The notes under the pieces were generated by a model, which had not been told where the DNA came from, searched no databases, and saw only the letters and a program-made list of their open reading frames with translations. Of a DNA stretch of 64,000 nt, positions 1-64,000 are shown in pieces. The translations under genes and the position numbers were made by a program. Numbering within the stretch: the stretch's first letter is position 1; each line of letters starts with the position of its first letter. Source of the stretch: Alphaproteobacteria bacterium (GTDB taxonomy: Bacteria; Pseudomonadota; Alphaproteobacteria; Sphingomonadales; JAKSBY01); assembly GCA_021774625.1 (NCBI GenBank), contig JAJFIV010000027.1, positions 274,566 through 338,565 on the forward strand, in the 5' to 3' direction.

Positions 1-1
1 C

Positions 2-163
2 CGGGAGGCGCAGAAACTGCTGCGCGGCCTCAAGGGCCTTGATATCATTGGCGGTGATGTGGTCGAGGTCGCACCGCAATATGACGGCACCACCAATACC
101 GCCCAGGTCGGCGCCGCCATGCTGTTCGAAATTCTCAGTCTGATGGTTCTGAACAAAAAGTAG
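2..163 (+). CDS. Agmatinase/arginase family protein, C-terminal fragment
   Basis: The reading frame enters from the left edge and ends at TAG 161-163, giving the last 53 residues. The stretch GGDVVEVAPQYDGTTNTAQV near the end matches the C-terminal signature of the ureohydrolase (arginase/agmatinase/SpeB) superfamily, in which a D-x-VE-x-P-x-YD segment lies after the last manganese-binding region. Agmatinase, which makes putrescine and urea from agmatine, is the likeliest member. The substrate cannot be decided from the tail, because the metal-binding DxHxD motifs lie outside the window. The next gene begins about 10 bases downstream on the same strand, so the two may be cotranscribed. Confidence 0.8.
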   Translation, partial: REAQKLLRGLKGLDIIGGDVVEVAPQYDGTTNTAQVGAAMLFEILSLMVLNKK

Positions 164-173
164 AGGCTGCGCT

Positions 174-1505
174 ATTCAAAATTTATCTCCCGCCCGTTTT
201 GTCATCCCCTCCCTGTTCGGGGTCGGGCTGTTTTTGACGCCGGTATCCTCCGGCGGGGAACTCACCATCGGCCTTTCCATCATCACCGGCTGGGCGGAAG
301 AGGTTCTGGTAGAAATTATGCCCGCCTTCGTGACCGGCATTGTTGTTTTTTCCGCCATTGTGACCCTGTTGGCGAAGGCTCTACCCGATGCGCCGCCATT
401 CCGCCCCTCGGTTATGAAGGCCCTGTTTGATGTTTCAGCGGTCTGGCTGTGGGTGCGGATTGCCGGCGCCGTTTTTGCGGTCCTGATCTTTTTTGAACTG
501 GGTTCTGAAGTAATTTATGGGGAAGCCACCGGCAAGGTAATCCTGGATGACCTTGCGCCGGTGATTACGGTGATCTTTTTCTTTGCCGTCTATCTTCTAC
601 CGCTGCTGACCGATTACGGCCTGATGGAGTTTATGGGCGTTCTGGTGGGACCCGCCTTCCGCACGCTTTTTCGGGTGCCGGGACGTTCCGCCATTGATGC
701 GCTGGCGTCCTGGATGGGCTCCGGCACGGTCGGCGTGCTGATCACCATCAAACAGTTCGGGGGTGGATTCTATAGCCGCCGGGAATCCGCCATCATCGCC
801 ACCAATTTCTCGATTGTCTCGACCGCCTTCTGTTTCACGGTGGCGGAATTTATCGGGATCAGCCATGTCTTCTGGCCGTTTTATCTGACGGTGGTGCTGG
901 CCGGTCTGATTGCGGCCCTGATTATGTGCCGTATCCCGCCTCTGTCCCTGATCCCGGATAGTTACAATGAGGAAACCGGCCGCCGTCTGGTGGATGAGGA
1001 TCGGGAAGGATCACTTGTAAAAGCCGCCTGGGATAACGCCCTGGAAAGGGCCGCCAAGGCGGGCGGCGTAAAGGAAGCGCTCTCAGACGGTACGGTCAAT
1101 GTGCTCAATATCTGGTTCGGCCTTGTGCCCGCCGTCATCGCCATCGGCACTATTTCCATCATGATCGCCGAAGCGACGCCGGTCTTTACCATCCTGTCCT
1201 ATCCCTTCATTTTTATCCTGGAAGCCTTGCAGATACCGGAAGCCGTTGAGGCGGCCCCCACCATGCTGATCGGCTTCGCCGACATGTTCCTGCCCGCCAT
1301 TATCGGCAAGAATATAGAAACCGAAATGACCCGCTTCGTCATTGCCGTCGTTTCCGTCAGCCAGCTTATCTATATGTCGGAAGTCGGCGTGCTGCTGATT
1401 CAGTCCCGCCTGCCGCTGAATATCCCGCGGCTGTTCGTAATCTTCCTGATGCGCACGGCTATTGTCCTGCCGATAGCGGCAGGGGTCGCGCATTTGATGT
1501 ATTAG
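174..1505 (+). CDS. YjiH-like nucleoside-recognition (Gate) domain membrane protein
   Basis: A polytopic inner-membrane protein of about 443 residues resembling the YjiH/nucleoside-recognition (Gate) family, whose substrate is unknown. Hydrophobic segments alternate with short loops, and SWMGSGTVGVLITIKQF lies in the middle. The first ordinary start codon is TTG at 234, but the 20 codons before it encode ARFVIPSLFGVGLFL, which looks like the conserved first membrane segment of the family. No ATG, GTG or TTG exists between the in-frame stop near 150 and 234. AGAGG at 162-166 lies 7 bases before an ATT at 174, so I chose ATT as the start. This is an inference; TTG 234 is the fallback. The end at 1505 is firm. 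Confidence 0.7.
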   Translation: MQNLSPARFVIPSLFGVGLFLTPVSSGGELTIGLSIITGWAEEVLVEIMPAFVTGIVVFSAIVTLLAKALPDAPPFRPSVMKALFDVSAVWLWVRIAGAVFAVLIFFELGSEVIYGEATGKVILDDLAPVITVIFFFAVYLLPLLTDYGLMEFMGVLVGPAFRTLFRVPGRSAIDALASWMGSGTVGVLITIKQFGGGFYSRRESAIIATNFSIVSTAFCFTVAEFIGISHVFWPFYLTVVLAGLIAALIMCRIPPLSLIPDSYNEETGRRLVDEDREGSLVKAAWDNALERAAKAGGVKEALSDGTVNVLNIWFGLVPAVIAIGTISIMIAEATPVFTILSYPFIFILEALQIPEAVEAAPTMLIGFADMFLPAIIGKNIETEMTRFVIAVVSVSQLIYMSEVGVLLIQSRLPLNIPRLFVIFLMRTAIVLPIAAGVAHLMY

Positions 1506-1507
1506 CC

Positions 1508-1571
1508 GCGTCACTCCCGCGAAAGTGGGAGCCTACGGCCAAAAGATTCCCGCCTTCGCGGGAATGACGGA
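1508..1571. repeat. Inverted pair of short palindromic repeats (CGTCAtTCCCGC type)
   Basis: Two hairpin units lie in opposite orientation between the ends of the YjiH-like gene and sdhB. The first folds at 1514-1531 with a GAAA loop. The second folds at 1546-1565 with a perfect 8-bp stem and a CTTC loop. Each unit reads CGTCA(c/t)TCCCGCGAA in its own direction. Units of this kind are dispersed in many alphaproteobacterial genomes. Placed between convergent genes, the pair may also act as a bidirectional transcription stop, although no T-tract follows. Confidence 0.75.
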
Positions 1572-1583
1572 TGAGCCTGTGAT

Positions 1584-2366
1584 CTATCCCTGCCGTTCAA
1601 TCATCATCTTTTTCGTTTCCGCGATCGCCTTGGCGGGGTTGAGGCCTTTGGGGCAGGCGCTGGAGCAGTTCATGATGGTGTGGCAGCGATAGAGCCGGAA
1701 CGGGTCTTCGAGATTGTCGAGCCGCTCGCCGGTGGCTTCATCGCGGCTGTCCACCAGCCAGCGGTAGGATTGCAGCAGGATGGCGGGGCCGAGATAGCGG
1801 TCCTGATTCCACCAATAGCTGGGACACGAGGTGGAACAGCAGGCGCAGAGAATGCATTCATAAAGCCCGTCGAGCTTTTCCCGGTCTTCCTGAGACTGCA
1901 GCCGTTCCCTGCCTACGGGGGTCGGTGTGCCGGTCTTCATCCAGGGCTCAATAGAGGCATATTGCGCATAAAAATGCGTCATGTCGGGGACCAGATCCTT
2001 CACCACCTCCATGCTCGGCAAGGGGGTTATGGAAATATCGCCTTTGATGTCTTCACAGGCCTTGGTGCAGGCCAGGGTGTTGAGCCCGTCAATATTCATG
2101 GCGCAGGAGCCGCACACCCCTTCCCGGCAGGAGCGGCGGAAAGTCAAACTGGCATCCATCTCGTTTTTGATCTTGATCAGGGCGTCCAGCACCATCGGAC
2201 CGCAGCTGTCCATATCCACTTCATAGGTATCCATGCGGGGATTTTCGCTGTCATCCGCATTCCAGCGATAGACATGGAACTGGCGCACATTGGTGGCCCC
2301 GTCCGGCGCCTTCACGGTTTTGCCTTTTTTGATGCGGGAATTTTTCGGCAAGCGGAATTCAGCCAT
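1584..2366 (-). CDS. sdhB: Succinate dehydrogenase iron-sulfur subunit
   Basis: SdhB (260 residues) carries electrons from the flavin of SdhA to the quinone in respiratory complex II on the cytoplasmic face of the inner membrane. The [2Fe-2S] ligands are Cys80, Cys85, Cys88 and Cys100, in [10 protein letters not shown] and further on. The [4Fe-4S] and [3Fe-4S] ligands lie in [12 protein letters not shown] (Cys171, 174, 177, 181) and [14 protein letters not shown] (Cys228, 234, 238). Length and motif order are normal. It is the last gene of the sdhCDA-methyltransferase-sdhB cluster. It is separated from sdhA by the methyltransferase gene, with 54 bases before it, so it may have its own translation signal (GAGGTGACAC before the ATG). 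Confidence 0.97.
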
Positions 2367-2420
2367 GTGTCACCTCTTTCATTAAATATAATCCGACCTT
2401 AAGCCCTATCCCGCTCTGCC

Positions 2421-3116
2421 TCAAGATTCTTTCCGGGCAATAAAAACTTTTTCGCCGCGTATCAGGCCGTGAAGACCAACATATGGCTCTTCTGCGGTGA
2501 ATTCGTCTGATTGGAAACCGGCATTTCTGATCCTGTCCCGAAAATCCCGGCCATAAAGGCGGACATGATTATCCTGGCCGTAAGCGTGAATTTTTTGATT
2601 TGGACCCTTAATAGCCGGGTCTTCGAAAGTCTCGTTCCAGCCTTCAATCAGCGGCACCATGAAAAGTGCCGTGCCGCCCGGTTTGAGAATTTTATAGATG
2701 GACGTCAACGCCTTCCGGTCATCCACATGTTCCAGCACATGGTTGGCGATCAGAACATCAATTGAATTGTCCGGCAGCCCGATAGTTTCGATGTCAAGGG
2801 TCCGGCCCGCCCGGTCCGGGTCGGCATCGGCGGTCTCATAGCGTGCGGCGAGATTTTGAATCATTTCAATCAAAGGTTTGTCCGGCGCAAAATGCAAAAC
2901 CTGCCGGCCTGCGATCAGCTCCGGCTGTTCCTGAAATAATTGCGCCATCAGCCGGTGCCGTTCCAGTGACCCGCATTTCGGGCATCGGGCATCAACGCGG
3001 GGCGGCATGCCATGCATATCGAACCGGCCATGATGGCCACAAATAATACAGTCCCGCGGCACCCATCCGAAAGCCAGCCGGATCGATTTCGCAATATTGA
3101 TGAATTTACGGAACAA
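2421..3116 (-). CDS. Zinc-ribbon class I SAM-dependent methyltransferase
   Basis: A 231-residue protein with an N-terminal zinc-ribbon pattern (Cys23, Cys26, Cys45, Cys48; CIIC and CPKC) followed by a Methyltransf_11-like Rossmann domain. Visible methyltransferase elements are the acidic DIETIGLPDNSIDVLIANHV segment, HVLEHVDD and LKPGGTALFMVP. The first glycine-rich SAM motif is weak (VLHFAPDK). The substrate is unknown. Proteins of this build in other bacteria are usually annotated only as methyltransferases, sometimes in surface polysaccharide loci. It lies between sdhA (8-base gap) and sdhB on the same strand, so it is probably transcribed with complex II, an unusual position. A role in complex II assembly is only a possibility. 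Confidence 0.8.
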   Translation of the reverse strand: MFRKFINIAKSIRLAFGWVPRDCIICGHHGRFDMHGMPPRVDARCPKCGSLERHRLMAQLFQEQPELIAGRQVLHFAPDKPLIEMIQNLAARYETADADPDRAGRTLDIETIGLPDNSIDVLIANHVLEHVDDRKALTSIYKILKPGGTALFMVPLIEGWNETFEDPAIKGPNQKIHAYGQDNHVRLYGRDFRDRIRNAGFQSDEFTAEEPYVGLHGLIRGEKVFIARKES

Positions 3117-3124
3117 GCCTGATC

Positions 3125-4915
3125 CTAATAAACCCGGGCTTTGGGGATGATATAGTCGATTTCGTCAGACATGGTGAAATCATGCACCGGGCGATAGTCA
3201 ATCTTTACTTCGCCGGTGTCAGAAACCCGGGTCAGGGTGTGTTTCATCCAGTTTTCATCATCCCGGTCGGGAAAGTCCTCGCGTTTATGTGCGCCTCGGC
3301 TTTCCTGCCGGTTTTCAGCGCAATGCATGGTGACAACGGCCTGGCGGATCAGATTATCCAGTTCTAAAGTCTCGATCAGGTCCGAGTTCCAGATCAGGGA
3401 GCGATCCGAAGTCCCCACATCCGCCATCTGGCCAAACACTTGATCAATCAGGTCTTTCCCTTCGGCAAGACTTTCCGCCTGGCGGAACACGGCGCAATTA
3501 TTCTGCATGGTTTTTTGCATACTGAGCCGGATTTGGGCAGTTGGTGATGCACCCTTGGCAAAACGGAAACCATCAAGCCGGTCGAGCGCCATATCAGCGG
3601 AGGCGTCCGGCAACGGTTTGTGGGTCTGGCGCGGTTTGACAAGTTCCGCCACCCGGTGCCCCGCCGCCCGGCCAAACACCACCAGATCGATCAGCGAATT
3701 GGACCCCAGCCGGTTGGCCCCATGCACCGAGACACAGGCGGCTTCACCCACCGCCATCAGTCCGGGCACGACGGCATCGGGATCGCCGTCTTTCGGGGAC
3801 AGCACCTCGCCATGATAATTGGTCGGGATGCCGCCCATATTATAATGCGCCGTGGGAATTACCGGGATCGGCTGTTTGGTCACGTCGACGCCGGCGAAGA
3901 CCTTGGCCGATTCGGAAATACCCGGCAGGCGTTCCGCCAATATATCCGCATCCAAATGGTCGAGATGCAGATAGATATGGTCCTTGTCCGAACCCACGCC
4001 GCGGCCTTCGCGGATTTCCATCGCCATGGAACGGGAGACCACATCGCGGGAGGCCAGATCCTTCGCACTCGGCGCATAGCGTTCCATAAACCGCTCACCT
4101 TCAGAATTGACCAGATAGCCGCCTTCGCCGCGGGCCCCTTCGGTGATCAGAACACCGGCGCCATAAACCCCGGTCGGGTGAAACTGGACAAATTCCATAT
4201 CCTGCAATGGCAGTCCGGCGCGCAACACCATTCCCCCGCCATCCCCGGTACAGGTATGGGCGGACGTGCAGGAAAAATAGGATCGGCCATAGCCCCCGGT
4301 CGCCAGGACGGTCATATGCGAGCGGAAGCGGTGGATGGATCCGTCCTCCAGCGAAATCGCGATACAGCCCCGGCATTCGCCTTCTTCCATAATCAGGTCA
4401 ATGGCAAAATATTCGATGAAGAATTCGGTGTCGTATTTGAGCGACTGCTGATAAAGCGAATGCAGCATCGCGTGCCCGGTCCGGTCGGCGGCGGCGCAGG
4501 TGCGCTGAGCCGCAGGGCCCTCACCGAATTCCGTGGTCATGCCGCCAAAGGCCCGCTGGTAAATCTTGCCCTCTTCGGTGCGGGAAAAAGGAACGCCGAA
4601 ATGTTCCAGTTCATAAACCGCGGCAGGCGCTTCCCGCACCATATATTCAATGGCGTCCTGATCGCCAAGCCAGTCGGAGCCCTTGACCGTGTCATACATA
4701 TGCCACTGCCAGGTATCCGGTCCCATATTGCCGAGCGAGGCGGCGATGCCGCCCTGCGCCGCAACGGTATGGGAGCGGGTCGGAAAGACCTTGGTGATGC
4801 AGGCTGTCTTCAACCCGGATTCCGCAATGCCCATGGCGGCGCGCAGGCCGGAGCCGCCGGCGCCAATAACTATGGCATCATACGTATGGTCGATAACGGG
4901 ATAGGCTTCGCTCAT
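3125..4915 (-). CDS. sdhA: Succinate dehydrogenase flavoprotein subunit
   Basis: SdhA (596 residues) oxidises succinate to fumarate with covalently bound FAD and passes electrons to SdhB. The dinucleotide-binding motif [12 protein letters not shown] begins near residue 18. His49 in SHTVAAQGG is the expected FAD attachment site. [20 protein letters not shown] carries the active-site arginine and histidine region. Length is normal for the bacterial/mitochondrial type. The start overlaps nothing and lies 6 bases after the sdhD stop, consistent with translational coupling in sdhCDA. Confidence 0.98.
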
Positions 4916-4921
4916 ACGCGT

Positions 4922-5302
4922 TTAGCCTCCAAATGAGATTGTGAGAACGGCTATGATGCTGACAAGGCCAACAATGAAGCAGAAAAAAGTCAGCAGAATC
5001 TGGAAGGCCATTTTCGGACCTTCGCTGTGGATATAATCCTCAATCACCACCTGACCGCCGAGTTTCAGGTGATAAAAGGCCGCACCCAGAAACAGCACCA
5101 ACAGGGTGGCAACAAACGGATTGGCGACCCAGGCGACCAGCAACGCATGGTTGGCGCCGGTGAGGGCAACCAGCGAGACCACCAGCCAGATGACAAGCGG
5201 CACCAGCGCGATTGCCGTCAGGCGCTGCATCCACCAGTGATGAGTGCCACCTTTGGCCGCGCCAAAACCGCGAACTTTCCCCAGGGGTGTTTTCAGGGTC
5301 AT
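4922..5302 (-). CDS. sdhD: Succinate dehydrogenase membrane anchor subunit
   Basis: SdhD is a small three-helix anchor (126 residues) that binds haem b and quinone together with SdhC. Near the start HHWWMQRLTAIALVPLVIWL is the typical first transmembrane segment. A second conserved area, FYHLKLGGQVVIEDYIH, has the haem-ligand histidine region. I start it at ATG 5302, preceded by AGGGAG at about 7 bases. An upstream ATG would add six residues but would sit inside the sdhC gene and lacks this spacing. The start codon lies 2 bases from the sdhC stop (overlap region 5300-5306), indicating tight coupling. Confidence 0.92.
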   Translation of the reverse strand: MTLKTPLGKVRGFGAAKGGTHHWWMQRLTAIALVPLVIWLVVSLVALTGANHALLVAWVANPFVATLLVLFLGAAFYHLKLGGQVVIEDYIHSEGPKMAFQILLTFFCFIVGLVSIIAVLTISFGG

Positions 5303-5303
5303 G

Positions 5304-5702
5304 TCAGAATCTCCCTGCAATCCAGTAGCCGGCCGCCCAGGTAATAACCGTCAGCGCAACGGAGAGAATCACAACGATCAGGCCCGATTGCCTGACCGTG
5401 TCCAATTCAAACCCTTTTCCCACATCCCAAAACAAATGGCGGATGCCGTTCAGCGCATGCAGGATCAGCGCGAATGTAAACCCAAAAAGGATCAGCCGTC
5501 CCAAAATGCCGGTAATGAAATCCTGGAAAAGCCGGTAAGCATCCGGCCCCGCCGCAATGGCCAAAACCCACCAGGCCAGCAATAAGGTGCCTGCCCCCAG
5601 CGCCAACCCGGTCATCCGGTGCAGAATCGAAAGCACCATATGAAGCTGCCAGCGATAGACCTGCATATGTGGAGAAAGCGGACGTTTTGGTATGTCGGCC
5701 AT
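5304..5702 (-). CDS. sdhC: Succinate dehydrogenase cytochrome b556 subunit
   Basis: SdhC (132 residues) is the first gene of the sdh cluster and encodes the haem b-binding anchor of complex II. RPLSPHMQVYRWQLHMVLSI followed by LHRMTG is the classic SdhC signature, with the serine and arginine used in quinone binding. HALNGIRHLFWDVGKG near residue 90 carries the haem-ligand histidine. Three hydrophobic helices are visible. The 160-base region upstream, shared with the divergent antiporter gene, must hold the operon promoter. I could not pick a single convincing -35/-10 pair there. Confidence 0.96.
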   Translation of the reverse strand: MADIPKRPLSPHMQVYRWQLHMVLSILHRMTGLALGAGTLLLAWWVLAIAAGPDAYRLFQDFITGILGRLILFGFTFALILHALNGIRHLFWDVGKGFELDTVRQSGLIVVILSVALTVITWAAGYWIAGRF

Positions 5703-5865
5703 AGGAGTTTGAAAACTTCCAATTTTCGTTTTTTTAGATGGTTGTCGTCTTTTCCCACCTTAAAAAGAAGAACCCGATAGAGCAAGAGGTGATTTCTTGT
5801 ATAAGCATTAAGGACAGACATGCTATTGGCACACATGTTTGTTGTTCGGCTATTAGGCGTATTTT

Positions 5866-6813
5866 ATGGAATTTGTTTTTATTTTGGCCGGTCTGGCGGC
5901 GCTGGTGGCAGGCTCTGAACTGCTGGTCCGGAGTTCCGTGATGATTGCCAGAAAAGCCAACGTATCGGCGCTTCTGATTGGCCTTACACTGGTGGGACTG
6001 GGAACGTCCACCCCTGAGCTAGCCGCGAGCGTGGGAGCGGCTCTTCTCGGCCTGCCGGCGATCGCGGTCGGCAACGTTGTCGGCAGCAACATCGCCAATA
6101 TTCTTCTCATTGTCGGCATTTCCGCCATCCTGTTTCCACTGACTGTTCAGCCGTTTGTCTTTAAACGGGATGCAATGGTCATGGCCGCCGCCACCTTGAT
6201 TCTCTGGCTCATCACATTATATGGTGTTGTGGAATTGTGGATGGGCGGCCTTCTTCTCTTCGGGTTGGGTCTTTATCTCTGGACGGCATGTCGAAGCGAA
6301 AAAAAAGCTGCGGAGAGGCCCGTTGAAACCGCCGGCCTCTTTTTGCCGGCGGGTCCGCAAAATCTGCTTCTGATCATTGCGGGTTTTATTGCAGGTGTTG
6401 CCCTTCTTGCTTTCGGGGCTGACTGGTTGATCGACGGCGCGGCTGCGCTGGCCCGGACATACGGTGTTTCCGACAGCATTATCGGCCTCACCGTCGTTGC
6501 CGTCGGAACATCCTTGCCGGAACTGGCTACCTCCGTAAATGCCGCCCTCCGCAAAGAGACCGATCTCGCTGTCGGCAATATCATCGGCAGCAATATCTTT
6601 AATATTTTGGGCATTCTGGGCGTAACCGCCCTGGTGACGCCGCTTTCAATTCCCCGGGACATTGCTTCCATCGATATCTATATTCTTCTGGCGGCAACCA
6701 TTTTGTTACTTTTATTTGCCAGAACCGGAGGCAGGATTACCCGCAAGGAAGGCATCGCGCTGCTGGCGGGGTATGGGCTTTATCTGACATTGCGGCTGGC
6801 GTATCCGGTCTAA
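5866..6813 (+). CDS. Calcium/sodium antiporter (CaCA family)
   Basis: A 315-residue inner-membrane cation exchanger of the YrbG/CaCA type. The two alpha repeats that form the ion-binding site are clear and inverted-duplicate in character: GLTLVGLGTSTPELAASV with AVGNVVGSNIANILL in the first half, and GLTVVAVGTSLPELATSV with AVGNIIGSNIFNILG in the second. About ten transmembrane helices are expected, with a short polar cytoplasmic loop near residues 145-160. It is divergent from sdhC. Its stop overlaps the 3-prime end of the convergent CitE-like gene by four bases (6810-6813). Confidence 0.93.
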   Translation: MEFVFILAGLAALVAGSELLVRSSVMIARKANVSALLIGLTLVGLGTSTPELAASVGAALLGLPAIAVGNVVGSNIANILLIVGISAILFPLTVQPFVFKRDAMVMAAATLILWLITLYGVVELWMGGLLLFGLGLYLWTACRSEKKAAERPVETAGLFLPAGPQNLLLIIAGFIAGVALLAFGADWLIDGAAALARTYGVSDSIIGLTVVAVGTSLPELATSVNAALRKETDLAVGNIIGSNIFNILGILGVTALVTPLSIPRDIASIDIYILLAATILLLLFARTGGRITRKEGIALLAGYGLYLTLRLAYPV

Positions 6814-7682
6814 ATTGACCGGGCAAAGGCAAGGATCCGTTCGGCTTCTTTCTTGTGCAAATCTTCTATCATGCGGCCATCAAGCACGGCGATGCCCTTA
6901 CCGTCGGCGCTTGCCTGTTGAAAGGCCCCGATGATCCTGTTCGCTTGCTCAATTTCATACTCGGACGGAGAGAAAATGCGGTTGGCGGTCTCCAGCTGCG
7001 CGGGATGAATGACGGTTTTACCGTCAAAGCCGCAGGCCCGGCCCTGCCGGCATTCGGCTTCAAATCCCTGCGGGTCTTTGATCGTGTTGAAAACGCCGTC
7101 TATGACGGCCAGGCCATGCGCCCGGGCCGCGAGCACGCAAAGCTGAAGACTGATGAGAAGCGGTGAGCGGTCCGGCAGGTCCTGAACCCGGAGTTCTCTG
7201 GCCAGATCATTTGTGCCGGCCACCAGACAGGCAAGTCTGGGGCTTGCCCCCGCAATGGCGCTTGCATTCAAGATTCCTTCCGCCGTTTCCATCATGGCCC
7301 AAAGCGCGAGGTCCGTGCGTTTTTCCACGGCCCGGATATCTTCTGCCGCCTTGATCTTTGGCAGCAGAACGGCATCGGGTTTGGCCTTGGTGACCGCTTC
7401 AAGATCGGCCAGACCCCAGTCACTGTTCAGATCATTGACGCGAACAATGACCTCGCGCCGGCCAAAGCCGCCTTTTAAAACAGTTTTGCAAACCTGGTCG
7501 CGGGCTGCCGTCTTTTGTTCCGGCGCGACAGCGTCTTCCAGATCGAAAATCAAGGCATCCGCCGGCAGATCTCTCGCCTTCGCCATCGCGCGGGCGTTTG
7601 AACCCGGCATATAAAGGACACTGCGGCGTGGATGAAATGAGGTCAAACCGGTTCCTTTGCCCGCTGCTGATTCTGTTTGCAT
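6810..7682 (-). CDS. HpcH/HpaI (CitE-like) CoA ester lyase
   Basis: A 290-residue TIM-barrel protein of the citrate lyase beta/malyl-CoA lyase group, which cleaves or forms 3-hydroxyacyl-CoA esters with Mg2+. Family motifs in order: RRSVLYMPGSN, DALIFDLEDAVAPEQK, REVIVRVND, AVLLPKI, MMETAEGILNA, LVAGTNDLA and CGFDGKTVIHPAQLE. Stand-alone members outside a citrate lyase operon include malyl-, mesaconyl- and citramalyl-CoA lyases. No glyoxylate or ethylmalonyl-CoA genes lie next to it, so the substrate cannot be chosen. The first 17 residues are not part of the fold, so the true start could be slightly downstream. Confidence 0.88.
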   Translation of the reverse strand: MQTESAAGKGTGLTSFHPRRSVLYMPGSNARAMAKARDLPADALIFDLEDAVAPEQKTAARDQVCKTVLKGGFGRREVIVRVNDLNSDWGLADLEAVTKAKPDAVLLPKIKAAEDIRAVEKRTDLALWAMMETAEGILNASAIAGASPRLACLVAGTNDLARELRVQDLPDRSPLLISLQLCVLAARAHGLAVIDGVFNTIKDPQGFEAECRQGRACGFDGKTVIHPAQLETANRIFSPSEYEIEQANRIIGAFQQASADGKGIAVLDGRMIEDLHKKEAERILAFARSI

Positions 7683-7728
7683 CCAAAATTGAACGCAATC
7701 GGCAGGTCAAGTCAATGAGGGTTTGCGA

Positions 7729-8751
7729 TCAGGTCGCCTTCGAGAGATGCTTTGCGATCAGGCTTTCGGCGATCTGAACGGCATTAAGCGCCGCCCCTTT
7801 GCGGAGATTATCGCTGACCACCCAGATATTGAGACCGTTTTCCACGCTCGCATCGCGGCGGATGCGGCTGATATAGGTGGCATATTCGCCGACACAGTCG
7901 AGAGGCGTGATATAGCCGGCATCCTCCCGCTTGTCGATCACCATGCAGCCCGGTGCTTCGCGGAGGATTTTACGGGCGGTGCCCGGCGTGAGGGGCTCAT
8001 GAAATTCGATATTCACCGCTTCCGAATGACCGACAAAGACCGGGACACGCACACAGGTGGCGGTCAGGCTGATCGCGGGATCGAGGATTTTTTTTGTCTC
8101 CTCGACCATTTTCCATTCTTCACGGGTGGAACCGTCCTGCATAAAGACATCAATATGCGGGATGCAGTTAAAGGCGATTGTCTTGGTGAATTTTTCCGGC
8201 TCCACCGGATCATTGACGAAAATCGCCCGGGTCTGTGAAAACAGCTCATCCATCGCCGCATTACCGGCTCCGGATACAGACTGATAGGTCGCCACCACAA
8301 CGCGTTTGATTTTCGCCGCATCATGCAGCGGCTTTAAGGCGACCACCATTTGCGCCGTCGAACAATTGGGATTGGCGATGATATTTTTTTTGGCATAGCC
8401 GGATAGCGCCTCCGCGTTCACTTCCGGCACAATCAGGGGAACATCCGGGTCCATGCGAAAATGAGAGGAGTTATCGATGACGATTGTGCCCGCCGCGGCG
8501 GCCTTGGGGGCGAATTCCTTCGCCACACTGCCGCCGGCGGCAAACAGCGCGATATCGGTGCCGCTAAAATCATAGCTGTCGAGGGCCCGAACCTTCAGAA
8601 CGCCATCGCCAAAACTGACGTCCTGGCCAAGGGACTTCCTTGAGGCGAGCGCCACCACTTCAGAGGCGGGAAAGTCCCGTTCCGACAGGATATTGAGCAT
8701 TTCCTGGCCGACAAGACCGGTTGCTCCCACAACAGCGACTTTATAGGACAT
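7729..8751 (-). CDS. asd: Aspartate-semialdehyde dehydrogenase
   Basis: Asd (340 residues) reduces aspartyl phosphate to aspartate semialdehyde with NADPH, feeding lysine/diaminopimelate, threonine and methionine synthesis. The NADP-binding start is KVAVVGATGLVGQEML. The nucleophile is Cys130 in NPNCSTAQM. The conserved SVSGAGNAAMDEL and CVRVPVFVGHSEAV regions are present. Length fits the short bacterial type. It lies 41 bases downstream of rplS on the same strand, possibly as the last gene of that operon. The dapF gene of the same pathway is about 6 kb away. Confidence 0.96.
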   Translation of the reverse strand: MSYKVAVVGATGLVGQEMLNILSERDFPASEVVALASRKSLGQDVSFGDGVLKVRALDSYDFSGTDIALFAAGGSVAKEFAPKAAAAGTIVIDNSSHFRMDPDVPLIVPEVNAEALSGYAKKNIIANPNCSTAQMVVALKPLHDAAKIKRVVVATYQSVSGAGNAAMDELFSQTRAIFVNDPVEPEKFTKTIAFNCIPHIDVFMQDGSTREEWKMVEETKKILDPAISLTATCVRVPVFVGHSEAVNIEFHEPLTPGTARKILREAPGCMVIDKREDAGYITPLDCVGEYATYISRIRRDASVENGLNIWVVSDNLRKGAALNAVQIAESLIAKHLSKAT

Positions 8752-8792
8752 TTGGAAGTCTTTCCGTCCGGCGGGGTGTTGTACCCGAAGGG

Positions 8793-9215
8793 CTATTGCT
8801 CAGCGGTTTCCGCTTTGGCCGGCTTTTTATCGGCTTTCTTTGCCTTGCCCTTATTGAAATCCCGGCGTTCGGCGATCCGGGCCGATTTACCGGTGCGGCC
8901 GCGCAGGTAATACAGCTTGGCGCGGCGGACCTTACCCCGACGCAGCACTTCGATACTGTCCACCGTTGGCGCATAAAGCGGGAACACGCGCTCCACACCT
9001 TCGCCGTAAGATATTTTCCGCACCGTAAAAGCTGAATTCAGCCCTCTGTTCGTGCGCGCGATGCACATGCCTTCATAGGCCTGAATGCGTTCGCGGCTGC
9101 CTTCCACCACTTTCACATTCACCTTCAGCGTATCGCCCGGCGCAAAGTCGGGGATTTTTTTATCCGCGGTGAGTTTTTCAATCTGTTGTTCTTCTAAATT
9201 CTGGATAATGCTCAT
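8793..9215 (-). CDS. rplS: 50S ribosomal protein L19
   Basis: L19 (140 residues from the chosen start) sits at the 30S-50S interface. I start it at [15 protein letters not shown]; an upstream start would add 16 residues of unrelated sequence. Core motifs are [51 protein letters not shown] and [19 protein letters not shown]. After residue 115 a lysine/alanine-rich tail ([17 protein letters not shown]) extends it by about 20 residues beyond the E. coli form, as is common in alphaproteobacteria. It is the last ribosomal gene of the rpsP-rimM-trmD-rplS operon, 14 bases after trmD. Confidence 0.96.
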
Positions 9216-9229
9216 GGCTGTTTTCCTTA

Positions 9230-9937
9230 TCAATCCTTCCCGGCGCGGGAATAATGTTCCCAAAGGTCTGGCCGCCGCGCTTTTGTTGTCTCTTCGGCTT
9301 TGGCCCGCCGCCAGTCTTCAATCCGCTGATGGTGTCCCGATAACAGCACCTCCGGTATCGCCCGCCCTTCCCAAACCGCCGGCTTGGTATAATGGGGGTA
9401 TTCCAAAAGGCCCTGCTCGAAACTTTCTTCCGTCAATCCGTCCGGCTTGCCCATCACACCGGGCAAAAGGCGGACAATTGCATCCAATACGGCCAGAGCC
9501 GCAACTTCACCGCCGGAGAGCACATAATCCCCTATGCTCCATTCGTCAATCCCGCGCGTGTCCAAAATGCGCTGATCGACCCCTTCATAGCGGCCGCAGA
9601 GTAAAATCAGGCCCGGCTGCAGGGACATCTCCCGCGCCATATCCTGATCGAATTTCCGGCCTCTGGGCGATAAATACACCACCCTGCGGCCACCGGGCTC
9701 CCCGGCCAATGCCTCATCGACGGCAGCGGCCAAGACATCCGGCCGCATGACCATGCCCGGCCCGCCGCCGGCGGGTGTGGCGTCAACCGTGCGGTGCTTA
9801 TCGCGCGCGAAGTCCCGGATGTCCAGGCATTCCAGCGCCCAGAGGCCCTTTTCCAGCGCTTTTCCGGCAACGGAATGCGCCAAAGGGCCCGGAAACATCT
9901 CCGGAAATAATGTCAGCACATCCGCCCGCCAGGTCAT
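9230..9937 (-). CDS. trmD: tRNA (guanine37-N1)-methyltransferase
   Basis: TrmD (235 residues) is a knotted SPOUT methyltransferase that makes m1G37 in tRNAs with G at position 36, preventing +1 frameshifts. Motifs: [50 protein letters not shown] (knot entry) and [20 protein letters not shown] (SAM loop). Length is slightly below the E. coli protein. It lies 9 bases after rimM and 14 before rplS in the standard order, so it is cotranscribed. Confidence 0.97.
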
Positions 9938-9946
9938 GGCCTCGTT

Positions 9947-10510
9947 TCATCCTTTTTTCTCGCCGGTTTCAATCTGATTCGAAGCCCAGTCTTCAATCAG
10001 CACCGTCACAAACCCCCGATCGGGATCAATCTCCGGCACCAACGCTCTGGTGAAGGGAACCAGAATGTCGCGGCCCATGTCCTTCACCGGTTCCTCCAGC
10101 GCGAGCTCCAGCAATTCGCCGGCGCCGAAATTTTCGACCGCCTTCACCGTTCCCCGTTCCTGGCCCTGATCATCCAGCACCTTCAGGCCGATCAGATCAT
10201 GGTGGTAAAATTCCTCTTCCGACGGTTTCGGCAGGTCGCGCCGCATCACGTAAAGCTTCAGGCCTTTAAGGCCCTCCGCTGCGTTCCGGTCCGCTATCCC
10301 GTCAACAGCGGCGATAAAACCGCCCTTATCCGGCCGGATCAGGGAGAGTTTTAGACCGCCGCCGTCTTTATCCCCTCTGATCAAAGAATAATCCGCAATC
10401 GCTTTCGGGTCATGGGTAAAACTTTTGACGCGGATCGCCCCTTTGATGCCGTGGGCCGCGCCAATAACACCAACCAGGACGCGGTCCTTATCCGGTACAG
10501 GCCGGACCAT
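9947..10510 (-). CDS. rimM: Ribosome maturation factor RimM
   Basis: RimM (187 residues) helps assemble the 30S head with ribosomal protein S19. The N-terminal RimM barrel begins VLVGVIGAAHGIKGAIRVKS. The C-terminal PRC-barrel contains EFYHHDLIGLKVLDDQGQER and ILVPFTRALVPEIDPD. It lies 6 bases after rpsP and 9 before trmD in the conserved operon. Nothing about it is unusual. Confidence 0.95.
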   Translation of the reverse strand: MVRPVPDKDRVLVGVIGAAHGIKGAIRVKSFTHDPKAIADYSLIRGDKDGGGLKLSLIRPDKGGFIAAVDGIADRNAAEGLKGLKLYVMRRDLPKPSEEEFYHHDLIGLKVLDDQGQERGTVKAVENFGAGELLELALEEPVKDMGRDILVPFTRALVPEIDPDRGFVTVLIEDWASNQIETGEKKG

Positions 10511-10516
10511 GGTCCA

Positions 10517-11071
10517 TTATTCCTCTTTCTTCTTCTCGTCTTCCGCCGGCGTTTCCTCCACCGGAGCCTGTTCGGTTGAGGCCTCTTCAGCCGGCGCCTC
10601 TTGCGCTTTGACTTCCTCTGCCGGGGTTTCTTCGGCAGGCGCTTCTTCCGCAGGAGCTGCCGCTTCCGCAGCCTTGGCTTCCTCGGCGGCTTCCGCTTTA
10701 GCCTTTTTGGCTACTTCCGCGGCTTCTTTCGCCGACTGTTCGGCCTGCTTCTTGGCCTCAATCCGCTCCAGGGTCTTTTTTGACGGCTTGCCCTTATTCG
10801 GGTTGTTTTTCGGCGCGCGTTTCATCAGGCCGGCATCATCCAAAAAACGGGACACCCGGTCCGACGGCCTTGCGCCATGGTCCAGCCAGTGTTTGGCCCG
10901 CTCCGCATCCAGTTTCACCCGCTCGCCGCTGTCTTTCGGCAGCAGGGGGTTATAAGTGCCCAGCTTTTCGATGAACCGGCCATCCCGCGGCGAACGGCTG
11001 TCCGCCACCACGATCCGGTAAAACGGGCGTTTTTTTGCGCCGCCCCGCGCCAGTCTGATTGCCAATGCCAT
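10517..11071 (-). CDS. rpsP: 30S ribosomal protein S16 with long acidic tail
   Basis: The first 80 or so residues are a normal S16 ([20 protein letters not shown], then [13 protein letters not shown]). The protein is 184 residues, about twice the usual length. The remaining 100 residues begin with a basic [20 protein letters not shown] segment. A helix-prone Ala/Lys/Glu stretch follows, then many near-repeats of PAEE and PVEE ending in EKKKEE. Alphaproteobacterial S16 often has some extension, but this one is long and acidic at the end. It is the first gene of the rimM-trmD-rplS operon and follows ffh by 46 bases. Confidence 0.95.
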
Positions 11072-11117
11072 TTTAAGCCTTCCTTTCTAAATCACGTTTA
11101 TCTGTTGGTCTGCCCGC

Positions 11118-12488
11118 TCAACCTTTGGGCAGTAATTGATCCATGCCGGGCGGCATTGCGCCGGGGCCCGGCATCATGCCTTTTTTTCCCATTTTCTTCA
11201 TGCGCTTCATCATCATCGCCATATCGCGGTGCATTTTCAGAAGCTTGTTTACATCCTGTACGGTGGTTCCGGAACCCGCCGCGATGCGCCGTTTGCGTGA
11301 CGCATTCATGATTTTCACATGCCGGCGTTCCTTGGGCGTCATGGAATTGATGATCGCTTCCTGCCGTTTGAAAACCGAATCGTCAATGGCGGCGCCCTTC
11401 ATCTGTTTCTGTATTTTGCCAATGCCCGGCAGCATACCCAGAATGCTCTGCATGCCTCCCAGCTTCTTCATCTGGCGCAGTTGCGAGCGGAGGTCTTCAA
11501 GATCGAAGGTGCCCTTCGCCATTTTTCTGGCGAGCTTTTCGGCCTCTTCCTCCTCGATGGTTTCGGCGGCCTTTTCCACCAGACTGACCACATCGCCCAT
11601 CCCAAGGATGCGCGAGGCAATCCGGCTCGGGTGAAATTCCTCAAGCGCGTCCAGCTTTTCACCGGTGCCGATGAGCTTAATGGGTTTGCCGGTGACCGCC
11701 CGCATGGAAAGGGCGGCGCCGCCGCGGCCATCGCCATCCATTCGGGTCAGGACGGAACCGGTGATGCCGACCTGGTCGTTAAACTGTTTCGCCACATTGA
11801 CCGCATCCTGACCGGTCAGCGAATCGGCGACCAGCAGGGTTTCAAACGGTATCACCAGATCGCGGACCGTTACCAGTTCCGCCATCAGACTCTGGTCCAC
11901 ATGCATGCGGCCCGCGGTATCGAGGAACACCACGTCAAAGCCCTGCAGGCGGGCGGATTCCAGAGCGCGTCTGGCGATCGCCTGCGGCATCTGGCCCGGC
12001 ACGATCGGCAGGGTCGGCACGCCAATCTGTTCGCCAAGGATTTTCAGCTGTTCCTGAGCGGCCGGACGGCGTACATCAAGGGACGCCATCAGCACCCGTT
12101 TCTTTTCTTTTTCCTTGAGCCTTTTTGCGATCTTGGCGGTGGTCGTGGTTTTGCCGGAGCCCTGCAAGCCAACCATCAGTACAGCAACCGGCGGTGATCC
12201 GGCCAAGTCAAGCCCCTGTGCCTCACCGCCCAGCATGTCCGTCAGCGCATCATTGACGATTTTAACGACCTGCTGGCCGGGGGTGACGCTTTTCAGCACT
12301 TCCTGGCCGATCGCCCGGCTTTTCACCTGTTCGATAAAATCCTTTACGACCGGCAGCGCCACATCGGCTTCCAAAAGCGCCACCCGCACTTCGCGAAGCG
12401 CGACAGTGACGTCGCTTTCAGACAAGGCGCCGCGCCCTTTCAGGCGGTCAAAAATTCCGCCAAGCCGCTCTGTTAAGCTATCGAACAT
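11118..12488 (-). CDS. ffh: Signal recognition particle GTPase Ffh
   Basis: Ffh (456 residues) binds 4.5S RNA and signal sequences and docks with FtsY to deliver nascent membrane proteins. I use ATG 12488 (MFDSLTERLGGIFDRLKGRG). Starting further upstream would add 49 residues unlike the family. The N domain is followed by the G domain with VGLQGSGKTTTTAKIAKRL, DVRRPAAQEQLKIL, DTAGRMHVD and TRMDGDGRGGAALS. The methionine-rich M domain ends in MHRDMAMMMKRMKKMGKK. Its partner ftsY lies about 4 kb away on the other strand. rpsP follows closely on the same strand. Confidence 0.97.
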   Translation of the reverse strand: MFDSLTERLGGIFDRLKGRGALSESDVTVALREVRVALLEADVALPVVKDFIEQVKSRAIGQEVLKSVTPGQQVVKIVNDALTDMLGGEAQGLDLAGSPPVAVLMVGLQGSGKTTTTAKIAKRLKEKEKKRVLMASLDVRRPAAQEQLKILGEQIGVPTLPIVPGQMPQAIARRALESARLQGFDVVFLDTAGRMHVDQSLMAELVTVRDLVIPFETLLVADSLTGQDAVNVAKQFNDQVGITGSVLTRMDGDGRGGAALSMRAVTGKPIKLIGTGEKLDALEEFHPSRIASRILGMGDVVSLVEKAAETIEEEEAEKLARKMAKGTFDLEDLRSQLRQMKKLGGMQSILGMLPGIGKIQKQMKGAAIDDSVFKRQEAIINSMTPKERRHVKIMNASRKRRIAAGSGTTVQDVNKLLKMHRDMAMMMKRMKKMGKKGMMPGPGAMPPGMDQLLPKG

Positions 12489-12799
12489 CCGAATTCCATT
12501 TTCTGCACAAGGGGCCAAACACAAAAGCACCAGTGGGCGAACTCTCGCTGACTGGTGGGCACCCGCGGGCGCAAATATGTTTCTCTTCCTGTGGAAAAGC
12601 GGGCGGACCTTAGTCTTATGGCCGGACCATGTCAAGAATTGATCCGGCGCGCCATTACCGCTAGTTTATTACTGTCCAAATGACGGGCATCACCGGCCCG
12701 CTCCCCCGGCCCAACCACCCGCCTGTATACCATTGGGGGTGGTTGGGCCGGGGGAGCGGGCCGGTGATGCCGCCTTCCGGGCAAAAAAGGGAGAGATGA
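12489..12799. other. Intergenic region between ffh and the DASS gene
   Basis: This 311-base divergent region must hold the ffh promoter (minus strand) and the DASS transporter promoter (plus strand). No protein-coding potential stands out. Its main content is the long palindrome at 12686-12771. After it, CCGGGCAAAAAAGGGAGAGATGA supplies the Shine-Dalgarno (GGGAGA) for the transporter. Small frames that read through the palindrome on both strands are products of its symmetry. Confidence 0.6.
12686..12771. repeat. Perfect 35-bp inverted repeat (long hairpin)
   Basis: The arms 12686-12720 and 12737-12771 are exact reverse complements over 35 bases, separated by a 16-base spacer (12721-12736). 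The arms are very GC-rich (CGGCCCGCTCCCCCGGCCC in the left arm). It lies 29 bases before the start codon of the DASS transporter, so it would form a strong hairpin in that mRNA leader if transcribed from further upstream. No U-tract follows either arm, so it is not a textbook terminator. Confidence 0.92.
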
Positions 12800-14266
12800 G
12801 TGACCAACGCGCTGCCAGATATCGAATCGCGTCAACGCTATCAGAATATCGGTTTTGCGCTGGGCCCGGCTATAGCATTGCTTCTGTTTTTTCTGCCGCC
12901 GCCGGAGGGGCTCGCCATCGAAGGCTGGCGCACGGCCGCGGTCGGTGCCTGGCTCGCCATCTGGTGGGCGACGGAGGCGATACCGCTGCCTGTAACATCA
13001 TTGTTGCCGCTGGTGCTTTTCCCGCTTCTCAGCATCACGGACTTTCGCGGAGCCGCCACACCCTATGCGAACCCGGTCAATTTCCTGCTTCTGGGCGGCT
13101 TTATTATTGCCAAAAGCCTGGAGCGCTGGAGCCTGCATCGCCGCATTGCGCTGAATGTTCTGGCCCGGGTCGGCAATCACCCGCAGGCTATCATCGGAGG
13201 CTTTATGGGAGTGACGGCGCTGCTCAGCATGTGGATTTCCAACACGGCGTCAACCCTGATGATGCTGCCCATTGCCATTTCCGTTGCGGCGGTTGTCGCG
13301 CCGGAAAATGACAAAAACCCGTTGGTGCGGAATTTTACTGTGGTGCTGGTTTTGGGCATCGCCTATGCGGCAAGCATCGGCGGGCTCGGCACGCCCATCG
13401 GCACGGCGCCCAATGCGCTGGTCGTCGGATATATGAAACAGACCTTTGATCTCGAAATCAGCTTTCCGCAATGGATGATGTTCGGCGTACCGGCGGTGCT
13501 GCTGTTTGTTCCCATCGCCTGGTTTGTGCTTACCAAGCTGACTTACCGGTTTGCGCTGTCGGAAGGCGGGGATGCCATGGCAACGGTCCGGGCCGCCCTG
13601 GCGGAAATGGGCAAGATCACCAAACCGGAACAGCGTACTGCAATGCTGTTTGCTGTTGTGGCGCTGCTCTGGATGCTGCGGCTGCCGCTCAATGGCATTC
13701 CGGGCCTTGCAGGCATCACCGACGCCGGCATCGCCATTTTCGGGGCGATGGCGCTGTTTGTCATTCCTTCCGGAAACAAGGATGGGACATTTTTATTATC
13801 CTGGGAGTGGGCCAATAAAATTCCCTGGGGTATGCTGCTGTTATTCGGCGGCGGGCTCAGTTTTGCGGCCGCGGTTTCCTCCTCCGGCCTTTCTATCTGG
13901 CTCGGCGAAAGCCTGCAGGCGCTCACCAGCCTGCATCTGATCGTGTTGATGGGGGCCATTGTTGCATTGATTGTTTTTCTGACGGAACTGACCAGCAATA
14001 CCGGCACCACCGCGGCGATGCTGCCGGTCCTCGGCGCCATTGCCGGCATTGCCGAGGCCAACCCGATGTTCCTGATCGGCCCGGCGACGCTGGCGGCGAG
14101 CTGCGCCTTCATGCTGCCGGTGGCGACCGCCCCCAACGCTATTGTCTATGGCGATGGCCATGTCACCGTCCCCCAGATGGCCAAGGCCGGCTTCCGGCTC
14201 AATCTGGTGGCGATCCCGCTGCTGACAGCGCTCGCCTATCTGCTGGTGCCGCTGATTTTCGGCTAG
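12800..14266 (+). CDS. DASS (SLC13) family sodium/dicarboxylate symporter
   Basis: A 488-residue inner-membrane transporter of the divalent anion:sodium symporter family (CitT/SdcS/NaDC), which import C4-dicarboxylates, citrate or sulfate with Na+. Both SNT signatures that coordinate sodium and substrate are visible: MWISNTASTLMMLPI near residue 150 and ELTSNTGTTAAMLPVL near residue 400. About 11 helices are expected. The early segment WWATEAIPLPVTSLLPLVLF is typical. The start is GTG 12800 with GGGAGA before it; an overlapping ATG at 12796 is in another frame. Dicarboxylate uptake would suit the active sdh and KorAB metabolism, but the substrate is not proven. Confidence 0.92.
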   Translation: MTNALPDIESRQRYQNIGFALGPAIALLLFFLPPPEGLAIEGWRTAAVGAWLAIWWATEAIPLPVTSLLPLVLFPLLSITDFRGAATPYANPVNFLLLGGFIIAKSLERWSLHRRIALNVLARVGNHPQAIIGGFMGVTALLSMWISNTASTLMMLPIAISVAAVVAPENDKNPLVRNFTVVLVLGIAYAASIGGLGTPIGTAPNALVVGYMKQTFDLEISFPQWMMFGVPAVLLFVPIAWFVLTKLTYRFALSEGGDAMATVRAALAEMGKITKPEQRTAMLFAVVALLWMLRLPLNGIPGLAGITDAGIAIFGAMALFVIPSGNKDGTFLLSWEWANKIPWGMLLLFGGGLSFAAAVSSSGLSIWLGESLQALTSLHLIVLMGAIVALIVFLTELTSNTGTTAAMLPVLGAIAGIAEANPMFLIGPATLAASCAFMLPVATAPNAIVYGDGHVTVPQMAKAGFRLNLVAIPLLTALAYLLVPLIFG

Positions 14267-14310
14267 AATCCGTTGGACAGAGACCTCCCTCGCCCCATAT
14301 AAGGCGGCAC

Positions 14311-15150
14311 ATGAACTCCAAGATTGATCAGAACCGCCGGGCCTTTCTCAAGATGCATGGCCTGGGCAATGATTTCGCCATCTTTGATGGGCGAACGGTT
14401 CCGCTTGTCCTGACACCGGAGCAGGCGGCGGCGATTGCCGACCGGCATACCGGGATCGGCTGCGACCAGGTGATTGTCCTCCAACCATCCGATGATGCCG
14501 ATGTTTTTATGGAAATCTGGAACAATGATGGCAGCCGGGTGGAGGTCTGCGGCAATGCCAGCCGCTGTGTCGCATCCTTACTGGCGGATAGCGGCGAGGT
14601 AACAATTGCCACGGATGGCGGATTGCTTCACTGCAAGCCGCGGGGTGAGGCCGTTACCGTTGATATGGGCGCGCCCAAACTTGGCTGGCGGGATATTCCG
14701 CTGGCTGAGGAACAGGACACCCTGCATCTCGATTTCTCCCATGCCGGTCTTGCCGGTCCTGCCGCCGTCAATATGGGAAACCCCCATGTGATTTTCTTTG
14801 TGGCGGATGCCGATACTGTCGATCTCGCAAAAATCGGCCCGGAGATCGAAAGCCATCCGCTGTTTCCGGAACGGGTCAATGTGAGCGTCGCCGCTGTTTC
14901 CGGCGATCACATCCAGTTGCGCGTTTGGGAGCGAGGCGCTGGCCTCACCAAGGCCTGCGGCACGGCCGCTTGCGCGGCCCTTGTGGCAGCCAACCGGCGC
15001 GGCCTTGCGGGACGCCGTGCGCATATTCACCTGCCAGGCGGACCCTTGACCATCGAATGGAATGAGGCCGGCCATGTCCTGATGACGGGACCGGTTGCGG
15101 CCAGCTATGAAGGCGCTATTGATCTTGATGCGCTGGAGACCGTCCGATGA
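14311..15150 (+). CDS. dapF: Diaminopimelate epimerase
   Basis: DapF (279 residues) interconverts LL- and meso-diaminopimelate for peptidoglycan and lysine synthesis, without a cofactor. Both catalytic cysteines are present: EVCGNASRCVA and KACGTAACAALVA. Other motifs are KMHGLGNDFAIFD near the start, GCDQVIVLQ, NMGNPHVIFF and ERVNVSVAAV. It is 44 bases after the DASS gene and overlaps mtaB by four bases (ATGA), so dapF-mtaB-ftsY-yciB form a coupled operon. Confidence 0.97.
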   Translation: MNSKIDQNRRAFLKMHGLGNDFAIFDGRTVPLVLTPEQAAAIADRHTGIGCDQVIVLQPSDDADVFMEIWNNDGSRVEVCGNASRCVASLLADSGEVTIATDGGLLHCKPRGEAVTVDMGAPKLGWRDIPLAEEQDTLHLDFSHAGLAGPAAVNMGNPHVIFFVADADTVDLAKIGPEIESHPLFPERVNVSVAAVSGDHIQLRVWERGAGLTKACGTAACAALVAANRRGLAGRRAHIHLPGGPLTIEWNEAGHVLMTGPVAASYEGAIDLDALETVR

Positions 15151-16403
15151 GCGCTCCGGAAATTATCACCTTTGGCTGCCGGCTGAACGCCTATGAATCC
15201 GAGATCATGCGCCAACATGCGGTCACCGCCGGTCTGACCGACACCGTCATATTCAATACCTGCGCGGTGACGGCGGAAGCGGAACGCCAGGCCCGTCAGG
15301 CCATCCGCAAGGCCCGCCGCAGCCGGCCCGGGGCGCGGATTGTGGTCACCGGCTGCGCGGCCCAGATCAGCCCGGCGGCCTATGCGAAAATGCCAGAGGT
15401 AGACACGGTTATCGGCAATGATGAAAAATTAAGGGCGGCGAGCTATTTCGGCCTTGATGGCGGCGCGCGCATCGCCGTCAATGACATTATGCAGGTCCGG
15501 GAAACCGCCGGGCATCTGGTCGATGGTTTTGGCGACCGGGCGCGGGCCTTCGTGCAGGTGCAGAATGGCTGCGATCACCGCTGCACCTTTTGCATCATCC
15601 CCTTTGGCCGCGGACCGTCGCGCAGCGTGCCGGCGGGGGAAGTGGTGACGGAAATCCAAAAACTGGTCGATCAGGGCTACCGGGAAGTGGTGCTGACCGG
15701 GGTGGATATGACCTCCTACGGTCCGGACCTGCCGGGTGCGCCGACCCTGGGTCATCTGGTGGAACGAATTCTTAGACTTGTGCCGGATCTGCTGCGGCTC
15801 CGTCTGTCCTCCGTCGATTCCATCGAAGTGGATGACCGGCTGTTCGAGCTGATTGCCGGGGAAGCGAGGCTGATGCCGCATCTGCATCTCAGCCTGCAGG
15901 CGGGTGACGATATGATCCTGAAGCGCATGAAGCGGCGGCATTCCCGGCAGGATGCGATTGACCTTTGCACCCGCATCCGCGAGGCGCGGCCCAAGATGGT
16001 TTTTGGCGCCGATCTGATTGCCGGCTTTCCGACCGAGACGGAAATCATGTTTGAAAATACGCTGCGGCTGGTCGAGGAATGCGGCCTGACCTATCTGCAT
16101 GTCTTTCCCTATTCGGCGCGCAAAGGCACGCCCGCCGCGCGCATGCCGCAACTGCCGAAAGCGGTGCGGAAAGAACGGGCAGCCATTCTGCGCGCGGCAG
16201 GTGAAACCGCTATGGCAAGGCTCTTTGACCGGCTTGACGGCCAGACGCGCACAGTCCTTGCGGAAAGGACGGAGAACGGGGTCAACACAGGCCATACGGA
16301 AGAATTTGCGCCGGTTTCCATTGCCGCCACTCTTCCCGCTGGCCGCCTGCAAAAGGTGACGCTGACCCATCAGGACAATCAATTAACCGGTACGTGCGTA
16401 TGA
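15147..16403 (+). CDS. mtaB: tRNA (t6A37) methylthiotransferase MtaB
   Basis: MtaB (418 residues) is a radical SAM enzyme that converts t6A37 to ms2t6A37 in ANN-decoding tRNAs. The UPF0004 domain carries three [4Fe-4S] cysteines: FGCRLNAYESE, FNTCAVTAEAE and VTGCAAQ. The radical SAM cluster is CDHRCTFCIIPFGRG, then SVPAGEVVTEI. The MtaB type rather than MiaB is indicated by the short N-terminus and the neighbours dapF and ftsY. The C-terminal part forms a short TRAM-like domain. It overlaps both dapF and ftsY by four bases. Confidence 0.93.
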   Translation: MSAPEIITFGCRLNAYESEIMRQHAVTAGLTDTVIFNTCAVTAEAERQARQAIRKARRSRPGARIVVTGCAAQISPAAYAKMPEVDTVIGNDEKLRAASYFGLDGGARIAVNDIMQVRETAGHLVDGFGDRARAFVQVQNGCDHRCTFCIIPFGRGPSRSVPAGEVVTEIQKLVDQGYREVVLTGVDMTSYGPDLPGAPTLGHLVERILRLVPDLLRLRLSSVDSIEVDDRLFELIAGEARLMPHLHLSLQAGDDMILKRMKRRHSRQDAIDLCTRIREARPKMVFGADLIAGFPTETEIMFENTLRLVEECGLTYLHVFPYSARKGTPAARMPQLPKAVRKERAAILRAAGETAMARLFDRLDGQTRTVLAERTENGVNTGHTEEFAPVSIAATLPAGRLQKVTLTHQDNQLTGTCV

Positions 16404-17338
16404 CCGAAGAGAAGAAAAAAAACTGGTTCCAGCGCCTGAAATCCGGCCTGTCCAAAAGCTCGGAAAGCCTGACGTCGGGAATCACCGGCATCTTTACCAG
16501 GCGCAAGCTGGATGATGAGACGCTGGAGGAACTGGAAGACCTGTTGATCACAACCGATCTTGGCGTTGCGGCGGCGGCGCGGATCTGTCTGGCGCTGGCC
16601 AAAGACCGTTATGACAAGGAAATTTCCGGCGAGGAAGTGCGCCGGGTTCTGGCGGGCGAGATTGAGGCCATCCTCACGCCCGTTGCAAAGCCGCTGGATA
16701 TCAGCGGCGGCGCTCACCCCCATGTGATCCTGATGGTCGGCGTCAACGGTTCCGGCAAAACCACGACCATCGGCAAACTGGCGCAGAAATTCAAGGCGCA
16801 GGGCAAATCGGTGATGATGGCGGCGGGCGATACCTTCCGCGCTGCCGCCATCGAACAGTTGCAGGCCTGGGGCGAGCGGGCCGGGGTGCCGGTTGTCTCC
16901 ACGGCCATCGGCGGCGATGCCGCTGCGCTGGCCTATGAAGCCATGGATAAGGCGAAGGCGGCGGGCGTGGATGTCCTGCTGATCGACACTGCGGGCCGCC
17001 TGCAGAATAAGACCGAACTGATGGAGGAGCTGGCCAAGGTCGTGCGCATCATCGGAAAAAAAGATGAAAATGCGCCCCATGACGTGGTGCTGGTGCTGGA
17101 TGCGACCACGGGCCAGAATGCGCTCTCACAGGTGGCGATTTTCCAGAAAGCCGTCAATGTGACCGGCCTGGTGATGACAAAACTGGATGGCTCCGCCCGC
17201 GGCGGTGTTCTGGTGGCGGCGGCGGAAAAATTCGGCCTGCCGGTCCACGCCATCGGCGTTGGCGAAACCATTGACGATCTGCAGCCCTTCGATCCGGCGA
17301 TGTTTGCAAAAACCCTGGTGGCGATCAATGAGGAATAA
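16400..17338 (+). CDS. ftsY: Signal recognition particle receptor FtsY
   Basis: FtsY (312 residues) docks the SRP-ribosome complex at the membrane. The start is ATG 16400, overlapping the mtaB stop as ATGA. A GTG two codons upstream is possible. The acidic A domain is nearly absent and is replaced by a short lysine-rich TEEKKKNWFQRLKSGLSK, as in many alphaproteobacteria. The NG domain has VGVNGSGKTTTIGKLAQK, DTFRAAAIEQLQAWGER, DTAGRLQNKTEL and TKLDGSARGGVLVAAAE. Confidence 0.97.
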   Translation: MTEEKKKNWFQRLKSGLSKSSESLTSGITGIFTRRKLDDETLEELEDLLITTDLGVAAAARICLALAKDRYDKEISGEEVRRVLAGEIEAILTPVAKPLDISGGAHPHVILMVGVNGSGKTTTIGKLAQKFKAQGKSVMMAAGDTFRAAAIEQLQAWGERAGVPVVSTAIGGDAAALAYEAMDKAKAAGVDVLLIDTAGRLQNKTELMEELAKVVRIIGKKDENAPHDVVLVLDATTGQNALSQVAIFQKAVNVTGLVMTKLDGSARGGVLVAAAEKFGLPVHAIGVGETIDDLQPFDPAMFAKTLVAINEE

Positions 17339-17339
17339 A

Positions 17340-17942
17340 ATGACTGACAGCGGAGAAGAAAAAACCAACAAACAATCCGGACCTGCGGCCCCGAGCTGGC
17401 GCAAACTGGCCATCGAACTTGGTCCGCTGCTGGTATTTTTTGCAGCCTATTATATGTGGGATATCTTTGTCGCGACCAGCGTTTTTATGGTGGCGACTGC
17501 GGTCTCCATGATCGCCTCCTGGATATTGACCCGTCATATCCCGCCCATGCTGTGGGTGTCGGGCGTGGTGGTCGCGGTGATGGGGGGACTGACCATTTAT
17601 TTGCAGGACGAGACTTTTCTCAAGCTGAAGCCGACCATTGTTTATATGATTTTTGCGACAATTTTGGGCTTCGGGCTGATGCGGGGGCGGTCCTATCTGA
17701 AATTGCTGCTGGAGGCCGCTTTTCCGCCCTTGGAGGATCGGGGCTGGATGATCATGACCCGTAACTGGGCCCTGTTTTTTGTTGCAATGGCGGTGTTGAA
17801 CGAAGCGGTCTGGCGCAATTTTTCCACCGATTTCTGGGTGAATTTCAAGGTCTTTGGCGCCATCCCCATCACCATGGTCTTCGCCATCAGCCAGACCCCG
17901 GTGATCCAGAAATATATGATTGAAGAATCGGAAAAAAATTAA
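17340..17942 (+). CDS. yciB: Inner-membrane septation protein YciB
   Basis: YciB (IspZ, septation protein A; 200 residues) is a five-helix inner-membrane protein affecting cell-envelope synthesis and division. The family pattern is LGPLLVFFAAYYMWDIFVAT in helix 1, ending with FKVFGAIPITMVFAISQTPV near the C-terminus. WNLFF-like NWALFFVAMAVLNEAVWRNF is the conserved central motif. The start ATG 17340 follows the ftsY stop by one base. It is the last gene of the dapF operon; the sequence turns AT-rich right after it. Confidence 0.94.
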   Translation: MTDSGEEKTNKQSGPAAPSWRKLAIELGPLLVFFAAYYMWDIFVATSVFMVATAVSMIASWILTRHIPPMLWVSGVVVAVMGGLTIYLQDETFLKLKPTIVYMIFATILGFGLMRGRSYLKLLLEAAFPPLEDRGWMIMTRNWALFFVAMAVLNEAVWRNFSTDFWVNFKVFGAIPITMVFAISQTPVIQKYMIEESEKN

Positions 17943-18073
17943 ATTTCTTGACCAGAACATAAAGAGAACGTAGAAATCGGTATTATTATAGAATAGACTA
18001 TGATTTGAAGGTATGTTTGTGCCAAACTAGTTTTTTTGTATGGACAAAACTAAAACAGGGTTGGGGAGATTCT

Positions 18074-18706
18074 ATGTCGGAACAGTCTTGTATTGATTTG
18101 AAAAATTTTCTCTGTGACCAGAAATTTTCCACTTTGCTAGCTGACCCGCCTTGGCGCTTTACAAACAGAACCGGAAAGGTTGCGCCGGAGCATAAACGGC
18201 TTGCCCGCTATCCGACCATGACACTTGAGGATATTTGCGCCTTACCTGTTGAGGAACATATGGAAGCGACGGCTCATTGTTATCTTTGGGTACCAAACGC
18301 ACTGTTGCCGGATGGATTGCAGGTTTTGAGTGCGTGGGGATTTACATATAAGTCCAATGTGATTTGGCATAAGATTCGGAAAGATGGGGGGTCGGATGGC
18401 CGTGGTGTTGGCTTTTATTTCCGGAATGTAACCGAAATGCTTTTGTTTGGCGTACGAGGAAAAAATGCAAGAACCCTTCGCCCCGGCAGGACGCAGGTTA
18501 ATCTGTTTTCCACAAGAAAAAGAGAGCATTCGAGAAAACCGGACGAGCAGTATAATATCATAGAATCATGCAGCTGGGGGCCATATCTCGAATTATTTGG
18601 TCGCGGAAAACGGGAAAACTGGACGGTATGGGGAAATCAGGCCGATGATGATTACAAACCCACATGGGATACTTATAAGTATAATTCCAGCGTTGCGGCG
18701 GAATAA
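18074..18706 (+). CDS. MT-A70 family DNA adenine methyltransferase
   Basis: A 210-residue N6-adenine methyltransferase. The catalytic DPPW is at residues 24-27 (STLLADPPWRF). Further family features are YPTMTLEDICALPVEE, ATAHCYLWVPNALLPDGLQV and NVTEMLLFGVRGKNARTLRP. I start it at ATG 18074, with GGGGAG 8 bases upstream. The next gene, 6 bases downstream, encodes a BglII/BstYI-family endonuclease, so this should be the protecting enzyme of a type II restriction-modification pair. The pair is visibly more AT-rich than the flanking genes, suggesting acquisition. GATC-containing target methylation is inferred from the partner. Confidence 0.88.
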   Translation: MSEQSCIDLKNFLCDQKFSTLLADPPWRFTNRTGKVAPEHKRLARYPTMTLEDICALPVEEHMEATAHCYLWVPNALLPDGLQVLSAWGFTYKSNVIWHKIRKDGGSDGRGVGFYFRNVTEMLLFGVRGKNARTLRPGRTQVNLFSTRKREHSRKPDEQYNIIESCSWGPYLELFGRGKRENWTVWGNQADDDYKPTWDTYKYNSSVAAE

Positions 18707-18712
18707 GATTAT

Positions 18713-19438
18713 ATGGCGAACCTGGATGGGAAAAATGGATTTGTTTCCACAGGTAAAATTGCTGACGATCCGAAATCACTAGAGGCGATTTTTTCAAAAA
18801 ACATCAGGAACAAATTCGAACTGTATAGTTACCGTAATGCAGGCGCAATTTTAGCAGCCAGCTTTCCTGATCAGTTTGACCAGATTTTAAATGTCCTTGA
18901 GTCATTTGAGATCACCAAACGCATGATCCGCGAGCCTGGTGGCAGCAAAGGGCCTATAGCAAAATATGTTGATACATTATTTTCGGGGGAGTGGACCGAG
19001 ACCCGTATTTCCGCGGACCTGCATGTCAAATTGCTGCATGCTCAAAAGGGAAATGAAATTCTTAAGGAATACACCCGAAATGGCTATCTTGACGGCCACA
19101 GAATAGACTTTGTTTCGGGCCGTGTCGCACTTGACCTTGAATGGAACAGCAAAGATCAAACATATGATCGTGATTTATATGCTTTTTCTGCTTTCTACGA
19201 GGCCGGCGCAATAGATGTAGGCATCATCCTAACGCGCGGATCATTGCTCGATAATACCTTCTTTAAGAGCCTCGGAAAAGTTCTCAAAAAAGATGGGACG
19301 GAAGGCAGCGAAGATGTTTACAAAAAATTTGGCGCATCCACCACCTGGATGGGAAAATTATTATATCGGCTTGATGCGGGCCGAAATGGCGGATGTCCTG
19401 TGCTCGCCATCGGGATCAAACCAGAATGCGTAAAATGA
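18713..19438 (+). CDS. BglII/BstYI-family type II restriction endonuclease
   Basis: A 241-residue protein that I recognise as the BglII/BstYI family (Endonuc-BglII fold). The likely catalytic core is around residues 120-155: GHRIDFVSGRVALDLEWNSK, then DQTYDRDLYAFSAFYEAG. The acidic residues in DFVS and LEWNSK stand where the family places its metal-binding Asp and Glu. Near the start FELYSYRNAGAIL fits as well. Known relatives cut A^GATCT (BglII) or R^GATCY (BstYI), so a GATC-centred site is likely. It follows the methyltransferase by 6 bases. Identification rests on motif resemblance only. Confidence 0.8.
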   Translation: MANLDGKNGFVSTGKIADDPKSLEAIFSKNIRNKFELYSYRNAGAILAASFPDQFDQILNVLESFEITKRMIREPGGSKGPIAKYVDTLFSGEWTETRISADLHVKLLHAQKGNEILKEYTRNGYLDGHRIDFVSGRVALDLEWNSKDQTYDRDLYAFSAFYEAGAIDVGIILTRGSLLDNTFFKSLGKVLKKDGTEGSEDVYKKFGASTTWMGKLLYRLDAGRNGGCPVLAIGIKPECVK

Positions 19439-19483
19439 AACCAGGTTCTTACTGCTTATACAGCTGCGCTATTTTCTAAAATT

Positions 19484-19822
19484 TTAAACCAGAATATCGA
19501 TGATCTGACCGGGGCGGGTTGTCTGTTGCGGCTGGGCGGCTGCCTTGGGGGCTTCCCGGGAAAAGGCGTTATAGGTGCTGAGCGGATCTTCCGGTTGCCC
19601 GGCCGGTGCGCTTAGATTTTGCGCTTTCGCTTTGCGGCCTTGTTCCCGCTGAGCGCGGAATTCCTCAATCAGGCGGGTGCGGCGGGCGTCCTGCGTTTCT
19701 TCGGATTTATTGACCTGACCGGCAGGATGGGTCTGGGATGCCCTGGCGCCGGATTTGTTTTTTTGCGCATCCGCCAGTCCGGATAGAACCGACAAAAGGG
19801 AGGAATTGGGGATGATTTGCAT
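19484..19822 (-). CDS. Small uncharacterised protein
   Basis: I do not recognise this 112-residue protein. It is rich in Gln, Ala, Lys and Glu, has no transmembrane segment or cysteine, and looks largely disordered. One helix-prone charged stretch covers ARRTRLIEEFRAQREQGRKA (residues 46-65). It ends in RPGQIIDILV, a short hydrophobic tail of the kind that terminates many small alphaproteobacterial proteins of unknown function. It stands alone between the restriction island and ccmI, transcribed toward the island. A translation signal (GGTCGTTAAAACCC before the ATG) is weak. Confidence 0.6.
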   Translation of the reverse strand: MQIIPNSSLLSVLSGLADAQKNKSGARASQTHPAGQVNKSEETQDARRTRLIEEFRAQREQGRKAKAQNLSAPAGQPEDPLSTYNAFSREAPKAAAQPQQTTRPGQIIDILV

Positions 19823-19949
19823 GGGTTTTAACGACCTCTTGAGAAGAATCCGGTTTTATTTTGCAGGTTGAGTTCTTCCAGTCCCTGCCGGGATAAAAAT
19901 CTTAAGTCCCATATCTTATGAATTTATTAAAAATTTAATGAACAAGCCG

Positions 19950-21065
19950 TTAACGGTTGGTGTCCAGGGCGGAAATATCACTTCGGATTTGTTCGGCCAG
20001 AATGCCGGTGGCCAAGGGTTCCGCCTGCTTCAACGCCGCGACGGCGGCCTCATTCTGTCCCAGTGTCATGCGAGCCCGGGCCAGCCTCAGCCAGCCATCG
20101 AGGTCATCCGGGTTGTCCCGAAGCCGGTCCGCAAGCCGGGCCACCATACTCTCGACAAAGGCCCGGCGTTCTTCGGCGCTTAAATTCGCGACGGCGGCGA
20201 GATCATCTTCCGAAAGCTCCGGCAGGGCAGGAGCGATACCCAGCCGCTGTTCTGCCGCTGCAATCTGCGTTCTCAGGGGAGCCATCCAGGGTGCCGCCGG
20301 ATTGGAGCGCGCGGCAAGTTTCACCCAGATGTCATAGGCCTCCTCGATATTCCCCGTCTGAAAGGAAGCCAGACCGCGATAGAAGGGCGGCGCCGGGTGA
20401 TCCGGCGCCATTTCAGCCGACTGCTCGAAGGCCAGCAGGGCCGCCGGCGAGACCGCGCCGCCACCCATCCTGACCAGGGTTTCTGCCTTTTCCACCAGCC
20501 AGTCGGGATTTTCGGGATCAAGCGCAGCCAGCCTGTCATAGGCGGACACCGCATCGCCGTAACGGCCCAGCGTCGCCAGCGAACGGGCGAGCAATTGCCA
20601 GCCATCGGCATCATCGGGGGACGTTTCCAGATGGGCCCGGAGTTTTGTGAGCAGTTCCTCCATGCTCGGCTCGCCGGGAATTTGCGGCGCCGATTGCTGT
20701 CTGCCGGGGCTTATCCCAGGTACGGTGGGTTCGCCCAGATCAAGATAAAGAAGCCCCGCCGCCAGCAATGTCAGCCCAATAACAATGGCCGGAAAAGCCC
20801 GGTTTATTTTGCCGGCGTTTCCGGTTTCGCTGTTTTTATCCGCCTTTAGAATTCGCCGCTGTATTTCAAGCCGGGACGCTGCAAATTCTTCGCCGGAAAG
20901 GACCCCCCGCCGCCGGTCAGCATCCAGTTCGAGAAGCTGCGCCTTGTAGACGGAAAGGTCATGCTCACGGGCGGTCGTTTCCACCCCGGGATTCCGTTTC
21001 AGAAGGGGTCTGAGTGCAAAGGCGCCGGCAAAAGCCAGCAGCAGGATCAAAATACCCCAGATCAT
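19950..21065 (-). CDS. ccmI: Cytochrome c biogenesis protein CcmI
   Basis: CcmI (CycH; 371 residues) holds apocytochrome c for haem ligation by CcmFH. Two membrane segments (WGILILLLAFAGAFALRPLL at the start and VIGLTLLAAGLLYLDLG near residue 100) flank a cytoplasmic charged loop with SVYKAQLLELDADRRRGVLS. A periplasmic TPR region follows from about residue 130 to 280 (DDADGWQLLARSLATLGRYG). The C-terminal part has a second TPR-like area (NPDDLDGWLRLARARMTLGQ). It is the last gene of the ccm operon, overlapping ccmH by four bases. Confidence 0.93.
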   Translation of the reverse strand: MIWGILILLLAFAGAFALRPLLKRNPGVETTAREHDLSVYKAQLLELDADRRRGVLSGEEFAASRLEIQRRILKADKNSETGNAGKINRAFPAIVIGLTLLAAGLLYLDLGEPTVPGISPGRQQSAPQIPGEPSMEELLTKLRAHLETSPDDADGWQLLARSLATLGRYGDAVSAYDRLAALDPENPDWLVEKAETLVRMGGGAVSPAALLAFEQSAEMAPDHPAPPFYRGLASFQTGNIEEAYDIWVKLAARSNPAAPWMAPLRTQIAAAEQRLGIAPALPELSEDDLAAVANLSAEERRAFVESMVARLADRLRDNPDDLDGWLRLARARMTLGQNEAAVAALKQAEPLATGILAEQIRSDISALDTNR

Positions 21066-21538
21066 GATGCCTGTTCGTCCCGCTCACCGGCCATAAGCGC
21101 ATTCAATCTGTTTTCTTCCGCAGCGCTCAACGGAGCGGCGGCCAGAGCCGGGTCGCGCTTTCGATTGCGGATAAAAACTGAAACGCCGATTGATCCGGCC
21201 ACTATAAATAACAGCGGCGCCAGCCATAACAGGGCCGTACGGGCGGCAAAAGGCGGTTTTAAAAGCACCCATTCGCCGTAGCGGGCGACGAGATAAGCCT
21301 CGACGTCGTCCTCATTGTCGCCGGCAGCCACCCGTTCGCGGATGATTTGCCGGATATCCTTCGCGAGCCCGGCATTGGATTCGTCAACCGCCTGATTCTG
21401 ACAGACCAGACAGCGAATGCCCTTCATGATCTCTCGCGCCAATTCCTCCTGTGCGGGATCAGCCAGCTTTTCTTCCTGTGCAGCTGTGGGAAAAGCAAGC
21501 ACGGCGAAGCCGGCCAAAAGGAGCAGGAGGCGGATCAT
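21062..21538 (-). CDS. ccmH: Cytochrome c-type biogenesis protein CcmH
   Basis: CcmH (Ccl2; 158 residues) is a membrane-anchored thiol oxidoreductase that reduces the apocytochrome CXXCH cysteines. The signal peptide is LLLLLAGFAVLAFPTAA. The redox motif is GIRCLVCQNQAVDESNA, near residues 40-57. EYLVARYGEWVLLKPP-like YLVARYGEWVLLKPPF comes before the single C-terminal transmembrane helix (ALLWLAPLLFIVAGSIGVSV). It overlaps ccmG and ccmI by four bases each. Confidence 0.96.
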   Translation of the reverse strand: MIRLLLLLAGFAVLAFPTAAQEEKLADPAQEELAREIMKGIRCLVCQNQAVDESNAGLAKDIRQIIRERVAAGDNEDDVEAYLVARYGEWVLLKPPFAARTALLWLAPLLFIVAGSIGVSVFIRNRKRDPALAAAPLSAAEENRLNALMAGERDEQAS

Positions 21539-22071
21539 TGTCCTTTTAATTCCTCCAAGACAGGCAGGATTTCCGTCCGGAGAATGGCGTCATTCATCGG
21601 TCCGGTGTATTTAAAACGGATTTGCCCGCTGCCGTCGATAATAAAGGTTTCCGGCACGCCATAGACGCCCCACTCGATCCCGTTCCGGCCCAGCCGATCC
21701 TTGCCGATCAGGGTGTAAGGATTGCCGAGCTGTTCCAGGAAGCGTTTGGCATCCGCCGGGCGGTCCTTATAATTGATGCCATGGATGGTATAGCCATGCT
21801 CTTCCTTCAGCTTTACCAGAACGGGGTGTTCCGCAATGCAGGGCACGCACCAGGAGGCGAAGACATTGACAATGGCAAGCTCCCCTTTCTGCAATTCGTT
21901 TTTAGTGAAGTCATCCGCGCCTTCATAAAGCGGCGGCATGCCAAATTCGGGCGCCGGCTTGTCGATCAGGGCGGAGGGAATTTCCTTCGGATTGAGGCTC
22001 AGCCCTGCGCCAAGCGCCACGATCAGAACAGCAAAGATGATGACGGGAAGAATTTGGGTGAGGCGCATCAT
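21535..22071 (-). CDS. ccmG: Thiol:disulfide interchange protein CcmG (DsbE)
   Basis: CcmG (178 residues) is a periplasmic thioredoxin-like reductant for CcmH and apocytochrome c. An N-terminal membrane anchor (ILPVIIFAVLIVALGAGLSL) precedes the redox domain with NVFASWCVPCIAEHP (CXXC). GVYGVPETFIIDGSGQIRFK contains the cis-proline. The GINYKDRPADAKRFL region is typical. It lies 6 bases after ccmF and overlaps ccmH by four bases. Confidence 0.95.
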   Translation of the reverse strand: MMRLTQILPVIIFAVLIVALGAGLSLNPKEIPSALIDKPAPEFGMPPLYEGADDFTKNELQKGELAIVNVFASWCVPCIAEHPVLVKLKEEHGYTIHGINYKDRPADAKRFLEQLGNPYTLIGKDRLGRNGIEWGVYGVPETFIIDGSGQIRFKYTGPMNDAILRTEILPVLEELKGQ

Positions 22072-22077
22072 TTGATC

Positions 22078-24063
22078 CTATTCTGCGGGCTGGGCGATGA
22101 TGCCCTGCGCCACCGGTGTGCGTTTGGGAGCGCCAACGCGCAAGCGGCGGTCGCTCAAAGAAAGCGCGCCACCCAATGCCATGATCAGCGCGCCGGCCCA
22201 AATCCAGGAAACGAAGGGCTTAAAGTAAAGCCGGACGGAAAAAGCGCCATTGCCCAGCGATTCGCCGACCACAGCATAAAGGTCGCCGGTGAACAGCGCA
22301 TGGATCGCGGCTTCTGTGGTCTGCATCGGCGGCGAGCTGTAGGACCGGTCTTCCGGATAAAGATCGGCAATAAACTGGCCGCCTCTGGAGATGGTAAAAT
22401 GACCGCGAATGGCCGTATAATTGGGTCCGGCGATCGGCGTGGCGCCCTGAAAGGCGAAGTTATAGCCGCTGACCGGGATTTCTTCTCCGGCCCTCATCAC
22501 GGTCAATTCCTCTGTGGTCCAGGAACTTGAGGCCGTAATACCGAACACCGCGACGGCCACCCCGAAATGCGCAGAGGCCATGCCCCAATGGGCGCGGGGC
22601 AGGCCGGCCAGGCGCTTTAAACCGGCCTTCAGGCCGGATTTTTGAAAATTTGCCCTTGTCCCCAATTCAGTAAGAACCCCCGCCGCCAGCCAGGCCGCCA
22701 GCCCTATGCCAAGATAAGTCAGAACGGATCCGCCGGCGAGCCATATGGCGAGAAGAATGGCGGCAATAGCGGCGGCCGCGGCAAGTTTTAACCGGGCCAT
22801 GACCCCGCCAAGATCGCCTTTTTTCCAGGGCAAAAGCGGCCCGAAAACAAGGGTCAGGACAAGGGGCGTCATCAGGGCTGAAAAAGTGATGTTGAAATAG
22901 GGGGATCCCACGGAAATTTTTTCGCCGGTCAGCGCATCCAGAAAGAGCGGGAACAGCGTCCCCAGCAGGACAGTTGCGGCGGCGGCGGTCAGAAACAGGT
23001 TATTGAGAATCAGCGCCCCTTCCCGGCTGACAGGGGCGAACAGTCCGCCGGGTTTTAACGCCGGCGCCCGGACGGCATAAAGGGTCAGGGAACCGCCCAC
23101 CACAATCCCCAGAAAAATCAGGATAAAGATGCCGCGGGCCGGGTCGGTGGCAAAGGCATGGACCGATGTCAGCACGCCGGAGCGCACCAGAAAAGTCCCC
23201 AGAAGACTGAAGGAGAAAGTCAGGATCGCCAGCAAAATGGTCCAGCTTTTCAGGGTGTCCCGCTTTTCCACCACAATGGCGGAATGCAACAGGGCCGTCC
23301 CCACCAGCCAGGGCATGAAGGAGGCATTCTCCACCGGGTCCCAGAACCAGAAGCCGCCCCAGCCCAGTTCATAATAGGCCCACCAGGAACCGAGCGCGAT
23401 GCCGAGCGTCAGAAAGGCCCAGGCAGCCAGCGTCCAGGGCCGGACCCAGCGGGCCCAGCTTGGCGAGACCTTGCCTTCAATCAGGGCGGCGATGGCAAAG
23501 GCGAAGGCGATGGAAAAGCCCACATAGCCGAGATAAAGAAAGGGCGGGTGAAAGGCGAGGCCGGGATCCTGCAACAGAGGATTAAGCCCGTTGCCGTCGC
23601 TTGGCGGCTGCGCCACCCGCTCGAACGGGTTGGAGGTCAGCAGGATAAACAGAAAAAACCCGATGGCGATCATGGCCTGCACCGCCAGCACCCGCGCCCG
23701 GAAGGCGGGAGGCAGATTGCGCCCGAAAACGGCAACCGCCGCACCGAACAGGCTGAGGATCAGCACCCAGAGCAGCAGCGAGCCCTCATGATTGCCCCAT
23801 ACTCCGGAAATTTTATAGAGAAGCGGTTTCAGGGTGTGGGAATTCAGCGCCACATTCAGTACGGAAAAATCGGACACCAGATAGGCGTGAGTGAGGGCGG
23901 CAAAGGAAATGGCGACCAGCAGAAACTGGCCCGTCGCAAGAGAGGGCGCCAGCGCGATCAGCCGCGCATCGCCCTTGGCCGCGCCATACAGCGGCAGGGA
24001 TGCGGATAATACGGCCAGCGCCAGCGCAAGTATCAGGGAAAAATGGCCGGTTTCCGCAATCAT
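22078..24063 (-). CDS. ccmF: Haem lyase subunit CcmF
   Basis: CcmF (661 residues from the chosen start) is the large polytopic haem lyase that transfers haem from CcmE to apocytochrome c. I start it at MIAETGHFSLILALALAVLS; ATG 24063 overlaps the ccmE stop as ATGA. The haem-handling WWD-type region is LGWGGFWFWDPVENASFMPW, near residues 230-250. GVWGNHEGSLLLWVLIL near residue 90 is also characteristic. About 14 membrane helices are expected. The periplasmic C-terminal domain contains GNYTAIRGH-type PIAGPNYTAIRGHFTI and is followed by a final helix. Confidence 0.97.
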   Translation of the reverse strand: MIAETGHFSLILALALAVLSASLPLYGAAKGDARLIALAPSLATGQFLLVAISFAALTHAYLVSDFSVLNVALNSHTLKPLLYKISGVWGNHEGSLLLWVLILSLFGAAVAVFGRNLPPAFRARVLAVQAMIAIGFFLFILLTSNPFERVAQPPSDGNGLNPLLQDPGLAFHPPFLYLGYVGFSIAFAFAIAALIEGKVSPSWARWVRPWTLAAWAFLTLGIALGSWWAYYELGWGGFWFWDPVENASFMPWLVGTALLHSAIVVEKRDTLKSWTILLAILTFSFSLLGTFLVRSGVLTSVHAFATDPARGIFILIFLGIVVGGSLTLYAVRAPALKPGGLFAPVSREGALILNNLFLTAAAATVLLGTLFPLFLDALTGEKISVGSPYFNITFSALMTPLVLTLVFGPLLPWKKGDLGGVMARLKLAAAAAIAAILLAIWLAGGSVLTYLGIGLAAWLAAGVLTELGTRANFQKSGLKAGLKRLAGLPRAHWGMASAHFGVAVAVFGITASSSWTTEELTVMRAGEEIPVSGYNFAFQGATPIAGPNYTAIRGHFTISRGGQFIADLYPEDRSYSSPPMQTTEAAIHALFTGDLYAVVGESLGNGAFSVRLYFKPFVSWIWAGALIMALGGALSLSDRRLRVGAPKRTPVAQGIIAQPAE

Positions 24064-24566
24064 GACGCCCTGGCCTCTTCCGCCGGCTGGGCAAAATCTG
24101 AACAATCCATTCCGCCGCCGCTTTGCGCCATGCTGGCCGCAACCTCAGGCGGCACATAATTTTCGTCATGCTTTGCAAGAACGGAGGTGGCGGTAAAAAT
24201 TCCGCCTTCATCCAGAGCCCCTTCCGCAATCACGCACTGGCCCTCGCGAAACAGGTCCGGCAGCAGGCCCTTGTAGCGGACCGGCAGGCCGGCGACACCG
24301 TCGGTGATGGAAAAATGCAGGGTGAGGCCATCATCGGCGCGGGTGAAACTGCCATGTTCCACGGCGCCCCCGAGGCGAATGCGCTGGCCGGGAGCGATGC
24401 CCCGTTCGCTCACCTGGCTCGGCGTGACGAAAAACTGGAAATTATCGCGCAGGGCGAAAATCACCAGCGCCGCCGCCACGGCCAGAAAGGAAAAGGCGGC
24501 CAGAAACAGGATCAGCCTTTGCCGGGCGCGGCTGCCTTTGCGGCGGGATGATGCCATCAGGCTCAT
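24060..24566 (-). CDS. ccmE: Haem chaperone CcmE
   Basis: CcmE (168 residues) carries haem covalently on a histidine in the periplasm and hands it to CcmF. A single N-terminal membrane anchor (LILFLAAFSFLAVAAALVIF) is followed by an OB-fold domain. The haem-binding histidine is in LAKHDENYVPPEV, near residue 135. RLGGAVEHGSF and FREGQCVIAEGAL are family motifs. The start ATG 24566 overlaps the ccmD stop. A second ATG three codons in is possible. Confidence 0.96.
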   Translation of the reverse strand: MSLMASSRRKGSRARQRLILFLAAFSFLAVAAALVIFALRDNFQFFVTPSQVSERGIAPGQRIRLGGAVEHGSFTRADDGLTLHFSITDGVAGLPVRYKGLLPDLFREGQCVIAEGALDEGGIFTATSVLAKHDENYVPPEVAASMAQSGGGMDCSDFAQPAEEARAS

Positions 24567-24742
24567 TGGTCCTTATCCTCCCGGTGGCGGGGGCTGTCCG
24601 CTTTCAGCCGGTTCGCTTCCGCCGTCAGTCTGCGAAAATTCCGCCGGCTTTCAACAGCCAGCGCAGCCAGCGCCAGCGCCGCGATGCCAAAGCTTGACCA
24701 GATATAAGCGCCATAACCGCCCATATGAAAAAAGTCCGCCAT
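24563..24742 (-). CDS. ccmD: Haem exporter accessory protein CcmD
   Basis: A very short gene of 59 residues read from the minus strand: MADFFHMGGYGAYIWSSFGI, then a hydrophobic AALALAALAVESRRNFRRL and a charged tail ending HREDKDQ. This is the normal CcmD pattern: one membrane helix preceded by GGYGAYIW and followed by a basic segment. CcmD helps release holo-CcmE from the CcmABC complex. It lies 4 bases after ccmC and overlaps ccmE by four bases (stop TCA 24563-24565, ccmE start CAT 24564-24566). It is easy to miss because of its size. Confidence 0.93.
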   Translation of the reverse strand: MADFFHMGGYGAYIWSSFGIAALALAALAVESRRNFRRLTAEANRLKADSPRHREDKDQ

Positions 24743-24746
24743 AGCG

Positions 24747-25472
24747 TTATCCCGCCGCCCGGCTGTAGCGCAGATTCTGCACCTTCCGGGCGGCCATTTC
24801 CGCTTTGATCCGCCACAACAGAACGGTCACGAAATAAGCGACCAGGCCCGCCATCATGGTGAATAGCGGCCACAGCATATCCGGGTGAATGGCGGGGCCG
24901 TCGAGGCGCAGTATGCTGGCCCCCTGATGCAGCGTATTCCACCATTCCACCGAAAATTTAATGATCGGAATATTGATCGCACCCACCAGGGCCAGAATGG
25001 CGGCCGCTTTCGCCGCCCTGGTTTCATTCTCCATGGCCTGCCAGATCGCCATATAGCCGAAATAGAGAAACAGCAGGATCAGGACCGAGGTCAGGCGCGC
25101 GTCCCATACCCACCAGGCGCCCCAGGTGGGCTTGCCCCAGATCGCCCCGGTGACCAGCGCCAGCACCGTAAAAACCGCGCCGATAGGGGCGGCGGCCTTG
25201 GCGGAAAGATCGGCGAGCGGGTGTTTCCAGATCAGGGAGACCGCGCTGGCCAGGGCGATGAAAACATAAACGCCCTGAGCGAGAACTGCGTTGGGAACGT
25301 GAATATACATCATGCGCACCATCTCGCCCTGCTGATAATCCGCCGGCGAGGCGAACAGCGACAGATAAAGGCCCGTCCCGAAGGCAAGAGCCATCAGACC
25401 CAGACTCCAGGGCAGGATGGCGTCGGCCAGCTTGTTGAAACGCGCGGGGTTGGCATATTTATGCATATCCAT
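24747..25472 (-). CDS. ccmC: Haem exporter CcmC
   Basis: CcmC (241 residues) loads haem onto CcmE using a tryptophan-rich WWD motif, seen here as KPTWGAWWVWDARLTSVLIL. Six helices are visible, with MVRMMYIHVPNAVLAQGVYV as the haem-ligand histidine region. I start it at MDMHKYANPARFNKLA (ATG 25472). The longer frame upstream adds 30 residues with no family match. It follows ccmB by about 50 bases and precedes ccmD by 4. Confidence 0.95.
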   Translation of the reverse strand: MDMHKYANPARFNKLADAILPWSLGLMALAFGTGLYLSLFASPADYQQGEMVRMMYIHVPNAVLAQGVYVFIALASAVSLIWKHPLADLSAKAAAPIGAVFTVLALVTGAIWGKPTWGAWWVWDARLTSVLILLFLYFGYMAIWQAMENETRAAKAAAILALVGAINIPIIKFSVEWWNTLHQGASILRLDGPAIHPDMLWPLFTMMAGLVAYFVTVLLWRIKAEMAARKVQNLRYSRAAG

Positions 25473-25524
25473 GATGTAACCTTTTGCCCCGTTGGCTGCA
25501 AGATGCTTGGATGTCACACCCGCG

Positions 25525-26190
25525 TTATTCAAGCGCGAGGCGAAGGGCAGCGGCGGCGGCAATGGGACTGATCGCCAGGGTCACAAGGCTGACGGCCATC
25601 AGCAGCAGAAGGCTGGGAACAGGGTCGCTGCTGGTTATGGCGGCCTCGATGGCGGAAACCCCGAATATCAGCGTCGGGACATAAAGCGGTAAAATCAGCA
25701 GCGACAGCAATGCCCCGCCTCGTTTCAGCGCCACAGTGAGCGCCGCGCCGACAGCGCCGATCAGGCTGAGCGCCGGCGTGCCGAGGGCAAGCGACAGCAG
25801 CAGAATGCCAAAGGCCTCCAAATCCAGATTCATAAACAGGGCGAGCACCGGTGCGATCAGCAGCAACGGCAGCCCCGCTGTCAGCCAGTGCGCGGCCGCC
25901 TTGGCGATGACGACGGCTTCCAGCAGCAGCGGGGAGAGCACCAGAAGATCCAGCGCGCCGTCTTCAAAATCCGCCTGAAACAGCCGGTCCAGCGAGAGCA
26001 GCGCCGAAAGAAGCGCCGCAACCCAGATCACCCCGGGGCCGATGCGGGCGAGGATGACGGCGTCGGGCCCGACAGCGAGGGGAAACAGCGTCACGGTGAT
26101 GACAAAAAACGCGACGGTCATGCCGCTGGCCGATCCCTGCCGGAAGGCAAGCAGCACATCGCGCCGCAAAAGATTGAGGAAAAGCCGCAT
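25525..26190 (-). CDS. ccmB: Haem exporter permease CcmB
   Basis: CcmB (221 residues) is the six-helix permease partner of the CcmA ATPase, needed to release holo-CcmE. The start is ATG 26190 (MRLFLNLLRRDVLLAFRQGS), just after the ccmA stop, which overlaps it by one base. Family features are FFVITVTLFPLAVGPD, WVAALLSALLSLDRLFQADF and DGALDLLVLSPLLLEAVVIA. Length is normal. Confidence 0.94.
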   Translation of the reverse strand: MRLFLNLLRRDVLLAFRQGSASGMTVAFFVITVTLFPLAVGPDAVILARIGPGVIWVAALLSALLSLDRLFQADFEDGALDLLVLSPLLLEAVVIAKAAAHWLTAGLPLLLIAPVLALFMNLDLEAFGILLLSLALGTPALSLIGAVGAALTVALKRGGALLSLLILPLYVPTLIFGVSAIEAAITSSDPVPSLLLLMAVSLVTLAISPIAAAAALRLALE

Positions 26191-26816
26191 CAGGACTGCT
26201 CCCCGAGAGCAAGTGCGCGGCTGCCGGGAATATTGATCGGCAGATGGGTGGCGGCGATCACCATGCCGCCTTCCTTTAAATGCCGGTCCATCAGCGTTTC
26301 CAGCCTTTCGGTGGTCTCGCGGTCCAGGCCCGATGTCGGCTCGTCCAGCAGCCACAGCGGCAACGGAACCGCCGCCAGCCGCGCCAGCGCGGTCCGGCGT
26401 TTTTGCCCTTCAGACAGGTAACGCACGGGAAAATCCAATAGATTTTCCAGGCCCAGGGTTATGCAGGCGCCCTTGGCTTTTGCGCCCCGGCCATAAAATT
26501 CCGCCCAGAAACGAACATTCTCCAGAACCGTCAGGGCCGGTTTCAGCGCCATCAGATGACCGGCATAATGCAGGTAATGTCCGGGCCAGCCTTCAACTGA
26601 TTTCGCAGCCTGCCCCTGCCAGTGCAGGCTTCCGGCAACAGGCGTCAGAAGGCCGGCGATCAGGCGCAGCAGGCTGGATTTTCCGCTGCCGTTGGGGCCA
26701 GTGACAATCAGCGCCTCGCCGGGTTCCAGGGTAAAATTCAGGCCTGAAAAAACTTCCCGCCCGCCACGCTGGCAGTCAAGTTTCATGGCCTCCAATCTCA
26801 TTGTCCCGGTCGTCAT
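26190..26816 (-). CDS. ccmA: Haem exporter ATP-binding protein CcmA
   Basis: CcmA (about 208 residues) is the ABC ATPase that drives haem transfer via CcmB, CcmC and CcmE. Walker A: VTGPNGSGKSSLLRLIAG. The signature is YLSEGQKRRTALARL, and Walker B is WLLDEPTSGLD. The start is uncertain among three nearby ATGs. I use 26816 (MTTGTMRLEAMKLD); 26801 is also possible. It is the first gene of a nine-gene ccmABCDEFGHI operon on the minus strand; most genes are separated by fewer than 10 bases or overlap. Confidence 0.95.
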   Translation of the reverse strand: MTTGTMRLEAMKLDCQRGGREVFSGLNFTLEPGEALIVTGPNGSGKSSLLRLIAGLLTPVAGSLHWQGQAAKSVEGWPGHYLHYAGHLMALKPALTVLENVRFWAEFYGRGAKAKGACITLGLENLLDFPVRYLSEGQKRRTALARLAAVPLPLWLLDEPTSGLDRETTERLETLMDRHLKEGGMVIAATHLPINIPGSRALALGEQS

Positions 26817-26974
26817 GGCCGGACCGTAGCCAATTCCGGTGAGAAAGAATAGAGGGTTGCGCATTCCCTTAACCCCCTTCCTCTTGCATGTTTAATTTCG
26901 GTACAGACACGAGAGGCCTTATTGACTTCGCGTTCCAATGCGGCGACATAAGAGCCTTATTCAGGTTGAGGCCG

Positions 26975-27760
26975 ATGATCCGTTCCTTGCTGTTCAATAT
27001 CATTTTTTTTGTCGGAACGCCGCTATGGTCAGCCATGATGGCGCCGCTGCTGCTGGCAAAAACACGTCACCCGATGCAAAAGGGGATCCATCTCTGGATC
27101 AGGTTTCTGATCTGGTCCATGCGGGTGATTGGCGGCATCCGGCTGGAAATCCACGGTGTGGAACATGCGCCGAAGGACCGGTCTTTTCTTCTGGTTTCCA
27201 AGCACCAGAGCGATGGCGACCCGATTGTCGATTATTATCTTTTCCCCCATGTTAATGCGCTGGCAAAAAAGGAGTTATTCTCTCTGCCTTTCATAGGCGC
27301 TGTTCTGAGAAAACTGGAGATTGTCGAAATTGACCGCAAAAGTGGCAATGCCCATCAGGAAATGGTGGATGTGACCAGCGAGATTATAGAGGCCAAACGC
27401 CCCCTTATCATTTATCCCGAAGGCACACGGGTGCCGGTGGGGGAGCGCCGGAAATTGAAAAGCGGCGCTTACTATATACAAAAGGGCAATGATATTCCGG
27501 TCGTCACCGTCGCCTCCAACCTGGGTCAGTTTTGGCCCAAACGCCGTTTTCGCCGCTATACCGGCACGGCCGTGTTTGAAGTGCATCCGCCGCTTGAGAA
27601 AGGCTTGACGAAGCAGGCCTTTATGGCCGAAATTGAAAAGCGCGTCATTCAGCGTAGTGATGAAATTATGGCGGCGGCCTTCCGGGAAAACCCGCGCCTG
27701 CCGGATCCAAAAGTTTCCATCCCCGACCCAGAGGAGACACCGAGCCATGAAAGCAAATAA
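26975..27760 (+). CDS. 1-acyl-sn-glycerol-3-phosphate acyltransferase family protein
   Basis: A PlsC-like membrane-associated acyltransferase of 261 residues. Motif I is [11 protein letters not shown] (H-x4-D). [19 protein letters not shown] is motif II. Motif III is [26 protein letters not shown] corresponds to motif IV. Two N-terminal hydrophobic segments anchor it ([20 protein letters not shown]). ATG 26975 with TTGAGG before it is the best start; a longer frame lacks a signal. It is divergent from ccmA and its 3-prime end overlaps cysK by 14 bases. LPA acylation is the likely reaction. Confidence 0.9.
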
Positions 27761-28667
27761 CATTTTGGAGACCATTGGCGGCACGCCCCATGTCCGGATG
27801 AATCGGCTGTTCGGCGCCGGTCACGAAGTATGGATCAAGCAGGAACGGGTCAATCCCGGCCATTCCATCAAGGACCGCATCGCGCATGCCATGGTCGAGG
27901 ATGCCGAACAGTCCGGCAAACTGAAACCGGGATCGGTGATTATCGAACCGACATCGGGCAATACCGGCATCGGCCTCGCCATGGTTGCGGCCATCAAGGG
28001 CTACCGGCTGATCCTGACCATGCCGGAATCCATGTCGATCGAGCGGCGGCGGATTCTAAAGGCCTTCGGCGCGGAATTTGCTCTGACGCCCAAGGAAAAA
28101 GGGGTGAATGGCGCCATCGCCAAAGCGGAAGAATTGATCGCATCCACGCCGGATTCCTGGATGCCGTCACAATTCGACAATCCGGTCAATATCGAAATTC
28201 ACAAAAAAGCCACCGCGCAGGAAATCATCGCCGATTTTCCAGAAGGCATCGACTATCTGATCACCGGTGTCGGCACCGGCGGTCATATCACAGGATGCGC
28301 GGAAGCGTTGAAGGCGGTCTGGCCGGGCATTAAGGTCTTTGCCGTTGAGCCCGCCTTATCGCCGGTTATTTCCGGCGGCGAGCCCGGACCGCATCCCATT
28401 CAGGGCATTGGAACCGGCTTTATTCCGGTTAATCTTAAAACCGGGCTGCTCGACGGCGCTATCGCGGTGGAGGCGGAAGACGCCAAGGATATGGCGCGTA
28501 AGGCCGCGCTTCAGGAAGGCATGCTGGTCGGCATTTCCTCGGGAGCAACCCTTGCCGCCATCAAGAAGAAGCTGCCGGAAATTCCCGAAGGCAGCCGCAT
28601 TCTCGGGTTTAATTACGATTCCGGCGAGCGCTATCTCTCGGTCCCGGATTTTTTGCCGGAAGAATAA
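27747..28667 (+). CDS. cysK: Cysteine synthase A
   Basis: CysK (306 residues) makes cysteine from O-acetylserine and sulfide with PLP. Lys42 in [17 protein letters not shown] forms the Schiff base. [18 protein letters not shown] binds the PLP phosphate and substrate. [15 protein letters not shown] is the glycine-rich phosphate loop. The start ATG 27747 is preceded by GAGACACCGAGCC and overlaps the acyltransferase gene by 14 bases. The C-terminus ([20 protein letters not shown]) is complete. Confidence 0.94.
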
Positions 28668-29078
28668 TTATTTGGTCCGCCCCAGAATCTTTTCATAGGT
28701 GCGCAGCCCGCCGAGCCCCAGCAGGGCGAGGACCAGTTCCAGCATATTTTCCGTTGGTATCCCGGGGGCAGTGACGCCAAGCTTGCGGACGGCAACCACC
28801 CATTCGAACAAGGGATGACCCAGAAAGGCCCACAGAAAGCCCAGCCCGCAGACCCAGCCGATAAAAGGCCGCCATCCCGCCACGAACAGCGATCTGTGGG
28901 CAGCCTCAATCTTATTGATTTCTGACTGCAGAATATGCGGCTTCTGGGCAATGCGGGTCAGCAGCGCCTGCTTATCCAGCTTTTCCTCGTCCGACGTGAA
29001 CAATTCATCAAAGACACTGCCGATGGCCTGGATCGGCTCTTTGGCGGCGCCGCCAAGAATTTTTGCGAAAAATCCCAT
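28668..29078 (-). CDS. Holin of the GTA/3TM type
   Basis: A 136-residue protein resembling the GTA_holin_3TM family, which forms holes for release of gene transfer agent or phage particles. KILGGAAKEPIQAIGSVFDE opens it. A charged coiled stretch follows (EINKIEAAHRSLFVAGWRPF), then two hydrophobic segments near residues 78-95 and 110-128, and the last helix ends in LRTYEKILGRTK. WRPFIGWVCGLGFLWAF is typical of the family. It stands alone, convergent with cysK with no gap, and no capsid, tail or lysis genes are nearby. It may be a remnant or a domesticated GTA gene. Confidence 0.8.
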   Translation of the reverse strand: MGFFAKILGGAAKEPIQAIGSVFDELFTSDEEKLDKQALLTRIAQKPHILQSEINKIEAAHRSLFVAGWRPFIGWVCGLGFLWAFLGHPLFEWVVAVRKLGVTAPGIPTENMLELVLALLGLGGLRTYEKILGRTK

Positions 29079-29221
29079 CCGTTATAAATCCAAATAAATT
29101 AAAATAGGTAAAAAATAAATAGAAAAGTACCAAATAGTCACATTTTATAGTCTGTTTGTCAAGCGGAACCACGCCCGCACCGCCGGGCGGCCGGAGTCTT
29201 TCCGGGAAAAGAGATTGATTG

Positions 29222-30286
29222 TTACGGAGACGATACCAGCGGCGGCCCCCCGGGCCAGGCCTTGATCACGGCATGGGCAAGGGTGGCGAGCGGTATGGCG
29301 AAAAACACGCCCCAGAACCCCCAGATACCGCCGAAAATCAGGATGGAAATAATAATCGCGTTAGGGTGCAGCTTGACCACCTCGGAGAATAAAAGAGGCA
29401 CCAGAACATTGCCGTCCAGGGCCTGCAGAATGAGGTAGGCGCCAACGGCGATGGCAAATTCCGACCCGGGTCCCCATTGGAAAAAGGCGACAAAAGCAAC
29501 CGGTAATGTCACCACCGCGGCGCCGATATAGGGAATGATAACCGACAATCCGGTGATAACGGCCAAAAGCCCGGCAAAACGCAGATCAAGAAAATAGAAG
29601 ATGATCCAGGCGACACAGCCGACAATGATAATCTCATAAACTTTACCCCGCGCATAATCGCCGGTGCGGGTCAAGACTTCGGTCCAGACCTGATCCACCA
29701 GCTTCCTCTGCCGCGGCAGAAAATCCGAAAGCCAGCGCAGAATGATTTTCTTGTCCTTTAAAAAGAAGAAAACCATGACCGGCACCAGCACCAGATAGAC
29801 GGCAATCACAATCAGGCCGGTGATGCTGTCGAAGGAAAATTCAACCAGCCGCTGACCCCAGGATACCAGCTCATTTTTGATCTGGGCCATGATATCAAGC
29901 ACTTGCCCCTGCGTCACCAGCTCCGGGTAGCTTGCGGGCAATTCCAGCAGGCTTTCCTGAAACCGCCCCAGCATGGCCGGCAGTAAAGCGACAAACTGGG
30001 TGACCTGCTGACTGAGGGGCGGCAGGATGATAAAAACCCCCAAGGCGACAATCGCCACAAAAACCAGAAAGACGGCTGAAACGGACAACAGATTCGACAG
30101 CCCCCGTTTCCGGAGCCAACTGGCCGGGCCATCCAGCAGAAAGGCAATGACAATTGCGGCGATGGCGGGGGTCAGCATGTCGCCAAACAGAATGATGGCG
30201 GCAAAGATCAGGATCAGCACAAGAACCAGAATCACGACCTGGGGGTCTGAGAAATGCCGTTTAAACCAGTCGGCGACCATATTCAT
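29222..30286 (-). CDS. AI-2E family transporter
   Basis: A 354-residue inner-membrane protein of the AI-2E/PerM family (UPF0118). Despite the name, most members are cation:H+ antiporters or exporters of unclear substrate. Eight or so helices are visible, with QVVILVLVLILIFAAIILFG near the start and IIPYIGAAVVTLPVAFVAFF in the C-terminal half. The final helix contains WGFWGVFFAIPLATLAHAVI. The start is ATG 30286, with AAAGGGAC 9 bases upstream. It lies between the holin and the ZIP-like gene, all on the minus strand. Confidence 0.88.
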   Translation of the reverse strand: MNMVADWFKRHFSDPQVVILVLVLILIFAAIILFGDMLTPAIAAIVIAFLLDGPASWLRKRGLSNLLSVSAVFLVFVAIVALGVFIILPPLSQQVTQFVALLPAMLGRFQESLLELPASYPELVTQGQVLDIMAQIKNELVSWGQRLVEFSFDSITGLIVIAVYLVLVPVMVFFFLKDKKIILRWLSDFLPRQRKLVDQVWTEVLTRTGDYARGKVYEIIIVGCVAWIIFYFLDLRFAGLLAVITGLSVIIPYIGAAVVTLPVAFVAFFQWGPGSEFAIAVGAYLILQALDGNVLVPLLFSEVVKLHPNAIIISILIFGGIWGFWGVFFAIPLATLAHAVIKAWPGGPPLVSSP

Positions 30287-30395
30287 CGGTTTGTCCCTTT
30301 TCCCGGCGCCGCTAAGCAAACCTGTTCCGGACTTAGCGCAAGAGATAGGAGAATTCAATCATGGCGCAAGTAAGACAGACGATAAAGCCGCACTA

Positions 30396-31577
30396 TTATT
30401 TCCCGAAAAGTCGGGTTGGCGGCACCAGCCGGGCCAGAAACCGCCGGCCGCCCTGCATAAAAAAGGAGAACAGAATCAGGGTGACAAGAAAAACAAAAGC
30501 CGAGAATTCGATCATCGAGAAATCACGCTGCGCGCTATGGGCCGCCTCTGCTCCCAGCAGCCAAAGAATGACCCCCGTACCAAGAAGAGCGGCAAAGACC
30601 CAGGGCATAACGCTTTCCAGCAACGGCCGGATTTGAAAAAATAAAACAGCCCGCAGCGATAACGCGTTCCCGTTTCCGGTTTTCCCCGTCAGAAAAAGAT
30701 AGACCCCGAAAAACAGCAACAGGCATATGGCGATAACCGGCGCGGGATGAACCATCAGATGCAGGGCGAATTGAACCCGGCTTCCCGCATCGTGCGCATG
30801 AATGGCCTGGTCCCCCATAATAAACGCTGAAAGCGCCAGCAATCCGAAAAAATTGCCCCACCGCTCCATTCGCAATGCAATCCCAGTCCCGCCCCGCTTG
30901 ATGAGGCCGGCTTTTTCTTTGCCGCCGGCCGGCGCCCCGACGGGATGAACAAGGAGATGAAACAGCGTGCCGATCACAAAAGCCTGAAACAGAATAACAT
31001 TCTCAGACGCCAGCCACGGGAGGCGCTCCGACAAAACCAGAGAATAACCAAACACGGTGGCGACCATCAGGGCGGCAATGGCCATCGCCGCGCCTTTCAA
31101 ACGGAACAGCCTTAGACACAACCACCAGATTGCAAATCCTTCCGCAAGCCGGTGCATAATGACGCTTATGGCGAGAAACTCACTGGTCTGTGCAAGTCCA
31201 GGGGCCGCATCCGTGACCATATTCGCGCCGGAAAGCGAGGGAAGAGCCAAAGAAATTCCGTCGGTGACGCCATGCAGGAAAAGCCCCAGTCCGCCAAGAA
31301 CCAGAATCCCCGTATGAATCTGTTTCAAAGGCCCGCCCATCCCCCGTTCGATGCCCCACGGGAGCAGCAGGCCCAGCAAAAACAGACCAAAGGCCGGCGC
31401 GCCCGCGCTATGGACCGCCTGCGGGATAATGGCAAAACCCAGCAACCCGGCAATCAATACAAAAACGAACCCGTCAATCCCATAACGGAGAGCCGGGCGC
31501 CCCCTGAGCAGCAGAGCAAAAACGGGCGCCGCTCCAAGCGCCAAAAGACCGGACAGAAAAAAGAGAGAGATTTTCAT
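30396..31577 (-). CDS. ZIP-like metal transporter with extra C-terminal membrane domain
   Basis: A 393-residue polytopic protein. I identify two ZIP-family landmarks: HGVTDGISLALP (TM4-type histidine/aspartate motif) and VIMHRLAEGFAIWW (TM5-type H-x3-EG motif). FVIGTLFHLLVHPVG stands in the place of the glycine-rich TM7-8 turn. The first ~230 residues thus fit a ZIP fold; four or five further helices follow that I do not recognise. ATG 31577 (MKISLFFLSGLLALGAAPVF) is the likely start; an ATG at 31628 lies inside the Zur-like box. Zinc uptake is inferred from the operator and the ZIP motifs; iron or manganese cannot be excluded. Confidence 0.7.
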   Translation of the reverse strand: MKISLFFLSGLLALGAAPVFALLLRGRPALRYGIDGFVFVLIAGLLGFAIIPQAVHSAGAPAFGLFLLGLLLPWGIERGMGGPLKQIHTGILVLGGLGLFLHGVTDGISLALPSLSGANMVTDAAPGLAQTSEFLAISVIMHRLAEGFAIWWLCLRLFRLKGAAMAIAALMVATVFGYSLVLSERLPWLASENVILFQAFVIGTLFHLLVHPVGAPAGGKEKAGLIKRGGTGIALRMERWGNFFGLLALSAFIMGDQAIHAHDAGSRVQFALHLMVHPAPVIAICLLLFFGVYLFLTGKTGNGNALSLRAVLFFQIRPLLESVMPWVFAALLGTGVILWLLGAEAAHSAQRDFSMIEFSAFVFLVTLILFSFFMQGGRRFLARLVPPTRLFGK

Positions 31578-31610
31578 CAACAACGCCAATGGCACAACAG
31601 CATTCGCTGA

Positions 31611-31628
31611 ATTGTTATAACGTAACAT
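31611..31628 (-). promoter_or_regulatory. Zur-box-like operator
   Basis: TGTTATAACGTAACA (31613-31627) matches the core of the proteobacterial Zur box TGTTATANTATAACA at 13 of 15 positions counting the free one. It has TGTTA/TAACA arms. It lies about 35 bases before the chosen start of the ZIP-like gene, where repression by zinc-loaded Zur would be expected. No other operator of this type was seen in the window. Confidence 0.65.
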
Positions 31629-31687
31629 CTAATAAGTCAACGTGTTTGCGATAAGCATAGCCGTTCGCGGCAGCATAGGCGGGACGC

Positions 31688-31850
31688 TAGAGTCTTTTCG
31701 GAATAGATTGACGCAATTTGATGGCTGGAGAGGGCTGTTCGGTCAGACGCGGCCTGCAGCGCGATGCGGCGCATCGGTCTCGGAAAGACGCCTTGCCACA
31801 GTCCAAAATCATCCCGGTCAAATGGGTCAATCTATTCCGAAAAGACTCTA
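31688..31850. mobile_element. MITE-like element with 25-bp terminal inverted repeats
   Basis: A non-coding element of 163 bases whose ends are perfect 25-bp inverted repeats: left 31688-31712 and right 31826-31850, both beginning TAGAGTCTTTTCGGAATAGA. If the outer TA dinucleotides are target duplications, the element proper is GAGTC...GACTC and matches insertion at TA, as used by IS630/Tc1-mariner transposases. Inside is a GC-rich palindromic centre. No transposase is present here, so it would move, if at all, with help from an intact element elsewhere. Confidence 0.75.
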
Positions 31851-31912
31851 TTACATTAACCGAAAATTTTAAACAGCGGCGCGCGGCAGGGGAACGAGGC
31901 GATGGCCCCGTC

Positions 31913-32776
31913 TTATTCGAGAACCTCAATCAGTTCCATTTCAAAAATCAACGTGGCATGCGGCGGGATTGCATCCCCCGCGCCACGGGCGCCATAGGCC
32001 AGTTCCGCCGGGATCACAAGTTCCCACTTATCGCCTTCACGCATCAATTGCAGGGCCTCAACCCATCCGGCAATCAGCCGGTTCGCCGGGAATTCCGAAG
32101 GCTCGCCGCGGACGTAGGAAGAATCAAACTCGGTCCCATCCGTCAACTGGCCACGATAGTGCACCTTGACCAGGGAGTCCGCCCGGGGTGACGCCCCGCT
32201 GCCGCTTTCCAGAACCCGGTATTGCAGCCCGCTTGGCAAAACAATGCTCCCCTCCCGTTCCGCATGACGGGCGAGATAGGCCTGCTGCTCATCGATGAAG
32301 CCGGCGGCGGCGTTTTCCTGCGCCTGGTTTTGCTCTTCAACGGTCTGCACCTCCAAAAGCTCGACTTCGAAAATCAAAGTGGCGTTGGGCGGGATGACCT
32401 CACCGGAGCCATTTTCGCCATAAGCCAGTTCTGCCGGGACCACAAGTTCCCAGCGGTCCCCCACCTGCATCAACTGCAAGGCTTCAACCCAGCCAGCAAT
32501 AAGGCGGTTCGCGGGAAAGACCGCCGGCGCACCACGGGCAAAGGAAGAATCAAACTCGGTCTCGTCCACCAGCCTGCCCTGATAATGAACAACGACCAGA
32601 TCTTCCGGCGCCGGACTGGCTCCCTGACCTTCCGCCAGAATCCGGTACTGAAGACCGCTCGGCAGAACCACCACGCCCTCTTCCTTTGCGTGGTCCTCAA
32701 GATAGGTCCGCTGAGGGTCCCTTTCCGAACAGGCTGAGATCAAAAAAAACAAGAGAGAAAAGGGGCAAAAAAACAC
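31913..32776 (-). CDS. Tandem FKBP-type peptidyl-prolyl isomerase, probable lipoprotein
   Basis: A 287-residue protein with two FKBP domains in tandem, about residues 36-140 and 172-287, joined by a Gln/Glu/Ala-rich linker. Both copies share LPSGLQYR, VHYxGxLxDxTEFDSS, [17 protein letters not shown] and the PAELAYG and IPPxATLIFE motifs, so they arose by duplication. The N-terminus is hydrophobic and ends in LISAC, a lipobox. The only in-frame start is GTG 32776, with a poor ribosome site. An ATG at 32804 in another frame would supply a better signal peptide if one T of the run at 32767-32773 were absent. Prolyl cis-trans isomerase or chaperone function in the periplasm is likely. Confidence 0.9.
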
Positions 32777-33084
32777 GGCCCGCGAAGCGCGTCAAATGCA
32801 GCATCAAGAAAAATCCCGAACAGGTTTCAAAGCCAACATCCTAGCGTTGCAGGTAAAAAATTCTACAAGAATCTCCTGATCATAACGGGGTTCGATAAAT
32901 TTTGCCCCCTTTTATGAAATAGGCTAGAGTGCCTCTCTGTGATCGGTTTCGGAAACAAGGGCTTCGGCCCTGCGCCAGGGGGAGACAGCCATATTAACCA
33001 ATTTATCTATAATTGGTGATATGAATACTACTAATGCTTGATACATTTGGAAGAAATACAGTCTATGAGGGCAAAATTGGCGGA
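32777..33084 (+). other. Intergenic region before the hybrid kinase, with inverted repeats
   Basis: This 308-base region between the FKBP gene and the kinase gene holds no supported gene. It contains a GGGC-TTCG-GCCC tetraloop hairpin near 32958-32972, and ACCAATT/AATTGGT arms with a 7-base loop (32997-33017) that could be an operator for a dimeric regulator. I compared it with known riboswitch layouts by eye and found no match. An ATG at 33034 could extend the kinase by 17 residues. Confidence 0.5.
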
Positions 33085-36060
33085 ATGGATATTACGCCCT
33101 CGCAGATTTCTATAGACGAGCAAAAACTGTGTCTCGAGCGTCTTGCGCTCATATTTAAAGGTGCAGGGATTGCCGCATATATTAATACGGCCATTGCCGC
33201 CCTCAGCCTTTTTGTCTTCTGGCCTCATTCCCCGGCGCCGCACCTGTTTCTGTGGTTTGGCGCCCTGGTGTTTTTTGTTTCGATTCGCAGTTTCATGGCC
33301 TTGATTTATGACAGGCAAACAGTCGCCAAGCGCCAGAAACATCTCGTATCATGGAAGATGCTGCTGATCGGAATATCTGCATCCATTGGATTTTGCTGGG
33401 GATTAATGGGGCTTTTATTCTCAAACCCCGGCATGCTGGAGCTTCAGGTCTTTTCCGTTTTTGTTGCAGGCGGGATGGTCATTGGCGCGATTACGGTCAA
33501 CTCCTACTATCTGCCGGCTTTTACCAGTTATATGGTCCCCGCTATTCTGCCTTTGATCATCCACTTTCTGATCCTCGGTGATTCCAGACATATAACCATG
33601 GCCGGCATGTTGACGGTGTTCTGTTTGGGTGTTTTCTTTTTCACCCGCAATCTGGGCCACACCTTCCAAAGCCTTTTGCGCCTGGAGCATCAGCAAACCG
33701 GGCTTCTCGAAAAACTGGAACGCACCCAGAAAAGCCTGGCCTACGCGCTGCAGAGCCGTTCCGAAGGCTTCGCCATTTTTGATTCCGACGACCGTCTGGC
33801 TTTGTTCAATGAGCGGTTCCGCGAGAATATGGGCCTCTATAAATCCGATATAAAAATTGGCGACCGGTTCGAGGATATCATGCTGGAAGTTTCCAGAATC
33901 CTTGGAGAAAAACAGGCGGGAGAACCGGATCTGGATTGGCTGGAAAAGCGTATGGAATATCACCGGAATCCGCAGGGTCCGTTTGAGAATTTTGCCGCCG
34001 GCAGATGGTTTCTTGTCAATGAATTCCGCACCCCCGACGGCAATACGGTTGGCGTCCAGACCGATATCACCGAGCTTAAGGCGCGGGAAGCACAACTGAG
34101 AGAAAGCGAGGCCCGGAAATCGGGCATTATGAACTCCGCGCTCGATGCCATGATCACCATTGATGCGGACGGGAGGATCCTTGAATTTAATGAAGCGGCG
34201 GAAAAAATGTTCGGCTATCGCTGCGAGGACGTGCTTCAACAGGAAATGGATGAACTGATTGTTCCGCCCGAACTGCGCGACGCTCATAATTCTGCCATGA
34301 GAAGATATAACGCCTCAGGCCAGTCAACGATTTTAAACAATCGCCGCCAGTTCAATATCATGCGATCCGACGGCAGCCGCTTTCCCGCCGAAATTACCGT
34401 GAGTTCGGTTCAGACCGAGCAGGGCGAGCTGTTTACAAGTTTCATCCGTGATATTTCCGATCAGATCATGGCCGAGCGGGAACTGCTGCGGGCGCGGGAT
34501 GAGGCGGAAAGGGCGAGCCAGTCCAAAACCGAGTTTCTTGCCACCATGAGCCACGAAATCCGCACACCCATGAATGGCGTGCTGGGGACCATCGACCTTA
34601 TACTGGATACGCCGCTGGACGAACGGCAGTTAAAATTCGCCAGGACCGCCAAGGAAGCGGGCGAAGCGCTGCGCATGCTTTTAAATGATCTTCTCGATTT
34701 TTCAAAGATCGAGGCCGGCAAGCTTGAACTGGAAATGGCCGCTTTCGATCCCGGACGTATTCTCAATGGTGTTGTCGATATCGTTCTGCCCGGGGCCGAA
34801 ACCAAGGGCCTGGAAGTCATAACCCAGCAGCCGGAAGACCTTCCCGCCCGACTGATTGGCGACCGCGGCCGGCTGCGTCAGATCCTTCTCAATTTTGCCA
34901 GCAACGCCATTAAATTCACCGACGCCGGCTGGATTAAAATATCCGCGCAAGTCGTTGAGAGAAGCGGGAACACGGCCCATGTGCGGTTTCAGGTTGACGA
35001 CACCGGGATTGGCATTAACGATAAATTCAAAAAGCGGATTTTCGGAAAATTCAGCCAGGCCGATCCAACCATCGCCCGCAAGCATGGCGGCTCCGGCCTC
35101 GGCCTCGCGATTTCTCAGCGCCTGGTTCAGCTTATGAGGGGCGAAATTGGTTTCAATTCGACCTTCGGTAACGGCAGTTCCTTCTGGACCATTCTTCCTT
35201 TTGAGATTGCAGCCGATGACACGGTTCTGTTTGATCAACCGGACGCGCCGGAAAATTTGATTAACTGCGAATTAATGGGCGCCCGCATTCTTCTGGTCGA
35301 TGACAGCGCCGTCAACCGCATGGTCACCGGCGAGATATTACGTAATGCGGGCGCCGTTGTGTTCGAGGCGGAAAGCGGGCCTGAAGCCATTGCCTTTATG
35401 AAGGAGCAGGCCGCCGATGTGATTTTTATGGATATTTCCATGCCAAAAATGGACGGCCTGGAGGCGACGGCGCATATCCGTGCGCTGGGCGGGGCGCAAA
35501 CATCCATTCCGGTCATTGCCCTGACCGCCTACGCAACGCCTGAGGACCGGGAAAGGTTTCTTGCAAACGGCATGGATGATTACGTGGCGAAGCCGGTGCG
35601 GCGGCAGACTCTTCTGGAAGCAATTTTACGCCAGTTGCCGGGCCTGGTCTCTGCCACGGTTGCCACAGACAAGGAAGAAAAGATACAGACAGAAGAACCA
35701 TATAAAAACGGTATTGATGCGGCTGTTCTGAAAATCCTGGAAAAAGAAGTTGGCGCTGAGGCCGTCGGCCAATTGTTGGCAACCTTTATCCGTGAGGCTG
35801 AAGACAGGAAAAACTGTATCGCAAATCTTCTCGAATCGGGCGCCATGACAGAGCTGGAAGATCACGCCCATGCGCTGAAAAGCGCCGCCCGTTCATTTGG
35901 CGCCCTTGAGCTCGGCAAAACCTGCGCGGCGCTGGAAAAAGCGGCCAGGGCGAGAAGCCGGGATCACTATAAGGCGCTGCATGACCAATTTGAAAATCAG
36001 GTCCTGCAGGCGATCAGAGAGCTGCAAGAAAGAGTGAATGAAACCATTGCCGCGGAATAA
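33085..36060 (+). CDS. Hybrid sensor histidine kinase (membrane, PAS, HisKA, REC, Hpt)
   Basis: A 991-residue phosphorelay kinase. The N-terminus has about six hydrophobic helices (residues 25-190), a coiled linker, two PAS-type regions (one around residues 355-460 with DAMITIDADGRILEFNEAAE), then the HisKA domain. The phosphorylated His is about residue 490 in ATMSHEIRTPMNGVLG. HATPase motifs follow (FASNAIKFTDAGW, DDTGIGI, KHGGSGLGLAIS). The receiver has Asp783 (FMDISMPKMDGL), and the Hpt domain has His929 (AHALKSAARSFG). All phosphorelay residues are present. ATG 33085 is preferred over 33034. It is convergent with the LuxO-like regulator. Confidence 0.93.
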   Translation: MDITPSQISIDEQKLCLERLALIFKGAGIAAYINTAIAALSLFVFWPHSPAPHLFLWFGALVFFVSIRSFMALIYDRQTVAKRQKHLVSWKMLLIGISASIGFCWGLMGLLFSNPGMLELQVFSVFVAGGMVIGAITVNSYYLPAFTSYMVPAILPLIIHFLILGDSRHITMAGMLTVFCLGVFFFTRNLGHTFQSLLRLEHQQTGLLEKLERTQKSLAYALQSRSEGFAIFDSDDRLALFNERFRENMGLYKSDIKIGDRFEDIMLEVSRILGEKQAGEPDLDWLEKRMEYHRNPQGPFENFAAGRWFLVNEFRTPDGNTVGVQTDITELKAREAQLRESEARKSGIMNSALDAMITIDADGRILEFNEAAEKMFGYRCEDVLQQEMDELIVPPELRDAHNSAMRRYNASGQSTILNNRRQFNIMRSDGSRFPAEITVSSVQTEQGELFTSFIRDISDQIMAERELLRARDEAERASQSKTEFLATMSHEIRTPMNGVLGTIDLILDTPLDERQLKFARTAKEAGEALRMLLNDLLDFSKIEAGKLELEMAAFDPGRILNGVVDIVLPGAETKGLEVITQQPEDLPARLIGDRGRLRQILLNFASNAIKFTDAGWIKISAQVVERSGNTAHVRFQVDDTGIGINDKFKKRIFGKFSQADPTIARKHGGSGLGLAISQRLVQLMRGEIGFNSTFGNGSSFWTILPFEIAADDTVLFDQPDAPENLINCELMGARILLVDDSAVNRMVTGEILRNAGAVVFEAESGPEAIAFMKEQAADVIFMDISMPKMDGLEATAHIRALGGAQTSIPVIALTAYATPEDRERFLANGMDDYVAKPVRRQTLLEAILRQLPGLVSATVATDKEEKIQTEEPYKNGIDAAVLKILEKEVGAEAVGQLLATFIREAEDRKNCIANLLESGAMTELEDHAHALKSAARSFGALELGKTCAALEKAARARSRDHYKALHDQFENQVLQAIRELQERVNETIAAE

Positions 36061-36074
36061 CCGGAAGCAGTTAA

Positions 36075-37475
36075 TCACCAGCTCTGCAGCTTGCGGTAAA
36101 GTGTTGAGGGGCTGACTTCCAGTTTCGCCGCTGCCTGTGGTATGTTGCCGCCGCAGGCCTCAATCGCCACCTGGATGATCTGTTTTTCCGCGAGCCGCAG
36201 GGGAAGAATCTCCGTGTCCATGGCCGGTGTTGCGCTGTTCTTCGGTTTGACATCCCTTTCCCTGATCGCGGCGGCGTCCGAGGACAGGACATAACTGCGG
36301 TCAAAATCCTGCGGCAGCATGCTGTCCGTCATGATTTCCCCGTCATGTAAAACAACGGCCGAATGAATAATATTCTGCAATTGCCGGACATTTCCCGGCC
36401 AGCGGTAAGCCAGCATTTTATTGATTGCACTTTGGGAAAAATTCCGAAAGGTCTTTCCTTCCAGCGTGGAAAACCGCGCAAGAAAATGATTGGCGATTTC
36501 CACAATATCATCGTCCCGTTCCCGAAGCGGCGGCAGGCCGATGGCAATGACATGAAGGCGGTAATACAGGTCCTCCCGAAACCGGCCTTCCTCCACTTCG
36601 CGCTGGGGATTGCGATTGGTGGCGCAGATAAAACGGATATCCGCCTGACGGGCGGTATCGCCGCCAACCGGCTGAAATGAACCGGTCTGGACAAAACGCA
36701 GCAGTTTGGTCTGAAGGTTGGTGTCCATTTCGGTAATCTCATCCAAAAAAAGCGTCCCGCCGTCGGCGCGGACCGCCGCGCCGTCACGGTCGTCGGACGC
36801 ACCGGTAAATGCCCCCTTTTTATGACCGAAAATCTCGCTTTCTATTAATTCTTTAGGGATTGCCGCGCAATTGAGAATGATAAAGGGCTTGTTTTTGCGG
36901 CGGCTTCGCTGGTGAATTGCCTCTGCACACAGTTCTTTGCCGGTCCCCGATTCACCGGTAATAAAAACGGAGGCGCCGGAGGGCGCCGCCAGATCAATAG
37001 TCCGGTAAACAGTCTGCATAGGCAGGCTCTTGCCGACAAAGGCGCCATAACTGGTTCTGGGCGGCGCCGTTTCAAGTTTTTCGATCATCCGGGCCAGCCG
37101 GAGATATTCCAGCATATTTTGCACCGTCGCCCTCAGACGTTCGGCGCTAAACGGCTTCATCAGAAAATCCGCGGCCCCGTCCTGCATTGCGGTAACGGCG
37201 GTGCCGATGGATCCGTGGGCGGTAATAATAATGACCTTTGCGGTCATCCCCCGCCTGGTAATATAATGGAGAATGTCCTGCCCGTTCATATCGGGAAGCC
37301 TGAGGTCAAGAAGAACAATTTTAGGTTCCGCTTTAGCCAAAACAGCCAGCGCATCGGTCCCATTGCCGACGGCGGTTACCGCCATATTCAGCGGGCGGAG
37401 ATATTCCCGGTAGGTTTCAGACAGGGAAATGCTGTCTTCCACAATCAGAATATCAGGTTTTGTGATATCATTCAT
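36075..37475 (-). CDS. LuxO-like sigma-54 response regulator
   Basis: A 466-residue NtrC-family activator. Receiver: PDILIVEDS with Asp57 in VLLDLRLPDMNG. AAA+ domain: Walker A VFITGESGTGKELCAEAIHQ, the sigma-54 contact GAFTGA, LFLDEITEMD and FICATNRNPQREVEEGRF. The C-terminal Fis-type HTH is IIQVAIEACGGNIPQAAAKL. The Walker region and overall layout resemble Vibrio LuxO. ATG 37475 (MNDITKPDILIVEDSISLSE) is chosen. The hybrid kinase lies convergent 14 bases away, and its Hpt would be the natural phosphodonor. Target promoters are unknown. Confidence 0.93.
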   Translation of the reverse strand: MNDITKPDILIVEDSISLSETYREYLRPLNMAVTAVGNGTDALAVLAKAEPKIVLLDLRLPDMNGQDILHYITRRGMTAKVIIITAHGSIGTAVTAMQDGAADFLMKPFSAERLRATVQNMLEYLRLARMIEKLETAPPRTSYGAFVGKSLPMQTVYRTIDLAAPSGASVFITGESGTGKELCAEAIHQRSRRKNKPFIILNCAAIPKELIESEIFGHKKGAFTGASDDRDGAAVRADGGTLFLDEITEMDTNLQTKLLRFVQTGSFQPVGGDTARQADIRFICATNRNPQREVEEGRFREDLYYRLHVIAIGLPPLRERDDDIVEIANHFLARFSTLEGKTFRNFSQSAINKMLAYRWPGNVRQLQNIIHSAVVLHDGEIMTDSMLPQDFDRSYVLSSDAAAIRERDVKPKNSATPAMDTEILPLRLAEKQIIQVAIEACGGNIPQAAAKLEVSPSTLYRKLQSW

Positions 37476-37756
37476 TAAATTTGGCTCGTGATGATGCTGA
37501 ACGTAACCAATCTCCGGGCAATTTACAGCCAATAACGACAGGGTCTGCTTAGGAAGGCCCCCGCCCGCGGCATGACGATGCTGGCCCGTTACCTGGCCAA
37601 AATCAAGCGGGTTGGACACTTTCTTAAGGAAAAAACCGTTATTAACGCTTTGGAAAGGCATATTATAATAATTTCATTCAGGGCGATTCAGGGAAATATC
37701 CGGCGCCCGTTGATGCGGCCGGTAAATCGGGCCTGCAAGTTTTTGGAGCCATCCAG

Positions 37757-38083
37757 ATGAACAATAAGCCGGAAGATAAACGCGCCCATCCGAGACGTGC
37801 GGTATTGTGGTCGGGAAAACTGCAATTCGGTAAATATGGGTTTGACTGCCAGATCTGGAATGTGTCCCTTTTAGGGGCGAAGGTTAAAGTCGGCCTGCCC
37901 CTGAAGGCCGGTTCGGAAGTCGAATTGCTCATGGATAAGTTCGGCTCGCTCGCCGGCGAGGTAGTCTGGCAGAATGACGGCACCCTCGGCCTGATCTTTG
38001 AGGAACCCCCGGAAAAAGTCATGCTGGCGTTCGGCAGTTCGGTCATCCGGCTTGGTCTGGCCGATGCGATGGAAAACGCCTGA
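37757..38083 (+). CDS. PilZ domain protein
   Basis: A single-domain PilZ protein of 108 residues, a presumed c-di-GMP receptor. KRAHPRRAVLWSGKLQF carries the RxxxR c-di-GMP motif at residues 8-15. NVSLLGAKVKV stands for the D/NxSxxG motif, with Asn as the first residue. VWQNDGTLGLIFEEPP follows. It is in the same direction as the hybrid kinase but on its own promoter, and separated from the LuxO-like gene by 280 bases. Its output partner is unknown. Confidence 0.88.
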   Translation: MNNKPEDKRAHPRRAVLWSGKLQFGKYGFDCQIWNVSLLGAKVKVGLPLKAGSEVELLMDKFGSLAGEVVWQNDGTLGLIFEEPPEKVMLAFGSSVIRLGLADAMENA

Positions 38084-38168
38084 CCTCCTGCTCTATACGC
38101 TTTTCCTTTAGCCATTTTGCCCACTATGCTAATCAACTGCGGTCCTTATTGACTGCAGGAGCACGACC

Positions 38169-38522
38169 TTGTCCCCCCGATCTCACCGGTTATTCAAAAT
38201 ATGTTCCGCCGGCGAATGGCAATCTGCCTTACAAAAGACTGCGTTCGAAGGAAGTGCCGCTGACCGGCGGGACGGCTTTATACATTTATCCGATAAATAT
38301 CAGGCACCGGATACGCTTCTGCGGTATTTTTCCGGCAAGCGCGGTCTTGTTCTTCTGGAAATCGATTCCACGTTGCTGGATGAAAGAGAGTTGAAATGGG
38401 AGCCATCGCGCGGCGGTCAGCTTTTCCCGCATCTCTATGGAGAGCTGGCAATCGATAAGGTTCGGCATGTCACCGCTATTCCCGATACCGGGCGGGAGGA
38501 CTTCATGAGGGAAGTTTTATAA
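38169..38522 (+). CDS. DUF952 family protein
   Basis: A 117-residue protein matching DUF952: FKICSAGEWQSALQK, DGFIHLSDKYQAPDTLLRYF, GLVLLEIDSTLLDERELKWE and SRGGQLFPHLYG. The function is unknown; the fold resembles ADP-ribosyltransferase-related proteins in published predictions, which I do not test here. The start is TTG 38169, because TGCAGGAGC ends 8 bases upstream; no ATG gives the full conserved domain. It ends in ATAATG, the stop overlapping the pyrD start, a tight pairing seen in other alphaproteobacteria. Confidence 0.85.
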   Translation: MSPRSHRLFKICSAGEWQSALQKTAFEGSAADRRDGFIHLSDKYQAPDTLLRYFSGKRGLVLLEIDSTLLDERELKWEPSRGGQLFPHLYGELAIDKVRHVTAIPDTGREDFMREVL

Positions 38523-39571
38523 TGCTGCCCTATGGTTTGATAAAGCCACTGCTGTTTCAGATCAATCCTGAACAGGCGCACGCTCTGGCCATTCGCAGCC
38601 TGAAATGGGGTCTTGCAGGGAAATACCCTTCTCCGGAAAATCCTGCCCTGAAGACCCGCATTTTGGGTCTCGATTTCGATAATCCCGTCGGTCTTGCCGC
38701 CGGCTTCGACAAGAATGCGGAAGTGGCAAACGCCATGCTTGATCAGGGATTTGGCTTTGTCGAGATCGGCACGGTGACGCCAAAGCCGCAGCCCGGAAAC
38801 GCAAAGCCCCGCCTCTTCCGGCTGAATGAAGACGCCGCCGTGATCAACCGGTTGGGATTTAACAACAAGGGCATGGAATTTGTTGAACAACAACTGAAGA
38901 CACGCCGCAAAAAAGGCATTCTCGGGGTCAATATCGGCCCCAACAAGGAGTCGGAAAACCGCATGGCCGATTATGTGACGGGCATCCGCAAATTTTCCCT
39001 CTATGCCGATTATTTCACCGTCAATATCTCCTCCCCCAATACACCCGGACTGCGGGCCCTGCAGTCCGGAAAGGTGCTCGAAGACTTGGTCGGACAGGTG
39101 ATGAATGCCGTATCCAATCAGGAGAAATCTCCGCCCGTCCTGCTGAAAATCGCCCCGGATTTAACGGAACAGGACCGAAGCGGCATTGCGGAAATTGCTC
39201 TCGGCCTCGGCCTGGACGGCTTGATCATTTCCAACACGACCATTGAGCGGCCGGATGGCCTGACAAGCCGGCAAAGGCAGGAAGCCGGCGGGCTTAGCGG
39301 CAAACCCCTTTTCGCCCCTTCAACGGCGCTGCTGGCCGATATGTATAAAAGAACCGGCGGCAAAATCCCGCTGATCGGAGTCGGCGGCGTTTTTTCAGGG
39401 CATGATGCCTATGCAAAAATTCGCGCCGGCGCTTCGCTCATACAGATTTATACCGCGCTCATATATGAAGGCCCCGGACTGGCAGCCCGCATCTGCCTGG
39501 ATCTGGCAGATTGTTTAAAAAGAGACGGATTTACAAATGTCAGCGATGCCGTCGGCGCGGACCACCGTTAA
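38522..39571 (+). CDS. pyrD: Dihydroorotate dehydrogenase (quinone)
   Basis: PyrD (349 residues) is the class 2, membrane-associated, quinone-linked enzyme of pyrimidine synthesis. FMN motifs: GLAAGFDKNAEVANAML, VEIGTVTPKPQPGNAKPRLF, NRLGFNNKG and NIGPNKE. ISSPNTPGLRALQS carries the class 2 catalytic serine. ISNTTIERP and LIGVGGVFSGHDAYAKIRAG lie further on. The N-terminal amphipathic stretch MLPYGLIKPLLFQINPEQAH fits membrane contact. The ATG overlaps the end of the DUF952 gene, so the two are coupled. Confidence 0.97.
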   Translation: MLPYGLIKPLLFQINPEQAHALAIRSLKWGLAGKYPSPENPALKTRILGLDFDNPVGLAAGFDKNAEVANAMLDQGFGFVEIGTVTPKPQPGNAKPRLFRLNEDAAVINRLGFNNKGMEFVEQQLKTRRKKGILGVNIGPNKESENRMADYVTGIRKFSLYADYFTVNISSPNTPGLRALQSGKVLEDLVGQVMNAVSNQEKSPPVLLKIAPDLTEQDRSGIAEIALGLGLDGLIISNTTIERPDGLTSRQRQEAGGLSGKPLFAPSTALLADMYKRTGGKIPLIGVGGVFSGHDAYAKIRAGASLIQIYTALIYEGPGLAARICLDLADCLKRDGFTNVSDAVGADHR

Positions 39572-39573
39572 GG

Positions 39574-40044
39574 CTATTCCCCTATTTGCGACTGCTGGTA
39601 ATTTTCCACACCAATCCGTTTGATCAGAGCAAGCTGGGTTTCCAGCCAATCAATATGGCCTTCCTCCGATTCGAGGATTGACGTCATCAGATCGCGGCTG
39701 ACATAGTCCTCCAGCTCCTCGGCAAGGGGAATACCCTTTTTCAGGGTTTTGCAGGCGTCCGCCTCAAGCGCCAGATCCCCTTCCAGCACCTCGCTGATGT
39801 TCTCGCCGATCCGAAGATGATGCAGCGCCTGTAAATTGGGCAGGCCCTCAAGAAACAATATGCGCTCCATCACCTGATCCGCATGTTTCATTTCATCAAT
39901 GGATTCTTCGTATTCCTTGTCAGCCAGTCTGGCAAGCCCCCAGTCCTTGAGCATCCGGCTGTGCAGGAAATACTGATTGATGGCCGTCAGCTCGTTCTTC
40001 AGGACTTCATTGAGGATTGCAATGATCTTTTTGTCGCCCTTCAT
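39574..40044 (-). CDS. bfr: Bacterioferritin
   Basis: Bacterioferritin (156 residues) stores iron in a 24-subunit haem-containing shell. The ferroxidase and haem residues fall at the expected positions: Glu18, Glu51, haem-ligand Met52 and His54 (in [15 protein letters not shown]). LVSRDL-type [20 protein letters not shown] supplies the remaining ferroxidase ligands. ATG 40044 is preceded by GCAGGAGGCAGG; a longer frame upstream has no family match. It is convergent with pyrD by 2 bases. The bfd gene follows upstream on the same strand. Confidence 0.96.
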
Positions 40045-40137
40045 GGCCTGCCTCCTGCTGATTGGTTGCCGTAAGGCAAAATAGGCGGGCCCACACAAGG
40101 CGTCAATGACTATCGAAGAAAAGAAGGGCGGCGGGCG

Positions 40138-40335
40138 TCAGCCGGCTGTCCTGGCGAGGGAAAGCGTCTGCATTTCTTCCCGGACGATTTCGCGGGCGCG
40201 TTTCAGACACATACCGCATTGCGGCGCGCAGCCAAGCCGGTGATAGACCTTGCCGGGACTGGTTCCGCCGCCTTCCGACCGGGCAGTGGCGCGGACGGAA
40301 TTTTCGGTCAATGCGTTACAGATGCAAATATACAT
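40138..40335 (-). CDS. bfd: Bacterioferritin-associated ferredoxin
   Basis: Bfd (65 residues) is a [2Fe-2S] ferredoxin that reduces Bfr to release iron. Cysteines: Cys4 and Cys6 (MYICICNALTENSV), then HRLGCAPQCGMCLKRA near residues 33-48. ATG 40335 is chosen because AAAGG lies 6-10 bases upstream; a longer frame adds nine unrelated residues. It is upstream of bfr on the same strand, with a 93-base gap. A Fur-like box is just upstream at 40375-40389, which fits induction when iron is scarce. Confidence 0.93.
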   Translation of the reverse strand: MYICICNALTENSVRATARSEGGGTSPGKVYHRLGCAPQCGMCLKRAREIVREEMQTLSLARTAG

Positions 40336-40374
40336 GCCGGACCTTTTGTTTGTCTGCTCCATATCTGGTGCAAA

Positions 40375-40389
40375 TGAGAATGATTGTCA
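40375..40389 (-). promoter_or_regulatory. Fur-box-like operator before bfd
   Basis: TGAGAATGATTGTCA matches the 7-1-7 Fur half-site pattern TGATAAT-N-ATTATCA at 12 of 14 fixed positions. It is centred about 47 bases upstream of the bfd start and about 110 bases upstream of arsC on the other strand. Bfd is classically repressed by iron-loaded Fur. The score is by eye. Confidence 0.6.
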
Positions 40390-40494
40390 ATAGCTAATTA
40401 AAATCACGTTAATTTTAGCCGGATAAAACTTGATCCCGGGGCCGGGAACAGCGAAAAGGGGAGGAAGTTGCCACTGCATAACGAGAGGATTTTC

Positions 40495-40842
40495 ATGACA
40501 GTCACCATCTATCATAATCCCCGCTGCTCCAAATCCCGCGCGACATTGGCGATACTGCAGGATCAGGGGGTCGAGCACACGGTCATCCGCTATCTGGAAA
40601 CCCCACCCAGCGCCGGAGAACTGGATAGGGTCCTTACCTATCTGGGTCTTGAACCACGGGAACTGATCCGCAAGGGGGAGCCTGAATATAGGGAACAGGG
40701 TCTGGATAACCCCGCCCTCAGCCGGACCGAGCTGATTGCCGCCATGGTCAAAACGCCGAAGCTGATCGAACGCCCTGTGGTGATAAAAGACGACAAGGCA
40801 ACGATCGGGCGCCCGCCCGAGTCGATCTTAAACATCCTCTGA
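40495..40842 (+). CDS. arsC: Glutaredoxin-dependent arsenate reductase family protein (ArsC)
   Basis: A 115-residue ArsC/Spx-fold protein. The catalytic Cys11 is in HNPRCSKSRATL. The C-terminal arsenate-binding region is ERPVVIKDDKATIGRPPESI, with the conserved arginines. This is the glutaredoxin-coupled type (E. coli R773 class), or a YffB-like relative. Start ATG 40495 with GAGAGG before it; a frame starting 9 codons upstream is less likely. It stands alone, with no arsR, arsB or acr3 next to it, so arsenic resistance is not shown. A 17-base repeat begins 2 bases after its stop. Confidence 0.88.
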   Translation: MTVTIYHNPRCSKSRATLAILQDQGVEHTVIRYLETPPSAGELDRVLTYLGLEPRELIRKGEPEYREQGLDNPALSRTELIAAMVKTPKLIERPVVIKDDKATIGRPPESILNIL

Positions 40843-40843
40843 G

Positions 40844-40860
40844 TTAATGCACTGAAATGC
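40844..40860. repeat. 17-bp direct repeat, copy 1
   Basis: TTAATGCACTGAAATGC, located 2 bases after the arsC stop codon, is identical to 46284-46300 (over the korB stop). It is followed by a GC-rich palindromic stretch, GGCCGGCCGGGCC. The two copies are about 5.4 kb apart and in the same orientation. It may be a dispersed repeat that travels with a hairpin. Confidence 0.7.
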
Positions 40861-40896
40861 TGGGCCGGCCGGGCCGTCCATAGGACACGGCCAAAA

Positions 40897-42231
40897 CTAA
40901 ACAGATTTTTCGAGGGCGGGGTAGCGCGCGGCAAGACCGATGCCGCGCGCCGCGAAAAACCCAAGAAACGCAACCCACAGGCCGTTATTCCCATAGTCCG
41001 GCGTCAGAAGGACGAGCAGGCCGGCAAAGACAAGCAGGGCAATCACCATGGTTGCCATCATATCCCTGCCGCGGGTGGCGCCGATAAAGATGCCATCAAA
41101 CTGATAGCTCCACACGGCAAAAAGCGGCAGGAGCTGCATCCAGATCAGAACCGGCTCCGCCGCCTCCCGCACCGCAGGGATATCGGTAAAAACAGCAATC
41201 AGGTCCCGGCCAAAAACAAAAAAGGCCAGGGCATATCCCACGCTCATGACGAGCGCCCAAAGACCTGTCCGCTTTGACCAATAACGGATATTGGTCCTTG
41301 ATTTTGCGCCCACGGCTTCGCCCACCAAAGCTTCCGCGGCATAGGCCATAGCATCAAGCCCCAGTGAGATCAGTGTGACAAAAGTGAGAAGCACATGATT
41401 GGCGGCCAGGGTCAGGGGGCCGAAATGAGCGGAAATTGCGGTGAAAAGGCCAAAGGCGCCGATCAAAGCCACCGTGCGGATAAAAATATAAAAATTGATC
41501 GCCAGCAGCGCGCCGAAGGAAGCCAGCCGCCAGAACGCCCGCTGTGCCATTACCCTGACAGCAAGCCGGGGCCTGAACATAAAAAGCGCAACACTGATCG
41601 CCGCCAGCCCGGCGAGTGTTTCCGCAATCAATGATCCAGTAGCGGCGCCCGCCACACCCATATCAAGCCCGACAACCAGCAAAATCGTCAAAGCAGCATT
41701 CAGAAGATTGAGGAAAAGTTCCAGATAAAGCGCAATGACGGTCCTCTGCAGGGCGATCAGCATGCCAATCACCGCGAAGCGCATCAGAACCAGCGGTGCG
41801 CCCCATAAACGAATATCAAGATAGATTTGCGCCGCCGATTCCGTCCGGCCCGCCACTCCCAGCAGGGAAAGCGCGCCCGTCGCCAGCGGTCCCTTGACAG
41901 CAACAACCATCAGGCCAATCACGATGCCAAGAACCAGAGAGCGGAACAGAATTCTTACCAGCCGCTGCATGGCTTTTGCGCCGTAAGCCTGGGCAATCAG
42001 GCCCGTGGTTCCCATGCGGAGAAATCCGAAGCTCCAGAAAATCAGTGACACAACATAGGCGGCGGCGGCCAGTCCGGCCAGCATGGCGGCCTCCGGCAAA
42101 TGACCGATGGCCCAGGTGTCTACCAGTCCCACCAGCGATGTGGACGTATTGGAAAGGATGGCCGGCCCGGCAATCGCCCAGATAATGCGATCCGGATGGC
42201 GGATTTTGTCTTTTGAAACCGTGTGCGGCAT
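40897..42231 (-). CDS. MATE family efflux transporter
   Basis: A 444-residue inner-membrane exporter with about 12 helices in two related halves (DinF/NorM group). The N-terminal half contains IWAIAGPAILSNTSTSLVGL and ATGLIAQAYGAKAMQRL-type GTTGLIAQAYGAKAMQRLVR. The second half contains DAMAYAAEALVGEAVGAKSR. MATE proteins export cationic drugs or metabolites with Na+ or H+. No regulator is adjacent. The substrate is unknown. Confidence 0.92.
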   Translation of the reverse strand: MPHTVSKDKIRHPDRIIWAIAGPAILSNTSTSLVGLVDTWAIGHLPEAAMLAGLAAAAYVVSLIFWSFGFLRMGTTGLIAQAYGAKAMQRLVRILFRSLVLGIVIGLMVVAVKGPLATGALSLLGVAGRTESAAQIYLDIRLWGAPLVLMRFAVIGMLIALQRTVIALYLELFLNLLNAALTILLVVGLDMGVAGAATGSLIAETLAGLAAISVALFMFRPRLAVRVMAQRAFWRLASFGALLAINFYIFIRTVALIGAFGLFTAISAHFGPLTLAANHVLLTFVTLISLGLDAMAYAAEALVGEAVGAKSRTNIRYWSKRTGLWALVMSVGYALAFFVFGRDLIAVFTDIPAVREAAEPVLIWMQLLPLFAVWSYQFDGIFIGATRGRDMMATMVIALLVFAGLLVLLTPDYGNNGLWVAFLGFFAARGIGLAARYPALEKSV

Positions 42232-42277
42232 GGCATCTTATAAGCATCTTTTTCAGTAAAGTCGGCTAGGAAAAAAA

Positions 42278-43189
42278 TTGCGGCTCCCGATTATTCATCA
42301 TCCCGATTACGCCGTCAGCTTTCCCGGCGGCCGGCATTTTCCGGGCGACAAGTTCGGCCAATTGGCGCAGTATTTGCGCCGGACCGGCTGCATAGATGAA
42401 AAGAACCTGTTTGTACCGGAAGAAGCCTGCATGGACTGGCTGTCGCTGGTTCATTGCCCGCGCTATATCGAGGCGGTGGCGGGGCAGACACTGGACCGGG
42501 CCGCGGAACGGCGGATCGGCTTTCCAGTCACCCCCTGGGCGGCCTACCGGACCCGGCTTTCCGCCGGCGGGGCGGTGCTCGCGGGCCGGCTGGCCCTGCA
42601 ATATGGCGCCGCCTGCAATACCGCGGGCGGCGGGCATCACGCCCACCGGGATTTCGGCGCTGGTTATTGTATTTTCAACGATGTCGCGGTCGCCCTTGCG
42701 GTTCTAAGGCACGAAGGGCTGATCACACGCGCCCTGGTCGTTGACCTTGATGTCCATCAGGGCGACGGCACCGCGGCGATTTTCAGGAATGATGCGGATA
42801 TTTTCACTTTTTCCATCCATTGCAGTGATAATTTCCCCGGCAGAAAGAGCCCCGGCGATCTCGACATTGCCTTGCCAAAAGGTACCGGAGATGCGGACTA
42901 TCTGAAAGCGCTTGCCATCCATCTGCCGGGTATTCTTGACCACCATGGGCCCGGTCTTGTTTTTTTTAATGCGGGGATTGATCCCCATGAAAAGGATGAC
43001 CTCGGCAAATTAAAACTGACAGAAGCCGGAATCCGTATACGGGATCAGTATGTTGTGGATGCCTGCATGGCCCGCGGCATTCCGATAGCAAGCGTCATAG
43101 GGGGTGGCTATTCCAGTGATAAACCCCGACTGGCCCGCCTTCACGCCTCGGTCATCGAAGCGGCGTTTTCCCGCTTTTCATCAGTTTAA
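42278..43189 (+). CDS. Histone deacetylase family (class II-like) amidohydrolase
   Basis: A 303-residue zinc-dependent deacetylase-fold protein. Motifs: GGGHHAHRDFGAGYCIFNDV (tandem histidines, catalytic), VVDLDVHQGDGTAAIF (zinc-binding Asp and His), FFNAGIDPHEKDDLGKL (second zinc Asp) and VIGGGYSSDKPRLARLH. Bacterial relatives deacetylate polyamines, acetoin-related or other small acylamides, so the substrate is open. The start is TTG 42278 with AGGAAAAAA upstream. It is divergent from the MATE gene, leaving about 45 bases between them. Confidence 0.92.
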   Translation: MRLPIIHHPDYAVSFPGGRHFPGDKFGQLAQYLRRTGCIDEKNLFVPEEACMDWLSLVHCPRYIEAVAGQTLDRAAERRIGFPVTPWAAYRTRLSAGGAVLAGRLALQYGAACNTAGGGHHAHRDFGAGYCIFNDVAVALAVLRHEGLITRALVVDLDVHQGDGTAAIFRNDADIFTFSIHCSDNFPGRKSPGDLDIALPKGTGDADYLKALAIHLPGILDHHGPGLVFFNAGIDPHEKDDLGKLKLTEAGIRIRDQYVVDACMARGIPIASVIGGGYSSDKPRLARLHASVIEAAFSRFSSV

Positions 43190-43381
43190 GCTTGTTTGCG
43201 CTTGCCAAAGCCTTAAATGTCTGGTGAAAATGCTACTATGTATTGGAAACCGATGAGAAACGGTTGAGTGAGATCGCCCGGCAAAGCCCACCTGACAGCA
43301 AGGACACTGCCTGCCTCCGCATGAAATAATGCGGGATATCGGCAGCTTTCAGCTCAGCGGTTGATCCAAGGATTTAAAGAA
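43190..43381 (+). other. korA upstream region with two small hairpins
   Basis: A 192-base gap between the deacetylase-like gene and korA. It holds two hairpins: ACCG/CGGT arms with an 8-base loop near 43253-43268, and CCGCAT/ATGCGG with a 6-base loop near 43317-43334. CAAGGATTTAAAGAA supplies the korA ribosome site. I could not place a confident promoter or match a known riboswitch. Confidence 0.4.
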
Positions 43382-45274
43382 ATGAACGCACCCCAGACAT
43401 CGGACATGAAGGCGAGCGCCATTGAATTTGAAAAGGCGGAGCAGGTCACTGTCCGCTTTGCCGGCGATTCCGGCGACGGCATGCAGCTGACCGGCAGCCA
43501 GTTTACGGTTTCCACCGCCCTTGCCGGCAGCGACCTTTCCACCTTTCCCGATTTTCCGGCGGAAATCCGCGCTCCCGTCGGCACCACTTTTGGCGTTTCC
43601 GCTTTCCAGATTAATTTCGGCTCCAGTAAAGTGCAGACTGCCGGTGATCAGCCGGATGTTCTGGTGATCATGAACCCGGCAGCGCTCAAGGTGAATATCA
43701 ATGAGCTGCGGGAGGGCGGGCTGGTCATTGTTGACCGCGGCGCCTTTTCCAAACGCAATCTGCAAAAGGCGGGCTTTGAAGAAAATCCGCTGGAAAATGA
43801 TTCCCTGGCCAAATATCAGGTGATCGAACTGGATATCTCCGCCCTGACGCTGGAAGCGGTGAAGGAATTCGGCCTTGGCAACAAGGAAGCGCTCAGGTCG
43901 AAAAATATGTGGACCCTGGGGCTGATCCTGTGGATGTTCGGCCGCAACCGGGCGCCCATTACCGACTGGCTGAAGGAAAAATTTGCCCGCGCACCGGATA
44001 TTGCCAACGCCAATATCGCCGCCATCAATGCCGGGCATGCCTTTGGCGAAACGGCGGAAATGTCCTCCGGCCTCCGCCGCTACCGCATTGATCAGGCACC
44101 GCAGGAACCCGGTCTTTACCGCACCGTTACCGGCAGCGAGGCGCTCGCCTGGGGTCTGGTGGCGGGGGCACAGCTTGCCGGCCTTCCCATGATGTTCGGT
44201 TCCTACCCGATCACCCCGGCATCGCCATTACTGCACCAGCTGTCGAAAATGAAGGAATATGACGTCATCACTTTTCAGGCGGAAGATGAGATTGCCGCCA
44301 TCTGTTCGGCCATCGGCGCCTCCTATGCCGGATCGCTTGGCGTGACGTCCTCTTCCGGCCCCGGCATTGCGCTGAAAACCGAAGCCATGGGTCTTGCCAT
44401 TTCCGCCGAATTGCCGCTGGTGATTGTCAATTCCCAGCGCGGCGGACCTTCGACAGGCCTGCCGACAAAAACCGAACAGTCGGATCTTTACCAGGCCATC
44501 TATGGACGAAACGGCGATGCGCCGATCCCGGTAATTGCCTCCCATAACCCGGAAGACTGTTTCGATGTCGCCATCGAGGCGGTGCGGCTGGCCACCAAAT
44601 ACATGACCCCAGTGATGATGCTGACCGATGGCTATATCGCCAATGCGGCGGAACCGTGGAAAATCCCCGATATGAAGGATTACACCCCTTTTCCGGCAAC
44701 GCATCTGACCGAACGGCCGGCCGGGAGTGAAGATTTCAATCCTTTGAAACGCGATCCGGGCACGCTGGCGCGGGTATGGGCCAAGCCGGGCACACCGGGG
44801 CTTGAACACCGCATCGGCGGCCTGGAAAAATCTTATGATACCGGTCATATTTCCTATGATGCCGCCAATCATCAGAAAATGACCGATGTCAGAAAAGCCA
44901 AGGTTGACGGCATCGCCAAAGACATTCCGGCACAGCAGGTGGCCCTGGGCGGTGACAGCGGAAAGCTTGCCATTGTCGGCTGGGGTTCAACCTTCGGACC
45001 CATTGATCAGGCGGTACGGAAAGCGCGGGCGGAAGGCCTGGACGCCAGCCATATTCATATCCGCTATCTCAATCCCTTTCCCGCCAATCTCGGCGACCTG
45101 CTGGCGCGATTTGAACAAGTCATTGTCGCGGAAATGAATACCGGACAATTGATGACGGTGCTGCGCGATAAATATCTGCTGGATGCGACGCCCCTGAATA
45201 AAGTGTCCGGCCAACCCTTCAAGATCAGTGAAATTCTCGCCGCCATCCGCGCGGCGCTGGGAGCAGGCCAATGA
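43382..45274 (+). CDS. korA: 2-oxoglutarate:ferredoxin oxidoreductase subunit alpha (gamma/alpha fusion)
   Basis: KorA (630 residues) is the fused gamma and alpha chain of the CoA- and ferredoxin-dependent 2-oxoacid oxidoreductase. The gamma domain lies in residues 20-200 (RFAGDSGDGMQLTGSQFTV and RAPVGTTFGVSAFQINFGS). The alpha domain begins near residue 235 with TGSEALAWGLVAGAQLAG, ITPASPLLHQLSKMKEY, EDEIAAICSAIGASYAGSLG and TSSSGPGIALKTEAMGLA. The C-terminal transketolase-like part has GWGSTFGPIDQAV. ATG 43382 is chosen. 2-Oxoglutarate is the likely substrate from architecture and partner; other 2-oxoacids are possible. It overlaps korB by four bases. Confidence 0.93.
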   Translation: MNAPQTSDMKASAIEFEKAEQVTVRFAGDSGDGMQLTGSQFTVSTALAGSDLSTFPDFPAEIRAPVGTTFGVSAFQINFGSSKVQTAGDQPDVLVIMNPAALKVNINELREGGLVIVDRGAFSKRNLQKAGFEENPLENDSLAKYQVIELDISALTLEAVKEFGLGNKEALRSKNMWTLGLILWMFGRNRAPITDWLKEKFARAPDIANANIAAINAGHAFGETAEMSSGLRRYRIDQAPQEPGLYRTVTGSEALAWGLVAGAQLAGLPMMFGSYPITPASPLLHQLSKMKEYDVITFQAEDEIAAICSAIGASYAGSLGVTSSSGPGIALKTEAMGLAISAELPLVIVNSQRGGPSTGLPTKTEQSDLYQAIYGRNGDAPIPVIASHNPEDCFDVAIEAVRLATKYMTPVMMLTDGYIANAAEPWKIPDMKDYTPFPATHLTERPAGSEDFNPLKRDPGTLARVWAKPGTPGLEHRIGGLEKSYDTGHISYDAANHQKMTDVRKAKVDGIAKDIPAQQVALGGDSGKLAIVGWGSTFGPIDQAVRKARAEGLDASHIHIRYLNPFPANLGDLLARFEQVIVAEMNTGQLMTVLRDKYLLDATPLNKVSGQPFKISEILAAIRAALGAGQ

Positions 45275-46287
45275 ATGAAATGGCAAAATTGACGATTAAG
45301 GATTTTACGTCCGACCAGGAAGTGCGCTGGTGCCCCGGCTGCGGCGATTATGCGATCCTGAAATGCCTGCAGCGCACCCTGCCCGATCTCGGCGCCCGGC
45401 CGGAAAACACCGTTTTTGTTTCCGGCATCGGCTGTTCGTCGCGCTTTCCCTACTATATGGCGACCTATGGCTTTCATACCATTCACGGCCGGGCGCCCGC
45501 CATTGCCACCGGCATCAAACTTGCCAATCCGGGGCTGGATGTCTGGGTGGTGACAGGGGACGGCGACGGGCTGTCCATTGGCGGCAATCATCTGTTTCAT
45601 GCGCTGCGCCGCAATGTGGATTTGAACATTCTGCTGTTCAACAATGAAATTTACGGCCTGACAAAGGGACAATATTCTCCCACCTCCCACGCCGGCACCC
45701 GGACCCCGTCCACGCCCTTCGGCTCGGTGGACAGGCCCGCCAGCCCGTGTGACTACGCGCTCGGGTCCGGCGCCCGCTTCGTCGCCCGGGCGGTCGACAC
45801 CGACCAGAAAAACATGCCGGAAATCTTTAAACGCGCCCATGCCAACAAGGGGGCGAGCTTTGTCGAGATTTTCCAGAACTGCATCGTTTATAACGACAAG
45901 GTCTTCGCCGATTTCGCCGAAAAGCCGGTGGCCGCCGAAATGCAGCTTCATGTCAAACATAATGAGCCGATGATTTACGGCAAGGAGCGCAACAAGGGCC
46001 TCCGCCTCAACCGGGATGCACTGGCCCTGGAGGCTGTTGTTATTGGTGAAAATGGCGTAACGGAAGACGATATCCTGATCCATAATGAAAAATCGAAAGT
46101 CCTTGCCCATATGCTGACGGCCTTGCAGCCGCCGGACTTTCCTATGGCGCTGGGCGTTCTTTACAGCAATCCCGCCCCAAGTTTCGAATCGGCGGTGTTC
46201 GATCAGGTGGATACTGTCAGGGCCAAACGGCCGAAAGCGGACCTCAACGCGCTGATGCGCGATGGCCGCACCTGGGAAGTCGCTTAA
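45271..46287 (+). CDS. korB: 2-oxoglutarate:ferredoxin oxidoreductase subunit beta
   Basis: KorB (338 residues) binds thiamine diphosphate and a [4Fe-4S] cluster. The cluster cysteines include WCPGCGDYAILKCLQ and ISGIGCSSRFPYYM-type VSGIGCSSRFPYY. The TPP motif is VVTGDGDGLSIGGNHLFHAL, followed by NILLFNNEIYGLTKGQYSPT. With KorA it links 2-oxoglutarate decarboxylation to ferredoxin reduction, as an alternative to the 2-oxoglutarate dehydrogenase complex. GAGCAGGCC precedes its ATG, which overlaps the korA stop. Confidence 0.95.
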   Translation: MNEMAKLTIKDFTSDQEVRWCPGCGDYAILKCLQRTLPDLGARPENTVFVSGIGCSSRFPYYMATYGFHTIHGRAPAIATGIKLANPGLDVWVVTGDGDGLSIGGNHLFHALRRNVDLNILLFNNEIYGLTKGQYSPTSHAGTRTPSTPFGSVDRPASPCDYALGSGARFVARAVDTDQKNMPEIFKRAHANKGASFVEIFQNCIVYNDKVFADFAEKPVAAEMQLHVKHNEPMIYGKERNKGLRLNRDALALEAVVIGENGVTEDDILIHNEKSKVLAHMLTALQPPDFPMALGVLYSNPAPSFESAVFDQVDTVRAKRPKADLNALMRDGRTWEVA

Positions 46288-46300
46288 TGCACTGAAATGC
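46284..46300. repeat. 17-bp direct repeat, copy 2
   Basis: TTAATGCACTGAAATGC, overlapping the korB stop codon and identical to 40844-40860. A GC-rich CCGGCTTGCCGG palindrome follows at 46300-46311, as copy 1 is also followed by a GC-rich palindrome. See copy 1. Confidence 0.7.
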
Positions 46301-46314
46301 CGGCTTGCCGGTTT

Positions 46315-46343
46315 TCTTTCGGGGAAAATTCCCGAAGGGTTTT
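46315..46343 (+). terminator. Probable terminator after korB
   Basis: CTTTCGGG (46316-46323) pairs with CCCGAAGG (46331-46338) around the loop GAAAATT, and GTTTTG follows. The stem is 8 bp including one G-U. It would stop korAB transcription before the ECF sigma gene. The T-run is short, so confidence is moderate. Confidence 0.55.
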
Positions 46344-46366
46344 GCTGGCCCTTCCGTATCACTATA

Positions 46367-46939
46367 ATGAATTCCATGGACCGGAATTTGGCGGATGAGA
46401 ATTTGATGGTGCTTGTCGCCCGGTGCGACGAGCGCGCCTATGCTATGCTTGTGCAGCGTCATGGCTATAAATATCTGGCTTTTGCTGAACGTTTTCTGGG
46501 CAACCGGGCTGAGGCCGAAGACGCCCTGCAGGATGCCTTCCTTAAAGTATGGTCGCGCGCCGGAACATTTCATGCGGGAAAGGCCAAATTCACCACCTGG
46601 TTCTACCGCATCCTTCTCAACCGCTGTCTGGATATCAGGCGGAAAGCAACGCCCGGTCAGATGCCTGAGGGGTATGATGCGATGGATGAGAGAGAAGGCG
46701 CTGATCAGCGGCTGTACCGGCTGGATGGAAGCAGCAAAGTCCGGATGGCGCTTGCAACATTACCGGATAAACAAAGGACCGCTGTTGCTCTTTGCTATTT
46801 TCAGGGCCTTTCCAACCGCGACGCCGCCGCCGTTCTCGACGTCAATGTCAAGGCCCTGGAATCGCTGCTGGTAAGGGCGCGGAGTAATTTACGGGACAGA
46901 CTGGCTCATCAGAAAGCGAGCCTTTTAGGTCCTTTATGA
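46367..46939 (+). CDS. ECF-type RNA polymerase sigma factor
   Basis: A 190-residue extracytoplasmic-function sigma factor. Region 2 is DENLMVLVARCDERAYAMLV through RAEAEDALQDAFLKVWSRAG, with FTTWFYRILLNRCLDIRRKA after it. Region 4 is ALATLPDKQRTAVALCYFQG, then LSNRDAAAVLDVNVKALESL. I start at ATG 46367; ATG 46376 is also possible. TATAAT at 46363-46368 overlaps the first ATG, so if it is the -10 box the mRNA would be nearly leaderless from 46376. The next two genes are a membrane protein and a CnrX-like sensor, suggesting a regulatory triad. Confidence 0.88.
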   Translation: MNSMDRNLADENLMVLVARCDERAYAMLVQRHGYKYLAFAERFLGNRAEAEDALQDAFLKVWSRAGTFHAGKAKFTTWFYRILLNRCLDIRRKATPGQMPEGYDAMDEREGADQRLYRLDGSSKVRMALATLPDKQRTAVALCYFQGLSNRDAAAVLDVNVKALESLLVRARSNLRDRLAHQKASLLGPL

Positions 46940-46949
46940 GGAAAACAGG

Positions 46950-47396
46950 ATGACGCAGGAAAAAATGACTTTGGTTCGCCTTCAGGAGATTCTGGCGGCT
47001 TACGGCGCGAAATCCGATCGCTGGCCGGCGGATGAGCGGGCTGCGGCGGTCAGGTTCCTGGAACGGAATCGGCAGGCGCAAAAATTCATCGCTGAGGCGC
47101 AGAAGCTGGATACCTCTTTGGATAAACTGCCCGAACCAGCGCCAATGGGCGCGGCCCTCTATGCCCGGTTTTTGCGCATACCGAAAAAAACCGACAACAT
47201 CACATTTCTTTTTCAGTGGCTTTTATCCCCCAAACGGCTGATTCCGCAGGCTGCCGGGCTTGTCCTGGCTGTTTTTCTCGGTGTTATGGCCGGTCTGAAC
47301 GGCGCACTTGAGGAAGATGGCGACCTTAGCGCATATATTTTCGGCACGGAAACCCGAACTGCCGCGGACTGGGATTTGGAAGGAGTGGATCAATGA
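46950..47396 (+). CDS. Probable membrane anti-sigma factor
   Basis: A 148-residue protein I do not recognise from a named family. The first 90 residues are cytoplasmic-like and helical (LQEILAAYGAKSDRWPADER, AVRFLERNRQAQKFIAEAQK). A single transmembrane segment follows (IPQAAGLVLAVFLGVMAGLN, about residues 90-110). The short outer tail is acidic (EEDGDLSAYIFGTE). It begins 10 bases after the sigma gene and overlaps the next gene by four bases. Position and topology, not sequence motif, suggest a CnrY-like anti-sigma factor. Confidence 0.6.
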   Translation: MTQEKMTLVRLQEILAAYGAKSDRWPADERAAAVRFLERNRQAQKFIAEAQKLDTSLDKLPEPAPMGAALYARFLRIPKKTDNITFLFQWLLSPKRLIPQAAGLVLAVFLGVMAGLNGALEEDGDLSAYIFGTETRTAADWDLEGVDQ

Positions 47397-47851
47397 CCCG
47401 TTTGATGAAATGGCTTGTGGGGTTGCTGGCGGTTTCGCTGGCCGTCAATCTCTTCCTCGCAGGATTTATTGCCGCCCGTACCTTTTCACCGGATAAACAG
47501 GTGCGCCAGCACCCTGTCCCCGACTTCAATCTGCGCAGCTTTGCCGGCAGTCTGCCCGAAGAAGCCCGGCATGATCTGCAGCAGAAATTCAGGGAGGAAC
47601 GGCGCAATATTGCCGCACATTATCAGAATATCAGAGAGGCGCGGGAAGAAATCCATACCCTGCTGACCACCAATGAACTGGACGAAAAAGCCTTGCGCGA
47701 AAAATTCGAGGAAATCCGGGAAATTGAAGCGGCCATGGAAAGCCGGGTGCAGACCCTCATTCTGGATAGTCTGAAAAGCCTGGAGCCGGATGTTAGAAAG
47801 GAAGTGGTGAGGCGCTTTCACAAGCGCATGCAGTCACGGCGCCGGCGTTAA
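47393..47851 (+). CDS. Periplasmic metal sensor of the CnrX/Metal_resist type
   Basis: A 152-residue protein with one N-terminal membrane segment (LVGLLAVSLAVNLFLAGFIA) and a helical periplasmic domain. The pattern SLPEEARHDLQQKFREERRN, then REAREEIHTLLTTNELDEKA and LREKFEEIREIEAAMESRVQ, fits the Metal_resist/CnrX/CpxP-like fold, which senses nickel, cobalt or envelope stress. It has few histidines (only three or four periplasmic), so a metal ligand set is not obvious. The start overlaps the anti-sigma candidate. The stop overlaps the convergent aminotransferase gene by four bases. Confidence 0.78.
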   Translation: MTRLMKWLVGLLAVSLAVNLFLAGFIAARTFSPDKQVRQHPVPDFNLRSFAGSLPEEARHDLQQKFREERRNIAAHYQNIREAREEIHTLLTTNELDEKALREKFEEIREIEAAMESRVQTLILDSLKSLEPDVRKEVVRRFHKRMQSRRRR

Positions 47852-48729
47852 CGCCGGCCAAAATTCATCCCGGTCTGGCGGCAGACAAACCGCCAGTAGC
47901 GCTCCGCCAGTTTTGCCGAGAGCGCCCCCGGCCGGCCATCGCCAATTTTCGCGCCGTCAATTTCCACTACCGGCATAACCAGACTGGTGGTGGAGGTCAG
48001 AAAGGCTTCTTTCGCCGCTTTGGCCTCTTCGACGGTAAACGGCCGTTCCGCCATTTCCATCCTGAGCTCACTTGCCAGCGTTCGGGTGTCGGCGCGGGTG
48101 ATGCCGGGCAGGATATCACGGCTGAGGGCGCGGGAAATCAGCCGGTCTTCTTTATCGACAATCCAGGCATTGGTGGAACTGCCTTCCGTGACAAACCCAT
48201 CCTCATCCACCATCCAGGCTTCATAAACGCCCGCTTCCCTGGCCGCCTGTTTGGCCAGCACATTTCCCAGAAGGGAAACCGACTTGATATCCCGCCGTTT
48301 CCAGCGCAAATCCTCTGCGGTTATGATCGGAACACCGGTTTTCTGCTTTCCGGCGATAGCGGCAAAATCAAAACGGCGGGCGGTCATAATCACCGACGGC
48401 GGGACAACTGTCGACGGAAAGGCGTGGTCGCGCGGCGCAACCCCCCGGGTGATCTGGATATAGACGATGCCGGTTTTGATCCGGTTTTGCCGCAGCACTT
48501 CTTCCATGATCATTTTCAGCACCGGGCGGGAAAACGGAACGGCGATGGCGAGTTCCGAAAGGGAGCGTTCCAGCCGCGCGGCATGGGGCTCGAAATCAAA
48601 GATCCTGCCGCCGAAAACCGAACAGACTTCGTAGATCCCGTCGGAAAACTGATACCCGCGGTCTTCGATATGGACCGCCGCCGCCGTGTGGGGCAGATAC
48701 TGACCATTGACATAGGCGATGCGGGACAC
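47848..48729 (-). CDS. dat: D-amino acid aminotransferase (class IV)
   Basis: A 293-residue PLP-dependent fold-type IV enzyme. The sequence RDIKSVSLLGNVLAKQAARE carries the PLP-lysine (IKS). EAWMVDEDGFVTEGSSTNAW is the family signature near residue 170. RGVAPRDHAFP near residue 100 is typical of D-alanine aminotransferase rather than branched-chain transaminase. IEDRGYQFSDGIYEVCSVFG is the conserved N-terminal part. It would interconvert D-alanine and D-glutamate. Aminodeoxychorismate lyase is a less likely alternative. It is convergent with the sensor gene. Confidence 0.86.
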   Translation of the reverse strand: MSRIAYVNGQYLPHTAAAVHIEDRGYQFSDGIYEVCSVFGGRIFDFEPHAARLERSLSELAIAVPFSRPVLKMIMEEVLRQNRIKTGIVYIQITRGVAPRDHAFPSTVVPPSVIMTARRFDFAAIAGKQKTGVPIITAEDLRWKRRDIKSVSLLGNVLAKQAAREAGVYEAWMVDEDGFVTEGSSTNAWIVDKEDRLISRALSRDILPGITRADTRTLASELRMEMAERPFTVEEAKAAKEAFLTSTTSLVMPVVEIDGAKIGDGRPGALSAKLAERYWRFVCRQTGMNFGRR

Positions 48730-48809
48730 GGCGTCTTCCTTTTCTCTGCGTTTTCTTTAGGATGAAGAAGCATAGCTGACCGCGTGATTCAAGGAAAGAA
48801 ATCCGGCCT

Positions 48810-50237
48810 ATGCCCGCGCCCGTTATTCTCTGGTACCGACAGGATTTACGGCTGTCCGATCATCCGGCTCTGACAACCGCAATAAAAACCGGCCGGCCGG
48901 TGCTCCCGCTTTATATTCTGGACGAGGAAAGCCCCGGCCAGTGGAAACCGGGAGGCGCCAGCCGCTGGTGGCTGCATCACAGCCTGCAGGCCCTCCATTC
49001 GTCGCTTGAGAAAAAAGGAACAGGATTGCTTTTGCGCAGCGGCAATCCGGTGGATATTCTGAAAGCCCTGCTGAAGGAAACAGGCGCATCCGGTATTTTT
49101 GCAACGGCGCTGTGGGAGCCATGGGCGCGGCGGCGGGATGCCGCCCTGAAAAAAATAATTGGCGATGATTTTAAGCTTTTCCCCGGCGCCACTTTATTTG
49201 GACCCGACGATATCCGCACCGGCGCCGGCACGCCCTATAAAGTGTTCACGCCTTTCTGGAGGGCCTGCCGGGAAAGCGGGCATCCTGAAAAGGCTCTCCC
49301 CGCACCGGATCATCTGCCTGCGCCCAAAAGCCGGCCGCATTCGGATGTTTTGGCGGATTGGGCCCTGCTTCCCCGGAATCCGGACTGGTCCGGCGGGATT
49401 AGGGACCGCTGGCAGGCGGGTGAACGGGCGGCGCAGGCGCGACTTGAAGCTTTTCTTGACGACAGGGTGGCAGATTATGCCGAAGGCCGGGACCGGCCGT
49501 CGGCGGCGGGAACATCGTCTCTTTCGCCCCATCTGCATTTCGGGGAAATCAGCCCGCGGCAAATCTGGCAGGCGGTGGAGGCGAAAGTGCATGAGCGCGG
49601 GGACAGTGCGGGAATGCGTCTGTTCTTGAGCGAGATCGGCTGGCGGGAATTTTGCTATCATACGCTTTTCCATGCGCCGCAGCTGCCTGAAAGACCGCTG
49701 CGCAGCGAATTCGAAAACTTTCCCTGGGCTGGTGATAACGCTGGTCATCTGGAACGCTGGCAAAAGGGAATGACCGGCTATCCCATTGTCGATGCCGGCA
49801 TGCGGGAATTGTGGCGTACCGGCGCCATGCATAACCGGGTGCGGATGATTGCGGCAAGCTTTCTGATCAAGGATCTGCTGATCCCCTGGCAAAAGGGCGA
49901 GGCCTGGTTCTGGGAGACTCTGGTCGATGCGGATCTCGCCAACAATGCCGGCAACTGGCAGTGGGTGGCGGGCTGCGGCATTGATGCGTCACCTTATTTC
50001 CGGATTTTCAACCCGGTCACTCAGGGAGAAAAGTTTGACCCCAAAGGCTGCTATGTCCGGACATGGGCGCCGGAACTGACGGCCCTGCCGGATAAATATA
50101 TTCATGCCCCCTGGAGGGCGCCAAAAGATATTCTGGAGCGGGCAGGTATCGCGCTGGGCCACACTTACCCGCAACCCATTATCAATCACCAGCGGGCGCG
50201 GGAAAGGGCGCTGGCGGCTTATAAATCCATCAAATAA
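48810..50237 (+). CDS. phr: Deoxyribodipyrimidine photolyase (class I)
   Basis: A 475-residue cryptochrome/photolyase-family enzyme that uses FADH- and light to split pyrimidine dimers. The N-terminal antenna domain begins PVILWYRQDLRLSDHPAL. The FAD domain has HLHFGEISPRQIWQAV, LSEIGWREFCYHTLFHAPQL and TGYPIVDAGMRELWRTGAMH. The DNA-binding and FAD end includes NNAGNWQWVAGCGIDASPYF and RIFNPVTQGEKFDPKGCYVR. CPD repair is most likely; (6-4) activity is not excluded. Confidence 0.95.
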   Translation: MPAPVILWYRQDLRLSDHPALTTAIKTGRPVLPLYILDEESPGQWKPGGASRWWLHHSLQALHSSLEKKGTGLLLRSGNPVDILKALLKETGASGIFATALWEPWARRRDAALKKIIGDDFKLFPGATLFGPDDIRTGAGTPYKVFTPFWRACRESGHPEKALPAPDHLPAPKSRPHSDVLADWALLPRNPDWSGGIRDRWQAGERAAQARLEAFLDDRVADYAEGRDRPSAAGTSSLSPHLHFGEISPRQIWQAVEAKVHERGDSAGMRLFLSEIGWREFCYHTLFHAPQLPERPLRSEFENFPWAGDNAGHLERWQKGMTGYPIVDAGMRELWRTGAMHNRVRMIAASFLIKDLLIPWQKGEAWFWETLVDADLANNAGNWQWVAGCGIDASPYFRIFNPVTQGEKFDPKGCYVRTWAPELTALPDKYIHAPWRAPKDILERAGIALGHTYPQPIINHQRARERALAAYKSIK

Positions 50238-50247
50238 GCCGCTGCTA

Positions 50248-50321
50248 TGGAGCGGGTGAAGGGAATCGAACCCTCGTCTTAAGCTTGGGAAGCTTCTGCT
50301 CTGCCATTGAGCTACACCCGC
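50248..50321 (-). tRNA. tRNA-Gly (anticodon CCC)
   Basis: Read on the minus strand the gene starts GCGGGTGTAGCTCAATGG and forms a complete cloverleaf. The acceptor GCGGGTG pairs with CACCCGC. The D arm is GCTC/GAGC. The anticodon stem GAAGC/GCTTA encloses the loop TTCCCAA (anticodon CCC). The T arm is CGAGGGTTCGATTCCCTTC. CCA is encoded (TGG at 50248-50250 on the plus strand). One mismatch closes the anticodon stem, as in other bacterial tRNA-Gly CCC. It reads GGG codons. Confidence 0.95.
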
Positions 50322-50375
50322 ATCTGCACGGCAAAATTACGCCAAGTTCCAGGGACAAACAAGGGGGGAAGTGAT

Positions 50376-52109
50376 TTAATATCCGACAGTTGCAGCGCCT
50401 GGCCGCCGGGTATCCGATGCCCCGTAAAAATAGCTTTCCAAGTGCATGACAGACTGGGTGGAGCCCAGAATTCTCCCCCTCTGCACCGGATACCCCATCT
50501 CAATCAAGAGCCGTTCCGTATCCGCGCCGATGCCGGGTTCGAGAAACAGGGCATCCGGCAGCCATTGATGGTGAATACGGGGGGCCGCCGTCGCCTCGGC
50601 GATATTCATATCGAAGGCCGCGATATTCAGAACCATCTGAAGAACCACGGTGATGATGGTGCTGCCGCCGGGACTGCCGGTCGCCATCAATGGTTTGCCG
50701 TCCTTGAACAGGATCACCGGCGTCATGGAGGAAAGCGGGCGCTTGCCGGCTTCAATCGCATTGGCTTCGCCGCCGATCAGGCCAAAGGCATTGGGCGCGC
50801 CGGGTTTGGAGGAAAAGTCATCCATTTCATTATTCAGCAGAAAGCCCGCGCCTTCCACCGTGATGCCGCTGCCGAAACTGAGATTGAGCGTGTAAGTATT
50901 CGACACCACGTTGCCGAAGCGATCCATTACGGAAAAGTGCGTGGTGTTGGGGCCTTCCGCCAACTGGGCCATTCCCGGCGCAATTTCAGTAGATGGCCGG
51001 GCCCGTCCGGGCGTGATTTTTGACCGGATACGGCTGGCGTAAGCCTTATCCAGCAGTTTTTTCATCGGCACATCGAAAAAATCCGGATCGCCGAGATATC
51101 TGCTGCGGTCCGCATAGGCGTATTTCATTGCTTCGGCCAATAAATTGAGATAAGCGGCGCTGTTATGGCCCAGGCTTTTCAGGTCATAGCCTTCCAGGAT
51201 ATTGAGCATCTGCACCACATGGATGCCGCCGGAAGAGGGCGGCGGCATGGTCACCACCCGCTGGCCGTGAAAGGCGCCGCTGACCGCCGGCCGCTCGACG
51301 ACCTTATATCCGGCAAGATCCTCACTGGTCATCGGCCCGCCATATTTTTGCATGGTGGCAAGAATGGCATCGGCGACTTTCCCTTTATAAAAGCCGTCCC
51401 GGCCGCGCTCTGCAATGGCTTTCAGGCTTTTGGCAAGATCAGGCTGACGCCATAATTCCCCCGCCCGGTAAGGTGCGCCATCCGGCTTGAAATAGATTTT
51501 TGCGCTTTCCGGCCACTGTTTCAGCCGCTGTTCCGCCGCCAGCACCGACTGGGCATGGCCATAGCTGACGTTCACACCCCTTTCCGCCAGTTTGATGGCC
51601 GGCTGGAGAACATCGTGCAGGCTCATGGTGCCGTATTTTTCAAGCACATGGACAAAGCCGGCAACGGTTCCCGGAACCCCGGCCGATGCAGGACTGAAAC
51701 GCGCCTGACGGGGGTCCACATTGCCTGCCGCGTCGAGAAACATATCCCGGTGCGCGGCCATTGGGGCCATTTCCCGGTAATCGACGGCAATGGTTCGGTC
51801 TTCCGCCGCCAGATACACCAGCATAAAGCCGCCGCCACCAATATTACCGGCTCTCGGCAGCGTCACGGCAAGGGCAAAACCGGTCGCCACCGCCGCATCC
51901 ACGGCATTGCCGCCGGCTTTCAGAATCTCGACCCCAATCCGGCTTGCCACTTCCTCCTGTGAGGCCACCATGCCGTTTTCAGCAATGACCGGCTGGAACC
52001 GGGCGTCGGATTCGATGATGGGCGGGGTCTGGGTCTGCGCCGCCGCCGGACCCGCAAACGGCATGACCGCCATCAGAAAGGATGAGAGAATAATCCGGAA
52101 AAGTTGCAT
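50376..52109 (-). CDS. ggt: Gamma-glutamyltransferase
   Basis: GGT (577 residues) hydrolyses glutathione and other gamma-glutamyl compounds in the periplasm. The signal peptide is IILSSFLMAVMPFAGPAAAQ. The precursor autocleaves before a threonine, here in GPNTTHFSVMDRFGN around residue 388. ERLFQPAIKLAERG-type LQPAIKLAERGVNV and PLSSMTPVILFKDGKPLMAT, then GSPGGSTIITVVLQMVLNI, are family landmarks. The conserved SYGHAQSV and LNNEMDDFSSKPG also fit. It follows the tRNA with about 50 bases between and reads in the same direction. Confidence 0.95.
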   Translation of the reverse strand: MQLFRIILSSFLMAVMPFAGPAAAQTQTPPIIESDARFQPVIAENGMVASQEEVASRIGVEILKAGGNAVDAAVATGFALAVTLPRAGNIGGGGFMLVYLAAEDRTIAVDYREMAPMAAHRDMFLDAAGNVDPRQARFSPASAGVPGTVAGFVHVLEKYGTMSLHDVLQPAIKLAERGVNVSYGHAQSVLAAEQRLKQWPESAKIYFKPDGAPYRAGELWRQPDLAKSLKAIAERGRDGFYKGKVADAILATMQKYGGPMTSEDLAGYKVVERPAVSGAFHGQRVVTMPPPSSGGIHVVQMLNILEGYDLKSLGHNSAAYLNLLAEAMKYAYADRSRYLGDPDFFDVPMKKLLDKAYASRIRSKITPGRARPSTEIAPGMAQLAEGPNTTHFSVMDRFGNVVSNTYTLNLSFGSGITVEGAGFLLNNEMDDFSSKPGAPNAFGLIGGEANAIEAGKRPLSSMTPVILFKDGKPLMATGSPGGSTIITVVLQMVLNIAAFDMNIAEATAAPRIHHQWLPDALFLEPGIGADTERLLIEMGYPVQRGRILGSTQSVMHLESYFYGASDTRRPGAATVGY

Positions 52110-52223
52110 ATTTAATTCCGATCCTGTGGAAAATCCGACTATAATGCCGATCTTAAAAGGATTGGCAAGCGATGACGCCCAAATTATGTATGACTGAAGC
52201 CGTCAAAGTTCAGAAAGGTCCCC

Positions 52224-52634
52224 GTGAGTAAATCTTCGCTGATTTATACAGCAACCACCCGGAAAATTGTGGTCTCTGTCCGGCCGGAATATTTGTCCTC
52301 CCAATCGGACCCGGATGAGGATCAGTTCATTTGGGCCTATCATGTGGTGATCCGGAATGATGGCGATGGACCCGTCCGGCTGCTGACGCGGCACTGGATC
52401 ATTTCGGATGCTTTGGGCCGCACCCAGGAAATAAAGGGGGATGGAGTGATCGGCGAGCAGCCGGTGATCAAACCCGGCAAGCAGCATGATTATTCCAGCG
52501 GCGTACCGCTCGGCACCCCGTCCGGCATAATGCGGGGCAGCTATCAGATGATAAGCGAAGACGGCACGGCCTTTGATGTGGAAATTCCCGCTTTCTGGCT
52601 GGAAAGTCCGGATTCGTCGCCGACGGTCAATTAG
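52224..52634 (+). CDS. apaG: ApaG family protein
   Basis: A 136-residue ApaG (DUF525) beta-sandwich protein of unclear function, known in Salmonella for Co2+ resistance. Motifs: IVVSVRPEYLSSQSDPDEDQ, FIWAYHVVIRNDG, LLTRHWIISDALGR, EIKGDGVIGEQPVIKPGKQH and SGVPLGTPSGIMRGSYQM. The start is GTG 52224 with GAAAGGTCCCC before it. It is followed 17 bases later by trkH on the same strand. Confidence 0.94.
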   Translation: MSKSSLIYTATTRKIVVSVRPEYLSSQSDPDEDQFIWAYHVVIRNDGDGPVRLLTRHWIISDALGRTQEIKGDGVIGEQPVIKPGKQHDYSSGVPLGTPSGIMRGSYQMISEDGTAFDVEIPAFWLESPDSSPTVN

Positions 52635-52651
52635 GGAGCCAGTCTTCACAT

Positions 52652-54100
52652 ATGCCCGATTTCCGGCCCATCCTGTTTATTATCGGCCTTCTTCTCACGG
52701 TCTTTGGTCTGGGTATGCTGGTGCCGATGATTGTCGATCTCGCCTTTTCCAACCGCGACTGGCTGGTATTTCTCGGCGGCGCCGGCTCGACGGTATTTAT
52801 CGGACTTGGCCTGGTCTTGGCCAATTTTGGCACAACGGGAAACCTGACCCTCCGGCAGGCTTTTCTTCTGACGGCCAGTATCTGGATTATCCTGCCGCTG
52901 TTCGCAGCCATCCCTTTTATTTTCTCCGATCTTAATCTCAGTTTTACCGATGCCTATTTTGAGGCCATGTCCGGGGTAACCACCACCGGGGCAACCGTCA
53001 TATCGGGTCTTGATACAGCGCCCCCCGGTATTCTTTTATGGCGGGGCCTGCTGCAATGGTTCGGCGGCATCGGCATCGTCGTGATGGCGGTCGCCGTGCT
53101 GCCCATGCTGCAGATCGGCGGCATGCAGATTTTCAAGGTGGAGAGTTTCGATACATCGGAAAAAATCCTGCCGCGGGCGAAACAGCTTTCCGGCATGATC
53201 ATGGCCGTTTATATCGGCCTGACCGCCGTTTGCGCCGCCGCCCTGATGGCCGCCGGGCTCGGGCCGCTGGATGCCGGCGTGCATGCCATGACAACCATCG
53301 CCACCGGCGGCTATTCCACGTCCGATAGCTCCGTGGGTATATTCGACAGCGCCCTGGTCGATGCCATTGTCACGCTTTTCATGATTGCCGGCAGCCTGCC
53401 TTTTGTTCTGATGATCCTGGCCCTCAGGGGCAAGCCGCTCTCTTTGTGGCGGGATTCCCAGGTCCAGGTTTTTCTTGCGATTCTCATGGTTATTTGCGGA
53501 CTTGTTGCGGCCTGGCTGGTTATTCTCAAAGGCTTCGATATTCCCTCCGCTCTCCGTTATGCCAGTTTTAATGTGGTTTCGATCCTCACGGGAACCGGGT
53601 ATTCGACCACTGATTACGGCCAGTGGGGCGCCTTTTCCACCGCCATTTTCTTTATGGTGATGTTCATTGGCGGCTGCGCCGGCTCCACCTCCTGCGGGAT
53701 CAAGATTTTCCGCTTTCAGATTCTGTTTTCAACCCTGCATGCCAGGATTAAACGCCTGAGCCGCCCCCATGGGGTGTTTATTCCGCACTACAACGGCAGG
53801 CCCGTTGCCGATACGGTCACATCCTCGGTCATGAGTTTCCTGTTTTTGTTCCTGATTACGCTGCTGCTGCTGTCCTTTGCCCTGGCGGCCACCGGCCTTG
53901 ATCCGGTGACCGCTTTGTCGGGTGCGGGAACGGCGCTTGCCAATGTCGGGCCGGGCTTGGGTGACATTATCGGTCCGGCCGGCACCTTCGGCCCGCTGCC
54001 GGATATGGCCAAATGGCTGCTCTCCCTCGGCATGCTGCTGGGCAGACTTGAGCTGTTCACTATCTTTATTCTGTTCACCCCTGGTTTCTGGAGAGTTTAG
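52652..54100 (+). CDS. trkH: Trk-type potassium uptake protein TrkH
   Basis: TrkH (482 residues) is the channel-like subunit of Trk K+ uptake. It has four pore-loop repeats; the filter-like segments are seen as SGVTTTGATVISG, IATGGYSTSDSSV, LTGTGYSTTDYGQWG and NVGPGLGD. The cap is SGCAGSTSCG-like MFIGGCAGSTSCGIKIFRFQ. Twelve helices in total are expected. No trkA gene lies next to it, so the NAD-binding partner must be elsewhere. It is 3 bases before argE. Confidence 0.93.
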   Translation: MPDFRPILFIIGLLLTVFGLGMLVPMIVDLAFSNRDWLVFLGGAGSTVFIGLGLVLANFGTTGNLTLRQAFLLTASIWIILPLFAAIPFIFSDLNLSFTDAYFEAMSGVTTTGATVISGLDTAPPGILLWRGLLQWFGGIGIVVMAVAVLPMLQIGGMQIFKVESFDTSEKILPRAKQLSGMIMAVYIGLTAVCAAALMAAGLGPLDAGVHAMTTIATGGYSTSDSSVGIFDSALVDAIVTLFMIAGSLPFVLMILALRGKPLSLWRDSQVQVFLAILMVICGLVAAWLVILKGFDIPSALRYASFNVVSILTGTGYSTTDYGQWGAFSTAIFFMVMFIGGCAGSTSCGIKIFRFQILFSTLHARIKRLSRPHGVFIPHYNGRPVADTVTSSVMSFLFLFLITLLLLSFALAATGLDPVTALSGAGTALANVGPGLGDIIGPAGTFGPLPDMAKWLLSLGMLLGRLELFTIFILFTPGFWRV

Positions 54101-54103
54101 CCC

Positions 54104-55270
54104 ATGCCCGAAAAATTCGAGTCCGCGGTGGAAATCACCAAACAGCTGATCCGGTTTCCCACCGTCAGCAGGGACAGCAATCTGGATCTGATTGATTTCA
54201 TTGCCGGTTATCTGAAGGGCTTCGGCATTGAAAGCGTCCTTGTGCGCGACCCGGTCGAGAAAAAAGCCAATCTGTTCGCCACCATCGGCCCCGTGGAGGT
54301 TCCCGGCCTTATTCTTTCCGGCCATACGGATGTGGTGCCGGTAGATGGCCAGAACTGGTCGCAGGACCCTTTTTCACCCTGGATCGACGGCGACAACCTG
54401 TTTGGCCGCGGCTCCGCCGATATGAAAGCTTTTATCGGGATCGTGCTTTCGATGGTTCCGGAATTCGCCGCCGGGGATTTAAAAATGCCGGTCCATTTCG
54501 CCTTTTCCTATGATGAGGAAGTAGGCTGCACCGGGGTTCTCAGCCTGATCGAGTATGTCAACGCCATGGAGGTCAAACCAAGGCTCTGTATTGTCGGCGA
54601 GCCGACCATGATGGCCGTCATCAACAGTCACAAGGGCATCCGGTCCTTCCGCACCCGAATTCGCGGCCAGGCCGCCCATTCCAGCGCACCGCATCTTGGC
54701 GCCAATGCCATCGCGGCGGCAGCGGACCTGATTGGCCACATTGGCGAAATTTCCCGGGAAATCATGGAGCGGCCCGGCGCCGACAACCGTTTCTATACGC
54801 CCTTCACAACCACCAATATCGGCACCATTGAAGGCGGGGCAGCGATCAATATTATCGCGGAACATGCCGTCTTTGAATGGGAATACCGGCCCATTCCCGG
54901 CGCCGACGCCGATGAAATCCGCGACCGGTTTTTCACCTATGCGGAAAAGACCGTGCTGCCGAAGCTGCAGAAAACGGCAAAGGATGCAACCATCAAAACC
55001 GAAGAACTTTCCTTTGCGCCGCCTCTGATCGCCGATCCCAATTCATCCGCCGAAGCTTTTGTGATGGGCCTGCTGGGTACCAATGAAACCGGGGCCGTTT
55101 CCTACGCCACCGAAGCCGGACTGTTTCAGGGCAAAGGCAATATCCCGACGGTCGTCTGCGGGCCAGGCAGCATTGATCAGGCCCACCGGCCGGATGAATT
55201 TATCGCATTTTCACAGATTGAAGCCGGGCTGGCTTTCATGGACCGGCTTTTGCGGAGAATTTCCAGCTAG
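54104..55270 (+). CDS. argE: Acetylornithine deacetylase
   Basis: ArgE (388 residues) is a zinc-dependent M20-family deacetylase of arginine synthesis. SGHTDVVPVDGQNWSQDPF, FGRGSADMKAFIGIVL (first metal residues) and FSYDEEVGCTGVLSLIEY (catalytic Glu) are family motifs. The dimerisation domain includes VINSHKGIRSFRTRIRGQAA and NIIAEHAVFEWEYRPIPG. The C-terminus has VVCGPGSIDQAHRPDEFI. ArgE is favoured over DapE and other M20 members by the SGHTDVVPV and GSIDQAHRPDEF patterns. Confidence 0.92.
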   Translation: MPEKFESAVEITKQLIRFPTVSRDSNLDLIDFIAGYLKGFGIESVLVRDPVEKKANLFATIGPVEVPGLILSGHTDVVPVDGQNWSQDPFSPWIDGDNLFGRGSADMKAFIGIVLSMVPEFAAGDLKMPVHFAFSYDEEVGCTGVLSLIEYVNAMEVKPRLCIVGEPTMMAVINSHKGIRSFRTRIRGQAAHSSAPHLGANAIAAAADLIGHIGEISREIMERPGADNRFYTPFTTTNIGTIEGGAAINIIAEHAVFEWEYRPIPGADADEIRDRFFTYAEKTVLPKLQKTAKDATIKTEELSFAPPLIADPNSSAEAFVMGLLGTNETGAVSYATEAGLFQGKGNIPTVVCGPGSIDQAHRPDEFIAFSQIEAGLAFMDRLLRRISS

Positions 55271-55309
55271 GCTCTTCCATCTTTTAACGGAAGCGTCCCC
55301 GTTCCTCCT

Positions 55310-55400
55310 AAGTGCCACCGCGAAGCGGTGGTGTATCGAAGGATGGGAACAATCTCCGCACTTCGATACGCCCTTTGGGCTACTCAGTGCGAACGGGGGG
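55310..55400. repeat. Dispersed hairpin repeat between argE and hslO
   Basis: The stretch holds CCACCGC-GAA-GCGGTGG (55315-55331) and arms GTATCGAAG and CTTCGATAC (55333-55341, 55361-55369) around a 19-base loop. The segment CTTCGATACGCCCTTTGGGC and then TACTCAGTGCGAACGGGG resemble a repeat family that I have seen in many alphaproteobacterial genomes. It lies between convergent genes and could stop transcription from both. Confidence 0.65.
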
Positions 55401-55438
55401 AGGCGGGTCAGCTGGAGTCCGTCAAAAGGAGAAGCGTT

Positions 55439-56347
55439 CTAAACCGGAACTTTGAAATCCCGATTACAGAATTCACAGGTCATGGTGACGGCGCCCTCTT
55501 CGGCAATCTCCCGGATGTCTTCCGCCGGCAGGGACGCTATCACCGCCATCATTTTTTCTTCCGAGCAGCGGCAGTCTTTATGAAGGGCGGCAGGATCGAA
55601 CACCCGCACGCCCTGTTCATGATAAAGCCGGTATAAAAGGTCTGGCAGGGGAAGTTTTGGGTCGACCAGTTCCGGTTTTTTTACACTTTTCATCAGAATG
55701 CTGGCCCGGTTCCAGTCCTCTCTCTGCTCCTTCTTCACATCCTGACCCGGCGCCATACTCCCGTCAGGCAAAAGCTGGATCATCAAACCGCCCGCCCGCC
55801 AGTGGCCGGTGACCGGATTCTTTTCCGCAGCAAGGGAAACATCCGTCACCGTCTGTTCGGACGCGGCAAAATAGCGCTTGGCGCAACCGGCCAGAGTTGC
55901 GTCCTCCAGCGCGACAATGCCCTGATAACTTTCCATATCGCCGCCGGGGTCAAGGGTGATCGCCAGATAGCCTTTGCCGGTTAATTCACTGAATGACGGC
56001 GCATCCTGCAATTCTGTAACGCGGGCCGGATCATATTTGGCATAGCCTCTTAGGCCGCCCGCCTGATAATCTGCGACCATCAGCGGCACAGGCCCGCTGC
56101 CTTTGGTTTGCAGCGTTAATTTGCCATCATATTTCAATAGGCTGCCAAGCAGGGCGGCCAGCGCCAGAGCCTCGCCCAGAACTGCGCCGACAGGATGCGG
56201 ATAATTATGGGCGGAAAGAATCTGGTCCGCCACCATGCCGAGCCGGGCCGCCCGCCCCCGGACGTCGCTGCCCTCAATGCGAAACGGCAGCATCTGATTA
56301 TCGGCGGCATCTTCCAGCGAGGCGATAAAAATAGGAGGATGAGACAT
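55439..56347 (-). CDS. hslO: Redox-regulated chaperone Hsp33
   Basis: Hsp33 (302 residues) is a zinc-bound chaperone that is activated by oxidation. The C-terminal zinc centre is CRCSEEKMM (CxC) and TCEFCNRDF (CxxC). The N-terminal domain includes GVVADQ-type RLGMVADQILSAHNYPHPVG and GKLTLQTKGSGPVPLMVADY. VMTSVKKPEL-like regions follow. It is convergent with argE across the repeat and overlaps nothing; the ABC permease gene is 7 bases upstream. Confidence 0.94.
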   Translation of the reverse strand: MSHPPIFIASLEDAADNQMLPFRIEGSDVRGRAARLGMVADQILSAHNYPHPVGAVLGEALALAALLGSLLKYDGKLTLQTKGSGPVPLMVADYQAGGLRGYAKYDPARVTELQDAPSFSELTGKGYLAITLDPGGDMESYQGIVALEDATLAGCAKRYFAASEQTVTDVSLAAEKNPVTGHWRAGGLMIQLLPDGSMAPGQDVKKEQREDWNRASILMKSVKKPELVDPKLPLPDLLYRLYHEQGVRVFDPAALHKDCRCSEEKMMAVIASLPAEDIREIAEEGAVTMTCEFCNRDFKVPV

Positions 56348-56354
56348 GGGCCGG

Positions 56355-57179
56355 TTACGCCTTCAGCCGGTAGCCTTTTTTGAAAACCATATGCACGGCA
56401 ATCCAGAGAAAAATATTGATCCCAAGGGTCACAACAACCCCCAAAGCAATGTCCCCGTCCATGCGGCCGATAAAGCCGAAACGCACACCGTCGATCAGGT
56501 AGAAAAAGGGATTATACAGGCTGACGGTCTTCCAGATGCCGGGCAGTCTTTCAATGGAATAGAATGTGCCGGATAACAGCGATAAAGGAACAACCACGAA
56601 ATTGGTCATGGCGGCGGAATGGTCGAATTTATGCGCCCAGATGCCGGTCAGAACACCCAGCAGCGACAGCATCACCGAGGCCGCCAGGGGAAAATAAATC
56701 ACCGCCCAGGGATGGACGATGGATAAACTGACCATGGGGACCGCCCAGAAGACCAGACCCACCGCAAGGCCTACCGCAACGCCCCGGGTCACCCCGCCCA
56801 GCACATAGCCGATGGTCAGCTCCGCCGGCGACAGGGGCGGCATCAGCACATCAATGATATTGCCCTGCACCTTGGCGATCAGGATCGAGGATGCGGTATT
56901 GGCAAAGGCATTCTGCAAAATCGCCATCGCGATCAGGCCGGGGGCAAGAAACCGTTCAAACGCTATATCGCCCACGGTCCGCCCGGCCCCGCCCAGGGCC
57001 AGCGCAAAAATCGCCATAAACAAAAGCGTTGTCACCGCCGGGGCCGCCACTGTCTGGGTCCAGACCTTGATAAAACGGCGGACTTCCTTGACATAGAGTG
57101 TCCACAAGCCTAGCCAGTTGACCGCTCCGATGGTGCGGACGCCAAAACCGGCGCTTTCTTCTGTCCGTTGCATATCCAT
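56355..57179 (-). CDS. ABC-2 type transporter permease
   Basis: A 274-residue ABC-2 permease with six helices, related to the NodJ/DrrB/YadH group. Family features are NWLGLWTLYVKEVRRFIKVW (N-terminal), LLFMAIFALALGGAGRTVGD and ILQNAFANTASSILIAKVQG. GTFYSIERLPGIWKTVSLYN is the signature loop. Start ATG 57179; two further ATGs lie within nine bases. The ATP-binding partner is not adjacent, so the complex may be completed from another locus. It is 7 bases before hslO. Confidence 0.88.
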   Translation of the reverse strand: MDMQRTEESAGFGVRTIGAVNWLGLWTLYVKEVRRFIKVWTQTVAAPAVTTLLFMAIFALALGGAGRTVGDIAFERFLAPGLIAMAILQNAFANTASSILIAKVQGNIIDVLMPPLSPAELTIGYVLGGVTRGVAVGLAVGLVFWAVPMVSLSIVHPWAVIYFPLAASVMLSLLGVLTGIWAHKFDHSAAMTNFVVVPLSLLSGTFYSIERLPGIWKTVSLYNPFFYLIDGVRFGFIGRMDGDIALGVVVTLGINIFLWIAVHMVFKKGYRLKA

Positions 57180-57231
57180 ATGGGCACCATTCCTAACCGG
57201 GTCGTTGGGAATGTTCAACCGCCGTGGAACA

Positions 57232-57270
57232 AATCCTTGCACGCCCGGGTGCCGCGCTTATATAAGGTGC
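57232..57270 (+). promoter_or_regulatory. Possible gcrA promoter
   Basis: TTGCAC (57237-57242) and TATATA (57259-57264) with a 16-base spacer lie 40 bases before gcrA, on a short 125-base gap that has no other good candidate. The -35 match is poor and no CtrA or GANTC site was seen near it. Confidence 0.3.
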
Positions 57271-57303
57271 CATCTGAAATTGCCATTTGTTTAGGAAAAA
57301 ACC

Positions 57304-57711
57304 ATGTCTTGGACCGATGAACGGATCGAGCATCTGAAAAAATTGTGGGGCAAGGGCCTGAGCGCCAGCCAGATCGCCACCGAACTCGGTGAAGGCGTGA
57401 CCCGCAATGCGGTCATCGGCAAGGCCCACAGACTGGGGCTCGAATCCCGCCCGTCGCCGGTGAAGACGGACAAATCCAGACCGGCAAAAGCCAAGGCAAA
57501 AGTTGATAAACCGCCAAAAGCGGAAAAGAAAGTAGTGACGCTTCTCGACCTGACCGAGCGCATCTGTAAATGGCCCATCGGCCATCCCGACGAGCCGGGC
57601 TTTCAGTTTTGCGGAAAAGCCTCCAGTCCGGGCTTTCCCTATTGTGCGCCGCATTGCGCCGAAGCCTATCAGGCGCAACTGCCGAGACGGGATAACCGGC
57701 GGCGCCGGTAG
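57304..57711 (+). CDS. gcrA: Cell-cycle regulator GcrA
   Basis: GcrA (135 residues) is an alphaproteobacterial transcription factor that works with the housekeeping sigma factor at GANTC-methylated promoters. The N-terminal helical DNA-binding domain is SWTDERIEHLKKLWGKGLSA, then SQIATELGEGVTRNAVIGKA and HRLGLESRPSPVK. A basic linker rich in Lys and Ala (AKAKAKVDKPPKAEKKV) follows. The C-terminal sigma-interacting part has ERICKWPIGHPDEPGFQFCG and SPGFPYCAPHCAEAYQ with its cysteines. No ccrM gene is in this window. Confidence 0.93.
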   Translation: MSWTDERIEHLKKLWGKGLSASQIATELGEGVTRNAVIGKAHRLGLESRPSPVKTDKSRPAKAKAKVDKPPKAEKKVVTLLDLTERICKWPIGHPDEPGFQFCGKASSPGFPYCAPHCAEAYQAQLPRRDNRRRR

Positions 57712-57819
57712 AACCGTTACCTAAAATTTATAAAAAATTACTTGAGCCGGGCGGAGAGCATAAGCATACTTCGGAAAAATCGCTGCCTATTCCGGCAGCG
57801 GCACACATCAGGAGGCTTT

Positions 57820-58284
57820 ATGCGCTTTTCTCTCAAATCTATTGCTCTCGTATCCATTGCCGGCGTGGCAGCCGTTGCCGCAGTTCCGGCGCAGGCCGGA
57901 CCTGATGAAGATATATTATTCCGGCAGCTGGAAATGAGAACCATGGGTTATTCCGCCAGCGTGATATTCGCCATCACCGAAGGCCGCAGCGATCAGGCGC
58001 AGTATTTCACGGCCCTTGCCAATCAAATGGCGACGGCGGCGGTTATGCTGAAGGACTCGTTCGAGCCCAATACCGTTGGCCAGGGACGGTTGCCCACCCG
58101 GGCCAAGCCCAATATATGGGATAACTGGAATGATTTTTCCGGCAAGCTCGACAAGCTGGCCGCAGATACGGCCCGGGTTGCCGAACTTGAAAATGCCGGT
58201 GACCGCGCAGGCGCTGTCAAGGCCATGGAAGCTGTTTTCAGCAACTGCAAGACCTGTCACGATACATACCGTACGGAAAAATAG
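57820..58284 (+). CDS. Cytochrome c-prime (class II)
   Basis: A 154-residue periplasmic cytochrome with a signal peptide (LKSIALVSIAGVAAVAAVPA, cleaved at QAG). The haem motif is CKTCHDTYR close to the C-terminus, which is the class II (c-prime/c-556) arrangement. A four-helix fold is consistent with the sequence. ATG 57820 follows AGGAGG at 7 bases. It lies in the same direction as gcrA and is convergent with a b561-type cytochrome; the pair could exchange electrons. Confidence 0.88.
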   Translation: MRFSLKSIALVSIAGVAAVAAVPAQAGPDEDILFRQLEMRTMGYSASVIFAITEGRSDQAQYFTALANQMATAAVMLKDSFEPNTVGQGRLPTRAKPNIWDNWNDFSGKLDKLAADTARVAELENAGDRAGAVKAMEAVFSNCKTCHDTYRTEK

Positions 58285-58306
58285 TCTCCAGTGACTATTC
58301 TGTGAA

Positions 58307-58334
58307 AGCGGGGCTTTCGCTCCCGCTGTTTTAT
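58307..58334. terminator. Probable terminator between cytochrome c-prime and b561 genes
   Basis: AGCGGG (58307-58312) pairs with CCCGCT (58322-58327), and GTTTTATT follows for the plus strand. It sits just after the cytochrome c-prime stop and just before the b561 stop (minus strand). A short TTTC run follows the hairpin on the minus strand. Confidence 0.6.
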
Positions 58335-58990
58335 TGGGCCGGCGCGACGATCAAAAACCAGATCAGGGCGAAAACAACACCGGTGATCGCCAGCGCCCAC
58401 AACGGGGATATGAATTTCAGGGCCGGATGCGGGTCCGATACTGCCTTTTTACCGGTGATCATGGGCAGAATCAGATCGGTTTTTTTAACAAGCAGATAAA
58501 ACAGGACCGCGGCAATATGGAGAATAACAACGGTCAGAAGGACATTGAACAGCGTTTCGTGCAGTTCGGTCAGCAGGTGGGAAGTTTCAAGGGAAACCAG
58601 ATCTGAAAGCGGCGCGAAGAAAAAAACATCCTGTTCGCTGGCAAACAAGCCCAAAATTGCCTGGGTCAGCAACAGAAGCAGCATCAGGATCACAGCCCAG
58701 CCGCCGGATGGATTATGGCCAACGGGATGAATATCTCCTTTTTCCCGCAGGCGCCTCAGATACGCCATGACGGCGCCGGGGCCTTTGACAAAATGGCTGA
58801 ACCGCCCGGTGGTGCTGCCAAAAAAGCCCCAGATAATGCGGAAAATCACCAAAGTCAGAATGGCCGTGCCCGAATACATATGCAGCCGAAGCTGGCCCTG
58901 TTCTGCCATATACCAGGAAAAAGCCACCAGCCCGACAATCAGCCAGTGAAAGAGACGGACCGGCAGGTCCCAGACTTTGATCTTTTTCAT
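58331..58990 (-). CDS. Cytochrome b561 family protein
   Basis: A 219-residue diheme membrane cytochrome with four helices. IKVWDLPVRLFHWLIVGLVA, with its haem-ligand histidine, is typical of the N-terminal segment of the b561/PF01292 type that carries electrons from dehydrogenases to quinones or cytochromes. RIIWGFFGSTTGRFSHF follows in the middle. HETLFNVLLTVVILHIAAV contains the second pair of histidines. ATG 58990 has GAGGGAAGCGG before it. Its partner is unknown; the convergent cytochrome c-prime is a candidate. Confidence 0.9.
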   Translation of the reverse strand: MKKIKVWDLPVRLFHWLIVGLVAFSWYMAEQGQLRLHMYSGTAILTLVIFRIIWGFFGSTTGRFSHFVKGPGAVMAYLRRLREKGDIHPVGHNPSGGWAVILMLLLLLTQAILGLFASEQDVFFFAPLSDLVSLETSHLLTELHETLFNVLLTVVILHIAAVLFYLLVKKTDLILPMITGKKAVSDPHPALKFISPLWALAITGVVFALIWFLIVAPAQ

Positions 58991-59077
58991 ATCCGCTTCC
59001 CTCTTCGCCGGATCACTATACTGATAAATTGCTTCTTGAAAATGCTCATTGACATTTTTTCCGTTACCCCCCATCTA

Positions 59078-59102
59078 AAACTTGACTGATTTAGTCAGAA
59101 TT
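59078..59102 (+). promoter_or_regulatory. IscR type 1-like operator and promoter of the suf operon
   Basis: TTGACTGATTTAGTCAG (59082-59098) matches the central YYGACTRWWWYAGTCRR of the IscR type 1 consensus at every position, with palindromic arms GACT/AGTC. It overlaps a -35 (TTGACT) with possible -10 hexamers TAATAT (59102-59107) or TATGCG (59105). It is about 50 bases before the regulator ATG, as for autoregulated isc/suf promoters. Occupancy by the [2Fe-2S] form of the adjacent Rrf2 protein is expected. Confidence 0.75.
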
Positions 59103-59134
59103 AATATGCGAAGGCGATTAAGAAGGAAGCGGAC

Positions 59135-59596
59135 ATGATCCGACTGACGAATTTGGCCGATTATGCGGTGGTGCTGATGAGCCGCATGGCGATGACGCCG
59201 GACGCACTGCATAACGCCACCGATATTGCCCGCGACAGCATGGTGCCGGTGCCGACCGCCAGCAAGATTCTGAACGCGCTGGGAAGGGCGGGACTGTTGA
59301 CGTCCCACCGGGGTCTGAAGGGCGGCTTTCAACTGGCGAAGTCCGCAGCGACTATCACCGTCGCCGATATCATCGAGGCGGTGGATGGCCCGATTGCCCT
59401 GACCCATTGTATCGAAACCGCGCCGGGTGACTGCAGCTACGAACCCATTTGCGGCATGCGGCCCCACTGGCAGGTGATCAATCAGGTCGTCAAGGGCGCG
59501 CTCTCGGATATCTCCCTTGCGGAAATCGCCACGCCTTCCCCTTTGGCGGCGATGCTGCAGGACGACAGCCCCAATATTGCTGCGGGAAGGAGTTAA
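59135..59596 (+). CDS. Rrf2 family Fe-S assembly regulator (IscR/SufR-like)
   Basis: A 153-residue Rrf2 regulator. The winged helix begins MIRLTNLADYAVVLMSRMAM and includes ATDIARDSMVPVPTASKILN. The cluster-binding cysteines are in HCIETAPGDCSYEPICGM, in the loop after residue 85. It is the first gene of sufBCDS. GGAAGCGGAC lies just before its ATG. The operator upstream fits the IscR type 1 pattern, so it likely represses suf when it carries a [2Fe-2S] cluster. Confidence 0.92.
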   Translation: MIRLTNLADYAVVLMSRMAMTPDALHNATDIARDSMVPVPTASKILNALGRAGLLTSHRGLKGGFQLAKSAATITVADIIEAVDGPIALTHCIETAPGDCSYEPICGMRPHWQVINQVVKGALSDISLAEIATPSPLAAMLQDDSPNIAAGRS

Positions 59597-59599
59597 GAA

Positions 59600-61069
59600 A
59601 TGGCCGTAACCGCTGAGGCCCGCAAAAAAGTACAGGATGCTACGGGCGAATATAAATACGGGTTTTACACGGATATTGAATCCGATTTTGCGCCCAAGGG
59701 CCTGAATGAGGATATCGTCCGTTTCATCTCCGCCAAGAAGGAGGAGCCGGTATGGCTGCTGGACTGGCGGCTTAAGGCCTATCGCGGCTGGCTGAAAATG
59801 ATTGAGCCGACCTGGGCCAAGCTACACTATCCTCCCATCGATTTTCAGGACGCCTATTATTACGCCGCGCCGAAAAAGAAGGACGGGCCGAAAAGCCTGG
59901 ATGAAGTCGATCCGGACCTTCTGGAAACCTATAAAAAGCTTGGCATTCCGCTCCGCGAGCAGGAAGTGCTGGCGGGTGTTGCAGGTGCGCCCAAATACGC
60001 CGTCGACGCGGTCTTTGATTCGGTTTCCGTCGCCACCACCTTCAAGAAAGAACTGAAGAAGGCCGGGGTCATTTTCATGGCGATTTCGGAAGCGGTGAAG
60101 GAGCATCCGGACCTTGTTAAAAAATATCTCGGCTCGGTCGTGCCGATGCGGGACAATTTCTATTCCGCGCTCAATGCGGCGGTTTTTTCCGACGGCACCT
60201 TCGTCTATATCCCCAAGGGTGTGCGCTGTCCGATGGAGCTTTCCACCTATTTCCGGATCAATGCCGAAAACACCGGCCAGTTCGAACGCACGCTGGTCAT
60301 TGCCAATGAAGGCTCGTATGTCAGCTATCTCGAAGGCTGCACGGCGCCGATGCGGGATGAAAACCAGCTGCATGCGGCGGTGGTGGAACTGATCGCGCTG
60401 GATGATGCGGAAATCAAATATTCCACCGTCCAGAACTGGTATCCCGGCGACAAGGACGGCAAGGGCGGGATTTATAATTTCGTCACCAAGCGCGGGCTGT
60501 GCAAGGGCAGAAATTCCAAGATTTCCTGGACCCAGGTGGAGACCGGTTCGGCCATCACCTGGAAATATCCGTCCTGCGTGCTGTCCGGCGACGGCTCGAT
60601 CGGCGAATTTTACTCGGTGGCCATCACCAACAATCATCAGCAGGCCGATACCGGGACCAAAATGATCCATATCGGCAAGAACACTCGCTCCACAATTATC
60701 TCCAAGGGGATATCCGCGGGACTGGGCCAGAACACCTATCGCGGTCTGGTCCGGGTGCTGGCGGGCGCGGAAAATGTCCGCAACTATACCCAGTGCGACT
60801 CGCTTTTGCTGGGCGATCGCTGCGGCGCCCACACCGTGCCCTATATCGAGGTGAAAAACCCCACCGCCCAGATCGAGCATGAAGCCACCACCTCAAAAAT
60901 ATCCGAGGATCAGCTCTTTTACTGCCTGCAGCGGGGCCTGTCCGAAGAAGAAGCGGTGGCGCTCATTGTCAACGGCTTCTGCAAGGAAGTCATGCAGCAT
61001 CTGCCCATGGAATTCGCCGTGGAAGCGCAGAAGTTACTGGGTATCAGCCTCGAAGGATCGGTGGGCTAA
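59600..61069 (+). CDS. sufB: Fe-S cluster assembly scaffold SufB
   Basis: SufB (489 residues) is the scaffold component of SufBC2D. The core beta-helix is signalled by [20 protein letters not shown]-type [40 protein letters not shown] and [20 protein letters not shown] (with the cysteine implicated in cluster assembly). [20 protein letters not shown] closes it. It begins 3 bases after the regulator gene. Length is normal. Confidence 0.97.
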
Positions 61070-61079
61070 GGAAAATAAT

Positions 61080-61817
61080 ATGTTGAAAATTGAGAATTTG
61101 CATGTGGCCGTTGGCGGCAAGGAAATCCTAAAAGGGCTTGATCTTGAGATCGAGGCCGGATCCGTCCATGCCATTATGGGGCCGAACGGGGCCGGGAAAT
61201 CGACCCTGTCCTATGCCTTGGCCGGACGCGATAGCTATGAGGTGACGGCGGGTTCCGTGACTTATCTGGGGAAAGATCTGCTGGAGCTTGATCCCCATGA
61301 GCGGGCCGGCGAAGGACTGTTTCTCGGCTTTCAGTATCCGGTGGAAATTCCCGGCGTTTCGACCATGAATTTTCTGCGAACCAGCCTCAACGCCGTGCGC
61401 AGATATCGCGGGCTTGAGGATATGGACGCGGTTACCTTTTTGCGGCTGGTGAAGGAAAAGGCCGCCGCCCTTGATATGAACCCCGACATGCTGAAACGCG
61501 CCGTTAATGTCGGCTTTTCCGGCGGCGAGAAAAAGCGCAATGAAATGGTGCAGATGGCCGTGCTGGAACCCACCCTCGCGGTACTCGACGAAACGGACTC
61601 CGGCCTCGATATCGATGCGCTGAAAGTGGTAGCCGACGGCATCAATGCATTGCGCAGTCCAGAACGCGCCGCCCTTTTGATCACCCATTATCAGCGGCTG
61701 CTGGATTATGTGGTGCCGGATTTCGTGCATGTTCTTTTTGACGGTAAAATCGTCAAATCCGGCGGCAAGGAACTGGCGCTGGAACTGGAAGAAAAAGGCT
61801 ACGCGGCGGTCGCATAA
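61080..61817 (+). CDS. sufC: Fe-S cluster assembly ATPase SufC
   Basis: SufC (245 residues) is an ABC-type ATPase that drives structural change in SufBD. Walker A: IMGPNGAGKSTLSYALAG. Signature NVGFSGGEKKRNEMVQMAVL. Walker B and H-loop: LAVLDETDSGLDIDAL and LLITHYQRLLDY. I use ATG 61080, which is 10 bases after the sufB stop; a longer frame upstream is sufB sequence in another frame. It overlaps the sufD start by one base. Confidence 0.97.
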   Translation: MLKIENLHVAVGGKEILKGLDLEIEAGSVHAIMGPNGAGKSTLSYALAGRDSYEVTAGSVTYLGKDLLELDPHERAGEGLFLGFQYPVEIPGVSTMNFLRTSLNAVRRYRGLEDMDAVTFLRLVKEKAAALDMNPDMLKRAVNVGFSGGEKKRNEMVQMAVLEPTLAVLDETDSGLDIDALKVVADGINALRSPERAALLITHYQRLLDYVVPDFVHVLFDGKIVKSGGKELALELEEKGYAAVA

Positions 61818-63037
61818 TGGCAAAATCAACCGACATAAAAGCCTATATGGATGCCTTTGAAAGCGCCAGGGGCACTCTTCCCGGGGCCGGTCAGGCCTGG
61901 GCGGAGGATATCCGCGATGAGGCCATGCAGGCCTTTGCTGATCTCGGTTTGCCGACACAAAGGCTGGAAGACTGGAAATATACCTCGCCCAACTTTTTAA
62001 AGGATGTGGATTATGCGACCCTGTCGTCAGGTGCTGATATTATGCTGGAAGCTGAAAAACAGCCGGGCCTGCACATTCTGAGCCTTAAAGAAGCCGTCGC
62101 GCATCAGCCGGACCGTATCCAGACCCTGTTCGAACAAAAGATCGAAGGCGACGCCCTGTTCCATCTGAACCGCGCCATGGCGTCCGACGGGCTGGTGATC
62201 CGGGTGGAAAAGGGCTGCCGGATCGAAAAACCCGTCACCATTCGCCACAGCGCCACCGGCCAGACCGCCAGCCATATTCATCACCTGATCCTGCTGGAAG
62301 AACGCAGCGCACTGACCGTCATTGAGGAATTTACAGGCGAAACCGGGACCAACTGGACCAATCCCGCGGTGATGGTTGAAATCGCCGAAGGAGCCACGCT
62401 CCAGCATTATAAGCACCAGAATGCCGGGCCGGACGCCGTTCATACCGCCCAGACCGCCGTGCGCATTGCCGCCAAGGGCCGCTATGACCGTTTTGCCTAT
62501 TTCACCGGGGCGGCCACCGCCCGCGATGACGTCCGGGTCACGCTGGAAGGCAAAGATGCCTATCTGTCGCTGAAAGGCCTATCGCTGTGCAAAAAAGGCC
62601 AGAGCCATGATCTGATCACCTGTACCGATCACGCGGTAGCCGATACTGCCAGCGATCAGGCGTTCCGCGGTGTGCTGGGGGCCGGAGCCAAAGCCGCCTT
62701 TCAGGGCAAGGTGATCGTCCGCCAGGATGCGCAAAAGACCGATGCCAATCAGTCTTTCAAAAATCTGCTGCTGGACCGCTCCGCCGAAGTGAATACCAAG
62801 CCGGAGCTGGAAATTTACGCCGATGATGTCAAATGCGCCCATGGCGCCACTGTCGGCGAACTGGATAAACACGCGCTTTTCTATCTGAAATCCCGTGGAA
62901 TTGCACCTGATGAAGCCCGCGCCCTGTTGATCGAAGCCTTTATCACGGATCAGTTTGAAGCGATCATGAATAAAAGTGTGCGAGACAACTTTATGGCCCA
63001 TGCGAAAGCCTGGATGGCCGGGAGGGTTAACCTGTGA
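61817..63037 (+). CDS. sufD: Fe-S cluster assembly protein SufD
   Basis: SufD (406 residues) pairs with SufB in the scaffold complex. LPTQRLEDWKYTSPNFLKDV is the typical N-terminal motif. The beta-helix region includes GFTGET-like EEFTGETGTNWTNPAVMVEI and SFKNLLLDRSAEVNTKPELE, then IYADDVKCAHGATVGELDKH with the conserved Cys/His. The start ATG 61817 overlaps the sufC stop as TAATG, and its stop overlaps the sufS start as GTGA. Confidence 0.96.
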   Translation: MAKSTDIKAYMDAFESARGTLPGAGQAWAEDIRDEAMQAFADLGLPTQRLEDWKYTSPNFLKDVDYATLSSGADIMLEAEKQPGLHILSLKEAVAHQPDRIQTLFEQKIEGDALFHLNRAMASDGLVIRVEKGCRIEKPVTIRHSATGQTASHIHHLILLEERSALTVIEEFTGETGTNWTNPAVMVEIAEGATLQHYKHQNAGPDAVHTAQTAVRIAAKGRYDRFAYFTGAATARDDVRVTLEGKDAYLSLKGLSLCKKGQSHDLITCTDHAVADTASDQAFRGVLGAGAKAAFQGKVIVRQDAQKTDANQSFKNLLLDRSAEVNTKPELEIYADDVKCAHGATVGELDKHALFYLKSRGIAPDEARALLIEAFITDQFEAIMNKSVRDNFMAHAKAWMAGRVNL

Positions 63038-64000
63038 TCGCTCTTCCCGCTGAAAAAGCCGGCGCCGTGACGTCACTGGATACGGAAAAAATCCGCCGGG
63101 ATTTCCCGATCCTGACGCAAACCATCCATGGCAAGCCGCTGACTTTCCTCGATTCCGCCGCCAGCGCGCAAAAACCCCGATGCGTGATTGATGCCATCAG
63201 CCGTCTGTACGAGACCGGTTACGCCAATATTCATCGCGGCATCTATAAATTGAGCCAGGATGCGACGGAAGCCTATGAGCAGACGCGGGAAAAAGTGCGG
63301 GCCCTGATCAATGCCCGACACAGCGCGGAATGCCTGTTTGTCCGGGGCGCCACCGAAGGCATCAACCTGGTTGCCCAGAGTTATGGCCGGGCGTTCCTGA
63401 AGGAAGGTGACGAGATTATTCTGTCGGAAATGGAGCATCATTCCAACATCGTTCCGTGGCAGATGCTGCGGGACGAAAAGGGGCTGGCACTTAAAATCGC
63501 GCCGGTGCTGGATGACGGTTCGCTGGATATGGATGCCTATAAAGGCCTACTGTCGGAACGCACCAAATTTGTCGCCATGCTTCATATTTCCAACGCCATC
63601 GGCACTCAGGTTCCGATCAAGGATGTGATCCGGCTGGCCCATGAAGCGGGAGCCAGAGTGCTGGTCGACGGCTGTCAGGCGGTGCCGCACATGGCGGTGG
63701 ATGTGCAGGATCTGGATGCGGATTTCTATACCTTTTCCGGTCACAAAATGTATGGCCCGTCGGGCATTGGGGTGCTTTATGGCAAAGCGGGCCTGTTGGA
63801 TGCCATGCCGCCCTGGCAGGGCGGCGGTGATATGATCGAAACCGTGACCTTTGAAAAAACCACCTACAATAAAGCGCCTCATAAATTTGAGGCCGGCACG
63901 CCGCATATTGCGGGCGGCATCGCGCTGGGGGCCGCCATCGATTATATCAACACTCTTGGTTATGATGCCATCCATGCCCACGGTCAGGACCTTTTGGCCT
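63034..64000 (+). CDS. sufS: Cysteine desulfurase SufS, partial at window end
   Basis: The frame begins at GTG 63034 with GGAGGG upstream and runs to the window edge without a stop (322 codons). SufS is a PLP enzyme that removes sulfur from cysteine for SufBCD. LDSAASAQKPRCVIDAIS opens the fold, EMEHHSNIVPWQ surrounds a cofactor-contacting histidine pair, and DFYTFSGHKMYGPSGIGVLY carries the PLP-lysine in GHK. The active-site cysteine near the C-terminus lies beyond this window. The fold is complete up to about residue 320. Confidence 0.93.
   Translation, partial: MIALPAEKAGAVTSLDTEKIRRDFPILTQTIHGKPLTFLDSAASAQKPRCVIDAISRLYETGYANIHRGIYKLSQDATEAYEQTREKVRALINARHSAECLFVRGATEGINLVAQSYGRAFLKEGDEIILSEMEHHSNIVPWQMLRDEKGLALKIAPVLDDGSLDMDAYKGLLSERTKFVAMLHISNAIGTQVPIKDVIRLAHEAGARVLVDGCQAVPHMAVDVQDLDADFYTFSGHKMYGPSGIGVLYGKAGLLDAMPPWQGGGDMIETVTFEKTTYNKAPHKFEAGTPHIAGGIALGAAIDYINTLGYDAIHAHGQDLLA

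Follow-up and report, generated by a model that had tools for sequence, protein, structure and literature searches.

RpoE8 of Azospirillum brasilense Sp7 is encoded in a tricistronic operon (AMK58_RS24945-24955) that consists of rpoE8, a hypothetical gene and a gene for a 'periplasmic heavy metal sensor'. RpoE8 activates its own promoter, as shown in E. coli; RpoE6 likewise activates the operon, whose function was reported as unknown (PMC12826043). The sigV gene of Caulobacter vibrioides (the CCNA_02837/02838 circuit) adjoins cabp, a gene for a periplasmic EF-hand protein. SigV activates cabp, and expression of both genes rises under calcium limitation and in acid (PMC13171946). The cabp promoter was mapped by 5'RACE as GGAAA-13-CGTTCA, a separate sigV promoter was reported inside cabp, and the membrane link of the SigV-CaBP circuit was marked unidentified (PMC13171946).

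CnrYXH of Cupriavidus metallidurans also combines an ECF sigma factor with a one-helix anti-sigma factor and a membrane-anchored sensor; its genes lie on pMOL28 in the order anti-sigma, sensor, sigma, with pump genes adjacent. The metal ligands of CnrX are H42, H46, E63, H119 and M123 (residues confirmed in the CnrX sequence). The CpxP/Spy/ZraP superfamily of E. coli consists of soluble proteins that are not known to be encoded with ECF genes.

Layout and conservation of the gene triad

In the window, the whole 64-kb stretch of DNA that was analysed, genes for an ECF sigma factor, a one-helix membrane protein (the middle gene) and a Metal_resist-type sensor are contiguous (Table 1), as the initial annotation had it: 10 nt separate the sigma gene from the middle gene, which overlaps the sensor gene by ATGA. 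Based on ORF inspection, the genes upstream of the triad read as a two-subunit ferredoxin oxidoreductase, and a convergent gene downstream of the sensor gene reads as a class IV aminotransferase. No pump gene adjoins the triad, again as annotated. The proposed likeness to the Cnr gene order was wrong: the order in the window is sigma, anti-sigma, sensor, unlike that on pMOL28.

Table 1. Coordinates of the triad, its predicted promoter and further motif copies (positions without a contig label refer to the window).
Feature	Position	Strand	Description
ECF sigma factor gene	46367-46939	+	ATG 46367 to TGA 46939, alternative ATG 46376; SigV/RpoE8-type
Candidate membrane anti-sigma gene (middle gene)	46950-47396	+	148 aa, one hydrophobic helix
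Membrane-anchored periplasmic sensor gene	47393-47851	+	Metal_resist match, CpxP/CnrX/NccX fold, without CnrX ligands
Predicted autoregulatory ECF promoter	46333-46359	+	CGAAGGG-N15-CGTAT; -35 GAAGGG 46334-46339; -10 CGTAT 46355-46359
Motif copy before EF-hand gene	C28:3581-3607		EF-hand gene G000:C28:3651-4118 (L134), 156 aa, N-terminal signal-like stretch
Motif copy before RND adaptor + permease operon (L128)	G000:C27:52106-52132	-	29 nt before start of operon

Homologues of the middle gene were present in 66 of 289 genomes sampled across the class and in 14 of 60 nearer relatives, the source genome counted in. Triad profiles were built from loci bearing this gene and applied to 154 loci of Alpha-, Beta- and Gammaproteobacteria. 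All three genes were found at 146/154 loci, and at 145/154 they were contiguous on one strand in the order sigma-anti-sigma-sensor; loci without the full triad were mostly cut by contig ends or frameshifted. The middle gene overlapped the sensor gene at 135 of the 145 loci and overlapped the sigma gene, or lay at most 30 nt from it, at 143; wherever both were present in the loci examined, the middle gene adjoined the sigma gene. Named genomes with the triad belong to Brevundimonas, Caulobacter, Asticcacaulis, Maricaulis, Sneathiella, Rhizobium, Paraburkholderia, Cupriavidus and Nevskia. Nearly all loci were complete, with the same strand and order, which marks the triad as conserved and operon-like beyond what chance would give; the locus counts are not independent, since the loci are related. 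The analysis supports the earlier proposal that an ECF sigma factor, a membrane anti-sigma factor and a periplasmic sensor may form a signalling triad.

All three profiles (8e-63, 7e-20 and 3e-23) place the rpoE8 operon of A. brasilense Sp7 in the triad family. It resembles the window triad in its three genes, their order and the upstream motif (GCAGGA-N-CGTA, 80 nt upstream), and differs in its additional activation by RpoE6. The C. vibrioides SigV-CaBP circuit is very probably also a member: the mapped cabp promoter fits the triad motif and matches GACGGAAA-N13-CGTT, which precedes the EF-hand gene heading a full triad in two Caulobacter strains. The EF-hand gene adjoins the ECF gene in C. 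vibrioides, whereas in the window genome it is located on another contig. The triad family connects the reports on RpoE8 and SigV-CaBP, neither of which mentions the other in the portions available, and proposes candidates for the missing anti-sigma factor and sensor of the SigV-CaBP circuit.

Plasmid searches with the relatives' anti-sigma or sensor proteins gave no match; a plasmid search with the sigma protein retrieved the Azospirillum operons. Of the two triads in one genome (G290; L042, L045), only one has an EF-hand gene at its head. Genes that read, by inspection, as histidine kinase, response regulator, DegP-type protease and GlnE-like genes recur near the triad in L046-L125.

Protein components of the triad

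The sigma protein of the window contains sigma-70 regions 2 and 4 only (Sigma70_r2, 4.4e-17; Sigma70_r4_2, 1.3e-13), as is typical of ECF sigma factors. It scored 197.6 bits against NCBIfam PRK05602, under the 208-bit cut-off, and showed 28% identity to CnrH. The gene order, together with a G(A/C)(A/C)GG-CGT(A/T) promoter, places it with the SigV/RpoE8-type triads.

Searched alone, the middle protein of the window had no match in Pfam, NCBIfam or PDB. It is predicted to contain a cytosolic N-terminal domain, a membrane helix (~97-117) with G111xxxG115 and a short periplasmic tail. Of 96 non-redundant middle proteins, 85 have a hydrophobic helix with 50 or more residues on its N-terminal side and ~30 on its C-terminal side; across 40 middle proteins, G19, W25 and P26 were invariant and D54, L57, G111 and G115 nearly so. 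NCBIfam NF052375 ('anti-sigma factor') matched the middle proteins of 15/40 relatives (best 1.8e-8); where inspected, the matches covered the domain and helix region and scored far under the family cut-off. Weak matches were also obtained to DUF3379 (4/40) and to the PRK13920 anti-sigma model. The AF2 model of the anti-sigma domain of one relative, L100, showed four confident helices (core pLDDT ~97). Sigma and anti-sigma of L100 form a natural same-frame read-through (TAG read as Gly); modelled as such, with an alignment of anti-sigma rows only, they gave a pTM of 0.40 and no confident docking. Because of the NF052375 matches and the four-helix domain, the middle protein appears more like class I than class II anti-sigma factors; it may bind the sigma factor. 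Homology to CnrY was rejected (profile comparison probability 0.5%), in keeping with the absence of a clear CnrY match in the initial annotation, and the anti-sigma profile of the triad family missed cnrY in L031. In L100 (2655-3155), the membrane-helix segment of the anti-sigma gene is duplicated in tandem.

The sensor protein matched Metal_resist (PF13801, 7.7e-23). Its AF2 model (pLDDT 91.8) pairs a helical hairpin with a long helix at the N-terminus (2-31), so that by both fold and Pfam model it belongs with the Metal_resist/CpxP-CnrX group. Employing Foldseek, we found E. coli CpxP (3itf) to be the nearest solved fold (E 0.019, the best value; probability 1.00), followed by NccX and many CnrX entries (mostly 0.95-0.99); Spy and ZraP were matched as well. 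In the profile comparison with CnrX, the E-value was 5e-4 (probability 30%); global mode gave 6e-5 (36%). The CnrX residues H42, H46, E63, H119 and M123 are replaced by F, S, F, L and S, respectively, in the window sensor, which bears out the earlier remark that obvious metal ligands are lacking. Across the sensor family the ligand positions are mostly hydrophobic, with L, M or F at the E63 position and mostly A or V at the H119 position; His never exceeds 18% in any column, and no His, Met or Cys is conserved. Because of the five substitutions and the lack of a conserved His, the CnrX-type metal site is missing from the sensor as judged by sequence; metal sites of another type may exist. The signal probably differs from that of CnrYXH, as had been suggested. 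None of the features of CnrYXH/NccYXH systems (CnrX ligands, a CnrY-type class II anti-sigma factor, Y-X-H order with efflux genes) was found in the triad.

Promoter motif and predicted targets

We derived a promoter motif by comparing the upstream regions of triad loci. It reads GAAGGG-N15/16-CGTA in the order-level relatives and GACGG/GCAGG-N15/16-CGT at other loci, with G(A/C)(A/C)GG-N15-17-CGT(A/T) as the consensus common to triad loci. Searches were carried out with the generalised pattern G[ACG][AC]GG-N15-17-CGT[AT]; first-order Markov sequences served as shuffle controls, and the first ATG was taken as the start codon. The copy ahead of the sigma gene in the window spans 46334-46358, and a transcript directed by the -10 element CGTAT would start near the ATG at 46367 and possibly be leaderless. 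A second strict match in the window (18453-18479, minus strand) was rejected as a promoter; it is regarded as a chance match because its spacer is longer and it sits within an ORF on the opposite strand. Inverted repeats follow the preceding gene at 46300-46345, and the second, terminator-like repeat is overlapped by the -35 element.

The motif was found directly upstream of sigma in 37/85 triads that lack an immediately preceding EF-hand gene but in only 2/31 that have one; in triad operons headed by an EF-hand gene, it preceded that gene in 21/28 (shuffles 0-3). Of 30 loci from another genus within the Brevundimonas family, 29 carried the motif in the 900-nt stretch ahead of the sigma domain, in 28 cases at ~520-660 nt, and in 15 of the 30 a strict EF-hand pattern identified an EF-hand ORF there. 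Operons mostly from Paraburkholderia (L051-L109) start with a gene for a YXWGXW-repeat protein instead of an EF-hand gene; the motif precedes the YXWGXW gene in 18/30 (shuffles 0-2).

Seven copies of CGAAGGG-N14-16-CGTAT were found in the source genome, one of them ahead of the triad. Over 16 genomes, this pattern gave 28 matches compared to 11 for the reversed control; with two looser patterns, searched in the source genome alone, the counts were not above the reversed control. Among the best EF-hand matches in the order-level genomes, including the source, the generalised motif lay at most 200 nt from the first ATG in 11/11 (shuffles 0-1). Orthologous RND adaptors carried the motif in 4/13 cases (shuffles 0-1), or in 3/12 when the related genomes are considered. 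Apart from the copies before the triad, the EF-hand gene and the RND operon (Table 1), those in the source genome are weaker candidates. Further motif-bearing genes encode, by inspection, secreted or envelope proteins, including a membrane permease.

Proposed mechanism and its alternatives

From the gene linkage, the conserved promoters, the sensor fold and the absent ligands, all read from sequence, we infer how the sigma factor would be bound, how the sensor would transmit to the anti-sigma factor, and what signal and feedback may be involved. In a resting cell, the cytosolic N-terminal domain of the middle protein would hold the sigma factor at the membrane, and the helix-anchored sensor, with its periplasmic CpxP/CnrX-fold hairpin, would act across the membrane to control the middle protein. 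Release of the sigma factor, either by a conformational change or by proteolysis, would then follow a signal from the periplasm or envelope that is not metal binding of the CnrX type. The freed sigma factor would transcribe its own operon and the periplasmic EF-hand gene via the consensus promoter, with the RND pump operon as a likely second target in the source genome. If the triad works like C. vibrioides SigV-CaBP, it may respond to calcium limitation and acid; this analogy and that with CpxP also make feedback of the EF-hand protein on the sensor probable. We therefore favour reading the triad as an ECF module that is autoregulated and Cnr-like but senses the envelope rather than metal, with the EF-hand protein as its main conserved output in alphaproteobacteria, and consider this reading likely to be correct. 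A broader version, in which the triad is a Proteobacteria-wide pathway of calcium/envelope homeostasis and the metal-less CnrX/CpxP-fold sensor reads the calcium-loaded state of the EF-hand protein, itself the main sigma product, appears rather doubtful; if it is true, the 'heavy metal sensor' annotation is wrong.

The envelope signal could be of the CpxP/RseA kind, in which misfolded periplasmic proteins or membrane damage would cause the anti-sigma factor to be proteolysed in steps; the EF-hand protein would then be one chaperone-like output, and calcium incidental. CpxP as the best Foldseek match ahead of NccX/CnrX, the presence of Spy and ZraP among the matches, the weak NF052375 and PRK13920 hits of the middle protein and the secreted or envelope products of other motif-bearing genes are all consistent with this explanation, which we hold to be quite possible. 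The published signal in C. vibrioides, calcium depletion and acid (PMC13171946), speaks against it, though both also disturb the envelope. The annotation 'periplasmic heavy metal sensor' implies instead a metal-sensing Cnr/Ncc-type system that controls efflux. The Metal_resist match, the CnrX/NccX fold and the triad-type promoter before the RND operon and some orthologous adaptors agree with such a role, but it is made improbable by the substituted ligand positions, by a gene order and an anti-sigma type that differ from those of CnrYXH, and by the EF-hand gene being the more constant target. Least probable, and in our estimate very much so, is that the middle protein is an accessory membrane protein and the sigma factor is regulated by its amount only. 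The L100 model without confident sigma docking would fit this; the constant coupling of the middle gene to the sigma gene, the conserved cytosolic domain with one helix and the anti-sigma profile matches (NF052375) argue for an anti-sigma factor.

The favoured envelope-sensing module is assembled from parts of known kinds. The literature searched contained no description of their full combination, namely a class I-like anti-sigma factor, a CnrX/CpxP-fold sensor without the metal site, an EF-hand output and a promoter common across classes; an existing ECF group number is possible. Annotations of 'periplasmic heavy metal sensors' in the triad group should be read with caution, as these proteins lack the CnrX metal site.

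The promoter motif may be used for regulon prediction. In order-level genomes, it was also seen at the genes for two related secreted proteins that resemble DUF2807 by eye (L164, L170). In the source genome, one copy (G000:C28:68878-68904, L135) lies ~380 nt upstream of a gene for an apparent polysaccharide export protein.
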